Virus record (IMG/VR): IMGVR_UViG_3300027793_000022
Coordinates: 1 to 37,955 of that record
Strand: one strand, 5' to 3'
Length of the DNA stretch: 37,955 nt
Source of the DNA: a virus
The translations under genes were made by a program, and so were the position numbers. Positions 1-37,955 of this stretch are shown piece after piece. The notes beneath the pieces were generated by a model, which was not told the origin of the DNA, did no database searches, and was given only the letters and a program-made list of their open reading frames with translations. The first letter of the stretch is position 1; every line of letters starts with the position of its first letter.

Positions 1-29
1 CAGGTAACCTTTCAGTTACATTAGCGTAA
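1..29 (+). CDS. 3' end of gp80-like tail-fibre-associated protein (partial, from contig wrap)
   Basis: These bases encode the last residues (GNLSVTLA, then stop TAA at 27-29) of the protein complete at 37471-37857. The fragment is present twice only because the contig ends overlap. It is not a separate gene. Confidence 0.9.
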
Positions 30-127
30 GGATAAATCATGGCTCTAGTCGTTAAAGATAGGGTAAGAGAAACCACTACGACCACAGGCACAGGCACAGT
101 TACACTAGGTGGTGCTGCTACAGGCTT
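1..127. repeat. Terminal direct repeat, left copy
   Basis: Bases 1-127 are identical to 37829-37955. The repeat begins inside the 3' end of the gp80-like gene and ends inside the next gene, so it has no biological boundary. A length of 127 matches a common de Bruijn assembler k-mer, and the simplest reading is the overlap of a circular assembly. Unique length is then 37,828 bp. A circular assembly fits headful packaging with circularly permuted ends. Confidence 0.95.
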
Positions 128-476
128 TCAGTCATTCTCTGTTATTGGTAATGGTAATACTACGTTCTATACTATCCAATTAGCCAATACAAATGAGTGG
201 GAAGTAGGTATAGGAACATACACATCTTCAGGCACTACTTTATCTCGTGACACTATCCTAGAGTCTAGCAATGGTGGAACTGCAGTTAATTTTAGTGCAG
301 GCATAAAAGATGTCTTTGTGACTTATCCTGCTGAAAAAGCAATTTATGAAGGTAATCTACCTACTAAACTATCAGTTTATAAAAGAGATGCCACTACTGC
401 TGACGTTGCTTTAGCTAATGGTTTTCTACCTGTATTAAACAGAAGTGGCTCAACAATTAATGTTACAGTAAGTTAA
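39..476 (+). CDS. Conserved phage tail/fibre-associated structural protein
   Basis: This 145-residue protein starts with [20 protein letters not shown] and carries the phrases [14 protein letters not shown] and [13 protein letters not shown] recognise that pattern from a family common in marine and freshwater phages, always within tail-fibre gene clusters. The Ser/Thr/Gly-rich beta-type composition fits an exposed virion protein. The start has an AAGGA ribosome site at about 29-33. It follows the gp80-like gene across the contig junction by 9 bases and precedes a repeat-bearing fibre protein. The biochemical role is unknown. Its first 89 bases recur at 37867-37955. Confidence 0.75.
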
Positions 477-484
477 GGATAATT

Positions 485-1258
485 ATGGCAACTCGTTATG
501 GATTAGTGCTAAATGGCACAAGTATACAAGAATTACAGTCAGGTGATACTATCATTGGCTTAACTTCTAGTACAGCACTTCAAAAAGGTGATGGCTCTAC
601 TGGTCTTACTGCAGCTACAGCAGGCACAGACTATTTAGAACCTCCTTCAGGTACATCTATTCTAAAAGCAAATAGTGGTGGTGCATTAGCAAATGCTACT
701 GCTGGTACAGACTTTTGTGCTGCTACTTCAGGCTCTAGCGTATTAAAAGGTGCTAGTGGTAATACAACAGCAGCCACAGCAGGTACAGACTATGTAGCAC
801 CAGGCACAGCAACATCATTCACAGCTACTCAAACATTCACAGGTTCAACTTCTGTTATATCATCTAAATTTGTTAATGCTTTAGAAGGCATTACAGTATC
901 AGCAACCGCAGCTACAGGCACAATTAATTATGATGTGACTACACAATCAGTTTTATATTATACATCTAATGCTTCAGCTAACTGGACAGTAAACTTTAGA
1001 GCATCTTCAGGCACATCTTTAAATACAGCTATGGCTACAGGTGAAGCTATTACAGTTGTATTTTTAGTCACACAAGGTGCAACAGCATATTATAATAATA
1101 CTGTTCAAATAGATGGTTCATCTGTTACACCTAAATATCAAGGTGGCACAGCGTGGGCTGCTGGTAACGCTTCATCTATAGACGCTTACTCATATACTAT
1201 TGTTAAAACAGGTTCAGCAACCTTTACAGTATTTGCTTCACAAACACAATTCAAATAG
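485..1258 (+). CDS. Putative tail fibre protein with TAGTD repeats
   Basis: This 257-residue Ala/Thr/Gly/Ser-rich protein has three copies of a short unit around A-T-A-G-T-D-(Y/F) within residues 40-105. Such units are typical of trimeric phage fibre shafts. The C-terminal part (residues about 130-257) looks like a beta-rich head domain. It lies 8 bases after the previous gene with AAGGATAATT before the ATG. The Gly-rich adhesin follows. It probably forms part of a host-recognition fibre. The fibre role is inferred from composition, repeats and position. Confidence 0.65.
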   Translation: MATRYGLVLNGTSIQELQSGDTIIGLTSSTALQKGDGSTGLTAATAGTDYLEPPSGTSILKANSGGALANATAGTDFCAATSGSSVLKGASGNTTAATAGTDYVAPGTATSFTATQTFTGSTSVISSKFVNALEGITVSATAATGTINYDVTTQSVLYYTSNASANWTVNFRASSGTSLNTAMATGEAITVVFLVTQGATAYYNNTVQIDGSSVTPKYQGGTAWAAGNASSIDAYSYTIVKTGSATFTVFASQTQFK

Positions 1259-1268
1259 GAATTATTGG

Positions 1269-2954
1269 ATGCCACTACTATCAAGATTTGCTATTGCTTC
1301 AGCAAGAGGGTTTGGAGCATTATCTTTTAAACAAACTGGTCTTGTTGCTGACTACCTTGTAGTTGCAGGTGGAGGCGCTGGTAGTGCTGCTGCTTCAGGA
1401 TGGCTTGTAGGAACAGCTGGCGGTGCTGGTGGATTATTAACTAATACTGTTACATTAAACGTAGGCATTACTTATACAATAACTGTTGGAGCAGGTGGTG
1501 CTGGTAATTCAACAGGAAGTGGAGCTTCTGGTTCTAATTCAAGTATATCAGGCACAGGTTTAACTACTATTACTTCTACTGGAGGAGGTTTTGGTGCACA
1601 TCCAGGTGGAACAAATGGTGGTAACGGAGGTTCAGGAGGTGCTGGTGCTGGAACTGGTTCACCAGGTAATGGAACAGCAGGTCAAGGAAATAATGCAGGA
1701 ACTTCAACAAATTCAGGAAATTATGGACAAGGTGGCGGTGGTGGAGCTAGTGAAGTAGGAGGTAATGGAACTACAACAACAGGTGGTAATGGTGGTGCAG
1801 GAACTGCATCTTCTATTAGTGGCTCTAGCGTAACCTATGCAGGCGGTGGTGGTGGCGGTACATATAATGGTGGAACACGAGGTACAGGCGGTGCAGGCGG
1901 TGGTGGTAACGGAGGAGATAATCCTAATGGTAATGGTTATAGTGGAACAGCTAATAGAGGTGGTGGTGGCGGTGGAGCTTCTTCCAATGCTCCAACTTAT
2001 GCTGGTGGCTCTGGCGGTTCAGGCATAGTCATCATATCTTACACATCTGCTACCGCTTTATTTTCAGGTGGTACAATTACTACTTCTGGTGGTAAACAAA
2101 TACATACATTTACAAGTTCTGGTAGTTTAACTCCACAATATTCTGTAGAATTTTTAGTTGTAGCAGGTGGTGGTGGAGGTGGAGGTGGTAATGATGGAGC
2201 AACTACTGGTGGCGGTGGCGGTGCTGGCGGATACAGAACATCAACTCAAACAGTAGTAAAAGGAACAGCAATTACAGTAACAGTAGGAGCTGGCGGTGGC
2301 GGTGGAGCTAATGGTGGTGGAGCAGCAGATGGATTAACAGGTTCAGTTGGTTCAAACTCATCTATATCAGGTTCAGGATTAACCACAATCACTTCTGCTG
2401 GAGGTGGTGGAGGTTGCGGTAATTGGGAATTTTACACACCAAGTGCTGGAGGTTCTGGTGGCGGAGGTGCTTGGAATAGAACAGGTGCTGCAGGTAATAC
2501 TCCAAGTACAACTCCAGCACAAGGTTTTGCAGGTGGAAATGGAAGTACATCACCAAACATAAGAGGCGGTGGTGGTGGTGCTAGTGAAGCTGGTAACACA
2601 GATGGAACAGGTTATGGTGGAGATGGTACAGCAAATTCTATTACAGGAACTTCAGTCACTTATGCAGGTGGTGGAGGCGGTGGTAATGCTGCACCAAATA
2701 ATACAGGTGGAGATGGTGGTGGAGGAGCTGGTTCTAATACTGCAGCACCTACAGCAGGAACTGCAAATAGAGGTGGTGGTGGAGGTGGTTCTCAATCAGG
2801 TTCACACGCTGGTGCATCAGGTGGTTCAGGTGTAGTAATATTAAGTGTTCCTACAGCTAACTATTCAGGAACTACAACAGGAACTCCCACAGTAACAACA
2901 TCAGGTGCAAACACAATTATTCAATTTAACGCATCAGGAAGTTACACAGCTTAA
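1269..2954 (+). CDS. Glycine-rich tail adhesin with two tandem Gly-rich domains
   Basis: This 561-residue protein is dominated by runs of Gly, with Asn, Ser and Thr. Two copies of one module of about 265 residues follow each other. The first opens with DYLVVAGGG at about residue 28 and closes with GIVIISYTS and a HTFTSSGSLTP tail near 290. The second opens with EFLVVAGGG at about 294 and closes with GVVILSV and an NASGSYTA tail. Glycine-rich modules of this kind occur in phage receptor-binding tips; in the S16 gp38 adhesin they fold as packed polyglycine-II helices. The ATG at 1269 was preferred to an upstream start at 1200 because TAGGAATT lies 8 bases before it and the upstream start overlaps the previous gene by 59 bases. 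It probably contacts the host surface. Confidence 0.75.
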   Translation: MPLLSRFAIASARGFGALSFKQTGLVADYLVVAGGGAGSAAASGWLVGTAGGAGGLLTNTVTLNVGITYTITVGAGGAGNSTGSGASGSNSSISGTGLTTITSTGGGFGAHPGGTNGGNGGSGGAGAGTGSPGNGTAGQGNNAGTSTNSGNYGQGGGGGASEVGGNGTTTTGGNGGAGTASSISGSSVTYAGGGGGGTYNGGTRGTGGAGGGGNGGDNPNGNGYSGTANRGGGGGGASSNAPTYAGGSGGSGIVIISYTSATALFSGGTITTSGGKQIHTFTSSGSLTPQYSVEFLVVAGGGGGGGGNDGATTGGGGGAGGYRTSTQTVVKGTAITVTVGAGGGGGANGGGAADGLTGSVGSNSSISGSGLTTITSAGGGGGCGNWEFYTPSAGGSGGGGAWNRTGAAGNTPSTTPAQGFAGGNGSTSPNIRGGGGGASEAGNTDGTGYGGDGTANSITGTSVTYAGGGGGGNAAPNNTGGDGGGGAGSNTAAPTAGTANRGGGGGGSQSGSHAGASGGSGVVILSVPTANYSGTTTGTPTVTTSGANTIIQFNASGSYTA

Positions 2955-2970
2955 ACTTAAAGGAAATAAT

Positions 2971-3333
2971 ATGGCACATTTTGCACAACTAGAAAACAAT
3001 GTAGTAAAACAAGTAATAGTAGTATCTAATCAAGATATTCTTGATGCCAATGGTCAAGAGTCAGAACAAAAAGGAATAGAATTTTGCTCTAATTTATTAG
3101 GTGGCACATGGAAACAAACATCTTATAACGCTAAAATTCGTAAAAATTATGCTGGTATTGGATACACTTATGATGAAGGTCGTGATGCTTTCATTCCTCC
3201 TAAACCATTTAATTCATGGCTATTAAATGAAAATACTTGCCAATGGAAACCACCTGTAGACTATCCTACAGATGGTAAAAGATATACATGGAATGAAGAA
3301 ACATTAACTTGGGATGCAATTAATGATAATTAA
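2971..3333 (+). CDS. Conserved phage fibre-cluster protein, function unknown
   Basis: This 120-residue protein starts MAHFAQLENNVVKQVIVV and contains RKNYAGIGYTYDEGRDAFIPPKP and a Trp-rich end (YTWNEETLTWD). I recognise a very widespread family in marine phages, usually next to tail fibres. No enzymatic motif is visible. The start at 2971 has AAAGGAAATAAT just upstream; a longer frame from 2905 overlaps the adhesin gene and was rejected. It may be a small structural protein or a fibre assembly factor. Confidence 0.75.
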   Translation: MAHFAQLENNVVKQVIVVSNQDILDANGQESEQKGIEFCSNLLGGTWKQTSYNAKIRKNYAGIGYTYDEGRDAFIPPKPFNSWLLNENTCQWKPPVDYPTDGKRYTWNEETLTWDAINDN

Positions 3334-3511
3334 ACTTACTAATAATTCAAAAGACTTTAAAGGCAAACCATTATTAATTAATTCTGAACATATAATGACT
3401 GTATTTGAAGTAGAAAATGATGATGAAACATCTACTAATATCTACTCTATTACACAACAATCATGGATAGTTAAAGAGTCTTTAGAAGATATATATAAGT
3501 TAATTAAATAA
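3323..3511 (+). CDS. Small FlbD-like phage protein
   Basis: This protein of about 62 residues has the pattern MIIKLTNN..GKPLLINSEHIMTVFEV...SWIVKESLEDIYKLI. It resembles the short FlbD-like fold (a beta-rich core, then V-K-E-S and a C-terminal helix) found as stand-alone proteins in many phages. Its start overlaps the end of the previous gene by 11 bases; an alternative ATG three codons earlier at 3314 is possible. The role is unknown. Confidence 0.6.
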   Translation: MIIKLTNNSKDFKGKPLLINSEHIMTVFEVENDDETSTNIYSITQQSWIVKESLEDIYKLIK

Positions 3512-3523
3512 AAGGGGTGAATA

Positions 3524-4183
3524 ATGTTTGGGATAAGCGCATTTGCTGAAACCTCTTTTAGTACTCTAGGCAAGATTGGTGGCATAGTATTAGCTACTGC
3601 ACAAGTAAATGCAGACGCTACCGTTACAGCTAATGCTAATGCGATAAAACCATTTAGTGCTGCTATTACAGCAGACGCTACTGTTACAGGTAGTGCAACA
3701 AGAATAAGATTAGATAGTGGTTCTATAAACGGAACTGCTAATGTAAGTGCTGTTTACTTACGCATAAGAGATGCTGTAGGTTCTATTACAGGTAATGCGA
3801 CTGTAACTGCTATAGGTTCGTTTGAAATTGCAGGTTCAGCAAGTATTACTGCTAATGGTCAAGTAGAAGTTAATTATCTACGCATCAGAACAGACGCTGG
3901 AAATATTACAGGTACAACAACTGTATCTTGTTTAGCAGGTTATGAAGTAAGTGGTCAAGGTAGCATAGTCGCTAATGCTAGTGTCTACTGTCTAGGTGGT
4001 ATTATCACAGGTGCAAGTGCATCTATCACACCTATAGCTACAGTAACAGCAAACGGAATTATACAAGGTGAAGGATGGACACCTGTGACACCATCTTCAG
4101 ATACATGGACAGCAACATCACCAAGTTCAGACACATGGACAACAATTTCACCATCATCAGATATATGGTTACGACAAGGATAA
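3524..4183 (+). CDS. Repetitive phage structural protein (Ala/Thr/Val-rich, PSSDTW tail)
   Basis: This 219-residue protein is built from short degenerate units such as ITADATVTGSA and SITGNATVTAIG, spaced about 30 residues apart. The end has three copies of PSSD(T/I)W. Its N-terminus (MFGISAFAETSF) resembles small virion proteins of aquatic phages. An AGGGGTG ribosome site lies 9 bases before the start. It sits between tail-fibre genes and is probably an exposed beta-structured virion component. No specific function can be assigned. Confidence 0.65.
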   Translation: MFGISAFAETSFSTLGKIGGIVLATAQVNADATVTANANAIKPFSAAITADATVTGSATRIRLDSGSINGTANVSAVYLRIRDAVGSITGNATVTAIGSFEIAGSASITANGQVEVNYLRIRTDAGNITGTTTVSCLAGYEVSGQGSIVANASVYCLGGIITGASASITPIATVTANGIIQGEGWTPVTPSSDTWTATSPSSDTWTTISPSSDIWLRQG

Positions 4184-4186
4184 AAA

Positions 4187-4897
4187 ATGGCAAAAACCAA
4201 AATTTCAGAATTTAGCTCAACAGCAGCAGACAATACGGATATTACCAATATCAATATTGCTGAAGGTTGTTCACCAGCCAACTTAAACAACTCCATTCGT
4301 AGTTTAATGGCATTACTTAAAGACCAACAAACAGGTGCTAGTGGTGACCCATTTACAGTTGCAGGTACATTAGTATCTTCAGGCACAGTAGACATTACAG
4401 GTGCATTTAGACTAGACGGAACAGCAGGTGCTAGTGGTCAAGTATTAATATCAGCAGGTGGTAGCACAACACCTACATGGGGTTCAGCTATACCATCAGG
4501 TGGTATTATTATATGGTCAGGTTCTTCAGCTAGTATTCCTAGTGGTTGGTTATTATGTGATGGAACTAATTCTACACCAGACTTACGTAACCGTTTTGTA
4601 GTAGGTGCTACATCTACATACGCTGTAGGTGCAACAGGTGGTAGTGCAGATGCTATTGTTGTATCTCATACCCATACTGCTACAGTCACAGACCCAGGAC
4701 ATACTCATTCAGTTCCGTCTGGTGGTGTTGTTGCATCTAGTATTAGATATGAAACTGTTGGTAATGCGTTTTCTGCATCTCAAACAACAGGCTCATCTAC
4801 TACAGGCATTTCTGTATCCAACTCTACAACAGGTTCTAGTGGCACTAATGCTAACTTACCACCATACTATGCACTTTGCTATATTATGAAAGCCTAA
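4187..4897 (+). CDS. Tail fibre protein with phage tail-collar domain
   Basis: This 236-residue protein has an N-terminal helical segment (SPANLNNSIRSLMALLKD) typical of aquatic phage fibres. A tail-collar-type motif follows at about 117-137: IPSGWLLCDGTNS, then PDLRNRFVVGA. The C-terminal region has His-rich stretches (SHTHTATV, GHTHSV), which in T4-like collar and tip domains bind metal along a trimer axis. The protein ends NLPPYYALCYIMKA, as is usual for this family. It is probably a receptor-binding fibre or its tip. It is 3 bases from the preceding gene. Confidence 0.85.
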   Translation: MAKTKISEFSSTAADNTDITNINIAEGCSPANLNNSIRSLMALLKDQQTGASGDPFTVAGTLVSSGTVDITGAFRLDGTAGASGQVLISAGGSTTPTWGSAIPSGGIIIWSGSSASIPSGWLLCDGTNSTPDLRNRFVVGATSTYAVGATGGSADAIVVSHTHTATVTDPGHTHSVPSGGVVASSIRYETVGNAFSASQTTGSSTTGISVSNSTTGSSGTNANLPPYYALCYIMKA

Positions 4898-4899
4898 TA

Positions 4900-6510
4900 A
4901 TGCCTACACAACGTATAGCATTTAAAGACTGGTTACCAGACCAACCTAGCATATTAGACTCTGTATCAGAAGCTAATAATGTTATTCCACTTGCTGTAGG
5001 TTATGGTCCGTTTAAGTCAGCAGTAACTTATTCAGGTGCAGCTTCAGAAAACCTAAATAATTGCTTTGCTGCTAAACTAGACAATGACGTATTCATCTTT
5101 GCTGGTGGTGCTACTAAACTATTTAGAGTAGACAATGATGACTTATCTTTAGTAGACGAGTCTAAAGCAGGTGGATATACAGGTCTAAATAGATGGCAAT
5201 TCTTACAATTTGGTAGTCTTGCATTAGCATCTAATGGTTCTGAAAAGATACAGTCTTTTGACGTAAATAGTTCTACAGCATTTGCAGACGTTAGTTCAGA
5301 TGCACCTATCGCTAAATACATTACAGCAGTTCGTGACTTTGTAGTCGCAGGTAATATTGGTGCAGGAACATCACCTAACAAAGTGCAATGGTCAGGTATC
5401 AATGATGCAACCACATGGACTACAACTGCTACATCACAATCAGATTATCAAATAATTCCTGACGGTGGTGATATAACCGGTGTTGTCGGTGGTGAGTTTG
5501 GTATTGTATTCCTAGAAAAAGCCATTGTGCGTATGTCATACATTGGAACACCTCTTATATTCCAATTTGACACTATCTCTCGTAACGTAGGCTGTATAGA
5601 AGGTAACTCTATAGCACAATACTCAGGCACAGCTTATTTCTTATCAGATGACGGTTTTTACGCCACCAATGGTCAAACGCTAACTGGTATTGGTGCTGAA
5701 AAGGTAGATAGATACTTCTTTAACAACGCTAACATTGGTGATATTGACTCTATATCAGCAGCAGTAGACCCTGAACGTAACCTTGTTATTTGGAACTATG
5801 CTAACGTATCTGGTGGTCGTTCACTACTTATCTATAACTTTGAAACACAAAAATGGTGTGAAGCTGATACAGATGTAGACTATTTATCTACACTCGCTAC
5901 TTCAGGTGCAACATTAGATGGTCTTGACTCTGCTTATAACGTTACAGCAGGTTCTTTTGTCATAGGTCAACAATATACAATTAGAAGTGTAGGCACAACA
6001 GACTATACACTTATAGGTGCAGTTGCTAACACAGTAGGCGTATTATTTACAGCTACCGGTGTAGGTTCAGGTACAGGTGTAGCTATAGATATGGCAGCTT
6101 CAGCAGCAGCTTTAAAAACATCTGATACACTCGTAACTACATTAGACGATAGACTTTACAAAGGTGGTAAGTTCTTATTTGGTGGTGTTCGTGATACTAG
6201 AATTATCACATTTACAGGAACAAACGCTACAGGTTCTATTATCACTAATGACCTAGAATATGGTTATAACTCTGTTATTACACTTATTAGACCATCTGTA
6301 GACAATGGTTCTGCTAACGTACAAGTAGCAAGTCGTAGAATGTTAGATGATACTATTACTTATGGTTCATCTGTATCAGCAAGTCAAGAAGATAGATGCT
6401 CTGTAAGAAGTGCAGGTCGTTATCATAGAGTAGCTTTAACACCTACAGGTCCTAACTGGTCATCTGCTATTGGAATGGATATAGACTACTCTGAACAAGG
6501 AACGAGATAA
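4900..6510 (+). CDS. Putative tail hub / DNA-stabilisation protein (P22 gp10-like)
   Basis: This 536-residue protein opens MPTQRIAFKDWLPDQPS and carries repeated beta-strand units: VVAGNIG, KVQWSGINDATTW, IVFLEKAIVRMSYIG and a DDGFYATNG stretch. This fits the beta-rich tail-hub proteins of short-tailed phages that plug the portal after packaging. The gp10-like assignment rests on overall pattern and context and is not firm. Residues about 348-397 form a separable module (GQQYTIRSVGTTDYTLIGA, then LFTATGVGSGTG) that I know from unrelated phage structural proteins. The internal ATG at 4900 was chosen because the longer frame overlaps the fibre gene. The next gene overlaps by one base (TAATG). 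Confidence 0.65.
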   Translation: MPTQRIAFKDWLPDQPSILDSVSEANNVIPLAVGYGPFKSAVTYSGAASENLNNCFAAKLDNDVFIFAGGATKLFRVDNDDLSLVDESKAGGYTGLNRWQFLQFGSLALASNGSEKIQSFDVNSSTAFADVSSDAPIAKYITAVRDFVVAGNIGAGTSPNKVQWSGINDATTWTTTATSQSDYQIIPDGGDITGVVGGEFGIVFLEKAIVRMSYIGTPLIFQFDTISRNVGCIEGNSIAQYSGTAYFLSDDGFYATNGQTLTGIGAEKVDRYFFNNANIGDIDSISAAVDPERNLVIWNYANVSGGRSLLIYNFETQKWCEADTDVDYLSTLATSGATLDGLDSAYNVTAGSFVIGQQYTIRSVGTTDYTLIGAVANTVGVLFTATGVGSGTGVAIDMAASAAALKTSDTLVTTLDDRLYKGGKFLFGGVRDTRIITFTGTNATGSIITNDLEYGYNSVITLIRPSVDNGSANVQVASRRMLDDTITYGSSVSASQEDRCSVRSAGRYHRVALTPTGPNWSSAIGMDIDYSEQGTR

Positions 6511-7316
6511 TGGCTCGTGATATGTACCGTAAACTACCTTGGACAGGTGGTGACCCTAGAAGTGTAGCTGAAATTGTAAACAACCTTGTAGAAGGTAAGT
6601 CTAACAATACTGGTGATATTACTTTAGCAGCTTCAGGTGCATCATCTACTACTATATTTGATGAACGTATAGGTTATAACTCTTATATTGGACTAGAACC
6701 TAAAACACAAACAGCAGCTAGTACATACTTCCCATACGGTGCATTTCAAGATACGACTGACCAAAGTATAGCGACTATAACTGCTACAGCTAACATTAGT
6801 CTTAATGTTACAGACTATGCTTTAGGCACAAGTTTAGTAGACGGATATAAGATAAGAGTAGACTATTCTGGTCTTTACAATGTGCAGTTTAGTATTCAAC
6901 TTGCAAATGCTGATTCACAAATACAAGACATAGATATTTGGTTAAGAAAAAATGGTTCAGATGTAGCAGGTTCTAATAGTAAATTTTCTGTAGATAGTAA
7001 ACATGGTAGCATAAATGGTCATGTAATTGCTGCATTAAACTTTAACATAGAACTTGCGAAAGATGATTATGTAAGTTTAGCATGGGCTACTACTTCTACA
7101 TTAGTTACAGTAGAACATTTAGCAGCACAAACAACACCTACTAGACCTGCAACACCAAGTGCTATTGTGACTATTCAGTATTTAAGTGCTAATTCATATA
7201 CAACTAACTTATTTACAGAACCTTACATTAGCGCACAAAGTAAGGGACAAGCTACTATATCTCACCCTGCAAATACTGTGAACAATAAGGTATATCGCTA
7301 TATAATAGTAGGATGA
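6510..7316 (+). CDS. Phage structural protein with beta-sandwich (C1q/TNF-like) domain
   Basis: This 268-residue protein has an N-terminal helix-rich stretch (residues 1-30, PRSVAEIVNNLVEG). The C-terminal region (about 105-225) has alternating strands YNVQFSIQLAN, IDIWLRKNGSDV and DDYVSLAWAT, as in C1q/TNF-like trimeric domains of phage proteins. It is translationally coupled to the hub candidate (TAATG overlap). It is likely a trimeric virion appendage or neck-associated protein. The fold is inferred from pattern only. Confidence 0.6.
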   Translation: MARDMYRKLPWTGGDPRSVAEIVNNLVEGKSNNTGDITLAASGASSTTIFDERIGYNSYIGLEPKTQTAASTYFPYGAFQDTTDQSIATITATANISLNVTDYALGTSLVDGYKIRVDYSGLYNVQFSIQLANADSQIQDIDIWLRKNGSDVAGSNSKFSVDSKHGSINGHVIAALNFNIELAKDDYVSLAWATTSTLVTVEHLAAQTTPTRPATPSAIVTIQYLSANSYTTNLFTEPYISAQSKGQATISHPANTVNNKVYRYIIVG

Positions 7317-7711
7317 TATTACATTATATACCTAAAGACCAATTACGTTCACATTGGAACTTTATCAAGCATGGTTTAGAGATAGTTCGTTCTAAAGGAC
7401 ATCCTGAATGGATAGTAGAAGATGTCTATTGTGATTGTTACGAACAACGTTCTATGGCGTTTCTAGCTATCACTAATAACCAACCTTATGGCTTTGTCGT
7501 ATTACAGCCTATGGGTAATGCACTTCATGTATGGGCAGCATGGTCATCTATTAACAGCGAATTATTATTACAAGAAGCATGGCAAGAAATTCAAGCAATA
7601 GCAAAACAAGGCAGTAAAACAAGAATTACTTTTACATCTCAAAGACGTGGTTGGGATAGAAAAGCTCTACACATGGGTTTTAAACCTTCAACATGGGAAT
7701 ATACACTTTAA
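7313..7711 (+). CDS. GNAT-fold-like phage protein
   Basis: This 132-residue protein has GNAT-like features: YGFVVLQPMGNALHVWAAW (central strands) and a C-terminal GWDRKALHMGFKPSTWEYTL, which matches the 'A..GF' end of acetyltransferase folds. It belongs to a family I recognise in podovirus tail and ejection modules, where its role is unknown. It starts in an ATGA overlap with the previous gene. The acetyl-CoA binding loop is not clear, so catalytic activity is uncertain. Confidence 0.6.
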   Translation: MILHYIPKDQLRSHWNFIKHGLEIVRSKGHPEWIVEDVYCDCYEQRSMAFLAITNNQPYGFVVLQPMGNALHVWAAWSSINSELLLQEAWQEIQAIAKQGSKTRITFTSQRRGWDRKALHMGFKPSTWEYTL

Positions 7712-7721
7712 GGAAAGAAAT

Positions 7722-8837
7722 ATGAAATTACTGAATTTATCTAATTGGCTTACAGGTTTAGTGGAGTCATTTACATTTTATGGTGGTGGTGGAGGTGGCG
7801 GTCAACAACAAACAACAACTTCTGGTATAGACCCATCTATGAGACCTTATGTAGAAAGAGGTTTATCAGAAGCCCAAAAACTCTACGAAACATATACGCC
7901 TAAATACTTTGCAGGTCCTACATTTGTAGGTCCATCTTCACAAACAGAGTCAGCATTACAAATGGCAGAAGCTAATGTTGGTGCTACTACACCTGTTATC
8001 TCACAATTATTAGGTCAACAAAGAAATGTATTAGGTGGTCAATACTTAGGACCTAACCCATATCTTGAAGCTGCTTTAAAACCTGCACAAGATTTAGCTG
8101 CAAAACAATATTTTGATGCTATTAATCAAACTAGAAGTAATTTAGCTGGCTCTGGTCGTTTAGGCTCTGGCGCACAAGTAAAACTAGAAGGATTAGCACA
8201 AGAAAACTTAGCTGATGCACTCGCTAACCAGGCAGGTACGGCAGCTTATCAAAATTATGCGACAGAACGTGGTATTCAAGAAAATACAGCTAGATACATA
8301 CCACAACTTCTACAGTCAACTTATGCTCCTTCATCACAATTATTAAATATTGGTCAAGCACGTGAAGATTATTCTCAAAGAGCATTACAATCAGATATTG
8401 ACAGATTTAACTTTGAACAAAACTTACCATACCAAAGACTTGCACAATTCACATCTACAGTCGCAGGTCAACCATTAACTACTCGTTCAGAAACAACATC
8501 TAGTGGTGGTGGTAAGATAGTCTGCACAGCTATGTGTCAAGAGTATGGCTTTGGTAGCTTCCGTCAAGCTATCTGGTTAGCACAGTCTAAAGACTTAGAC
8601 CCAGCATACGAAAAAGGTTATCACACACTATTCTTACCATTAGTCAACTATGCTTACAAAGCAGGTGAAAAGAATGCCCTACAACGCATTTTAATGGGTG
8701 TTTTAGAGCATATCGCAAGACATAGAACTGCTGATATATGGAAACAAAAACGTGGTAAAAAACGTGATACTTATGGCATGATTTATCGTGCTATCTTAGA
8801 ACCCATTTGCTATGTAGTAGGAAAGGTAGGCAGATAA
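7722..8837 (+). CDS. Putative internal virion / ejection protein
   Basis: This 371-residue protein has a Gly run at about residues 22-28 and then TPKYFAGPTFVGPSSQTESAL, typical of a widespread phage virion family. A long Gln/Ala-rich helical region (about 110-260) follows. The last 110 residues form a separate conserved domain: GKIVCTAMCQEYGFGSFRQA, then LEHIARHRTADIW and YRAILEPICYVVG. That domain also occurs in other phage tail and ejection proteins, so this looks like a two-domain protein. The start has AAGGAAAG 5 bases upstream; a longer frame from 7647 overlaps the previous gene. It is probably ejected with the DNA. Confidence 0.65.
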   Translation: MKLLNLSNWLTGLVESFTFYGGGGGGGQQQTTTSGIDPSMRPYVERGLSEAQKLYETYTPKYFAGPTFVGPSSQTESALQMAEANVGATTPVISQLLGQQRNVLGGQYLGPNPYLEAALKPAQDLAAKQYFDAINQTRSNLAGSGRLGSGAQVKLEGLAQENLADALANQAGTAAYQNYATERGIQENTARYIPQLLQSTYAPSSQLLNIGQAREDYSQRALQSDIDRFNFEQNLPYQRLAQFTSTVAGQPLTTRSETTSSGGGKIVCTAMCQEYGFGSFRQAIWLAQSKDLDPAYEKGYHTLFLPLVNYAYKAGEKNALQRILMGVLEHIARHRTADIWKQKRGKKRDTYGMIYRAILEPICYVVGKVGR

Positions 8838-9400
8838 TGAGTGACCCAATAACAGCAGCAATGGTAGGAGCAGGTGTTGGTGGTGGCACATCTTTACTTA
8901 GAGGTAAAAGTCTAGGCTCATCATTACAAAATGCAGCTTTAGGTGGTGTATTAGGTGGTGCAGGTGGCTATCTAGGTGGTGCTATGGGTGGTGCAGCAGG
9001 TGGAACTACAGGTGCAGCAGCACCAGGTAGTATTGGCACAGAACTTGTATTTAACCCAGCTACAGGTACATATTTAAACCCAGCATACTTTGCAGGTGCT
9101 ACATCTAGTATGCCATTATATACAGGCGCTGGAAGCACTTTATCTCAAATAGGAACAGGTTTAGGTTCTTTAGGAAGTAACATTAGTAATGTTATGCCAG
9201 GTGATGTTCTTATGAGCAACCCATTAGGATATGGTAAATTAGCATTAGATACCTATGGTGCTATGAATCCATCACAAGCTCCATTACAACCTTCTCCAAT
9301 GCAAAGCGCACAACAACTTATAGGTCAACAAGGTCCTGTGCCTACTCCACAGTTTAACAGTTTACTACAAACATCAAGACGACCAATTTTAATAGGATAA
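8837..9400 (+). CDS. Glycine-zipper-rich putative ejection protein
   Basis: This 187-residue protein opens MSDPITAAMVGAGVGGG and has repeated GG.LGG.GG segments (residues about 10-60), the pattern of glycine-zipper membrane-inserting helices. Its C-terminal half is Pro/Gln-rich. Small proteins of this type lie beside ejection proteins in many podoviruses and may help form the DNA channel across the host envelope. It starts in a TAATG overlap with the preceding gene. The role is inferred. Confidence 0.6.
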   Translation: MSDPITAAMVGAGVGGGTSLLRGKSLGSSLQNAALGGVLGGAGGYLGGAMGGAAGGTTGAAAPGSIGTELVFNPATGTYLNPAYFAGATSSMPLYTGAGSTLSQIGTGLGSLGSNISNVMPGDVLMSNPLGYGKLALDTYGAMNPSQAPLQPSPMQSAQQLIGQQGPVPTPQFNSLLQTSRRPILIG

Positions 9401-9403
9401 ATC

Positions 9404-10624
9404 ATGGCAATACAAGATTATTTAGGTGGACTTAATATCTTTGGAACACCAATTCCTACAGGTATTTTAGCTCCAGAACAAGAAGAAAAATTACGTAACC
9501 AAGCATTAGTATCAGGTATTATCGGTACTGCTGCTAACTACTTAGCTCAACCTAAAAACTTAGGTGCTGGTTCTGCTGTGCCATATTTAGCTAAAGCCTA
9601 TGTTGGTGGTATGGGTGCATCTCAAGGCACAGTTGATACTGCACTTAATAACTTATATAGACAACAATTGTTAGCAGGTAGAAACGACCCATTTGGCACT
9701 ATTGATATTTCTAAGTTTACTCCAGAGTCTATCTCTGAGTTTCAAAGAACTAAAGACTATGGTGTATTAAGACCTGTTAGCCAAACACGTGGTACTAATA
9801 TTGGTAATATTGACCCTACTAAATTTACACCTGAGTCATTAGCTGTATATCAACAATCAGGTAACTTGGGTGACTTAAAACAAATATCAGCAACTGAAAA
9901 AGGTGAAAGTCCATTTGGTAAAATTAACACATCTGACTACACACCTAAGTCATTAGCAGCATTTCAAAAGTCAGGTAACTTTGAAGACTTAGTTCCAAAA
10001 CCAGATGCTATAAAAGCTACACAAGATTATACAGAACCACAATTAGACCAATTAACAGGTAAATATGTATTCTTACCTAAGAGACCAGGATTACCTGTTA
10101 AAGACTTACAAGGTAACATTGTTACAGATATTAAGTTAGCAGAAAAAGCTGGTGAAAAATTATCAGAAGGTGAAAGAACAGCAGGTTTCTTATCTGAAAG
10201 ACTTAATAATTCTCTTAACCAATTGAAACAAGTAACAGGTGAAAAACCATCTGCTGCTAGTCCAAATATAAAAGCTGAAGCTATTAAATTCTTTACTCGT
10301 TCTGATTATCTTAAAAACTTAGCTAATCCAGAGTCAAGACAACAAGTAGAAGCTGCACAATATGATATTCTAGATTCAGCACTTACATTAGGTACTGGTG
10401 CTGCTTACACAAGAGAACAATTAGAGTCATATCGTCAATCTTATTTCCCACAACTAGGTGACAAACCTAAAACAGTTCAAGATAAAGCTAGACGATTAGA
10501 AGGTTTATTAGAAGCAGCATATAAGAAAGCTGGTCGTGCAGCACCTAAAGAAGCTCCAACACAGCCTTCAATGACTATGCCAGCCACACAAGGTTGGTCT
10601 ATTAAGAAAAAATCAGGGGGTTAA
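9404..10624 (+). CDS. Putative internal virion protein with TPESL repeats
   Basis: This 406-residue protein has three copies of a unit of about 45-60 residues centred on (K/D)(F/Y)TP(E/K)S(L/I)..(F/Y)Q.(S/T), at about residues 100-200 (for example KFTPESISEFQ and DYTPKSLAAFQKSGN). The C-terminal part is Lys-rich and helical. I know similar 'TPESL..F..SGN' units from podovirus ejection proteins. A ribosome site ATAGGATAAATC precedes the ATG. It probably travels in the head with the DNA. Confidence 0.6.
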   Translation: MAIQDYLGGLNIFGTPIPTGILAPEQEEKLRNQALVSGIIGTAANYLAQPKNLGAGSAVPYLAKAYVGGMGASQGTVDTALNNLYRQQLLAGRNDPFGTIDISKFTPESISEFQRTKDYGVLRPVSQTRGTNIGNIDPTKFTPESLAVYQQSGNLGDLKQISATEKGESPFGKINTSDYTPKSLAAFQKSGNFEDLVPKPDAIKATQDYTEPQLDQLTGKYVFLPKRPGLPVKDLQGNIVTDIKLAEKAGEKLSEGERTAGFLSERLNNSLNQLKQVTGEKPSAASPNIKAEAIKFFTRSDYLKNLANPESRQQVEAAQYDILDSALTLGTGAAYTREQLESYRQSYFPQLGDKPKTVQDKARRLEGLLEAAYKKAGRAAPKEAPTQPSMTMPATQGWSIKKKSGG

Positions 10625-10626
10625 TA

Positions 10627-11739
10627 ATGGCAGTATTTGAAATTACTTCACCTAGTGGAGAAGTGTTTGAGATAACAGCACCAGAAGGTGCTAGTGAACA
10701 AGATGTATTATCTTATGCACAATCTCAGTTTTCTAGTCAGCCTACACCAGTTGCTCAACCTGCTCAACCTACTGCACCGCAGTCTACATTTGAAAAAATT
10801 AGAACAGGTAATTTTCCAGCAGCAGAAAGATTTAGAGCTGGTTATGCACAGATGCCACAATTCTTACAAGACCCTTATTTAGGGTTAAGCACAGGAACTG
10901 TAGGTAAAATTGGTGCTGAAATGTTCCCTAATATTGCTAGAACAGTAAGCCAAACAATACCTGAAAAACTCATGCAAAGTGCTTTAAAACCTACTCTAAA
11001 ACAATTAGAAACAGGTCAAGCAGCTACAGCAGTTAAAACAATGTTAGAAGAAGGTATTAATCCTACTCAAGCTGGTGTGCAAAAAATACAATCTAAAATT
11101 AAAGACATCAATGCTCAAGTTGCTAATAAAATTGAATCATCTACAGGCACAGTTAAAAAGACTGATGTGCTTAAATACTTAGATGAATTAGAAGCTAAAA
11201 AACTTAAACAAGTAAATCCTGCTGACGATATTGTAGCTATAGATAGAGTTAAGCAAGAGTTTATGAACTTTAATAAACCTACTATTAAAACACCAGGACA
11301 AGCTATTCCTGTCCAATTAGCACAAGAATTAAAACAAGGAACTTATGGTTCTCTTGCTAAAAAATATGGTCAACTTGGTTCTACAGAAGTAGAAGCTCAA
11401 AAAGCATTAGCACGTGGTTTAAAAGAAAAAGTAGGTGAGGCAGTTCCTGAAGTATTAGGTTTAAACAAAAAAGAGTCACAACTTATTAATACATTAGATG
11501 TCGTAGAACGTAGAGCATTAATGGAACTAAATAAGAACCCAGGTGGTTTAACTTGGTTATCTGAAAACCCAATGGCAGCAGCAGGCTTTATGGCAGATAA
11601 AAGTGCATTGTTTAAATCATTACTTGCTAGAGGTCTTTATAACATTAATAAAGGCACAAGCAAAATACAAGGACTTCTTAATAAACCACAAGCAGCTAGA
11701 GCAGGTGGTCTCTTAACACAACCTACAGAGGAACAGTAA
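10627..11739 (+). CDS. Putative internal virion protein (FEITAPEG N-terminus)
   Basis: This 370-residue protein starts with two short beta units, VFEITSPSGEVFEITAPEG, then SEQDVLSYAQSQ. The same N-terminus occurs on many phage internal virion proteins and lytic transglycosylases. A Pro/Gln linker (about 37-56) leads into a long Lys-rich helical region. No transglycosylase catalytic Glu context is obvious, so enzymatic activity is not claimed. It ends in a TAATG overlap with the first lysis-region gene. Confidence 0.6.
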   Translation: MAVFEITSPSGEVFEITAPEGASEQDVLSYAQSQFSSQPTPVAQPAQPTAPQSTFEKIRTGNFPAAERFRAGYAQMPQFLQDPYLGLSTGTVGKIGAEMFPNIARTVSQTIPEKLMQSALKPTLKQLETGQAATAVKTMLEEGINPTQAGVQKIQSKIKDINAQVANKIESSTGTVKKTDVLKYLDELEAKKLKQVNPADDIVAIDRVKQEFMNFNKPTIKTPGQAIPVQLAQELKQGTYGSLAKKYGQLGSTEVEAQKALARGLKEKVGEAVPEVLGLNKKESQLINTLDVVERRALMELNKNPGGLTWLSENPMAAAGFMADKSALFKSLLARGLYNINKGTSKIQGLLNKPQAARAGGLLTQPTEEQ

Positions 11740-11897
11740 TGGAAAAGAACGATACAAGCTCACGTTTAACTACACACGAAGAATTATGTGCGTTACGTTA
11801 TGAGCAAATAAACGCAAGACTTAAACGCTTAGAACAAATCCTTTTAGGCACAGCAGGTTTTGTTATTGTCTTTTTGTTGACACAGCTATCAAAATGA
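11739..11897 (+). CDS. Small single-TM protein, XhlA/holin-like
   Basis: This 52-residue product starts MEKNDTSSRLTTHEELCALR, has an amphipathic helix (YEQINARLKRLEQIL), then one C-terminal membrane segment (LLGTAGFVIVFLLTQL). That layout matches XhlA-like lysis accessory proteins. It is coupled upstream by TAATG and downstream by ATGA, in the lysis region. It could be a holin accessory or an antiholin. Confidence 0.65.
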   Translation: MEKNDTSSRLTTHEELCALRYEQINARLKRLEQILLGTAGFVIVFLLTQLSK

Positions 11898-12223
11898 AAT
11901 CATTTCTCATGGCAGTTACTTTAGTATTGCTATGGTTGTTTTTATATGACTATGCAGATGGTAAAGAGCTACCAAAAGAAATGTCTATGAAAACAGATGT
12001 AGGTGAAGTCGTGCTTACTACTGAAGAATGTATCTTTATAAAGATGGGTTTAAGAAACTATCCTTATGCTGCATACGCTACTGAAAAAGGTAAAGCTAAC
12101 CATGAAGGATGTTGGCGTAAAGATGATGTGAATGGTATGTCATCTGTCTTAATTTACTTTCCTGAAATAGACTCTACAGCAGTATATAACCCACAACTAT
12201 TCTCACCACGTTCAACACTATGA
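11894..12223 (+). CDS. Secreted or membrane-anchored phage protein, function unknown
   Basis: This 109-residue protein has an N-terminal hydrophobic stretch (residues 4-18, FLMAVTLVLLWLFLY). A soluble domain follows with GEVVLTTEECIF, YAAYATEKGKANHEGCW and a C-terminal FSPRS. The two Cys residues could form a disulfide in the periplasm. I know similar 'LT.E.C ... HEGCW' proteins from podovirus lysis regions, without an assigned role. It shares overlapping ends with both neighbours. Confidence 0.65.
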   Translation: MKSFLMAVTLVLLWLFLYDYADGKELPKEMSMKTDVGEVVLTTEECIFIKMGLRNYPYAAYATEKGKANHEGCWRKDDVNGMSSVLIYFPEIDSTAVYNPQLFSPRSTL

Positions 12224-12579
12224 CATTTATTACTGAAAACAATATAGCGAACTTGTATGACACACTTATACAATTCCCTGTGTTTGATGAATATAAACTC
12301 CCACCAGCATCTAAAGTAGACTTCGTAGTAGTGCATGACGATACTATCTGTGGTCAATATGAACCACCAGAACAAGGTGAACCTCATGTTATTACTATAT
12401 CTACTGCAAAGTGTGGACATTTAGACACAGTTATCAAGACTATCTGTCACGAAATTATCCACATGATATGCTATCTTGAAGCACCTAAAACAGAGAAATA
12501 CACAAGTCACAAAGGTTTATTCTTAAAACTACAAAAGAGAGTAGCTAACACACTTGGCTACGACCCTAAAGAACTATAA
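12220..12579 (+). CDS. SprT-like zinc metalloprotease-type protein
   Basis: This 119-residue protein has a clear HEIIH zinc motif (about residues 77-81) and a third candidate ligand His at about 96 (SHKGLF). This is the arrangement of SprT-like or minimal gluzincin-type folds. The Glu in the motif would be the catalytic base. It lies between the secreted protein and the holin with ATGA coupling. The substrate is unknown; it could trim a virion or host protein, or act in lysis. Confidence 0.7.
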   Translation: MTFITENNIANLYDTLIQFPVFDEYKLPPASKVDFVVVHDDTICGQYEPPEQGEPHVITISTAKCGHLDTVIKTICHEIIHMICYLEAPKTEKYTSHKGLFLKLQKRVANTLGYDPKEL

Positions 12580-12589
12580 GGAGAATATC

Positions 12590-12955
12590 ATAGACCCTAT
12601 TACCATACTAGCAGCATTAGGACCTTTAGCAGTAGACTTAGGTAAATCACTTATTAATCGTTTTGTAGCACCTGACCAATTCAAACCAGCTACTATAGAA
12701 CAATATGCTCAGATGAAACAAATTGACTTAGAGTTCTTTAAAGTAATGAATGAAGCTGGTGGTGGTAATCCATCATATCCATGGGTAGAAGCTATTGTAA
12801 GACTCATGCGACCATTTATCGGTTTATTAGTATTAGCAACATGGGCTACAATGCACCTACAAGGTATCGCAACACCTGAAGTAGATAACTTTGCTAGTGC
12901 TGTAGGTTTCTATCTCTTTGGGGAACGTAGTTTATTCTACATTAAAAAGAAATGA
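12590..12955 (+). CDS. Holin of the 3-TM type, apparent ATA start
   Basis: This 121-residue protein (counted from 12590) matches the three-TM holin family also found in gene-transfer agents. Visible features are DPITILAALGPLAVDLGKSL (first TM region), NPSYPWVEAIVRLMRPF, LLVLATWATMHL and a C-terminal SAVGFYLFGERSLFYIKK. Family members as I know them begin M-D-P-I-T. Here that position is ATA at 12590-12592, 6 bases after a perfect AAGGAG. No ATG, GTG or TTG lies in frame near the ribosome site. A TTG at 12554 would add 12 residues but has no good ribosome site and lies inside the previous gene. Confidence 0.75.
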   Translation: MDPITILAALGPLAVDLGKSLINRFVAPDQFKPATIEQYAQMKQIDLEFFKVMNEAGGGNPSYPWVEAIVRLMRPFIGLLVLATWATMHLQGIATPEVDNFASAVGFYLFGERSLFYIKKK

Positions 12956-13110
12956 TAGTCTTAAACATACTTAACTTTATCGGTTTAGCTATACTTAAAT
13001 TATTAGTCGTATGCCTATTATTCGTAGCTATGGGTTTCTCTATTCTATTTATGTATGCTATGCAATATCTCACACAGGCTCTAACGTATATAGACAAACA
13101 TGTTAATTGA
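12952..13110 (+). CDS. Small hydrophobic membrane protein in lysis cassette
   Basis: This 52-residue product is largely hydrophobic (residues 4-37, with LNFIGLAILKLLVVCLLFVA and FSILFMYAM) and likely spans the membrane once or twice. It starts in an ATGA overlap with the holin stop and ends 11 bases inside the endolysin-candidate gene. It could be a second holin, an antiholin or a spanin-type component. Confidence 0.6.
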   Translation: MIVLNILNFIGLAILKLLVVCLLFVAMGFSILFMYAMQYLTQALTYIDKHVN

Positions 13111-13489
13111 AGTAAAAAGGTTTGAGTTTAAAGATACATATACTGTAGGCAAAATGTATATAGATAATATATACGAATGTTACACGTTAGAAGATGTGGT
13201 TAGAAAAGGAGCTAAAGTAAATGGACAAACAGCTATTCCTACTGGCACTTATAACCTCATTATTAATCATAGCAATCGTTTCAATAGGGATTTACCTTTA
13301 CTAGAAAACGTGCCTAATTTTACCGGTGTTCGTATTCATGCAGGTAACACATCAGCTCATACAGAAGGATGTATATTAGTAGGCACAACATGGTCAGGTA
13401 AAGACTTTATTGGTAATTCAAGAGTAGCGTTTAACAAACTATTTGAGAAGCTCAAGAAAGCTAAAAAAGTCACAATTAAGATATGCTAG
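13100..13489 (+). CDS. DUF5675-type putative endolysin
   Basis: This 129-residue protein has the signature of the DUF5675 family: YECYTLEDVVR, IPTGTYNLIINHSNRF, then GVRIHAGNTSAHTEGCILVG. The conserved His and the Cys in HAGN...EGCILVG resemble an L,D-transpeptidase-like active site. Phage members of this family lie with holins and are regarded as lysis enzymes. Position directly after the holin supports a peptidoglycan role. There is no signal peptide, so it would depend on the holin. Confidence 0.7.
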   Translation: MLIEVKRFEFKDTYTVGKMYIDNIYECYTLEDVVRKGAKVNGQTAIPTGTYNLIINHSNRFNRDLPLLENVPNFTGVRIHAGNTSAHTEGCILVGTTWSGKDFIGNSRVAFNKLFEKLKKAKKVTIKIC

Positions 13490-13590
13490 ATTATTTTATC
13501 TGCGACATATTGTGCGCTATTACTCACTTTAAATACGTGTTTCTAATGCTAATTTTATATATAGTATATAATAAAGTATCTCAACACTAG
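13483..13590 (+). CDS. Possible 35-residue membrane protein
   Basis: This short frame starts 7 bases inside the end of the endolysin-candidate gene and fills the gap up to the metallophosphoesterase ribosome site. Its product has a hydrophobic stretch (YVFLMLILYIVY). The tight overlap and full use of the gap support it, but there is no strong ribosome site and no family match. Confidence 0.4.
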   Translation: MLDYFICDILCAITHFKYVFLMLILYIVYNKVSQH

Positions 13591-13599
13591 GAGAGTTAC

Positions 13600-14304
13600 T
13601 TGAAATATAAATCAGTATTAGTTATTAGTGACTTACACATTCCGTATCATCATCCTGACGCATTTGCGTTTCTAAAGGCTTTAAAAGCTAAATACAAGTT
13701 TGACCACGTAGTCAACATAGGTGATGAGCTAGACCAACACGCTATATCTATGCACGAACATAACCCAGACTTATACTCTCCTGGGCATGAGTTAGAAGTA
13801 GCTAAACAACATGTAAAAGAACTAGAAAAAATATTCCCAAAGATGACTCTAGTTCACTCTAATCACAGTTCTTTAGTTTATCGTAGAGCATTAAAATATG
13901 GCTTGCCAAAGGCTTATTTAAAGCATTATAACGAGTTTTTAAACGTTGGTAAGGGTTGGGTATGGGTAGATGACCACACCATTACATTAAGTGATGGCAG
14001 CCGTTGTTTCTTTACACATGGCTTATCTGCTGACGTTCTTAAAGTAGCACAACAATATGGTATGAATACGGTGCAAGGTCACTATCATACTAAATTCAGT
14101 ATTGGTTATTACAGTAACCCTGATGCTCTTATTTGGGGTATGCAGGTGGGATGTTTAATCCACCAAAAGTCTATGGCATTTGATTATGCTAAAAACTTCA
14201 AGAGTCGTTTCATTGTAGGATGTGGAATTATTATTAACGGTCAACCAAAACTAATGCCTATGGTATTAAAACAGAATGGGCGTTGGAATGGTAATGTTTG
14301 TTAG
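13600..14304 (+). CDS. Calcineurin-like metallophosphoesterase
   Basis: This 234-residue protein has the metallophosphoesterase motifs in order: DLH (residues 11-13), GDELD (41-45), SNHSS (about 87-91), a later FTHG, and GHYH (about 160-163). These bind two metals and would hydrolyse a phosphoester. Phage members include nucleotidases and nucleases; the substrate cannot be told here. The start is TTG at 13600, with AGGAGAG 6-7 bases upstream. It lies at the far end of the late unit. Confidence 0.85.
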   Translation: MKYKSVLVISDLHIPYHHPDAFAFLKALKAKYKFDHVVNIGDELDQHAISMHEHNPDLYSPGHELEVAKQHVKELEKIFPKMTLVHSNHSSLVYRRALKYGLPKAYLKHYNEFLNVGKGWVWVDDHTITLSDGSRCFFTHGLSADVLKVAQQYGMNTVQGHYHTKFSIGYYSNPDALIWGMQVGCLIHQKSMAFDYAKNFKSRFIVGCGIIINGQPKLMPMVLKQNGRWNGNVC

Positions 14305-14311
14305 GACAATT

Positions 14312-14488
14312 ATGCAACGGTCAGAAGTAGAAATTATCTGCAATCACATGATAGGTAGAGTCATTGTGTCGTGTGAAGCATTACATGGCGATAGCACTAT
14401 AGCTCTTACATTAGATGACGATAGCATCATTGAAATTAGTGGTGAAGAACTATCTGTCTATGGCGAACTAACGCCTAGAGATGATTAG
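14312..14488 (+). CDS. Small phage protein, unknown
   Basis: This 58-residue acidic protein has a beta-type pattern (GRVIVSCEALHGDSTIALTL, then DDSIIEISGEELSVYG). The ATG at 14312 is preferred over 14276, 14288 and 14294 because TTAGGACAA lies at the right distance. It is the last rightward gene and overlaps the end of the leftward block by 4 bases. No family recognised. Confidence 0.55.
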   Translation: MQRSEVEIICNHMIGRVIVSCEALHGDSTIALTLDDDSIIEISGEELSVYGELTPRDD

Positions 14489-14640
14489 ACGCAGACCACA
14501 ATACCATTACTACCTACTTGACACACAGTCACAGAACCATCTGGTGCTAGTATAGTCGTAGTTTGAGCTAAAGCCTTCTCAGTTCCCCATATTGCTAATG
14601 CTGCTATGACTACAATAAATATCCAATATATCTTATTCAT
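14485..14640 (-). CDS. Small exported phage protein
   Basis: This 51-residue product has a signal-type N-terminus (MNKIYWIFIVVIAALAIWG, then KALAQ, a plausible signal-peptidase site). The short mature part ends TILAPDGSVTVCQVGSNGIVVCV, with two Cys. I know similar 'PDG..T.C...G..V.C' phage proteins of unknown role. A strong AAAGGAGTGAAG precedes the start at 14640; a longer frame to 14682 was not used. It is the last gene of the leftward unit. Confidence 0.6.
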   Translation of the reverse strand: MNKIYWIFIVVIAALAIWGTEKALAQTTTILAPDGSVTVCQVGSNGIVVCV

Positions 14641-14983
14641 CTTCACTCCTTTGTAATTGAACTGCTGTTTCTTTAGGAACACCCTCTACAATATACATAT
14701 CAATAGCGTTATCTGCATCAATTTTGTCTTGACGCACTCTATCAATAACTAACTGACAATATCCTTGAATATCTATCCATGAATCAAGATAGTCAGGGTT
14801 ACCATTAACAATTCTACCCATTTTTGTAGCAATCATTTCTAATGCTTCTTTTTGGTCAGCTTTTAGTGACCGGTAAGATGAGCCATTATGAAGAAGTGTT
14901 TTAAAATCTTGTGATATTTTAGACCTATTTAAAAAGTCACCATATTGCTCTTGCCTTTCATTTAATATATCATCTATCTGCAT
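14633..14983 (-). CDS. DUF6378-type phage protein
   Basis: This 116-residue protein contains YGDFLNRSKISQ, then KADQKEALEMIATKMGRIVNG and NPDYLDSWIDIQGYCQLV. This is the conserved core of the DUF6378 family, widespread in phages and of unknown function. The all-helical pattern with conserved Glu and Asp residues resembles MazG/dUTPase-like all-alpha NTP hydrolases, so a nucleotide-related role is possible but unproven. AAGGGGATGAC precedes its start. Confidence 0.75.
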   Translation of the reverse strand: MQIDDILNERQEQYGDFLNRSKISQDFKTLLHNGSSYRSLKADQKEALEMIATKMGRIVNGNPDYLDSWIDIQGYCQLVIDRVRQDKIDADNAIDMYIVEGVPKETAVQLQRSEDE

Positions 14984-14984
14984 G

Positions 14985-15101
14985 TCATCCCCTTATAAAA
15001 AATAAATCAATCACTTCATACGTACCATAAATAAAGCCAAATATACTACCAATGACTAAAGCCCAAATACACCAATCAATGACTTTTAATACCCAATCCA
15101 T
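14985..15101 (-). CDS. Small single-TM protein (38 residues)
   Basis: The product begins MDWVLKVIDWCIWALVIGSI and is one amphipathic-to-hydrophobic segment, then YGTYEVIDLFFIRG. It starts 16 bases inside the upstream gene, with GGGAG 8 bases before the ATG, and stops 1 base before the DUF6378 gene starts. Tight packing supports it as real. The role is unknown. Confidence 0.55.
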   Translation of the reverse strand: MDWVLKVIDWCIWALVIGSIFGFIYGTYEVIDLFFIRG

Positions 15102-15340
15102 TTCCCATACTCCCTTCCTACTGATACAGAAACATAGTTTCTATTCTTAAAACGTCTATCTAATATATCCATACGAGTTAGTTTAGGCAAACTAAAATAT
15201 CCTTGACTTTCTAAATACTTTAGTCTTGTTCTATTAGTTACGCATTGTTGCACAATATCTTTAATACTGCAACTAGGATGTTCTTGCATATATTTAACGA
15301 TAAACTTTGCTTGTCGTTGGTCATCTAATTTAGTGTACAT
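15086..15340 (-). CDS. Putative winged-helix DNA-binding protein
   Basis: This 84-residue protein has a helix-turn-helix-like pattern: QAKFIVKYMQEHPSCSIKDI, VQQCVTNRTRLKYLESQGYF, then beta-type KNRNYVSVSVGREYGKWIGY. Similar small proteins are common in early phage regions and may act as transcription or anti-host factors. The family is not firmly recognised. Confidence 0.55.
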   Translation of the reverse strand: MYTKLDDQRQAKFIVKYMQEHPSCSIKDIVQQCVTNRTRLKYLESQGYFSLPKLTRMDILDRRFKNRNYVSVSVGREYGKWIGY

Positions 15341-15479
15341 CTTTTATTCCATGAGTCTGTTCTAGTAATCTTGCAAATCTAAATATTCTGTCTATTGTAA
15401 CCAATTGGTCGCCTTTACCAAATGCTTCTTTATATATCTTAATAATTTCTTCTTGTGTAAGTGGTTTAGAGTCCACCAT
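15330..15479 (-). CDS. Small phage protein (49 residues)
   Basis: The product begins MVDSKPLTQEEIIKIYKEAF and continues with VTIDRIFRFARLLEQTHGI. This helix pair resembles short 'PLT.EEI......FARA.E' proteins of many phages, with no known role. It has GGAGGCAC before the ATG. Both ends overlap neighbours (11 and 14 bases), consistent with coupled translation. Confidence 0.6.
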   Translation of the reverse strand: MVDSKPLTQEEIIKIYKEAFGKGDQLVTIDRIFRFARLLEQTHGIKDVH

Positions 15480-15702
15480 GTGCCTCCGTTAATCTTTTAC
15501 TATCGTATTTTTTTGTATTAGTTACTTTGATAATGTTTTTTGTATCTGCAATAAGTGGTGTAATAACCCAGTTATGCAATTTATTCTTAATGTCTTTTTC
15601 AATCTCTAAAGATGTTGGTTTGGATGACATAAAAGCAGACCATACGAGTTTACCTGTATTATCAAATTCTTCTACAAGATAGCCTAATATTTTATCTTTC
15701 AT
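15466..15702 (-). CDS. Small phage protein, unknown
   Basis: This 78-residue protein has KDKILGYLVEEFDNTGKLVW at its N-terminus and Lys-rich mixed alpha/beta sequence after it. Its start overlaps the stop of the preceding gene by 4 bases (ATGA). No strong ribosome site is seen, so translation is likely coupled. No family recognised. Confidence 0.55.
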   Translation of the reverse strand: MKDKILGYLVEEFDNTGKLVWSAFMSSKPTSLEIEKDIKNKLHNWVITPLIADTKNIIKVTNTKKYDSKRLTEAHGGL

Positions 15703-15902
15703 TTATATAACGCTTTTCTAGCATTTTTAATACATGGAACATCATGCCATTGTGGGTCATTATTTGTAAATACTTCTATTAACCATTCTAAAGCATAAGC
15801 TAACTCTTCATTTTCTTTTACAATTTTTTTTCTAATATGAGCTTCATCCATGACATCTTTATGCACTTTAGCTAACCATAGTTTAGTATTATGTTCTTGC
15901 AT
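15699..15902 (-). CDS. Small helical phage protein, unknown
   Basis: This 67-residue, mostly helical protein (KIVKENEELAYALEWLIEVF) ends PCIKNARKALYK. It starts at the stop of the cell-wall-hydrolase gene (one-base overlap) and ends in an ATGA overlap with the next gene. The role is unknown. Confidence 0.55.
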   Translation of the reverse strand: MQEHNTKLWLAKVHKDVMDEAHIRKKIVKENEELAYALEWLIEVFTNNDPQWHDVPCIKNARKALYK

Positions 15903-16279
15903 TAGTAAAACACCATCCTTCCTATGTGAGTAATTTTTTTATGACCAAACCACGAATGTTTTGGCATAATTGAGTCATCATGAAAGTATAGCGCATTTGC
16001 CACTGGATTCGCATATTTTCCACGCATAACATCAAGAACAAATAATTCAGTTTTAAGAAACGTAACTTTGTCAACAGGTGCATGTTTTTCATCCTGTACA
16101 GCAAACTGACCAGAAGCATAAATAACATCGCATACAGACTTACCCCAGCGACCAGATTTAACACGATTATGAATAGTGTAATAAACACCCAATTTCTCCT
16201 CTAATGTTCTATTATTAACTTCATGGTAAAGTGCCGTAGCATAGCACGAAACTTCTAGTTCTAAGTTATGTATATCCAT
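15902..16279 (-). CDS. SleB-like cell-wall hydrolase (Hydrolase_2 type)
   Basis: This 125-residue protein carries the SleB/Hydrolase_2 core: ALYHEVNNR (residues 16-24, with the conserved Glu20), GVYYTIHNRVKSGRWG (31-46), CDVIYASGQF (50-59) and later ANALYFHDDS. SleB-type enzymes cleave peptidoglycan glycan strands. No signal peptide is visible. Its placement in the leftward block, away from the holin, is unusual. GAAAGG precedes its ATG. Its start region diverges from the pqqA-like gene. It could act in lysis, or in local wall opening during infection. Confidence 0.8.
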   Translation of the reverse strand: MDIHNLELEVSCYATALYHEVNNRTLEEKLGVYYTIHNRVKSGRWGKSVCDVIYASGQFAVQDEKHAPVDKVTFLKTELFVLDVMRGKYANPVANALYFHDDSIMPKHSWFGHKKITHIGRMVFY

Positions 16280-16300
16280 TACAGACCTTTCATGGTTTTC

Positions 16301-16332
16301 TTGTGTCTAGTAATCCCATACAGGCGTATAAT
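16301..16332 (+). promoter_or_regulatory. Candidate promoter of the pqqA-like gene
   Basis: A perfect TATAAT lies at 16327-16332, 34 bases before the pqqA-like ATG. The -35 region is poor: TTGTGT at 16301-16306 with a 20-base spacer is the best match. A second TATAAA lies at 16338-16343. A weak -35 could mean activator dependence. Confidence 0.4.
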
Positions 16333-16365
16333 TCTACTATAAATCTAAAAGAAAGGAGAAACGCC

Positions 16366-16437
16366 ATGTGGACAACACCATCAGCAACTGAAATGCGCTT
16401 TGGATTTGAAGTTACTATGTACGTAATGAACAAGTAA
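16366..16437 (+). CDS. pqqA: PqqA-like PQQ precursor peptide (23 residues)
   Basis: This 23-codon gene encodes a peptide starting MWTTPSATEMR and ending FGFEVTMYVMNK. It aligns without gaps to the 23-residue PqqA of Klebsiella (MWKKPAFIDLR..., ...GLEVTLYISNR). It keeps MW, P5, R11, G13 and the E15-V-T-x-Y19 core. In PQQ synthesis PqqE, with the chaperone PqqD, links Glu15 to Tyr19 of PqqA; proteolysis, PqqB and PqqC then complete the cofactor. AGGAG at 16354-16358 stands 7 bases before the ATG, and a rho-independent terminator follows 6 bases after the stop. It is a stand-alone plus-strand cassette within minus-strand genes. No pqqB-F genes are present, so the host must supply them. The likely role is to raise the supply of a precursor consumed one per PQQ. 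Confidence 0.9.
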   Translation: MWTTPSATEMRFGFEVTMYVMNK

Positions 16438-16443
16438 ATAAAT

Positions 16444-16468
16444 AGGGGAGGTCAAACTCCCCTTTTTA
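16444..16468 (+). terminator. Rho-independent terminator after the pqqA-like gene
   Basis: GGGGAG (16445-16450) pairs with CTCCCC (16457-16462) around a 6-base loop, extended by one A-T pair and followed by TTTTT. It ends next to the stop codon of the leftward SSB-like gene at 16469. Read leftward, the hairpin is followed by TATTTATTT, so it may also work weakly on the early transcript. Confidence 0.85.
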
Positions 16469-16717
16469 CTAGAAGGGTAAATCACTTTCGTCATCCCCTT
16501 CAACTGCTGGTTTACTTCTTGTTTCACCCTGAACTTCTTTTAGCTGCAATTGACCTGAAATAAATTTACCGTTCTTACCGTCTCTAATCCAACCACTCAT
16601 TCTAAATTCAATGCCATCAAGATTTGCTGTGCCGGCATAGTTTGGTCGTTTAGGATTGTCCCCCTGGTCGTTCTTAAATAATACAAAAGTATTTGTATTG
16701 TCATATTGTTGCGCCAT
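16469..16717 (-). CDS. SSB-like protein (DUF736-related fold, acidic tail)
   Basis: This 82-residue protein has NTFVLFKNDQGDNPKRPNYAG, then GIEFRMSGWIRDGKNGKFIS, similar to DUF736-type small beta proteins. It ends in DDESDLPF, the acidic, Phe-terminated tail by which SSB proteins recruit partners. It lies downstream of the exonuclease and annealing protein, which supports a single-stranded DNA-binding role in recombination. AAAGGAGTAGTAT precedes its start. Confidence 0.7.
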   Translation of the reverse strand: MAQQYDNTNTFVLFKNDQGDNPKRPNYAGTANLDGIEFRMSGWIRDGKNGKFISGQLQLKEVQGETRSKPAVEGDDESDLPF

Positions 16718-16730
16718 ATACTACTCCTTT
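16714..16730. repeat. 17-bp junction repeat, copy A
   Basis: On the minus strand this reads AAAGGAGTAGTATATGG. It contains the ribosome site, the TAG stop of the 61-residue gene and the ATG of the SSB-like gene. The identical 17 bases occur at 16903-16919. Confidence 0.8.
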
Positions 16731-16906
16731 GTTGTAATTCTATGTGGGAAAAAAATATCGTCTATTGTTTCTTGTAAATCTGATTGAAATTCACAAATAG
16801 TAAGTACATCAGCTATAACATCATGCACAATAAATCTATCCTGAATTTCTGTTATAGTTACAACATTTCTCCTGTTTTTACTTGTTAATAAATTAGGGTC
16901 TTCCAT
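16721..16906 (-). CDS. Small phage protein between exonuclease and SSB genes
   Basis: This 61-residue protein begins MEDPNLLTSKNRRNVVTITE and has a helical, acidic C-terminal half (FQSDLQETIDDIFF). No family recognised. It is bounded on each side by the same 17-base stop/ribosome-site/start sequence, so it looks like a cassette inserted or duplicated between recombination genes. Confidence 0.55.
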   Translation of the reverse strand: MEDPNLLTSKNRRNVVTITEIQDRFIVHDVIADVLTICEFQSDLQETIDDIFFPHRITTKE

Positions 16907-16919
16907 ATACTACTCCTTT
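16903..16919. repeat. 17-bp junction repeat, copy B
   Basis: This is identical to 16714-16730. It contains the TAG stop of the exonuclease gene, the ribosome site and the ATG of the 61-residue gene on the minus strand. Recombination between the two copies would cleanly remove that gene. Confidence 0.8.
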
Positions 16920-17533
16920 AGTTTAATAATTGTTTGTTCTACTTCGTCTAGGAACTTAATTACTTCTGCTTCTAGTTCTGCAATATAGTCATTATCCCTA
17001 TCTACCCTTGCTACAAAGAGTTGCAATTCTACAGGAAAATTAGGATTGTAGCTAACAAAGTCTACCCACTTAGCACCTGTGCAAGCTAATTGCCATTGCA
17101 TCTGTGGTATGTATTTACTAGGCACAGACTTACTCATAAGCGTATTAGTATGGGTTGTTTCTATAGGACATTTAATCTCTATAAGACCTGCATACTTACC
17201 TTCTTCTGCTGCGTTTACAGCTCCGTCAGGACTAGCACCACTATTCTTAATAACAGGATGGTCAAAGAAACCTACCTCTGTTACAGATACCCCTTTAGTT
17301 TGCATATAAAGCTCTCTAGCAGCACTTTCTCTTTCAATACCATCTAACATAGCCTGATTAACAAAACTATCGCCTTTCTTACCTGTAAGACGTTCTGATA
17401 CTAATTGGACAAGATAGTTTTGACGTGATGTAGATACGCCTGTTTTGGTCTTGGCTATGACATCCGATATTCTGGATGCCGTAACCTTACCTAGACGTTG
17501 TTCAAACCACTCCTCTGTGCGTTGCTCTATCAT
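16910..17533 (-). CDS. YqaJ-type recombination exonuclease
   Basis: This 207-residue protein starts MIEQRTEEWFEQRLGKVTAS, the classic YqaJ/lambda-Exo N-terminus. It has the PD-(D/E)XK active site SPDG (about residues 99-103) and EIKCP (about 118-122), then QMQWQLACTGA. It would resect double-stranded DNA 5' to 3' to give tails for the annealing protein encoded just upstream. The start overlaps that gene's stop (ATGA). It acts in phage recombination and replication. Confidence 0.9.
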   Translation of the reverse strand: MIEQRTEEWFEQRLGKVTASRISDVIAKTKTGVSTSRQNYLVQLVSERLTGKKGDSFVNQAMLDGIERESAARELYMQTKGVSVTEVGFFDHPVIKNSGASPDGAVNAAEEGKYAGLIEIKCPIETTHTNTLMSKSVPSKYIPQMQWQLACTGAKWVDFVSYNPNFPVELQLFVARVDRDNDYIAELEAEVIKFLDEVEQTIIKLKE

Positions 17534-17931
17534 AGGAAGTCCTTGCTAGATACTGCTTTTAGAGCTGGTTGTTCTGACTCTGGAATATCCTCACCGCTAT
17601 AGATGTAAAGACCAATACCATGTAATGCAATAGCCTTAGCTAAACAACGTTGCATAGCTGTATTAACTGCCATAGCGTCAGGGTTAGGGATAGCTTGGTT
17701 TCTAAAGTTAAGCACAGGTAACTGAGCTGTCATAGACTTGCCAAACGCATGGACTGTGCAGAATACCATAAGCGTTTCACCAAACTGTTTAGGTTCGCCA
17801 TAAGTCCATGTAGCAGTTGGGTCTTGCTGTAGAAGAGTATCCACAGCCCAAGCCCATGATAAGTATGATAGACCATTCTTTTTCTCAATGTGGTCTGATA
17901 CATTAATCTTACGTAGTTCGTTATAGTTCAT
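17530..17931 (-). CDS. Single-strand annealing protein (DUF1071/SSAP-type)
   Basis: This 133-residue protein has KINVSDHIEKKNGLSYLSWA, then MAVNTAMQRCLAKAIALHG and GLYIYSGEDIPESE. These are hallmarks of DUF1071-type annealing proteins (Sak/ERF-related). It would pair complementary single strands made by the adjacent YqaJ exonuclease. I chose the ATG at 17931, which has GGAGAG 5 bases upstream and an 11-base overlap with the preceding gene. An ATG at 18000 with GGGAGAG is also possible and would add a Gln-rich 23-residue extension. Confidence 0.85.
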   Translation of the reverse strand: MNYNELRKINVSDHIEKKNGLSYLSWAWAVDTLLQQDPTATWTYGEPKQFGETLMVFCTVHAFGKSMTAQLPVLNFRNQAIPNPDAMAVNTAMQRCLAKAIALHGIGLYIYSGEDIPESEQPALKAVSSKDFL

Positions 17932-18097
17932 CTTTCTCTCCTGTTGTTCTTGTTGGTGTTGTTCCATCATTACCTGGTCGTAAAACTGTTGCTGACTCAT
18001 TTACTCTCTCCCTTTCATCAAATCGTTTATTAAATTCTTCTAAGTCTTTCCATACTTCTGGCAATATTTCAGCGATACGCTTTAAACCATTCGCCAT
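17921..18097 (-). CDS. Small phage protein, unknown
   Basis: This 58-residue protein begins MANGLKRIAEILPEVWKDLE, a helical segment, followed by a charged, Thr-rich tail. GGGGGT upstream of 18097 supports this start over 18139. It overlaps the annealing-protein gene by 11 bases. The role is unknown. Confidence 0.55.
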   Translation of the reverse strand: MANGLKRIAEILPEVWKDLEEFNKRFDERERVNESATVLRPGNDGTTPTRTTGEKDEL

Positions 18098-18147
18098 ATT
18101 ATATACCCCCAAAATACAAAAATAAATAGCCATAACCATTTATTCAT
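18082..18147 (-). CDS. 21-residue membrane microprotein
   Basis: A single hydrophobic helix, MNKWLWLFIFVFWGYIIWRM. It starts in an ATGA overlap with the preceding microprotein and overlaps the next gene by 16 bases. No role known. The Trp/aromatic-rich helix and coupling make it plausible. Confidence 0.45.
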   Translation of the reverse strand: MNKWLWLFIFVFWGYIIWRMV

Positions 18148-18239
18148 ATTGCACCTGCTAACTTGCCCATAATGTAAAGGCATAATGCTACATAAGCGTA
18201 GAAAAATACTACTGTGATAATCATTGTTGAAATTTTCAT
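18144..18239 (-). CDS. 31-residue membrane microprotein, first gene of leftward unit
   Basis: The product starts MKISTMIITVVFFYAYVALC and is a single transmembrane helix ending MGKLAGAI. AGGAGA stands 6 bases before the ATG, directly behind the leftward promoter. It is therefore probably the first protein made from this operon. The function is unknown; host takeover or superinfection exclusion is possible. Confidence 0.6.
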   Translation of the reverse strand: MKISTMIITVVFFYAYVALCLYIMGKLAGAI

Positions 18240-18256
18240 GTCATCTCTCCTAAAAA

Positions 18257-18287
18257 TTGACAATTGAACTTTAAGCTATAGTAAAAT
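18257..18287 (+). promoter_or_regulatory. Possible rightward early promoter
   Basis: TTGACA at 18257-18262 and TAAAAT at 18282-18287 have a 19-base spacer, longer than ideal. It would transcribe the rightward genes from 18368 and overlaps the leftward promoter face to face. TTTACA near 18329 is an alternative -35 but lacks a good -10. Confidence 0.35.
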
Positions 18288-18296
18288 ACCTGTCAA
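18268..18296 (-). promoter_or_regulatory. Leftward early promoter
   Basis: On the minus strand TTGACA (18296-18291) is followed after exactly 17 bases by TAAAGT (18273-18268), a near-consensus sigma70 promoter. Transcription would begin near 18260, about 20 bases before the first small gene of the leftward unit. Confidence 0.75.
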
Positions 18297-18302
18297 GTAT
18301 TT

Positions 18303-18317
18303 TCTAGTAAATAACTA
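18303..18317. promoter_or_regulatory. Palindrome, candidate operator
   Basis: CTAGTAAATAACTAG is an inverted repeat with 5-bp arms (CTAGT/ACTAG) and a 5-base centre. It lies 7 bases upstream of the leftward -35 box, in the only sizeable non-coding gap between the divergent units (18240-18367). No regulator gene is identified for it. Confidence 0.4.
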
Positions 18318-18367
18318 GCAAAAAAATAGTTTACAAATAATATGAATTCGTGTTAAGGTTTTGACCT

Positions 18368-18544
18368 ATGGAGATATTACGCTATATTATATTAGACGAA
18401 TTTGATGGAAAACCTTTGAGAGCCTTTAGTAACAAGGCATCTGCTAAATGGTTTCTTGAGAATAGACCTAATTGTAAGCTCCATGTTTTACCTAAAGCAA
18501 AGTCTGTGCCAGTCACAGAATTATATGAAGAATGTTTATTTTAA
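18368..18544 (+). CDS. Small phage protein, first gene of rightward unit
   Basis: This 58-residue protein begins MEILRYIILDEFDGKPLRAF and continues NKASAKWFLENRPNCKLHVL, a mixed beta/alpha pattern seen in small phage proteins. AAGG stands 9 bases before the ATG. It is the first gene after the divergent promoter region. The role is unknown. Confidence 0.6.
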   Translation: MEILRYIILDEFDGKPLRAFSNKASAKWFLENRPNCKLHVLPKAKSVPVTELYEECLF

Positions 18545-18554
18545 GGAGAGTATT

Positions 18555-18710
18555 ATGGTTGAAAGAGACGCATTAGTATTATTAAATACAATTATTAGTA
18601 AAGCACCTGGTCGTTTAAATAATGGTGGTTTAGAGTTATCAGAAAACGAAATATTACTTGTTGAACAAGTTTTAGCTATGAGTTTAGGATTAAACAATGT
18701 ACAAAATTAA
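18555..18710 (+). CDS. Small helical phage protein
   Basis: This 51-residue protein begins MVERDALVLLNTIISKAPGR and is largely helical. AAGGAGAG 5 bases before 18555 fixes this start; a longer frame from 18456 overlaps the preceding gene. It overlaps the replication gene by 14 bases. Unknown function. Confidence 0.6.
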   Translation: MVERDALVLLNTIISKAPGRLNNGGLELSENEILLVEQVLAMSLGLNNVQN

Positions 18711-19311
18711 AAACTGGGAAAAGTTTAACCTCTACAAACCTAAGAACCCACGTTATCAAAAAAAGATGACGTGGTTTAAGTTTTATGGAACTGACTACAT
18801 TAATAACATAGAAATACATAAACTATCTTTTGAACAAAAAGCTGTTTTAGTAGAGTTATGGTGTCTTGGTTCTGAAAGTGACGGTCTGTTACCTGATAAT
18901 TTTGAGATAGCTTTTAGACTTCACTATCCTATTGACTTTGTTGATAAAATAGTAAAAGAACTATTTACTAGAGGTTGGCTAGAGGAAAACTATTCTTCTG
19001 CTACCATAGAGAAGAATAAGAGAAGAGAAGAAGAGAATATATATGTCGTTAAAACGACTGATAGGTTTAGTGAATTTTGGGAAATATATCCTTCTACTCG
19101 TAAAGTCAACAAGAAAACTTGTTTAGAAAGATGGGCTAATAAAAACCTTGACGCTATAGCAGATGAAGTGATAGGGTATGTTAAAAAAATGAAAGATACT
19201 AAATCATGGAAAGATGGTTTCTCACCAGCTCCACTTACACTACTCAATCAGGAAAGATGGAATGATGGTGATGTGCCACAACTCCGTAAAGTTTGGGAAG
19301 GTGGCATTTAG
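18697..19311 (+). CDS. Putative replication initiator / primosomal protein
   Basis: This 204-residue protein has an N-terminal winged-helix-like region (WFKFYGTDYINNIEIHKLSF, then VLVELWCLGSESDGLLPDNF; residues 25-90). A charged linker with RREEEN follows, and a C-terminal domain RFSEFWEIYPSTRKVNKKT with NQERWNDG. This arrangement is typical of phage replication proteins that load the helicase, like lambda O or DnaT-type proteins. The helicase gene follows with a one-base overlap, which supports the role. Origin repeats are not obvious inside the gene. Confidence 0.7.
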   Translation: MYKIKNWEKFNLYKPKNPRYQKKMTWFKFYGTDYINNIEIHKLSFEQKAVLVELWCLGSESDGLLPDNFEIAFRLHYPIDFVDKIVKELFTRGWLEENYSSATIEKNKRREEENIYVVKTTDRFSEFWEIYPSTRKVNKKTCLERWANKNLDAIADEVIGYVKKMKDTKSWKDGFSPAPLTLLNQERWNDGDVPQLRKVWEGGI

Positions 19312-20231
19312 TGAACATAGGAGAGGCATTAGATAAACTAACTGTCAATCAGTCAGTCATTACTGATTACTACGAACAGGAGTATGCTCATGCAGAATTT
19401 AAGGTAAAGTCTAGTGATGTATTTGAGTCTGACTTACATAAATACTTTACAGAAGATATTTTTGCAGGAAAGTCATTGGGATGGATAAAGACAGAAGAAA
19501 AGTTTAGAGTTCGTCAAGGGGAATTAATTTTGGCAACCGGACCTAGCGGACATGGCAAGTCAATGTGGTTATCTCAAGTTGTATTGTCACTAATGAAACA
19601 AGATACAAAATGTTTGATTGCTAGCCTAGAAATGAAACCAGTTCTCACTCTTAGTCGCATGTTGATTCAGACTTTAGGTTCACCAGAACCAACACCTCAG
19701 TATATTTCTGCATGGGTTAATAGGGCTAAAGATAAATTATTTATCTACGACCAGTTGGGAGTTACTACATCACAAGACATGTTTGCTACACTTTTTTACG
19801 GAAAGCATGTTCTTGGTGCAGACGTATATATCATAGACTCATTAATGAAAATGAGTGATATTAGCGAAGAGTCTTTAGAAAACCAAAAACTTTTTGTTGA
19901 TAAATTATGTACAATATGTCGTGATTTAAACATCACCGTTTTTTTAGTTGCACACACAAGAAAATTAAAATCAGAAGAAGATATACCTGATGCAACAAGT
20001 ATCATGGGCTCGAGCCATATTCGTAACCTCGCAGATGCGATTTTATGTATTTGGCGCAACCGCACTAAAGAACGACTTAGGGAAGAAGGCAAAACGTCTG
20101 AAGAAGATTTGCGTATAATTCCTGATGCAAAATGTATAGTGCAAAAACAAAGGAACGCCCAGTTTGAAGGGAGCTTTAATTTTTGGTATAATCCTAAATC
20201 ATTAACTTACCAGGAGAGTCCACCTAAATGA
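19311..20231 (+). CDS. DnaB-like replicative helicase (RecA-fold)
   Basis: This 306-residue protein has Walker A GPSGHGKS (about residues 77-84), ASLEMKP after it, Walker B VYIIDS (about 172-177) and an AHTRK motif, then QRN.QFEGSFNFWYNPKSL near the end. This is the DnaB/T7-gp4 helicase core without the DnaB N-terminal domain or a primase. It would unwind the replication fork and need host primase. The start is GTG at 19311 in a TAGTG overlap, with GGAAGG upstream. The family is clear from motifs. Confidence 0.9.
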   Translation: MNIGEALDKLTVNQSVITDYYEQEYAHAEFKVKSSDVFESDLHKYFTEDIFAGKSLGWIKTEEKFRVRQGELILATGPSGHGKSMWLSQVVLSLMKQDTKCLIASLEMKPVLTLSRMLIQTLGSPEPTPQYISAWVNRAKDKLFIYDQLGVTTSQDMFATLFYGKHVLGADVYIIDSLMKMSDISEESLENQKLFVDKLCTICRDLNITVFLVAHTRKLKSEEDIPDATSIMGSSHIRNLADAILCIWRNRTKERLREEGKTSEEDLRIIPDAKCIVQKQRNAQFEGSFNFWYNPKSLTYQESPPK

Positions 20232-20434
20232 CATTAGATAATATACCAATCACAACTATCACATCTCTTTACAATGCAGTAGAATATGTGGTGCAAAGAG
20301 AAGACAAACCTAAAGAAATATTACCATTGAAGGTTAGGCAAAAGTTTGATAGATGGAAGCGTGAAGACTTTTACAAAGATGACCACTACAAAGAAATGTG
20401 GGATAAGAATTGGATAAACCATGACCATAAATGA
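20228..20434 (+). CDS. Small phage protein, unknown
   Basis: This 68-residue protein begins MTLDNIPITTITSLYNAVEY and has a charged C-terminal half (KVRQKFDRWKREDFYKDDHY). It is coupled to the helicase gene by an ATGA overlap, which suggests a replication-linked role. No family recognised. Confidence 0.55.
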   Translation: MTLDNIPITTITSLYNAVEYVVQREDKPKEILPLKVRQKFDRWKREDFYKDDHYKEMWDKNWINHDHK

Positions 20435-20594
20435 TTTTATTAAAGAGTGTAAAAAGCTATTTGGTTCAGATATAGAATATAAAGCTGTATCTAAAGACGG
20501 ACAAGTATTTAAAACGAAAGGATGGAGAGATGATAAAGTGGACATTAAATCAGCAAAACCTACCCATGTTGTACGAGAAATTAAAATCTCTTGA
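20421..20594 (+). CDS. Possible 57-residue phage protein
   Basis: The product begins MTINDFIKECKKLFGSDIEY and continues SKDGQVFKTKGWRDD. It overlaps the previous gene by 14 bases and the NinB gene by 65 bases, which is long. The gap it fills is otherwise non-coding, so the first half at least is probably translated. Confidence 0.5.
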   Translation: MTINDFIKECKKLFGSDIEYKAVSKDGQVFKTKGWRDDKVDIKSAKPTHVVREIKIS

Positions 20595-20886
20595 CTTCAC
20601 TAAACGTTGGCGTGTTACAGTAACAGACGCAAAACTTAACAGGAGTTTACAGCAGAACGAGAGATTATGGGAATTGTATACAAGCATAGGTAACCATTTA
20701 GGCATAGAAAAAGATAAGATACACGAACTTATGGGATATAAATTCTTACGCTACCAAACAGAAATTGCAGGTATGCCAGTAGAACTTATAAAGTCAACAA
20801 CTAAACTAACCACAAGTGAGATGACAGAATACCAACAACAGATAGAAGTATGGGGTCAGACTATGGGTTGGGGATGGGATTATTAG
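20530..20886 (+). CDS. ninB: NinB-type recombination protein
   Basis: This 118-residue protein has RSLQQNERLWELY, then GYKFLRYQTEI, VELIKSTTKLTTSEM and the C-terminal IEVWGQTMGWGWDY. These are the defining features of NinB (lambda Orf), a recombination mediator that helps load strand-exchange proteins on SSB-coated DNA. A GGATGGAGAG site precedes the ATG. It complements the leftward exonuclease/annealing set. Confidence 0.9.
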   Translation: MIKWTLNQQNLPMLYEKLKSLDFTKRWRVTVTDAKLNRSLQQNERLWELYTSIGNHLGIEKDKIHELMGYKFLRYQTEIAGMPVELIKSTTKLTTSEMTEYQQQIEVWGQTMGWGWDY

Positions 20887-21419
20887 TGGATGAAGATTTA
20901 GGTAATGTAAGGTTAGCTACATTAGAAGATTTGCCTTATGTTATTAGTTTAAGTAAAAAAGAAAGTAGTTCATTAGGGTTCATTCCTAAAATGGCTTATG
21001 AAGCAGCAATAACAGGAATTAAAACAGGTGATAGATGGAGTAATGTTTGTAACGATAAATTATTTGTCATTGAATGTAACAAAGATTTGGTTGGTTTTTG
21101 TTTGTGTAGTTTTGGTTTACCTAATGCTAATATGAGAATAGGTCGTATTGCACAAATATGTATTCAAACTGATGCAAGAAAATTATTAAGAGGTAAACTA
21201 TTACTTGACTATGTTATTAATTATGGGGAAACAAAATTTACTTTTAGATGGCAATGTGGTTGTGCAGATGATTTAGAAAGTAATGTTTTTTGGAAGGCAA
21301 TGGGTTGGGTTCATATTGCAGATAGACAAGGTATATCACATAAAAATACATGGAAACAAACAAGCAAAAGGAAAGTTAATGTTTATAGATTTGACAAAAT
21401 GGATTTTTTACTAGTATGA
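20874..21419 (+). CDS. GNAT-family acetyltransferase-like protein
   Basis: This protein of about 181 residues has VRLATLEDLPYVISLSKKES (GNAT motif C-like), LFVIECNKDLVGFCLCSFG (motif D), and RIGRIAQICIQTDARKLLRG where the acetyl-CoA loop R..G.G/A should lie (motif A; here RKLLRG). The C-terminus has NVFWKAMGWVHI, the usual 'F....GF' strand. The substrate is unknown. The start could be ATG 20874 or GTG 20886 in a TAGTG overlap with ninB. The next gene is coupled by ATGA. Confidence 0.7.
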   Translation: MGLLVDEDLGNVRLATLEDLPYVISLSKKESSSLGFIPKMAYEAAITGIKTGDRWSNVCNDKLFVIECNKDLVGFCLCSFGLPNANMRIGRIAQICIQTDARKLLRGKLLLDYVINYGETKFTFRWQCGCADDLESNVFWKAMGWVHIADRQGISHKNTWKQTSKRKVNVYRFDKMDFLLV

Positions 21420-21706
21420 ACTATAGAAACCCTAAACTACTTAAACTAGCAGATGGCGCACCATGTATGATGTGTGCTATACAAGACGGAACTGTAGTAT
21501 CTGCACACTCTAATCAATTAAGAGATGGTAAAGGCACATCTATAAAGGCACACGATTATCGTATAGCGTTCCTATGCCACCAATGTCATCACATGATAGA
21601 TAATGACAAAACTTTAGATAAACATGATAGAATAGCTGCATGGGAAGAAGCTCACCGTAAAACTATAGGTTGGCTATTTACTAACGGACATTTGGAAGTA
21701 AAATGA
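21416..21706 (+). CDS. DUF1364-type nuclease-like protein
   Basis: This 96-residue protein matches the DUF1364 pattern: APCMMCAIQDGTVVSAHSNQ, then GKGTSIKAHDYRIAFLCHQC and HHMID. The two CxxC pairs and conserved His residues suggest a zinc-bound HNH-like fold. Members lie in lambda nin-type regions beside ninB. It probably processes DNA during recombination or repair. ATGA overlaps on both sides. Confidence 0.8.
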   Translation: MNYRNPKLLKLADGAPCMMCAIQDGTVVSAHSNQLRDGKGTSIKAHDYRIAFLCHQCHHMIDNDKTLDKHDRIAAWEEAHRKTIGWLFTNGHLEVK

Positions 21707-23292
21707 ACAAAATAGAATTTGGCGATTGTAGAGAGATAATGAAGCGTTGGATTGACGAAGGTGTCAAAATTAACACTTGTGTTACATCACCACCTTATTA
21801 CGGATTAAGAGATTATGGAACTGCTACATGGGAAGGTGGAGATATAAATTGTGACCATAAAAATGCAGAAATAAACCCATTAAAAGTTGGTGGGTTTACA
21901 GGAGAAAGATTAAGAAAAGAAAATGGTTCTGAAAACAAAAAGTATTTAAAGTTAAAAGAACAATGTCCTGATTGTGGTGCTATAAAAAAAGATAATCAAA
22001 TAGGTCTTGAACAAACTCCTAAAGAATACATAGAAAATATGGTTGATGTATTTAATCATGTAAAAGAACTATTAGCTGATGATGGAACTTTATGGGTAAA
22101 TATTGGTGATAGTTATTCTAGTCATAAAGATTGTAAAAGTATTGGTCAAACTTTAGCTAAAGGAACTAACAGAGAAAATGCTCATGCAATGGAATTAGGT
22201 AAGTCTAGGGTTCGTGATACAAAAATGCTAAAGTCACAAGGTTTAAAAAATAAAGATTTAATTGGCATACCATGGATGTTGGCATTTGCATTAAGAGAAG
22301 CTGGCTGGTATTTAAGACAAGATATTATTTGGCATAAACCTAACCCAATGCCAGAGTCTGTAACTGATAGATGCACAAAGTCACATGAGTATATATTTCT
22401 ATTGTCTAAATCAGATAAGTATTACTTTGACCATGTTGCTATAAAAGAACAAGGTGTAACTCCGGCAGGAACTAAAGGTGCAAAAGGTAGCGTAGAAAGA
22501 CAAAACCAATTTGGTGTAAATGCAAGACCACCTGAATATAAAATATATGATGGCATGAGAAATAAACGTGATGTATGGTCAGTAAATGTTAGACCTTACA
22601 AAGGTGCGCACTTTGCTACATATCCTACAGCTCTGATTGAACCATGCGTATTAGCTGGTAGTCCTGAAAAAATATGTGTTGAATGTAATACACCATACAA
22701 AAGGCAAACTAAAATTGAACGTAATTTAACTTTAGAAGAAGTAGAACAAATAAGAAACAATATTATTGAAACTAACAAAGAAAAGAAACCATACGCTATT
22801 ATAGATAAAGAGTTTAGAAACCAAGTAATAGAATATAGAAACTTACCTAACCATGATGAGCTTCGTGAATATTTACAATCTAACAGAAATTTAGTTGGAT
22901 TAACAATAGACCAAATAGAAACTGCATTTGGAACACAAGCACCACATCATTGGTTTGAAAAAGGTGGAAGCTACCCTGATAAAGAAGATTGGTTAAAACT
23001 TAAACAAATGCTTTTATTAGATGATAAATATGATGTAGCTATGACTGAAATATTTTATAAGAGTGGTTTAAAATGCGATAATAAATATTTAGATGAAGGT
23101 TTAGTAAAACAATGCAAATGTGATACAAATGAAACTAAATCTGGAATTGTATTTGACCCATTTATGGGAAGTGGAACAACTGCACAAGTAGCATTGCAAC
23201 ATGGTAGACAATATTTAGGTTGTGAACTAAACAAAGAGTATGAGAAACTACAACAAGAAAGGATAAATCATGGGCAAGGGCAGCTCTCCTAG
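21703..23292 (+). CDS. DNA methyltransferase (N4-cytosine/N6-adenine, beta-type order)
   Basis: This 529-residue protein has the catalytic TSPPYY (residues 28-33) near the N-terminus and the SAM-binding DPFMGSGTT (about 485-493) near the C-terminus. That order defines the beta class of amino-methyltransferases. A CPDC pair and a CVEC pair suggest bound zinc in the long central insert, which would hold the target-recognition part. No restriction partner is next to it, so it is an orphan enzyme, likely for protecting phage DNA. The site is unknown. Confidence 0.9.
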   Translation: MNKIEFGDCREIMKRWIDEGVKINTCVTSPPYYGLRDYGTATWEGGDINCDHKNAEINPLKVGGFTGERLRKENGSENKKYLKLKEQCPDCGAIKKDNQIGLEQTPKEYIENMVDVFNHVKELLADDGTLWVNIGDSYSSHKDCKSIGQTLAKGTNRENAHAMELGKSRVRDTKMLKSQGLKNKDLIGIPWMLAFALREAGWYLRQDIIWHKPNPMPESVTDRCTKSHEYIFLLSKSDKYYFDHVAIKEQGVTPAGTKGAKGSVERQNQFGVNARPPEYKIYDGMRNKRDVWSVNVRPYKGAHFATYPTALIEPCVLAGSPEKICVECNTPYKRQTKIERNLTLEEVEQIRNNIIETNKEKKPYAIIDKEFRNQVIEYRNLPNHDELREYLQSNRNLVGLTIDQIETAFGTQAPHHWFEKGGSYPDKEDWLKLKQMLLLDDKYDVAMTEIFYKSGLKCDNKYLDEGLVKQCKCDTNETKSGIVFDPFMGSGTTAQVALQHGRQYLGCELNKEYEKLQQERINHGQGQLS

Positions 23293-23473
23293 ACCTTTTA
23301 CAGATAGACCAACGTTTGATGAAAACTTTGACAGGATATTCGGCAAGAAAAAGAAAGATGCCTATACATCACCACATCTAATAGAATACGAACTTAACAA
23401 ATCAACAGGTGAATTAGACAGATTATACGAAGGCACATCTAAGCCTAGTAGTGAGCAGTTTGATGGCGAGTAA
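23270..23473 (+). CDS. Conserved small phage protein (MGKGSSPRPF)
   Basis: This 67-residue protein starts MGKGSSPRPFTDRPTFDENF and has DRIFGKKK. I recognise a widespread phage family with this N-terminus and no known function. It overlaps the methyltransferase gene by 23 bases, and the overlap, the ribosome site AAGGATAAATC and the family N-terminus together fix its start. Confidence 0.7.
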   Translation: MGKGSSPRPFTDRPTFDENFDRIFGKKKKDAYTSPHLIEYELNKSTGELDRLYEGTSKPSSEQFDGE

Positions 23474-23783
23474 ATCACCTACGCAATTATCATTAGCTAA
23501 ACTACGAGAAGAAGGATACACTTGTTGGATTACAGAGCATTGGAATAATTGGAGTAAGACTAGACAAGACTTATTTGGTTTTATAGATATACTAGCTCTA
23601 AAAGGAAAAGAAACATTAGCTGTCCAAACAACTTCAGCAGGTAACATGAGTGCTAGATGTAAAAAAATAGCTGACCATGAAAATGTAGGTGCAGTTCGTG
23701 AAGCAGGTTGGACTATCCATGTGCATGGTTGGCATCAAGACGATAAAAGGAAATGGCATTGCAAAGTGAAAGATGTATCGTGA
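23463..23783 (+). CDS. PD-(D/E)XK-like nuclease candidate
   Basis: This 106-residue protein has TRQDLFGFIDILALKGKETL, then AVQTTSAGNMSARCKKI, the D...(D/E)xK-like core (here with Gln-Thr after the second strand) of small phage nuclease-fold proteins. The C-terminus GWTIHVHGWHQDDKRKW fits family members I know. The start could be ATG 23463 or GTG 23451. It is probably a nuclease or junction-processing protein. Confidence 0.6.
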   Translation: MASKSPTQLSLAKLREEGYTCWITEHWNNWSKTRQDLFGFIDILALKGKETLAVQTTSAGNMSARCKKIADHENVGAVREAGWTIHVHGWHQDDKRKWHCKVKDVS

Positions 23784-24124
23784 AAGAAAAGATACTAGCT
23801 TATCTTACAGAACCACGAACAATAAACGACATAGCAGAACATATACAATCTAACTATCCTATTACAAAGAACATACTTGTAGAGATGAGAGATGCAAATG
23901 TTATTCATGCTTACAAAGATAATCAAAATAGACTCATGCACTATTACGTGCCACAACCACATCCACTACAAACTATATTTGGACACACAGCAAACTTTAC
24001 AGATGACCAGATAAAAGGGATTATCATACATAACGCAGATGATGCTAAACATAATTTGCAACAAAGAACTACACAAGAAACATTTGGACAAAGCGTAGCA
24101 TATACGCTAACACAATATGACTAG
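23780..24124 (+). CDS. Putative winged-helix protein
   Basis: This 114-residue protein begins (GTG start) with KEKILAYLTEPRTINDIAEH, then ITKNILVEMRDANVIHAYKD, a winged helix-turn-helix pattern. The GTGA overlap with the previous stop supports GTG 23780. It could regulate transcription or bind DNA in modification; no specific family is recognised. Confidence 0.6.
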   Translation: MKEKILAYLTEPRTINDIAEHIQSNYPITKNILVEMRDANVIHAYKDNQNRLMHYYVPQPHPLQTIFGHTANFTDDQIKGIIIHNADDAKHNLQQRTTQETFGQSVAYTLTQYD

Positions 24125-24782
24125 CAAAACTGATTATAGTGTCGTTTTGTTAAAAAACGGAGAGCATAAAGAATGGTTATTAAAAAAACATTATGCTAAA
24201 AGAACCTGTAGTGTGTCTTATGCTTATGGATTAATATACGACAATAAAATTGTTGGTGTATGCACATTTGGATTTCCACCTAACTATAATTACAATGATG
24301 GTAAATGTATATTTAATGAATTAAAAGTAAAAACATTAGAGTTAAATAGATTAGTAATTAACACAAACAATGAAAAGAATTTGTTAAGTTTTTTTGTGGC
24401 TAATGCAATAAAATTATTACCTAAACCTTTAGCTATTGTTTCTTATGCAGACCCAAATCAAAATCATCATGGATATATTTACCAAGCGACCAATTGGATA
24501 TATACAGGTGTAAGCACAGGCAAAAAAAGATATACATTTGAAGATGGTAGTACATTTGATATTAGACGTGGTTTAGATAGTAAGGGTAAAATTGTAAAAA
24601 TTGAAACACTCAAACCAACACACCGTTATATATATCTACATGGAAATAAGTCTGATAAGAAAAAAATGTTTAATGATTTAAAGCTAGCAGTATATCCATA
24701 TCCTAAGGGAGAAAATAAATATTACGAATGTGATGATATTAATATGAATTATCAAAACCAATTGGATATGTTAGCAATATGA
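24117..24782 (+). CDS. Mom-like adenine modification protein
   Basis: This 221-residue protein has LKKHYAKRTCSVSYAYGLIY near the start, then LELNRLVINTNNEKNLLSFF and IVSYADPNQNHHGYIYQATN (about residues 107-126), followed by WIYTG. These match the Mom family, GNAT-fold enzymes that in phage Mu turn adenine in DNA into a carbamoylmethyl-type derivative and block restriction. The Com translation factor of Mu is not evident here. It would make the phage DNA resistant together with the methyltransferase. It overlaps the genes on both sides. Confidence 0.8.
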   Translation: MTSKTDYSVVLLKNGEHKEWLLKKHYAKRTCSVSYAYGLIYDNKIVGVCTFGFPPNYNYNDGKCIFNELKVKTLELNRLVINTNNEKNLLSFFVANAIKLLPKPLAIVSYADPNQNHHGYIYQATNWIYTGVSTGKKRYTFEDGSTFDIRRGLDSKGKIVKIETLKPTHRYIYLHGNKSDKKKMFNDLKLAVYPYPKGENKYYECDDINMNYQNQLDMLAI

Positions 24783-25108
24783 TTAGTATGGAACGCTTAT
24801 TATCTATCCTTGAGGATTGGGGTAGGTGGATGAAAACTGATAATCACAAGCTAAATTATCCATCTAAAAGCATAGGTATGTCATCAGGAGGCGAGTCAAC
24901 TTCAGAGGCATTTGAAGAAATGTGTTCAGCTCAAGATATGTCTAACATACGTACTATACACGCTATCATACATAGCCTAGAACAAGGACAACAAGACGCT
25001 ATCTATGCTAAATACTTAGGTGCTAAACCACCACTAGCTTATCCATGGCAATTAGATATGGCTTATGATAATCTCTTGACTATTGCAGGAAGACGGATAA
25101 ACGCATAA
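24779..25108 (+). CDS. Q-like late antiterminator candidate
   Basis: This 109-residue protein begins MISMERLLSILEDWGRWMKT, then YPSKSIGMSSGGESTSEAFE and IHAIIHSLEQGQQDAIYAKY with a C-terminal helix. The pattern WG.W....YPS......, then I..I..L......I...Y occurs in phage Q/antitermination-type and ArpU-like late regulators. It is the last gene before the late promoter and its immediate terminator, just as lambda Q precedes pR'/tR'. Function rests on pattern and this context. Confidence 0.7.
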   Translation: MISMERLLSILEDWGRWMKTDNHKLNYPSKSIGMSSGGESTSEAFEEMCSAQDMSNIRTIHAIIHSLEQGQQDAIYAKYLGAKPPLAYPWQLDMAYDNLLTIAGRRINA

Positions 25109-25113
25109 ACTTG

Positions 25114-25143
25114 TTGAACAAATATAGCAAAGTATGCTATAAT
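25114..25143 (+). promoter_or_regulatory. Late promoter (extended -10)
   Basis: TTGAAC (25114-25119), an 18-base spacer and a perfect TATAAT (25138-25143) with TGC just before it (extended -10). It lies right after the Q-like gene. Transcription would start near 25150 and meet a terminator about 70 bases later. Confidence 0.85.
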
Positions 25144-25188
25144 AACGCCTGTAAGGGCATCCTATTGCCTTAAGAAACGTAATTCTAT

Positions 25189-25230
25189 AAAAGCCTGACT
25201 GCACTCTCTCCGTGGTTGGGCTTTTTCTTT
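25189..25230 (+). terminator. Leader terminator downstream of the late promoter
   Basis: AAAAGCCTGAC (25189-25199) pairs with GTTGGGCTTTT (25215-25225) through 11 pairs including two G-U. An inner CAC/GTG pair (25202-25204/25212-25214) extends the stem. A T-rich tract, TTTTTCTTTT, follows. It should stop a leader RNA of about 75-80 bases unless antiterminated. A second hairpin (25152-25159 with 25166-25172) lies earlier in the leader. Confidence 0.85.
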
Positions 25231-25233
25231 TAT

Positions 25234-25407
25234 ATGAAGCTATCTATTTGCGAACAATGTGGTGAACCATTTGACTTCACCGAGTATACTCTTTGTAACG
25301 ATTGTAGATACGACCACCGATTTATTAAGTTAAGGAAAAGCTATGAAGAAGCCAACAACGAAAAAGGGCAAGATGGCGAAAGTCAGCAAAGTGATGAAGG
25401 AATTTAA
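25234..25407 (+). CDS. Small zinc-ribbon phage protein
   Basis: This 57-residue protein starts MKLSICEQCGEPFDFTEYTL and continues CNDCRYDHRF. The two CxxC pairs bind zinc. The acidic tail is Gln/Asp/Glu-rich. No Shine-Dalgarno is visible: the ATG follows directly on the T-tract of the leader terminator, so translation is possible only on antiterminated RNA. Small zinc-ribbon proteins like this are common in phages, with unknown roles. Confidence 0.6.
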   Translation: MKLSICEQCGEPFDFTEYTLCNDCRYDHRFIKLRKSYEEANNEKGQDGESQQSDEGI

Positions 25408-25516
25408 AACAGGTTCATTACATTCAGGTAAAGGTGGTAAAGTAGTAAAATCTCCTAAACAAGCTATCGCTATTGCACTTAGCGAAGCTGGTATGTCTAA
25501 AAAGAAAGGTAAATAA
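25343..25516 (+). CDS. DUF6496-type small basic protein
   Basis: This 57-residue Lys-rich protein has KVMKEFKTGSLHSGKGGKVV and KSPKQAIAIALSEAGMSKK, the DUF6496 signature, common in phages. TAAGGAAAAGCT precedes the ATG. It is out of frame with and overlaps the zinc-ribbon gene. It may bind DNA or RNA, given its charge. Confidence 0.75.
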   Translation: MKKPTTKKGKMAKVSKVMKEFKTGSLHSGKGGKVVKSPKQAIAIALSEAGMSKKKGK

Positions 25517-25518
25517 TT

Positions 25519-25650
25519 ATGCCAATGGTCGGAACTAAAAAGTTTGCTTACACAGAAAAAGGTAAGAAAGAAGCTAAAGAATACGCAAAGAAAACAGGTA
25601 AAGCTATGGCTGCTAAACCTATGAAGAAGGTTTCTAAACGTGGCAAGTAA
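25519..25650 (+). CDS. Small Lys-rich phage protein (43 residues)
   Basis: The product begins MPMVGTKKFAYTEKGKKEAK and is Lys/Ala-rich throughout. It follows the DUF6496 gene by 2 bases and overlaps the next gene by 11 bases. Similar 'GKKFAYT.KG.KEAK' proteins occur in many phages. A nucleic-acid-binding role is plausible. Confidence 0.65.
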   Translation: MPMVGTKKFAYTEKGKKEAKEYAKKTGKAMAAKPMKKVSKRGK

Positions 25651-25792
25651 ACCAGGTTTGTACAGTAACATTGCTGCTAAACGTGCTAGAATAAAAGCAG
25701 GTTCAGGTGAGAAGATGCGTAAGGTAGGAACTAAAGGCGCACCAACAGCTAAAGCATTTAAACAAGCAGCAAAGACAGCGAAAAAGAAATGA
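25640..25792 (+). CDS. Small basic phage protein (50 residues, GTG start)
   Basis: From GTG 25640 the product reads ASKPGLYSNIAAKRARIKAG, then SGEKMRKVGTKGAPTAKAFK. I recognise a very widespread phage family with the phrases KPGLYxNI and SGEKMRKxGxKGAPT, function unknown. The next gene starts in an ATGA overlap. Confidence 0.75.
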   Translation: MASKPGLYSNIAAKRARIKAGSGEKMRKVGTKGAPTAKAFKQAAKTAKKK

Positions 25793-26085
25793 GTGCAGCT
25801 TGGCAAAAGAAAGCAGGTAAGAATCCAAAAGGCGGTTTAAACGCTAAAGGTCGTGCATCTTACAATAAAGAAACAGGAGGTAATCTAAAGCCACCAGTTA
25901 AGTCAGGCGATAATCCTAGACGTGCATCATTCTTAGCTCGTATGGGTAATATGCCAGGACCAGAACGTAAACCTAACGGTGAACCAACAAGATTATTACT
26001 ATCCCTAAAAGCATGGGGAGCATCTAGTAAAGCAGATGCAAAAGCAAAGGCAAAAGCTATAAGTTCACGCAATAAAAAGAAGTAA
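25789..26085 (+). CDS. DUF6321-type basic protein
   Basis: This 98-residue protein has AWQKKAGKNPKGGLNAKGRA, then NPRRASFLARMGNMPGPE and KAWGASSKADAKAKAKAIS, matching the DUF6321 family. It is strongly basic. The same set of basic proteins is common near terminase genes in aquatic phages. The role is unknown; DNA binding during packaging is possible. Confidence 0.8.
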   Translation: MSAAWQKKAGKNPKGGLNAKGRASYNKETGGNLKPPVKSGDNPRRASFLARMGNMPGPERKPNGEPTRLLLSLKAWGASSKADAKAKAKAISSRNKKK

Positions 26086-26792
26086 TGCAAAAACTAGATA
26101 TATACGTAGGATATGATGGAAAAGTAGAACCAATTGCTTATCATAACTTTTGTCAATCAGTTATAGAGAAGTCATCTATACCGGTAAGTTTTACACCATT
26201 AGCACTAAATACTTTAAAAGACTACGAAGAAACACATAAAGACGGTAGCAACGCATTTATCTATTCACGCTTTCTAGTGCCATATCTAAATAACTTTAAA
26301 GGTATTGCACTATTCGTAGATGGAGATATGACTTGCCGAACAGATATTGCAGAGATACTAGCTAACTTTGATAATGACGAAGCAGTCAAAGTCGTAAAGC
26401 ATAACTACACAACAAAGCATCCTATCAAGTATCTAGGTGCTAAAAATGAAGATTACCCTAAGAAAAACTGGTCATCAGTAATGCTATGGAATTGTGGGCA
26501 TTGGCTCAATAAACAATTAACACCTAAGTTTGTGCAAGAACAAACAGGTAAATACCTACACAGATTTGAATGGCTCAAATATCCTGAAGAACAAGTAGGT
26601 AAGCTAGACGAAACATGGAACTGGCTAGAAACAGAATACGAATACAACAAAGATGCCAAGTTAGTGCATCACACATTAGGCACACCATGCTTTAAAGACT
26701 ATCAGAATACAGACTATAGTCAAGAATGGTTTGAGACGTATCAAAGAATGATATACCCATTAAAAGGAAAGAATAGAGAGTCAGAACTATGA
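26085..26792 (+). CDS. Glycosyltransferase, GT8-like
   Basis: This 235-residue protein has a GT-A type core: SNAFIYSRFLVPYLNNFKG, then ALFVDGDMTC (residues 75-84, where DGD is the DxD metal/sugar-nucleotide motif), NWSSVMLWNCGHW and a late LVHHTLGTPCF. It would transfer a sugar from a nucleotide donor. The target could be a virion protein, host lipopolysaccharide or modified DNA; nothing here decides. It sits just before the packaging genes, with TAATG/ATGA coupling. Confidence 0.8.
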   Translation: MQKLDIYVGYDGKVEPIAYHNFCQSVIEKSSIPVSFTPLALNTLKDYEETHKDGSNAFIYSRFLVPYLNNFKGIALFVDGDMTCRTDIAEILANFDNDEAVKVVKHNYTTKHPIKYLGAKNEDYPKKNWSSVMLWNCGHWLNKQLTPKFVQEQTGKYLHRFEWLKYPEEQVGKLDETWNWLETEYEYNKDAKLVHHTLGTPCFKDYQNTDYSQEWFETYQRMIYPLKGKNRESEL

Positions 26793-27295
26793 ACTTCTTA
26801 GACTATTTAGTTAATGCTATGACAGGTGGACAACCTAGCGCACAAGAACTAGAGATGCGTAAAATGGCACAACAAGGTGCTAAAGAACAAGCAGCTCAGT
26901 CATTATTAAGCACAGGTGAAGCATCTATTCCTAGTCAAGGTGGTTTATTAGCTACTAACTATCCTAACCCTTATGGTTTACGTGCATTTATGAAAAAAGA
27001 TGGCACATACGGTGGTGAAATGATGCCAAAGACTTCAGGATGGCAAGGTTTGATTCCTAGCTTACAAGGTGGCTACATTACAGAATACTCACTAGGTGGC
27101 AATACACCTAAAGAGCCATTTTATCCTATGGTGACACAAGATATGACACCACAGATGATAAAGAACATACAATTATTAGAAGCAGGTCTATTATCACAAA
27201 ATAGTCCTGAAGCAAGAGCATTAAAAGAAAATGCTTATAAACAATACTTAAAGTTAAACAAACAAGGGAAGTCAGCATTTAAAGATTATAATTAA
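26789..27295 (+). CDS. Conserved phage protein near terminase, unknown
   Basis: This 168-residue protein has an N-terminal helical region (AQELEMRKMAQQGAKEQAAQ), a Gly/Pro-rich centre (PNPYGLRAFMKKDG) and a C-terminal ARALKENAYKQYLKLNKQGK. I do not recognise a family with known function. Its place between a glycosyltransferase and the small terminase fits a packaging or virion accessory role. Confidence 0.5.
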   Translation: MNFLDYLVNAMTGGQPSAQELEMRKMAQQGAKEQAAQSLLSTGEASIPSQGGLLATNYPNPYGLRAFMKKDGTYGGEMMPKTSGWQGLIPSLQGGYITEYSLGGNTPKEPFYPMVTQDMTPQMIKNIQLLEAGLLSQNSPEARALKENAYKQYLKLNKQGKSAFKDYN

Positions 27296-27326
27296 AGGGC
27301 AACCAACCTAATGGAGTTGCAATATT

Positions 27327-27641
27327 ATGGACAAAGAAGAAGAATTAGAGCGTAAAGTAGGCGGGCAACCAGGAAACACAAATTCTAGTAAAAACAATAG
27401 GATATGGGCAAATACGATTCGTAAACTTGCCATACAAGAAGACTATAAGCGTATACATGCTATAGCAGAAAAGCTATTTGAAAAAGCAGCCGAAGGTGAT
27501 TTAGGTGCTATGAAAGAAGTAGGCGATAGACTAGATGGTAAAGCTGTAGCTACTCAAGAATTAACAGGACCAGATGGTTCTAACTTACCTAGTGGAATAG
27601 GAATACTCTTTGTCAAGCCAGACGATAGCAACATTTCCTGA
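27327..27641 (+). CDS. Putative small terminase subunit
   Basis: This 104-residue protein has GGQPGNTNSSKNNRIWANTI (helix-turn-helix-like, as in phage TerS N-termini), then IHAIAEKLFEKAAEGDLGAM and KEVGDRLDGKA. Such proteins recognise the packaging site and regulate TerL. It overlaps the large terminase by 32 bases. GGAG precedes the start at 10 bases. Confidence 0.7.
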   Translation: MDKEEELERKVGGQPGNTNSSKNNRIWANTIRKLAIQEDYKRIHAIAEKLFEKAAEGDLGAMKEVGDRLDGKAVATQELTGPDGSNLPSGIGILFVKPDDSNIS

Positions 27642-28866
27642 TAAGTTACAGTTTCTTTTTGAGCCATACAGATATAAAGTAAGTTATGGCGGCAGAGGCT
27701 CTGGGAAAAGCTGGTCTTATGCAAGAGCATTGCTTATAAAAGCAGCTAATGAGCCTACACGTGTCTTATGCGCACGTGAAATACAAAAGTCTATTAAGCA
27801 GTCAGTTCATACATTACTTAACGACCAAATACAAGCATTAGGTCTAGGAGCTTTCTATGAAGTATTGGAAGCAGAGATACGTGGTCTTAATGGTAGCACG
27901 TTCAGTTTTACTGGGTTGGCTACTAATACTGTGGAGTCCATTAAGTCTTTTGAAGGATGTGATATTGTCTGGGTGGAGGAGGCACAAACAGTATCAAAGA
28001 AGTCGTGGGATATTTTAATACCTACAATACGTAAACCTAATTCAGAGATATGGGTATCATTTAACCCAAATATAGACACAGACGACACATACCAAAGATT
28101 TGTAGTTAATCCACCAGAGAACGCTAAAGTCGTTAAGGTTAATTACCAAGACAACCCATGGTTTCCTGAAGTACTAGAGATAGAACGTCAGCATAGCGAA
28201 AAGACTAACCCTGACTATGCAAACATATGGGAAGGTGAATGTAAAGCAGCAGTAGATGGTGCTATCTATGCTAACGAGATAAGAGAAGCACAAGAGAATG
28301 GTCGTATAACAACTGTTCCTTATGACCCAATGCTAAAGGTTCATGTAGTTATGGACTTAGGTTGGAACGATAGCATGTCAGTTATCCTATGCCAAAAAGG
28401 TGTATCAGACTTACGTGTTATTGGTTACATAGAAGATGACCACAGAACATTAGATAGTTATTCAGCACAGTTAAAAGATATGTCATACAATTGGGGAACA
28501 ATGTTCTTACCACATGACGGACAGTCTAAAGACTTTAAGCATGGAATATCAGCAGAAGATATTATGCGTAAACTTGGTTGGGATGTACGTATTGTTCCTA
28601 AACAAGATATAGAGTCTGGTATTAAACTAGCACGTATGAACTTTCACAGAATATACTTTGACAAGTCAGCAAATAGACTTGTTGAATGTTTAAAGAATTA
28701 TCGCAGAAGTATAAACTCTGCAACTAACGAACCTGGTGCGCCATTACATGACGAATATAGCCATGGTGCAGACGCATTTAGATACTTATGTACTTCCATA
28801 GAAAACATGAAGAACGAGTCATGGACTACTGGTAAGATACAATACAATAACAGAGGAATAGTATGA
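27610..28866 (+). CDS. Terminase large subunit (PBSX/Terminase_3 type)
   Basis: This 418-residue protein has Walker A GGRGSGKS (residues 27-34), Walker B DIVWVEEA (about 117-124) and nuclease motifs VVMDLGWNDS (about 246), FLPHDGQ and HDEYSHGADAFRY (about 380-392). It is the ATP-driven motor and nuclease that packages DNA into the procapsid. The Terminase_3-type sequence points to headful packaging, which fits a circular assembly. The start is TTG 27610 with AGGAA 6 bases upstream. The portal gene follows with an ATGA overlap. Confidence 0.93.
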   Translation: MSSQTIATFPDKLQFLFEPYRYKVSYGGRGSGKSWSYARALLIKAANEPTRVLCAREIQKSIKQSVHTLLNDQIQALGLGAFYEVLEAEIRGLNGSTFSFTGLATNTVESIKSFEGCDIVWVEEAQTVSKKSWDILIPTIRKPNSEIWVSFNPNIDTDDTYQRFVVNPPENAKVVKVNYQDNPWFPEVLEIERQHSEKTNPDYANIWEGECKAAVDGAIYANEIREAQENGRITTVPYDPMLKVHVVMDLGWNDSMSVILCQKGVSDLRVIGYIEDDHRTLDSYSAQLKDMSYNWGTMFLPHDGQSKDFKHGISAEDIMRKLGWDVRIVPKQDIESGIKLARMNFHRIYFDKSANRLVECLKNYRRSINSATNEPGAPLHDEYSHGADAFRYLCTSIENMKNESWTTGKIQYNNRGIV

Positions 28867-30869
28867 AGATACAAGACATGGAGATAATTGCACAGATAGA
28901 GGCAGAAGAGAATATTGCCTATGGTGTAAATGATAGTGCATTGTCTAATGATAGAGCAGAAGCGATTGACTACTACCTAGGACAACCATTCGGTAACGAA
29001 GAAGAAGGTCGTAGCCAAGTTGTATCTTATGACGTTCAAGACACGATTGAGTCAGCACTCCCACAGCTTTTAAAAGTCTTTGTAGCCGGTGATAAGGTTG
29101 TTCAGTTTGACCCTAAAGGTCCTGAAGACCAAGACGCAGCAGACCAAGAAACAGATTACATTAACCATATCGTGATGGAAAAGAACGAAGGGTTCAAGAT
29201 ATTCTACGTATGGTTTAAAGACGCATTACTCTCTAAAAACGGTTATGTAAAAGTATATGCCGAAGAAGAAGAGGAAGAAGAAGAGTACGAATATAAGGGG
29301 TTGACAGACGCCCAGCTCCAAATGTTAGCGTCAGATGAGAATACAGAAGTATTAGAACACGAAGCCTATCCTGACCCATCTATCAACATGGATGTTGTTT
29401 ATCAACAAGCAGCTATCAATGGTGTTGACCCAGCTACAGTTATGCAACCTATGTTACATGACGTTAAGCTCAAGATTACAGAAAAAGAAACAGAGATTGT
29501 CATTGAGAACGTAGCACCTGAAAACATGATGGTATCTGTAGAAGTGTCAGGTCCTAACTTACAAGATGCACGTTTCGTTCAACATAGAGAAGTTATGCAG
29601 TTGTCAGATATTGCAGAAACATTTGACAAGCCACTAGAATACATTAAGTCTATCATGTCAGACCTTCGTGATACATTTGAAGAAGAGTCTAATGCACGTG
29701 ATATTTATGACGAAGAATATGATAGAGCTATTGAGTCTAACGAAGCTCTAGTTAAAGACACATACATTAAGTTAGAAGGTAAGAGACATAGAGTAGTCGT
29801 ATTAGGCAATACTATTCTCTACAAAGAACCATGCGAGTATGTTCCATTTGCATGTATCACACCAATGATTATGCCACATAGACATATTGGTCGTTCTTAT
29901 GCTGACTTGACTATGGACATTCAGCTTATCAAGTCTACACTTATTCGTGGTCAGTTAGATAATATGTATCTAGCTAACAATGGTCGTTATGCTATCTCTG
30001 ACAGAGTAAACCTAGACGATATGCTCACATCAAGACCAGGTGGTATTGTTCGTGTAGAAGGTGACCCAGGTGCAGGCATTATGCCTTTATCACATCCACC
30101 ACTACCAGCATCATCATTTGGTATGGTTGAATACATGGACTCTATGAAAGAGAAGAGAACAGGTATCACAGCATATAACCAAGGCTTAGACTCTAACAGT
30201 CTTAACAAGACAGCTACAGGCGTATCACAAATTATGAACGCTGCTCAACAAAGAATTGAGTTAGTCGCTAGAACATTTGCAGAAACAGGTGTTAAAGAGT
30301 TATTTAAGTTAGTGCATTATCTTGTAAGAACAACACTTACTAAACCTGACATCACACGCATTAGAAACAAATGGGTAGAAGTAGACCCAAGAGAATGGAA
30401 AGCTCGTAAAGACTTATCTATCTCTGTAGGCTTAGGTGCTGGTAATAAAGACCAACAACTTATGCACTTAACATCTATCTTGAATATGCAAAAAGAAGCT
30501 ATCCAAGTAGGTCTTACAAACCCAGAGAAGATTTACAATGCGTTAGCTAAACTCACACAAAACGCAGGCTTTAAGAACCCTGAAGAGTTCTGGGTAAACC
30601 CAGCTAATACACCACAAATGGAAGGTCAGCAAGAAGATAAACCTTCTGAAGCTGAAATTGCAGTTCAAGGTCAATTACAAATAGAACGTGAAAAAGCAGC
30701 AGCTCAACTACAACAAGAGCAGTTACGTTCACAAAATGATGTTATAATTGAACGTGAGAAGATAGCAGCACAAGCAGAGTTAGAAAGATTTAAAGCTCAA
30801 CTCAAAGCTGAAACAGATTTAGCTATCGCACAAATTAAGGCACAATCAGGAATGATGTATGGCGGATAA
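28863..30869 (+). CDS. Portal protein (P22-like)
   Basis: This 668-residue protein fits the P22-type portal: N-terminal EAIDYYLGQPFGNEEEGRSQ, VQDTIESALPQLLKVFVAGD, a Glu-only run at about residues 133-141, MIMPHRHIGRSYADLTMDIQ, and a long Gln/Glu/Lys-rich coiled coil at the C-terminus (about 590-660) comparable to the P22 portal barrel. Twelve copies would form the DNA channel at one capsid vertex and hold TerL and the neck. Confidence 0.9.
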   Translation: MKIQDMEIIAQIEAEENIAYGVNDSALSNDRAEAIDYYLGQPFGNEEEGRSQVVSYDVQDTIESALPQLLKVFVAGDKVVQFDPKGPEDQDAADQETDYINHIVMEKNEGFKIFYVWFKDALLSKNGYVKVYAEEEEEEEEYEYKGLTDAQLQMLASDENTEVLEHEAYPDPSINMDVVYQQAAINGVDPATVMQPMLHDVKLKITEKETEIVIENVAPENMMVSVEVSGPNLQDARFVQHREVMQLSDIAETFDKPLEYIKSIMSDLRDTFEEESNARDIYDEEYDRAIESNEALVKDTYIKLEGKRHRVVVLGNTILYKEPCEYVPFACITPMIMPHRHIGRSYADLTMDIQLIKSTLIRGQLDNMYLANNGRYAISDRVNLDDMLTSRPGGIVRVEGDPGAGIMPLSHPPLPASSFGMVEYMDSMKEKRTGITAYNQGLDSNSLNKTATGVSQIMNAAQQRIELVARTFAETGVKELFKLVHYLVRTTLTKPDITRIRNKWVEVDPREWKARKDLSISVGLGAGNKDQQLMHLTSILNMQKEAIQVGLTNPEKIYNALAKLTQNAGFKNPEEFWVNPANTPQMEGQQEDKPSEAEIAVQGQLQIEREKAAAQLQQEQLRSQNDVIIEREKIAAQAELERFKAQLKAETDLAIAQIKAQSGMMYGG

Positions 30870-31131
30870 GTCACTAGAAGAAGTAAAACGTGGTGAACAA
30901 GCAGCACAGATATTAGATAACCCTATCTATAAAGAAGCATTAGAGAAGGTTCGTGAAAGCATTGTATCTAGTATGACTAATAGTCCACTAGGTGACGAAA
31001 AGACCCATAACAGATTAGTTATCGCATTACAATTACTAAACCAAATTAACAAGCAACTTACTGACGTTATGCAAACAGGTAAGTTAGCAGCTATTCAGAC
31101 GGACAGACCTAAGTTTAAAATATTTGGGTAA
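30859..31131 (+). CDS. Small phage head-module protein
   Basis: This 90-residue protein begins MADKSLEEVKRGEQAAQILD, then IYKEALEKVRESIVSSMTNS and LLNQINKQLTDVMQTGKLAA. This helical family is common between portal and scaffold in podoviruses; its role is not established. It overlaps the portal gene by 11 bases. Confidence 0.7.
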   Translation: MADKSLEEVKRGEQAAQILDNPIYKEALEKVRESIVSSMTNSPLGDEKTHNRLVIALQLLNQINKQLTDVMQTGKLAAIQTDRPKFKIFG

Positions 31132-31134
31132 GTG

Positions 31135-31172
31135 TTTCATTCAAAAGCAATTTGTCAGTATTTTGAGTGAAA
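31135..31172 (+). other. 12-bp RNA stem-loop
   Basis: TTTCATTCAAAA (31135-31146) pairs with TTTTGAGTGAAA (31161-31172) with one G-U pair and a 14-base loop, just after the stop of the head-module gene. It has no T-tract directly behind it and may be an RNA-processing or stability element. Confidence 0.55.
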
Positions 31173-31217
31173 ACCGTTTTGACATGCAAAAGAATTTAGG
31201 TAAGGACAAGCCTACTT

Positions 31218-31239
31218 AGGACTCTTATGAGTCTTTTTT
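31218..31239 (+). terminator. Terminator between portal and scaffold genes
   Basis: GACTC (31220-31224) and GAGTC (31229-31233) with a TTAT loop, extended outward by one G-U and one A-U pair and followed by six T. It lies in the 133-base gap 31132-31264, within the late operon. Confidence 0.8.
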
Positions 31240-31264
31240 ATTGTCTAATTTCAAGGAAAATATT

Positions 31265-32269
31265 ATGAGTGACCAAGTCGTAGAACAGTCACCACAAAGC
31301 CGATTAGAGGCTATGCTAGGTGATGATATTGTATCTGATGTGCAAGCTAATTTAGATGCACCTGAAGAGAAAGAACAACCACCACTAGAGGCTGAAGCAG
31401 AAGCAGAAGCACCTGTTGAAGAAACAGATGCAGAAGAAGAAGCAACAGATGATGCACCAGATGACCAAGCTGAAGAAGCAGAACAGTCTGAAGAAGATGA
31501 AGTTCCTGCTATCTTAAAGCTAAAAGTCAATGGTGAAGAAGTTGAAAAGCCACTAGACGAAGTCGTAGCATTAGCACAACAAGGCTTAGACTACACACAA
31601 AAGACACAACAAGTAGCAGAACAACGTAAAGAGCTAGAAGCCTATGCTGAGCAGATAAAAATGCAAGAGCAAGCCTTTCAAGAGCAAATGCAACTTAACA
31701 ATGTCTTAATAGAAGATGTAGCTAAAATCACAGCACTAGACCAACAACTCAACCAATATGCTAACGTGAATTGGCAAGAGTTATCTGATAGTGACTTTGT
31801 GGAAGCGCAAAAACATTTCTTTACATATAACCAACTACAGCAACAACGTAGTCAACTCGTTTCACAGTTTGAAGCCAAAAAGCAGGAAGTCGTTAGTAAG
31901 CAAACGCAATTGATGGCTGAGAAGATAGCAAAAGGAAAAGAGATTCTAGCAAAAGAGATACCAAATTGGAGTCCTGAGACTAACCAAGCATTGTTATCTA
32001 CTGGCAAAGAGTATGGCTTTTCAGATGCAGAACTCAACGCAATTGTTGACCCTCGTCACGTGAAGGTATTGCATGACGCTATGCAATGGCGCAAATTACA
32101 ACAAAATTCTACTGTAAAGAAAAAAGTGTCAAGCGCAAAACCAGTTGTGAAACCTGGAGCTAAAGACACAAAAGCGGAAGCCAATTCTAATGCTCGTCAA
32201 CTACGTGAGCAATTACGTAAGACAGGCAAATCAGATATGGCTGCAAAACTCATAGAAAACATGCTTTAA
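31265..32269 (+). CDS. Scaffolding protein
   Basis: This 334-residue protein has a very acidic N-terminal third (residues about 30-80, Glu/Asp/Ala-rich), a long Gln-rich coiled coil (about 95-215) and a basic C-terminal end (RQLREQLRKTG, then AAKLIENML). That is the usual scaffold plan, with a basic capsid-binding tail. It guides procapsid assembly and lies directly before the capsid gene. The start at 31265 has AAGGAAAA upstream; the frame from 31241 lacks a site. Confidence 0.85.
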   Translation: MSDQVVEQSPQSRLEAMLGDDIVSDVQANLDAPEEKEQPPLEAEAEAEAPVEETDAEEEATDDAPDDQAEEAEQSEEDEVPAILKLKVNGEEVEKPLDEVVALAQQGLDYTQKTQQVAEQRKELEAYAEQIKMQEQAFQEQMQLNNVLIEDVAKITALDQQLNQYANVNWQELSDSDFVEAQKHFFTYNQLQQQRSQLVSQFEAKKQEVVSKQTQLMAEKIAKGKEILAKEIPNWSPETNQALLSTGKEYGFSDAELNAIVDPRHVKVLHDAMQWRKLQQNSTVKKKVSSAKPVVKPGAKDTKAEANSNARQLREQLRKTGKSDMAAKLIENML

Positions 32270-32290
32270 TTTACAAAGGAAAAAAATATC

Positions 32291-33244
32291 ATGGCAGTTT
32301 CAGCAACCAATAGTTATACCGGTAAAGGTATAGCAGAATCATTTGAGGATATCATTTTTGATATTTCTCCAGAAGATACACCATTATTATCACTTGCAAA
32401 GCGTATGAGCGCTGGGCAAACCTATCACCAATGGCAGACCGACGCCCTCGCAGCAGCTGGTACTAATACATCTGTTGAAGGTGATGACGCTTCATTCGCA
32501 ACATTACCTGCTACAACAGTATTAGGTAACTACACACAAATCTCACGTAAGACAGTTCAAATTTCAAACACATATGACGTAGTACGTAAGTATGGTCGTA
32601 AGTCTGAAGTTGCTTACCAACTTATGAAAGCTGGTAAAGAACTTAAACGTGACATGGAATATGCAATCGTTCGTAACCAAGCATCATCAGCAGGTGGTCC
32701 AGCAACAGCTCGTTCAACTGCAGGTGTAGAATCATGGATTACTAACCGAGTATTAGCAACAGGTTCAACAGCAGGTACAACACCTGGCTTCAGCAATGGC
32801 ACAGTAGCATCACCAACAGATGGTACTTCTGTAACATTCATTGAAGCAGACTTAAAATCAGCATTACAATTAGCATGGACAGACGGTGGTGAGCCATCAC
32901 TTATCCTTATGTCAGCTACAAACAAAGCTCGTTTCTCAGGCTTTGCTGGTATTGCTACTAAGTTCAACAACGTTCAAGGTACAACACAAGCTACAATTAC
33001 TGGTGCAGCGGATGTATACGTATCCGACTTCGGTAACCATACTGTGAAACTTGACCGTTTCATGCGTGACCAAGCTGTTTTATGCGTAGACCCAGGTTAT
33101 GTTGGCTTAGCTTCATTACGCCCAATGGCTAAAGAAGAACTAGCTAAAACTGGTGACAGCACAAAATGGTTACTCACAGCAGAATACGCATTAGTGGTTC
33201 AAAACCCAGATGCACATGCTAAAGTACAAAACGTAGGTGCTTAG
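32291..33244 (+). CDS. Major capsid protein (SU10/DUF5309 type)
   Basis: This 317-residue protein begins MAVSATNSYTGKGIAESFED, then SPEDTPLLSLAKRM, YTQISRKTVQISNTYDVVRK, LKRDMEYAIVRNQ and C-terminal VGLASLRPMAKEELAKTGD. This matches the DUF5309 family, HK97-fold capsid proteins such as that of phage SU10. A strong ribosome site (AAAGGAAAAAAATATC) and terminators on both sides suggest high expression. Confidence 0.92.
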   Translation: MAVSATNSYTGKGIAESFEDIIFDISPEDTPLLSLAKRMSAGQTYHQWQTDALAAAGTNTSVEGDDASFATLPATTVLGNYTQISRKTVQISNTYDVVRKYGRKSEVAYQLMKAGKELKRDMEYAIVRNQASSAGGPATARSTAGVESWITNRVLATGSTAGTTPGFSNGTVASPTDGTSVTFIEADLKSALQLAWTDGGEPSLILMSATNKARFSGFAGIATKFNNVQGTTQATITGAADVYVSDFGNHTVKLDRFMRDQAVLCVDPGYVGLASLRPMAKEELAKTGDSTKWLLTAEYALVVQNPDAHAKVQNVGA

Positions 33245-33262
33245 TAATTAGTTATGATATAA

Positions 33263-33296
33263 TGGAGGGAGTTAATTCTCCCTCTATTGTATTTTT
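33263..33296 (+). terminator. Terminator after the capsid gene
   Basis: GAGGGAG (33265-33271) and CTCCCTC (33278-33284) with a TTAATT loop, extended by two outer pairs, then TTGTATTTTT. It would reduce expression of downstream genes relative to capsid. The next gene's ATG (33297) directly follows the T-tract. Confidence 0.85.
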
Positions 33297-33473
33297 ATGA
33301 TACTTTCAACATTTGAAAACGAAAACAAAACTGCTAATGTTTGTAAGATAGCAGGTGAATATGAAGTTATGTTTTATAAAGACAATTCATACTTAAATAG
33401 TCAAGTAGCATTGACAGAACAACAAGCAGAAAACATAGCTGAAGATTGGGTATTAAATGCCAATATTATTTGA
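33297..33473 (+). CDS. Small phage protein after capsid gene
   Basis: This 58-residue protein begins MILSTFENENKTANVCKIAG and continues YEVMFYKDNSYLNSQVALTE, beta/alpha-type. It has no clear ribosome site because it follows the terminator T-tract, as does the zinc-ribbon gene at 25234. It overlaps the next gene by 17 bases. Unknown role. Confidence 0.6.
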   Translation: MILSTFENENKTANVCKIAGEYEVMFYKDNSYLNSQVALTEQQAENIAEDWVLNANII

Positions 33474-33780
33474 CCACAATAGCGTAACAGGTGTAAGTCA
33501 GTACTTTGACTATGACCCAGCTAAAGATACATACTACCTAACCTCTACTCAAGACTTGAGTGGAATGTTAGACAAAATTAAAGAAGCAAGAGATAACCCA
33601 GATATTTGGGACAAAGGCGTTAAACAAGAATGGGCGCACTTTGCTAGCATTCCTCCAGTAGTGGAAATGCAATTAAAGCAAAAGGGTATAGATATATATA
33701 ACCCTGACCACACTAAAGCTCTTGTAAAAGAAATAAACGAAAACTATCCATATCTTAAATTAACAACAAAGAATGGCTAA
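33457..33780 (+). CDS. Conserved phage protein next to capsid
   Basis: This 107-residue protein begins MPILFDHNSVTGVSQYFDYD, then YYLTSTQDLSGMLDKIKEAR and a C-terminal NYPYLKLTTKNG. I know a family with this plan beside DUF5309 capsid genes. Its role is unknown; head completion is possible from position. Confidence 0.7.
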   Translation: MPILFDHNSVTGVSQYFDYDPAKDTYYLTSTQDLSGMLDKIKEARDNPDIWDKGVKQEWAHFASIPPVVEMQLKQKGIDIYNPDHTKALVKEINENYPYLKLTTKNG

Positions 33781-33973
33781 AGCTAAATTAAAAGTATTGC
33801 GTGTTAAAGAAAATGGCGATACATGGCATATAGACGTAGATACGAATGAAGAAGGTCGTAGAGTTCTTATGCAAGCTGGTATAGATGTAGCCTTAAAAAA
33901 TATGGTAGAAGATAATATAAATAAACTATCATGGTGGCAACGCTTTAAATACGCTTGGAAACATGCTAAGTGA
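33773..33973 (+). CDS. Small phage protein, unknown
   Basis: This 66-residue protein begins MAKAKLKVLRVKENGDTWHI and has a Trp-rich basic end (SWWQRFKYAWKHAK). It overlaps both neighbours. No family recognised. Confidence 0.55.
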   Translation: MAKAKLKVLRVKENGDTWHIDVDTNEEGRRVLMQAGIDVALKNMVEDNINKLSWWQRFKYAWKHAK

Positions 33974-34119
33974 TAGTGTATGGTGCTAAACGTGTAGGCG
34001 GTAAGTTATTACTACGCAGATGGTTTAAGAAAAGAACTTCAGATAAACATAAACGACTTGACCAAGACATGACAAGGTTAAGAAAAAAATGGTGGCACTT
34101 TAAGACTAGATGGACTTAA
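33970..34119 (+). CDS. Small basic phage protein (49 residues, GTG start)
   Basis: The Arg/Lys-rich product has GAKRVGGKLLLRRWFKKRTS and ends KKWWHFKTRWT. The GTGA overlap at the start and the 10-base overlap at the end support it, and it fills an otherwise empty gap. Unknown role. Confidence 0.5.
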   Translation: MIVYGAKRVGGKLLLRRWFKKRTSDKHKRLDQDMTRLRKKWWHFKTRWT

Positions 34120-35450
34120 ACGAAATAAAAAATATACAGTTAGCCATACATGACCTTATCAACCAGGAAAAGTATGACGAAGCATTACCACTTATATATT
34201 CTGTATTAGAAGAATATCCTAATGACGCTGCTACACTAAACTTTCTAGGATATATCTGGTTACAAGGCGATAAGCCTGCATTTGCATATCAGTTCTTCCG
34301 TAGAGCATTACAAGAGATGCCAGGCAATAAAGCCATATGGACATCTTTAGGTCGTGCAGCACATGAACTAAATATGTATGAAGATGCTCTAAAGTATTTC
34401 CTAAAGTCAGCAGAATTAGACCCTACATACGCATTAGCTTATTCTAATGCAGCAGCAACATTAGTCCAAACATCTAAATGGGATGATGCAGAGAAAGCCT
34501 GTAAGATGGCTTTAGAATGTAACCCTAACGATATACATGGTCAACTAAACCTAGCACATAGCTATCTAGCTAAAGGTGAATGGGATAAAGGTTGGGAGTA
34601 TTGGGGTAAGTCACTTGGTGGTAAGTTTAGAAAAGAATGGGTGTATGGTGACGAAGTAAGATGGGATGGTTCACCGAATAAAACATTAGTTATTTATGGC
34701 GAACAAGGTTTAGGTGATGAGATATTCTATGGTAGCTGTATTCCTGACGCTATCAAGTCAAGCCATAAAGTCTACATAGACTGTGACCCAAGATTAGAAG
34801 GTTTATTTACACGTAGCTTTCCTGAAGCAGAAGTGCATGGCACTCGTAAAGAAGATAGCCCTGAATGGTTAGCAGATAAGAAGTTTGACTATAGATGTGC
34901 AATAGGTGGTTTACCTGAGTTCTTTAGACATACTAATAAAGACTTTCCTGGCACACCTTATCTAAAAGCTGACCCTGAAAGACGCACTATGTGGCGTGGG
35001 TTGTTTGACTCATGGGGTAAGAAAGTTATAGGTCTTACGACTAAAGGTGGTATTAAACATACTAATGCTAAAGGTCGCGAACTTACACAAGAAGATATAG
35101 AGCCATTACTCAAGCTCAAAGACTATGTATTAGTCAGTTTAGATTATAGCGTAGAACGCAAATTAGACGGTGTTAAATACTATGATTTTGCGACAAACGC
35201 AAAAGACTATGATGATACAGCAGCATTAATAGCTGAATGTGATATGGTCATAGGTGTGAATACAACAGCATTACATTGTGCAGCAGCTATGGGTGTTAAG
35301 ACATGGTGTCTAGTTCCTACATGGCATCAATGGCGTTATGCACAAGCAAGTATGCCTTGGTATCGTCACATGAGACTAATATATCAAGACAATGACAAAT
35401 GGTCAGAAGTTATAAATAAAGTAGCCAAGCAATTAAATGGGACTTGGTGA
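34110..35450 (+). CDS. TPR-repeat glycosyltransferase-like protein
   Basis: This 446-residue protein has N-terminal TPR repeats (residues about 1-165; for example NFLGYIWLQGDKPAFAYQFF, AIWTSLGRAAHELNMYEDAL and LAYSNAAATLVQTSKWDDAE). A GT-B-type domain follows, with YGEQGLGDEIFYG (about 196-208) and a C-terminal MVIGVNTTALHCAAAMGVKT. This plan resembles OGT/GT41 or heptosyltransferase-like proteins. It would transfer a sugar, with TPRs binding a protein partner. It is unusual between capsid and adaptor genes. Confidence 0.8.
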   Translation: MDLNEIKNIQLAIHDLINQEKYDEALPLIYSVLEEYPNDAATLNFLGYIWLQGDKPAFAYQFFRRALQEMPGNKAIWTSLGRAAHELNMYEDALKYFLKSAELDPTYALAYSNAAATLVQTSKWDDAEKACKMALECNPNDIHGQLNLAHSYLAKGEWDKGWEYWGKSLGGKFRKEWVYGDEVRWDGSPNKTLVIYGEQGLGDEIFYGSCIPDAIKSSHKVYIDCDPRLEGLFTRSFPEAEVHGTRKEDSPEWLADKKFDYRCAIGGLPEFFRHTNKDFPGTPYLKADPERRTMWRGLFDSWGKKVIGLTTKGGIKHTNAKGRELTQEDIEPLLKLKDYVLVSLDYSVERKLDGVKYYDFATNAKDYDDTAALIAECDMVIGVNTTALHCAAAMGVKTWCLVPTWHQWRYAQASMPWYRHMRLIYQDNDKWSEVINKVAKQLNGTW

Positions 35451-36183
35451 TTGGTTAATGGCATCTGGTGATGCTAAAGAAGCTAATGAACGCACCGGTA
35501 AAAAGGTTAAGTTAGGTGATGGCGTTAGAATGTCATGGGATGGTCAAGTATTTGCTAACAATCCTAGAATGGCTAGTAACTCTGATACAGACGTAGTATG
35601 GGTTAAAAACTATCAAGGACACAGACCTTATCTCAAAGGCACAAAGAATGGTCGTTTATTATTCAATGATGAATATAAACCTAGACCAGGTGAAATATAC
35701 TTTAACCAAGTAGAAAAGAAAAACATAGATAAGATAGATAAGGACTACATAGTTGTAGAGCCTAATGTTAAAAAACTTTACATACATACAGTAAACAAAG
35801 CATGGCATGGTTGGGATGAATTACTCAAGCATGATTTACCATGGATACAATTAGGTGATGTCACTACTGACAAGAAAACAAAGTGGGTAGAAACACCAAC
35901 CTTTAGAAGCGCATTAGCAATATTAAGCAAAGCAAAGTTATTTGTAGGAACAGACGGTGGCTTACATCATGCAGCAGCAGCTTTAGGCATACCTTCTGTA
36001 GTTATATGGACAGGTTTTACTTCACCGAGGCATTTAGGATATGATACCCATAGAAATATACATGACGGTTCAGAGCCATGTGGGACTTATGATAGCGTAT
36101 GTCAGCATTGCCTTCTAAAAAGCAAAGCAATAAGCGTAGAACAAGTTTTAGATGCAGTTAATACTGAGTGGCATAGAACGTAG
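35437..36183 (+). CDS. Glycosyltransferase, GT9/heptosyltransferase-like
   Basis: This 248-residue protein has the GT9-like donor-binding end FVGTDGGLHHAAAALGIPSV (residues 169-188), then VIWTGFTSPRHLGY. The C-terminal CQHCLLK may bind a metal. It overlaps the TPR gene by 14 bases. With its neighbours it forms a three-gene sugar-transfer island. The sugar and acceptor are unknown. Confidence 0.8.
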   Translation: MGLGDWLMASGDAKEANERTGKKVKLGDGVRMSWDGQVFANNPRMASNSDTDVVWVKNYQGHRPYLKGTKNGRLLFNDEYKPRPGEIYFNQVEKKNIDKIDKDYIVVEPNVKKLYIHTVNKAWHGWDELLKHDLPWIQLGDVTTDKKTKWVETPTFRSALAILSKAKLFVGTDGGLHHAAAALGIPSVVIWTGFTSPRHLGYDTHRNIHDGSEPCGTYDSVCQHCLLKSKAISVEQVLDAVNTEWHRT

Positions 36184-36865
36184 AGATAACGTCTTAAAAC
36201 GCTTACAAACGCATTGTAAGGGCATTTTAACAAAAGAATGGGATGGTAAGTCAATTCCAGTCGTAGTAGGTAATTTACATGGTGCAGATAAGATACAAAT
36301 ATCATGTAGAGAACAAAAAATACCATATATTCTGATAGACCATGGCTATTTTCATAGAGAAATGGACTTATCGTGGGCTAGATTCTGTGTAAATAACTAC
36401 CATTGCACAGATTGGCGTGAGTCTGATAGAGAAATACCTAAAGTTCACGAATATCGTAGTGGTGAAAACGTAGTTATCTTACCACCACCAGAAAAAATAG
36501 CTTACATTTACCAAACTTCTACTTGGTTAGATACAACCATAGAAGAAATTAGAAAATATACAGAGAGAAAAATTGTCATTAAGCGTAAAGGCGAAGGTGA
36601 CTTTAAGAAAACATTAGAAAAAGCTCATGTTATTGTGAGTTTTGGTAGTGTAGCAGATGTAGAAGCACTTATTCGTGGTGTTCCTGTTATAGGTTCACCA
36701 TATAGCCCTGCAATTCCTGTATCCAATAACATAAAAGACATAGAAAACTTAACACATTTTGATAGAACAGCATGGTTAAGCTCATTAGCTGCGAGTGAAT
36801 GGCATAAAGATGAGATGGACAAGTGCTGGGATAGACTAAAAGGACAATTAGATGGCATTTACTAA
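36152..36865 (+). CDS. Glycosyltransferase-like protein (GT-B-type C-terminus)
   Basis: This 237-residue protein has IPVVVGNLHGADKIQISCRE, then PYILIDHGYFHREMDLSWAR, and a C-terminal VSFGSVADVEALIRGVPVIG (residues about 161-180), the pattern of sugar-nucleotide binding in capsule-type glycosyltransferases. It overlaps the GT9-like gene by 32 bases and the adaptor gene by 14 bases. The exact family is unsure. Confidence 0.65.
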   Translation: MQLILSGIERRDNVLKRLQTHCKGILTKEWDGKSIPVVVGNLHGADKIQISCREQKIPYILIDHGYFHREMDLSWARFCVNNYHCTDWRESDREIPKVHEYRSGENVVILPPPEKIAYIYQTSTWLDTTIEEIRKYTERKIVIKRKGEGDFKKTLEKAHVIVSFGSVADVEALIRGVPVIGSPYSPAIPVSNNIKDIENLTHFDRTAWLSSLAASEWHKDEMDKCWDRLKGQLDGIY

Positions 36866-37460
36866 CTATAGTGCGTTTGTAACTACAGTAGAAAACTACT
36901 TAGCACGAACAGACTTATCATCACAGATACCTGACTTCATTCAGATGGCACAATTCAGAATGACTCGTGATTTGCGAACAGAAAGAATGTTAAAGGTCGC
37001 TACTGCAACTACAACAGATAGCACAGTAGGTTTTCCTACAGACTTTTTAGAAGTCAGAGAAATACATATGTTAGGAAACCCACCTGTATTACTAGAGTTT
37101 CAGTCACCTGACTTATTCTTTAGAGATGGTCAAACAACATTATCAGGAAGACCACATTACTTTACTATGTTAGGTACAGAGTTTAAGTTTGCACCAGGTC
37201 CTGATACAAGCTACACAGTTCAAATTTTATATTATGCTCAACCTACATTTATATCTAGCACTACAGCTAGTAACTTGTTCTTAGCATACTATCCAGATGC
37301 TCTACTTTACGCAACTCTAGCAGAGGCAGAACCATATCTTATGAACGACCAAAGAATTGCTACATGGTCTGCTTTATACGATAGAGCAATTGCGAATATT
37401 AAGAAGAGTGATTTAGGTGCAACATATCCATACACAACATTAAGCGTAACACCAAGATAA
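36852..37460 (+). CDS. Head-tail adaptor protein
   Basis: This 202-residue protein begins MAFTNYSAFVTTVENYLART, then IPDFIQMAQFRMTRDLRTER, FPTDFLEVREIHM, and a C-terminal LLYATLAEAEPYLMNDQRIA. This is the usual plan of podovirus adaptor proteins (gp4/gp11-like) that bind the portal and start the tail. It precedes the fibre genes. Confidence 0.8.
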   Translation: MAFTNYSAFVTTVENYLARTDLSSQIPDFIQMAQFRMTRDLRTERMLKVATATTTDSTVGFPTDFLEVREIHMLGNPPVLLEFQSPDLFFRDGQTTLSGRPHYFTMLGTEFKFAPGPDTSYTVQILYYAQPTFISSTTASNLFLAYYPDALLYATLAEAEPYLMNDQRIATWSALYDRAIANIKKSDLGATYPYTTLSVTPR

Positions 37461-37470
37461 AGGAAAAATC

Positions 37471-37857
37471 ATGGCAGAAATGAGTAATTTTTTAGAGAAC
37501 GCATTAATCAATGCAACTCTACGCAACACAACATATACATCAGTCGCAACAGTATATGTATCACTATGGACTTCAGACCCTACAGACGCAGGTAGTGGTA
37601 CAGAAGTATCAGGTGGTTCATATGCTAGAACAGCAGTTACATTTGGCGCACCAGCTAACGGTGTAACTACAAACAATGCTGACGTTACATTCCCAACAGC
37701 AACAGCTTCATGGGGAACAGTAGGTTGGATTGGTATTAATGATGCAGCAACATCAGGCAATCTTTTATATCATACAGCATTAGATACAGCTAAAGCAATT
37801 GACTCTGGTGATATTTTTAAAATAGCTTCAGGTAACCTTTCAGTTACATTAGCGTAA
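37471..37857 (+). CDS. gp80-like tail-fibre-associated protein
   Basis: This 128-residue protein begins MAEMSNFLENALINATLRNT, then VYVSLWTSDPTDAGSGTEVS, GGSYARTAVTF and WIGINDAATSGNLLYHTALD. It matches a widespread phage family (gp80-like, annotated as tail-fibre protein). It follows the adaptor gene with AAAGGAAAAATC before the ATG and continues into the first gene of the window across the contig junction. Confidence 0.8.
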   Translation: MAEMSNFLENALINATLRNTTYTSVATVYVSLWTSDPTDAGSGTEVSGGSYARTAVTFGAPANGVTTNNADVTFPTATASWGTVGWIGINDAATSGNLLYHTALDTAKAIDSGDIFKIASGNLSVTLA

Positions 37858-37955
37858 GGATAAATCATGGCTCTAGTCGTTAAAGATAGGGTAAGAGAAA
37901 CCACTACGACCACAGGCACAGGCACAGTTACACTAGGTGGTGCTGCTACAGGCTT
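37829..37955. repeat. Terminal direct repeat, right copy
   Basis: This is identical to bases 1-127. It marks the closing overlap of a circular contig. Confidence 0.95.
37867..37955 (+). CDS. 5' end of fibre-associated protein (partial, from contig wrap)
   Basis: These are the first 89 bases of the gene complete at 39-476, present again because the contig ends overlap. The frame runs off the window end and is not a second gene. Confidence 0.9.
   Translation, partial: MALVVKDRVRETTTTTGTGTVTLGGAATG

Follow-up and report, generated by a model that had tools for sequence, protein, structure and literature searches.

Introduction

The closest described phage system is that of the Lake Baikal methylophage populations VP_139 and VP_266, which carry methanol dehydrogenase, with PqqA present in VP_266 (PMC7678222). 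In its accessible part, that account likewise proposes that phage PqqA supports methanol oxidation, presents the genomes as T4-like, metagenomic and equipped with their own methanol dehydrogenase, and describes no operator for either population (PMC7678222); here, in contrast, pqqA stands by itself and turns up repeatedly in methylophages that are not related to one another. The report of a Lake Baikal methylophage with both PqqA and methanol dehydrogenase means that phage PqqA has already been reported once (PMC7678222), whereas the operator presented below is apparently new. The closest host system is the pqqA of the Methylophilaceae, whose genomes hold 3–12 solitary copies each (PMC4109929). 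Host PqqA (TIGR02107/PF08042) is the same peptide in the same solitary arrangement of operator, promoter, ribosome-binding site, gene and terminator. The phage units differ from it in location, in an operator that often lies at about −42 (class II) rather than the approximately −65 of most hosts, and in a −10 element reading TATAAT rather than the TATAGT type.

A further parallel is found in cyanophages, whose metabolic genes can be under host control, for example the pho-box genes that respond to the host PhoB. The pqqA locus would resemble these in combining a phage metabolic gene with a promoter that contains the site of a host regulator, but its product is a consumable RiPP substrate of 23 aa and not an enzyme or transporter. 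Our preferred reading, to which we assign a probability of about 0.7, is that the locus constitutes an autonomous, monocistronic and host-regulated pqqA unit supplying PQQ precursor during infection, its activating mode of control, its timing and its PQQ benefit being putative.

Layout of the locus

The window analysed was the whole of the linear IMG/VR virus record IMGVR_UViG_3300027793_000022 (37,955 bases), and the terminase, portal and major head protein genes on it indicate a genuine phage genome. The cassette (16280–16468) and its neighbours comprise the following features.

16287–16306, plus strand: candidate operator of a host PQQ regulator, CTTTCATGGTTTTCTTGTGT; dyad core at 16290–16304 with a degenerate right half-site (matrix scores)
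16327–16332, plus strand: −10 element TATAAT (sequence); predicted transcription start near 16339
16353–16358, plus strand: ribosome-binding site AAGGAG (sequence), 7 nt before the ATG
16366–16437, plus strand: pqqA, 23-aa PQQ precursor peptide with Glu15/Tyr19 (ExxxY) (PF08042, TIGR02107, pN/pS)
16444–16468, plus strand: intrinsic terminator, hairpin 16444–16463 followed by a T-run; resembles a terminator on the minus strand as well
16469–16717, minus strand: SSB-like gene, convergent neighbour and end of the recombination module (PHROG 18154 single-strand DNA binding protein, 52.8 bits)
15902–16279, minus strand: cell-wall hydrolase (SleB/Hydrolase_2 domain), divergent neighbour (PF07486, 60.7 bits; PHROG 938 endolysin, 42.1 bits)
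16331–16341, minus strand: possible divergent −10 (TATAGT/TAGAAT) for the SleB-like gene, deduced from a conserved block

The first-pass annotation had described a TATAAT at 16327, an AGGAG, a 23-codon gene and a terminator between two leftward genes, all of which were confirmed from the sequence. It had also placed the terminator against the SSB-like stop, and indeed the T-run extends to 16468 and the minus-strand stop codon occupies 16469–16471 directly after it. The operator-like site at 16287–16306 was missing from that account. The SleB-like ORF start and the pqqA ATG share a spacer of about 86–87 nt. The SleB equivalog model scored the neighbouring hydrolase at 28, far below its cut-off of 236.

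The PqqA peptide

The product of the plus-strand ORF at 16366–16437 (23 codons and a stop), MWTTPSATEMRFGFEVTMYVMNK, is a genuine PqqA. Its whole length matched the PqqA family Pfam PF08042 at 41.3 bits (cut-off 21.1), and a second PqqA model, NCBIfam TIGR02107, scored 38.5 bits (cut-off 20). The peptide contains E15 and Y19 of the ExxxY motif, the residues that form the PQQ skeleton, and is identical to a host copy. This Glu/Tyr pair was invariant in the viral PqqA examined (58 distinct sequences of the lineage). In the lineage pqqA is under strong purifying selection, with a pN/pS of 0.13 at a synonymous divergence near 0.46 over the same 58 distinct sequences, from loci located through the flanking genes and not through pqqA itself. 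As a selected gene of host type in a genuine phage genome, pqqA is a candidate phage auxiliary metabolic gene; cultured methylophages carry it too.

Variation at the locus was found in both the peptide and its surroundings. A peptide of the GMEITAYV type occurs in L215 and L220 in otherwise similar surroundings, and the variant alleles MWTTPSVTEIRLGMEITAYVFNR, MWTKPTAVELRFGMEITAYVMNK and ...TLYVMNR (L215, L220, L188) lie at the same site with conserved flanks. These variants represent in-place allele replacement. Leaders and terminators were likewise found to be swapped among members of the lineage.

Retention of pqqA within the lineage

Relatives were sought through the SSB and SleB flanking genes, so that the presence of pqqA was not itself the criterion. 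The gene was found in the same opposed position in 52 of the 55 SSB relatives; of the three exceptions, L177 is a contig that stops short of the site, and L182 and L183 are distant GC-rich phages in which the neighbouring genes differ. Among the newly fetched SleB-type loci it was present in 76 of 79, the remaining three (L211, L226, L253) being truncated. Every related contig of the lineage that reaches the site has pqqA between the SSB-like and SleB-like genes. Recurrent sporadic insertion was rejected, as no empty site was found and all six exceptions are either distant or truncated. The cassette is an old, fixed component of the lineage and no stray insertion.

The suggestion of the first-pass annotation that the cassette form reflects acquisition as a unit, for which it had proposed a comparison of related phages for insertion or absence, holds only in part. 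The unit of operator, promoter, ribosome-binding site, pqqA and terminator is indeed solitary in hosts and stands at unrelated places in unrelated phages. Within the lineage, however, the comparison turned up no empty site; the unit is old and fixed in all relatives reaching the site, and alleles and flanks have been exchanged in place.

Occurrence among methylophages and their hosts

A tblastn search of 50,697 phage records recovered PqqA in P19250A, Venkman, MEP301, MEP401, MEP402, four Melnitz genomes and one environmental podovirus. All nine of the Methylophilales/Methylophilaceae phage records found (9/9) carry the peptide, and in none is it annotated as pqqA, the gene being either unannotated or hypothetical. 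In MW202481.1 (2067–2195; L004) and MZ577097.1 (76100–76195; L008) the deposited annotation places an antisense ORF over it, and the papers on Venkman, MEP301, MEP401/402 and Melnitz make no mention of pqqA as a phage gene.

Relatives in IMG/VR were collected by degenerate DNA patterns and flanking-gene queries. The degenerate pattern matched at least 120 IMG/VR stretches, and among the matches listed a full PqqA was encoded in 120 of 120. No pqqB, pqqC, pqqD or pqqE was found near viral pqqA in about 260 viral loci, in a search that detected its positive control. This control was the contig of 'Acinetobacter phage MD-2021a' (CAKLQF020000010.1; L009), which was rejected as a phage: it carries pqqBCDE, ppk (polyphosphate kinase) and 5'-nucleotidase and looks like a bacterial chromosome. 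On the host side, pqqA was present in 149 of the 150 Methylophilaceae genomes searched, often in multiple copies, which agrees with the published figure of 3–12 per genome (PMC4109929).

A second class of viral PqqA, of the Y..[IVL]RLGFE..MYF type, was also observed (L013, L021, L023, L029, L036, L040, L048, L056 and L063). Several of these genes lie within 10 nt of a codirectional upstream gene and nearly all are without the operator. The carriers are probably phages of other PQQ-using hosts.

An operator shared with host pqqA genes

Phages and host methylotrophs share a near-palindromic dyad, TMATGA-N3-TCATKA, ahead of pqqA, and the phage site looks like a copy of the one that serves the PQQ genes of the host. 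The k-mers enriched before pqqA were TCATGAAAATCATGAG in hosts and, independently, TTAATGATTTTC and CATGGTTTTC in viruses; the host box reads TCATGAAAATCATGA. Matrices trained on one group recognized the other. Scores above 10 bits were obtained with the host-trained matrix for 50 of the 88 viral leader clusters, where 0.9 would be expected, and with the virus-trained matrix for 84 of the 118 host leader clusters, where 1.1 would be expected. Within the viral contigs, host-matrix matches were also concentrated in pqqA leaders, at 140 times the density of the remaining sequence. The site at 16287–16306 was the best match of the window to the viral matrix (16.0 bits) and was still the top match when the matrix was trained without its own lineage (13.6 bits); with the host-only matrix it scored 8.6 bits and ranked fourth of 37,936 positions.

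The operator followed the type of peptide: among viral leader clusters it accompanies 63 of the 78 whose PqqA is Methylophilaceae-like, versus 1 of the 10 whose PqqA is of another type. Roughly one viral leader cluster in five has no such site. The cultured phages P19250A, Venkman, MEP301 and Melnitz show it clearly, but in MEP401/402, which do have pqqA, the site is weak or absent. Methylophaga, a gammaproteobacterial methylotroph, has a related box, CTCAGGA-AAA-TCCTGAG, before pqqA. An operator restricted strictly to the Methylophilaceae was rejected on the basis of this variant and of some Comamonadaceae leaders that also score. No description of the motif was found in the open literature searched, which leaves out most subscription journals.

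In 20 host genomes the exact operator pattern occurred 0–5 times per genome, and a reversed control pattern occurred only once in total. Thirty-five host sites were examined: a pqqA follows 25 of them at a distance of about 100–150 nt, pqqB follows two, genes for PqqU-like TonB receptors follow two (in two hosts), and xoxJ, itself directly behind a PQQ dehydrogenase gene, follows one. Because host sites precede pqqA, pqqB, PqqU-like receptors and xoxJ, functionally linked genes sharing one operator, the motif marks a host PQQ regulon. Operator-like sites also precede katG and a pentapeptide-repeat protein gene (host loci L467 and L437), which have no obvious PQQ link; these may represent chance or a wider regulon.

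Transcription unit and orientation

The first-pass annotation treated pqqA as an independent plus-strand transcription unit. This was supported by the distance to the codirectional upstream gene in viral clusters, with a median of 89 nt for pqqA versus 4 nt for other genes (P = 7e-9), and by terminators far above chance. Among the other viral clusters, 44 of 99 have a terminator-like hairpin behind pqqA, where 1.5 would be expected; for host clusters the figures are 97 of 142 and 2.7. Ribosome-binding sites of the AAGGAG/AGGAG type stand before nearly all viral and host pqqA listed. In many viral leaders (e.g. L161, L064, L012, L107, L085 and L151) a short inverted repeat was seen between the −10 and the ribosome-binding site, where it could stabilise or regulate the mRNA; it is not evident in the window. 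No known structured RNA family of Rfam came near threshold.

The opposed orientation of the cassette raises an alternative, that early leftward transcription of the recombination module passes through the hairpin and silences pqqA, which would be expressed only late. In favour of this alternative, the opposed layout is kept throughout the lineage, and the minus-strand tail of the hairpin, ATTTATTTAC, has a weaker T-run than the plus-strand tail. Nevertheless, at cluster level the layout is not enriched, with 3 of 43 viral pqqA clusters versus 41 of 535 background gene triples having both neighbours on the opposite strand, whereas the operator is enriched. Opposed orientation as a selected general trait was rejected on these counts, and the layout is mainly a trait of one large lineage cluster; the cultured phage Venkman has it as well. 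In addition, the window hairpin matches the terminator pattern on both strands, it is more stable than shuffled sequence on both (z of about −3), and a hairpin recurs at the pqqA/SSB junction of the lineage while its sequence changes. Silencing by antisense transcription is thus improbable.

The first-pass annotation had offered as its other possibility a hairpin that also stops the leftward RNA, with the genes beyond using another promoter. Since the hairpin is terminator-like both ways and recurs with changed sequence, the better fit is a bidirectional terminator, with the SleB-like gene served by a promoter of its own. Such a hairpin would probably shield pqqA from transcription of the recombination operon. 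Of the 73 distinct lineage leaders, 35 retain a block TATAATnCnA(C/T)TATA, and the SleB-like gene may, tentatively, use a divergent −10 within the shared spacer. In most relatives (L134, L190 and others) one arm of the junction hairpin consists of the last SSB codons (DEDVPF stop) and the hairpin has no T-run, unlike the window terminator.

Promoter elements and operator position

No sigma-70 pair with an acceptable −35 was found in 16270–16480. In the two largest upstream clusters every distinct leader retains the TATAAT (28 of 28 and 17 of 17). Across the window this hexamer is depleted (29 occurrences versus 60 expected from dinucleotide shuffles), so that its presence in the cassette reflects more than AT-richness; the depletion suggests selection against stray −10 elements. 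A phage-specific repeated promoter was rejected, as GYGTATAAT occurs only twice in the window, which is chance level. Elsewhere in the window, at 18140–18455, the leftward recombination genes and the rightward replication genes diverge, and the minus strand of this region contains TTGACA-17-TAAAGT (18296–18268), likely an early leftward promoter.

The distance between the operator centre and the −10 falls into narrow classes, 51–54 nt in hosts (40 cases versus 2.5 in shuffled sequence) and either 28–32 or 51–54 nt in viruses (18 TATAAT cases versus 1.1 expected). In the window it is 30 nt, within the 28–32 class. Taking the −10 to begin at −12, these distances place the operator near −42 (28–32 nt) or −65 (51–54 nt), where class II and class I activators, respectively, classically bind at CRP/FNR-type promoters. 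The class II position of the window operator would explain the absent −35. Fixed helical spacing to the −10 and a poor −35 are the properties of an activator promoter, and two fixed distances about two helical turns apart without a −35 form an activator signature. From this spacing we infer that the host regulator is an activator and not a repressor.

The same signature bears on the possibility that the operator binds a host repressor, or that the phage copies act as a sponge titrating the host regulator, PqqA output being secondary. The outline of the dyad is like that of Fur-type boxes, Fur-type proteins usually repress, and phage replication multiplies the site. Against this stand the two fixed distances to the −10 without a −35 and the strong purifying selection on pqqA itself, and we consider repression or titration as improbable as antisense silencing.

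Proposed role during infection

For a host-regulated pqqA unit acting through an activator, the following sequence is proposed. A host activator, which would also control the host's scattered pqqA copies and other PQQ genes, would bind the dyad at 16287–16306. Bound at about −42, it would replace the −35 and recruit host RNA polymerase to the TATAAT at 16327. The predicted RNA of ~130 nt (about 16339–16468), ended by the hairpin, would be translated into PqqA, and host PqqD, PqqE, PqqB and PqqC would use this up one-for-one to make PQQ. With this PQQ, the methanol dehydrogenases that depend on it would stay active during phage replication. Because PqqA would be consumed one-for-one, dosage from replicating phage DNA would matter.

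That PqqA serves another purpose, either raising PQQ to lower the PqqU-like receptor and so hinder superinfection or competing with host peptide processing, is very improbable: the operator type does precede PqqU-like receptors in two hosts, but phage PqqA keeps the residues of a normal substrate, the window peptide equals a host copy and we know of no phage of these hosts that uses PqqU.

Significance for methylophages and methylotrophs

It is fairly probable that methylophages in general share one standard form of a host-regulated pqqA unit: unrelated phages would employ a 'PQQ box', bound by an activator of methylotrophic beta- and gammaproteobacteria, to tie the supply of a consumable RiPP precursor to the PQQ demand of the host. 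In coastal seas and lakes, much of the methanol is oxidised by streamlined Methylophilaceae, and their key dehydrogenases require PQQ. If most of their phages have pqqA under host control, infection probably sustains methanol turnover, and the 23-codon pqqA, overlooked by gene callers, would be a methylophage marker. The cultured pairs of Venkman or Melnitz on H5P1 and of P19250A on IMCC19250 offer phage–host systems for this question. The operator would provide a handle on the regulator of PQQ and methanol metabolism and open the host PQQ regulon to discovery.

What the first reader, a model, noticed from the sequence alone, without database searches (positions are those of the whole stretch)
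16366..16437. Phage-encoded PqqA: a 23-residue PQQ precursor peptide
Seen: the short gene encodes a peptide of the exact length of Klebsiella PqqA, alignable without gaps, keeping MW, P5, R11, G13 and the E15-V-T-M-Y19 core whose Glu and Tyr become PQQ. It has a strong ribosome site and its own terminator. Known: PqqA is consumed one per cofactor, and PQQ serves methanol and other quinoprotein dehydrogenases. Inferred: the phage supplies extra precursor so a methylotroph host keeps oxidising its carbon source during infection. This would be a very small auxiliary metabolic gene that gene callers usually skip. Alternatives are a decoy for PqqE/PqqD or a passive moron.
Basis: partly seen in the sequence, partly recalled or inferred. 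Interest (0 to 1): 0.95.

Follow-up and report, generated by a model that had tools for sequence, protein, structure and literature searches.

The report
Methylotroph phages carry tiny PqqA gene
A 23-residue peptide gene that supplies the raw material for the cofactor PQQ is carried, under strong selection and almost always unannotated, by the window's phage, by all nine sequenced methylotroph-phage records we could find, and by at least 120 environmental viral contigs, which suggests that these viruses keep their hosts' methanol oxidation running during infection.

Summary
Window 16366-16437 (+) encodes MWTTPSATEMRFGFEVTMYVMNK. It passes the Pfam PqqA cut-off (41.3 vs 21.1 bits) and the NCBIfam PqqA equivalog cut-off (38.5 vs 20), with a strong ribosome-binding site and a hairpin terminator. 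It is not a one-off. Three different PqqA queries against 50,697 phage records hit only nine methylophage records, one phage of unknown host, and two records that look like bacterial contigs. None of the six phage records inspected annotates it as PqqA. With the neighbouring ssb-like gene as independent bait, 52 of 55 loci keep an intact pqqA at the same place; pN/pS is 0.11 and E15 and Y19 never vary. pqqE is absent from the 57 phage records tested, while 11 of 12 host genomes have it. The best reading is an auxiliary metabolic gene that supplies the one consumed component of PQQ biosynthesis. Expression and function are untested. Viral PqqA was reported before with this interpretation (Lake Baikal VP_266); what is new is that it is a widespread, overlooked, stand-alone methylophage gene.

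The parts
16366..16437 (+). pqqA: MWTTPSATEMRFGFEVTMYVMNK, PQQ precursor peptide; E15 and Y19 are the residues that become PQQ
   Evidence: translation; PF08042 and TIGR02107 over cut-off; frame-specific purifying selection in syntenic relatives
16324..16365 (+). presumed -10 box (TATAAT, about 16324-16329) and Shine-Dalgarno AAAGGAGA just before the ATG
   Evidence: sequence; TATAAT kept in many of 42 aligned syntenic upstream regions, not all; SD match of 5 nt or more in 111/120 viral pqqA genes vs 6% of control ATGs; the consensus promoter scan found no sigma-70 site
16444..16463 (+). intrinsic-terminator-like hairpin directly after pqqA
   Evidence: found on both strands; a strict stem plus T-run lies within 90 nt of the pqqA stop in 41/118 viral genes vs 17/1200 control stretches
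16469..16717 (-). single-stranded-DNA-binding-like protein gene, convergent neighbour, used as independent bait for the locus
   Evidence: no Pfam hit; the corresponding gene is called putative SSB in the related phage MW202481; 55 relatives found, 52 with pqqA beside it
15902..16279 (-). cell wall hydrolase (Hydrolase_2), divergent neighbour
   Evidence: PF07486 60.7 bits
16910..18000 (-). YqaJ recombinase and Sak annealing protein: the leftward recombination module in which pqqA sits on the opposite strand
   Evidence: PF09588, PF06378

Best explanation
The gene is a functional phage copy of pqqA, probably transcribed as a small unit of its own from the strand opposite its neighbours. During infection of a Methylophilaceae host it makes the PqqA peptide. 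The host's PqqD/PqqE cross-link E15 to Y19, and host proteases, PqqB and PqqC finish PQQ. PQQ keeps the methanol dehydrogenases (XoxF/MxaF), the host's main source of carbon and electrons, supplied while host transcripts decline. The phage carries only the consumed part of the pathway, one peptide per cofactor, and leaves the catalytic parts to the host, in the way that cyanophages carry psbA for a fast-turning-over protein. Shown here: identity, intactness, selection on the reading frame, restriction to methylotroph phages among named records, absence of pqqE from the phages, and presence of pqqE and multiple pqqA copies in hosts. Inferred: expression, processing by host enzymes, and the effect on methanol oxidation and burst.
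For: Family membership over curated cut-offs. In 50,697 phage records three PqqA queries (down to 58% identity) recover the same set: nine methylophage records (P19250A, Venkman, MEP301, MEP401, MEP402, four Melnitz), one phage of unknown host (MW202481), and two records that appear to be mislabelled bacterial contigs. A 4-kb stretch of MEP402 matches P19250A, MEP301, Venkman and Melnitz only over about 60-95 bp at pqqA, so unrelated phages share this gene and little else there. With ssb as bait, 52/55 loci keep it. In 30 distinct syntenic sequences pN/pS is 0.11 in the pqqA frame, 4-10 in the other two sense frames, and 1.09 on average (minimum 0.40) after column shuffling. No pqqE over cut-off in 50 pqqA-bearing viral contigs, nor in the window and six phage records, whereas 11 of 12 host genomes have it. 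120/120 Methylophilaceae genomes have pqqA, 113 of them two or more copies, up to 12; published: 3-12 pqqA copies per genome with single pqqBCDE (PMC4109929), PqqA about 20-fold over PqqC/PqqE (PMC2294125), so dosage of the peptide matters. One pqqA viral contig also encodes a PQQ-dependent methanol dehydrogenase and formate dehydrogenase, in line with the Baikal report (PMC7678222).
Against: No expression or biochemical data. The window's host is inferred only from pqqA type and from relatives. Two near-complete phages whose capsid proteins are 83-84% identical to the window's lack pqqA and the ssb module, so the gene is not obligatory for the structural lineage; their hosts are unknown. Hosts already carry several pqqA copies, so a benefit from one more is not self-evident. 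Most of the 120 contigs are fragments.
Confidence: 0.78

Rival explanations
1. Decoy or brake: phage PqqA occupies PqqD/PqqE to divert or stall host PQQ synthesis rather than to boost it.
For: The peptide would bind the same enzymes; a one-gene cassette suffices; hosts already have several copies.
Against: E15 and Y19, needed for conversion but not obviously for binding, never vary in the unbiased ssb-linked set. The phage peptide equals host peptides: the window's is identical to that of host loci L167 and L175, so it should be a normal substrate. One pqqA contig adds methanol dehydrogenase, which points to boosting.
Confidence: 0.07
2. The peptide is a precursor for another modification or a signal in infection, not PQQ supply.
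For: Stand-alone gene without pqqE in the phages tested; its surroundings vary between phages.
Against: Full match to the PqqA equivalog, identity with host peptides, restriction to methylotroph phages among 50,697 records.
Confidence: 0.05
3. Passive passenger (moron) or recombination/attachment site copied from the multi-copy host gene.
For: Hosts carry many pqqA copies; the core of the peptide has been exchanged in one close relative of the window while -10 box, SD and terminator stayed (L026).
Against: Strong frame-specific purifying selection; synonymous sites diverge (pS about 0.45), so DNA identity is not what is kept; no integrase in the window or in six related phage records; closest host DNA only 94% identical.
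Confidence: 0.05

Closest known systems
Bacterial PqqA (PF08042 / TIGR02107), Methylophilaceae type
   Same: Length 23, MW...P5...R11-G13-E15-V-T-M-Y19; identical peptide in two bacterial MAGs (L167, L175)
   Different: Encoded by a phage, alone, without pqqE
PqqA of Lake Baikal methylotroph phage VP_266 (PMC7678222)
   Same: Phage-encoded PqqA proposed as an auxiliary gene for methanol oxidation
   Different: There one T4-like contig population with methanol dehydrogenase; here stand-alone in small phages of several lineages, including cultured isolates in which it was overlooked
Cyanophage psbA (D1 protein), from general knowledge
   Different: psbA encodes a photosystem subunit; PqqA is a peptide substrate that is destroyed to make a cofactor

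Membership tests
PqqA (PF08042/TIGR02107) | score over the curated family cut-offs | tested here: met
   41.3 vs 21.1 bits; 38.5 vs 20 bits
PqqA (PF08042/TIGR02107) | Glu-X-X-X-Tyr motif in a short peptide of 23-39 aa | tested here: met
   E15-VTM-Y19 in 23 aa; motif and length range from PMC2294125
PqqA (PF08042/TIGR02107) | substrate of PqqD/PqqE and source of PQQ | not testable with these tools
   needs biochemistry
phage auxiliary metabolic gene | lies in a true phage genome, not a host contig | tested here: met
   window has SU10-type capsid and portal and a Terminase_3 terminase; also in nine methylophage records
phage auxiliary metabolic gene | homologue of a host metabolic gene, matched to the host's metabolism | tested here: met
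   120/120 Methylophilaceae genomes have pqqA; phage hits confined to methylophages plus one phage of unknown host
phage auxiliary metabolic gene | maintained by selection in phages | tested here: met
   pN/pS 0.11 in this frame; low otherwise only in the antisense frame that shares its third positions; 52/55 syntenic loci intact
phage auxiliary metabolic gene | expressed and changes host metabolism during infection | not testable with these tools
   no transcriptome or peptide data

The most novel reading that the evidence does not exclude
PqqA supply is a near-universal infection strategy of phages that attack obligate methylotrophs: unrelated phage lineages have converged on one 23-residue substrate gene because PQQ precursor, not PQQ enzymes, limits methanol oxidation once host transcription fails. 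The peptide core can be exchanged in place within an otherwise conserved cassette (L026).
Probability: 0.5. Interest if true: 0.8.

Novelty: new member of a known kind. Interest (0 to 1): 0.66.

Why it matters
Methylophilaceae (OM43, Methylopumilus) are abundant freshwater and coastal methanol oxidisers. A gene shared by phages of otherwise unrelated lineages and kept under strong selection points to a bottleneck of infected methylotroph cells, gives a short sequence marker for assigning uncultured phages to methylotroph hosts, and shows that a carbon-cycle gene can be missed because it is shorter than gene-caller and viral-family limits (no PHROG family; not annotated as PqqA in the six phage records inspected). 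It also makes a clean test possible in existing phage-host pairs (Venkman and Melnitz on H5P1; MEP401/402 on FZCC0133).

Tried and rejected
Searches used mis-spaced patterns and are void; they were repeated correctly. The search for related loci refuses so short a query. Integration or attachment site: no integrase in window or six phage records. 'Acinetobacter phage MD-2021a' hits rejected as viral: the locus inspected carries pqqABCD, a radical-SAM gene and polyphosphate kinase, like a bacterial chromosome. Invariance of E15/Y19 in the 120-contig set is forced by the search pattern, so only the ssb-baited set was used for that point. Single-linkage clustering by shared proteins did not give a usable count of phage lineages. 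The source of the divergent EIRLGMEITAY allele was sought in 369 genomes of the class and 120 of the family without a hit. A tree was not made: 23 residues carry too little signal.

Full report
What is there. The ORF at 16366-16437 (+) reads MWTTPSATEMRFGFEVTMYVMNK. It exceeds the curated cut-offs of PF08042 and of the NCBIfam PqqA equivalog; PHROGs holds no such family. It stands alone on the + strand inside a leftward module (cell wall hydrolase on one side; ssb-like gene, YqaJ recombinase and Sak annealing protein on the other), has a strong ribosome site and ends in a terminator-like hairpin. The promoter is less certain: the consensus scan found none, though a TATAAT box is kept in many of the relatives.

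More than one phage. tblastn with three different PqqA peptides against 50,697 phage records gave the same twelve records each time: P19250A, Venkman, MEP301, MEP401, MEP402, four Melnitz phages, the Manatee Spring phage MW202481, and two 'Acinetobacter phage' records; the one of these two that was inspected carries pqqABCD, a radical-SAM gene and polyphosphate kinase and looks like bacterial chromosome. In the six phage records inspected the gene is unannotated, or an antisense ORF is annotated in its place. Blastn of a 4-kb MEP402 stretch matches P19250A, MEP301, Venkman and Melnitz only over about 60-95 bp at pqqA, so this short gene is what otherwise unrelated methylophages have in common there.

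Environmental viruses. Every one of the 120 is a complete PqqA gene of 23-25 aa with a stop, and all have a Shine-Dalgarno match of at least 4 nt, 111 of at least 5 nt. They comprise 112 distinct DNA sequences and 61 peptides. The same type of motif in bacterial genomes returns mostly Methylophilaceae and Methylophaga.

Unbiased test of maintenance. Using the ssb-like neighbour as bait, 55 loci were fetched; 52 carry pqqA at the same place. Of the other three, one stops at its contig end about where pqqA would lie and two are distant or partial ssb matches. In 30 distinct sequences pS is 0.45 and pN 0.05; pN/pS is 0.11, against 4-10 in the other two sense frames and a mean of 1.09 after column shuffling; the one antisense frame that shares third positions gives 0.21, as expected. 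E15 and Y19 are invariant in this set.

Where it is absent. Two near-complete phages with 83-84% identical capsid protein lack pqqA, along with the ssb module. Their hosts are unknown, so they neither support nor refute the host link.

Mechanism. The phages carry the substrate and not the enzymes: no pqqE over cut-off in 50 pqqA-bearing viral contigs, nor in the window and six phage records. 11 of 12 host genomes tested have pqqE, and 120/120 Methylophilaceae genomes have pqqA, 113 in two or more copies, in agreement with published counts of 3-12 against single pqqBCDE (PMC4109929) and with PqqA being made about 20-fold over PqqC/PqqE (PMC2294125). Since each PQQ consumes one peptide, peptide dosage is the plausible bottleneck when host mRNA decays during infection. 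One viral contig (72 kb, IMGVR_UViG_3300025120_009955) adds a PQQ-dependent methanol dehydrogenase followed by a formate dehydrogenase alpha subunit, which fits the same aim. These steps after translation are inferred.

Prior knowledge. A Lake Baikal study reported PqqA with methanol dehydrogenase in phage population VP_266 and proposed enhanced methanol oxidation (PMC7678222); a 2026 sediment study lists viral pqqA among phosphorus genes (PMC13188868). For the cultured methylophages, the two papers that were searched (MEP401/402, PMC10580990; Melnitz, PMC9004378) do not mention a phage PqqA; papers outside the held library were not seen. The kind is therefore known; its breadth, its stand-alone form and the selection evidence are the addition.

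Verdict. The finding is real. The metabolic-supply reading is the best one, at about 0.78. Decoy, other-function and passive readings are disfavoured but need the bench.

Noticed in passing
L397 (IMGVR_UViG_3300025120_009955), 11990-16784: A viral contig with pqqA also encodes a 624-aa PQQ-dependent methanol dehydrogenase directly followed by a 946-aa formate dehydrogenase alpha subunit, near curli-like genes; dnaK, groEL and ribonucleotide reductase lie on the same contig.
   Followed up: partly
L026, pqqA locus (same place as window 16366): A close relative of the window keeps nearly the same -10 box, ribosome site and terminator but has a different PqqA core (EIRLGMEITAYVFNR); similar alleles occur in L045, L083 and L102. 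No host with this allele was found in 120 Methylophilaceae or 369 genomes of the class.
   Followed up: partly
L012, L020, L022, L029, L036, L048, L056, L064: Viral pqqA genes of a RLGFE(V/I)TMYF type, several of them in tight operons (gaps of about 10 bp), probably from phages of a different, unidentified host group.
   Followed up: no
CAKLQF020000010.1 and CAKLQH020000055.1 (phages collection): Records named Acinetobacter phage MD-2021a hold a bacterial-type pqqA; the one inspected carries pqqABCD, a radical-SAM gene and polyphosphate kinase, so these look like mislabelled bacterial contigs.
   Followed up: partly
L265/G012 and L266/G013: Near-complete phages with 83-84% identical major capsid protein lack both pqqA and the ssb module; possibly phages of hosts that do not depend on PQQ.
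   Followed up: partly
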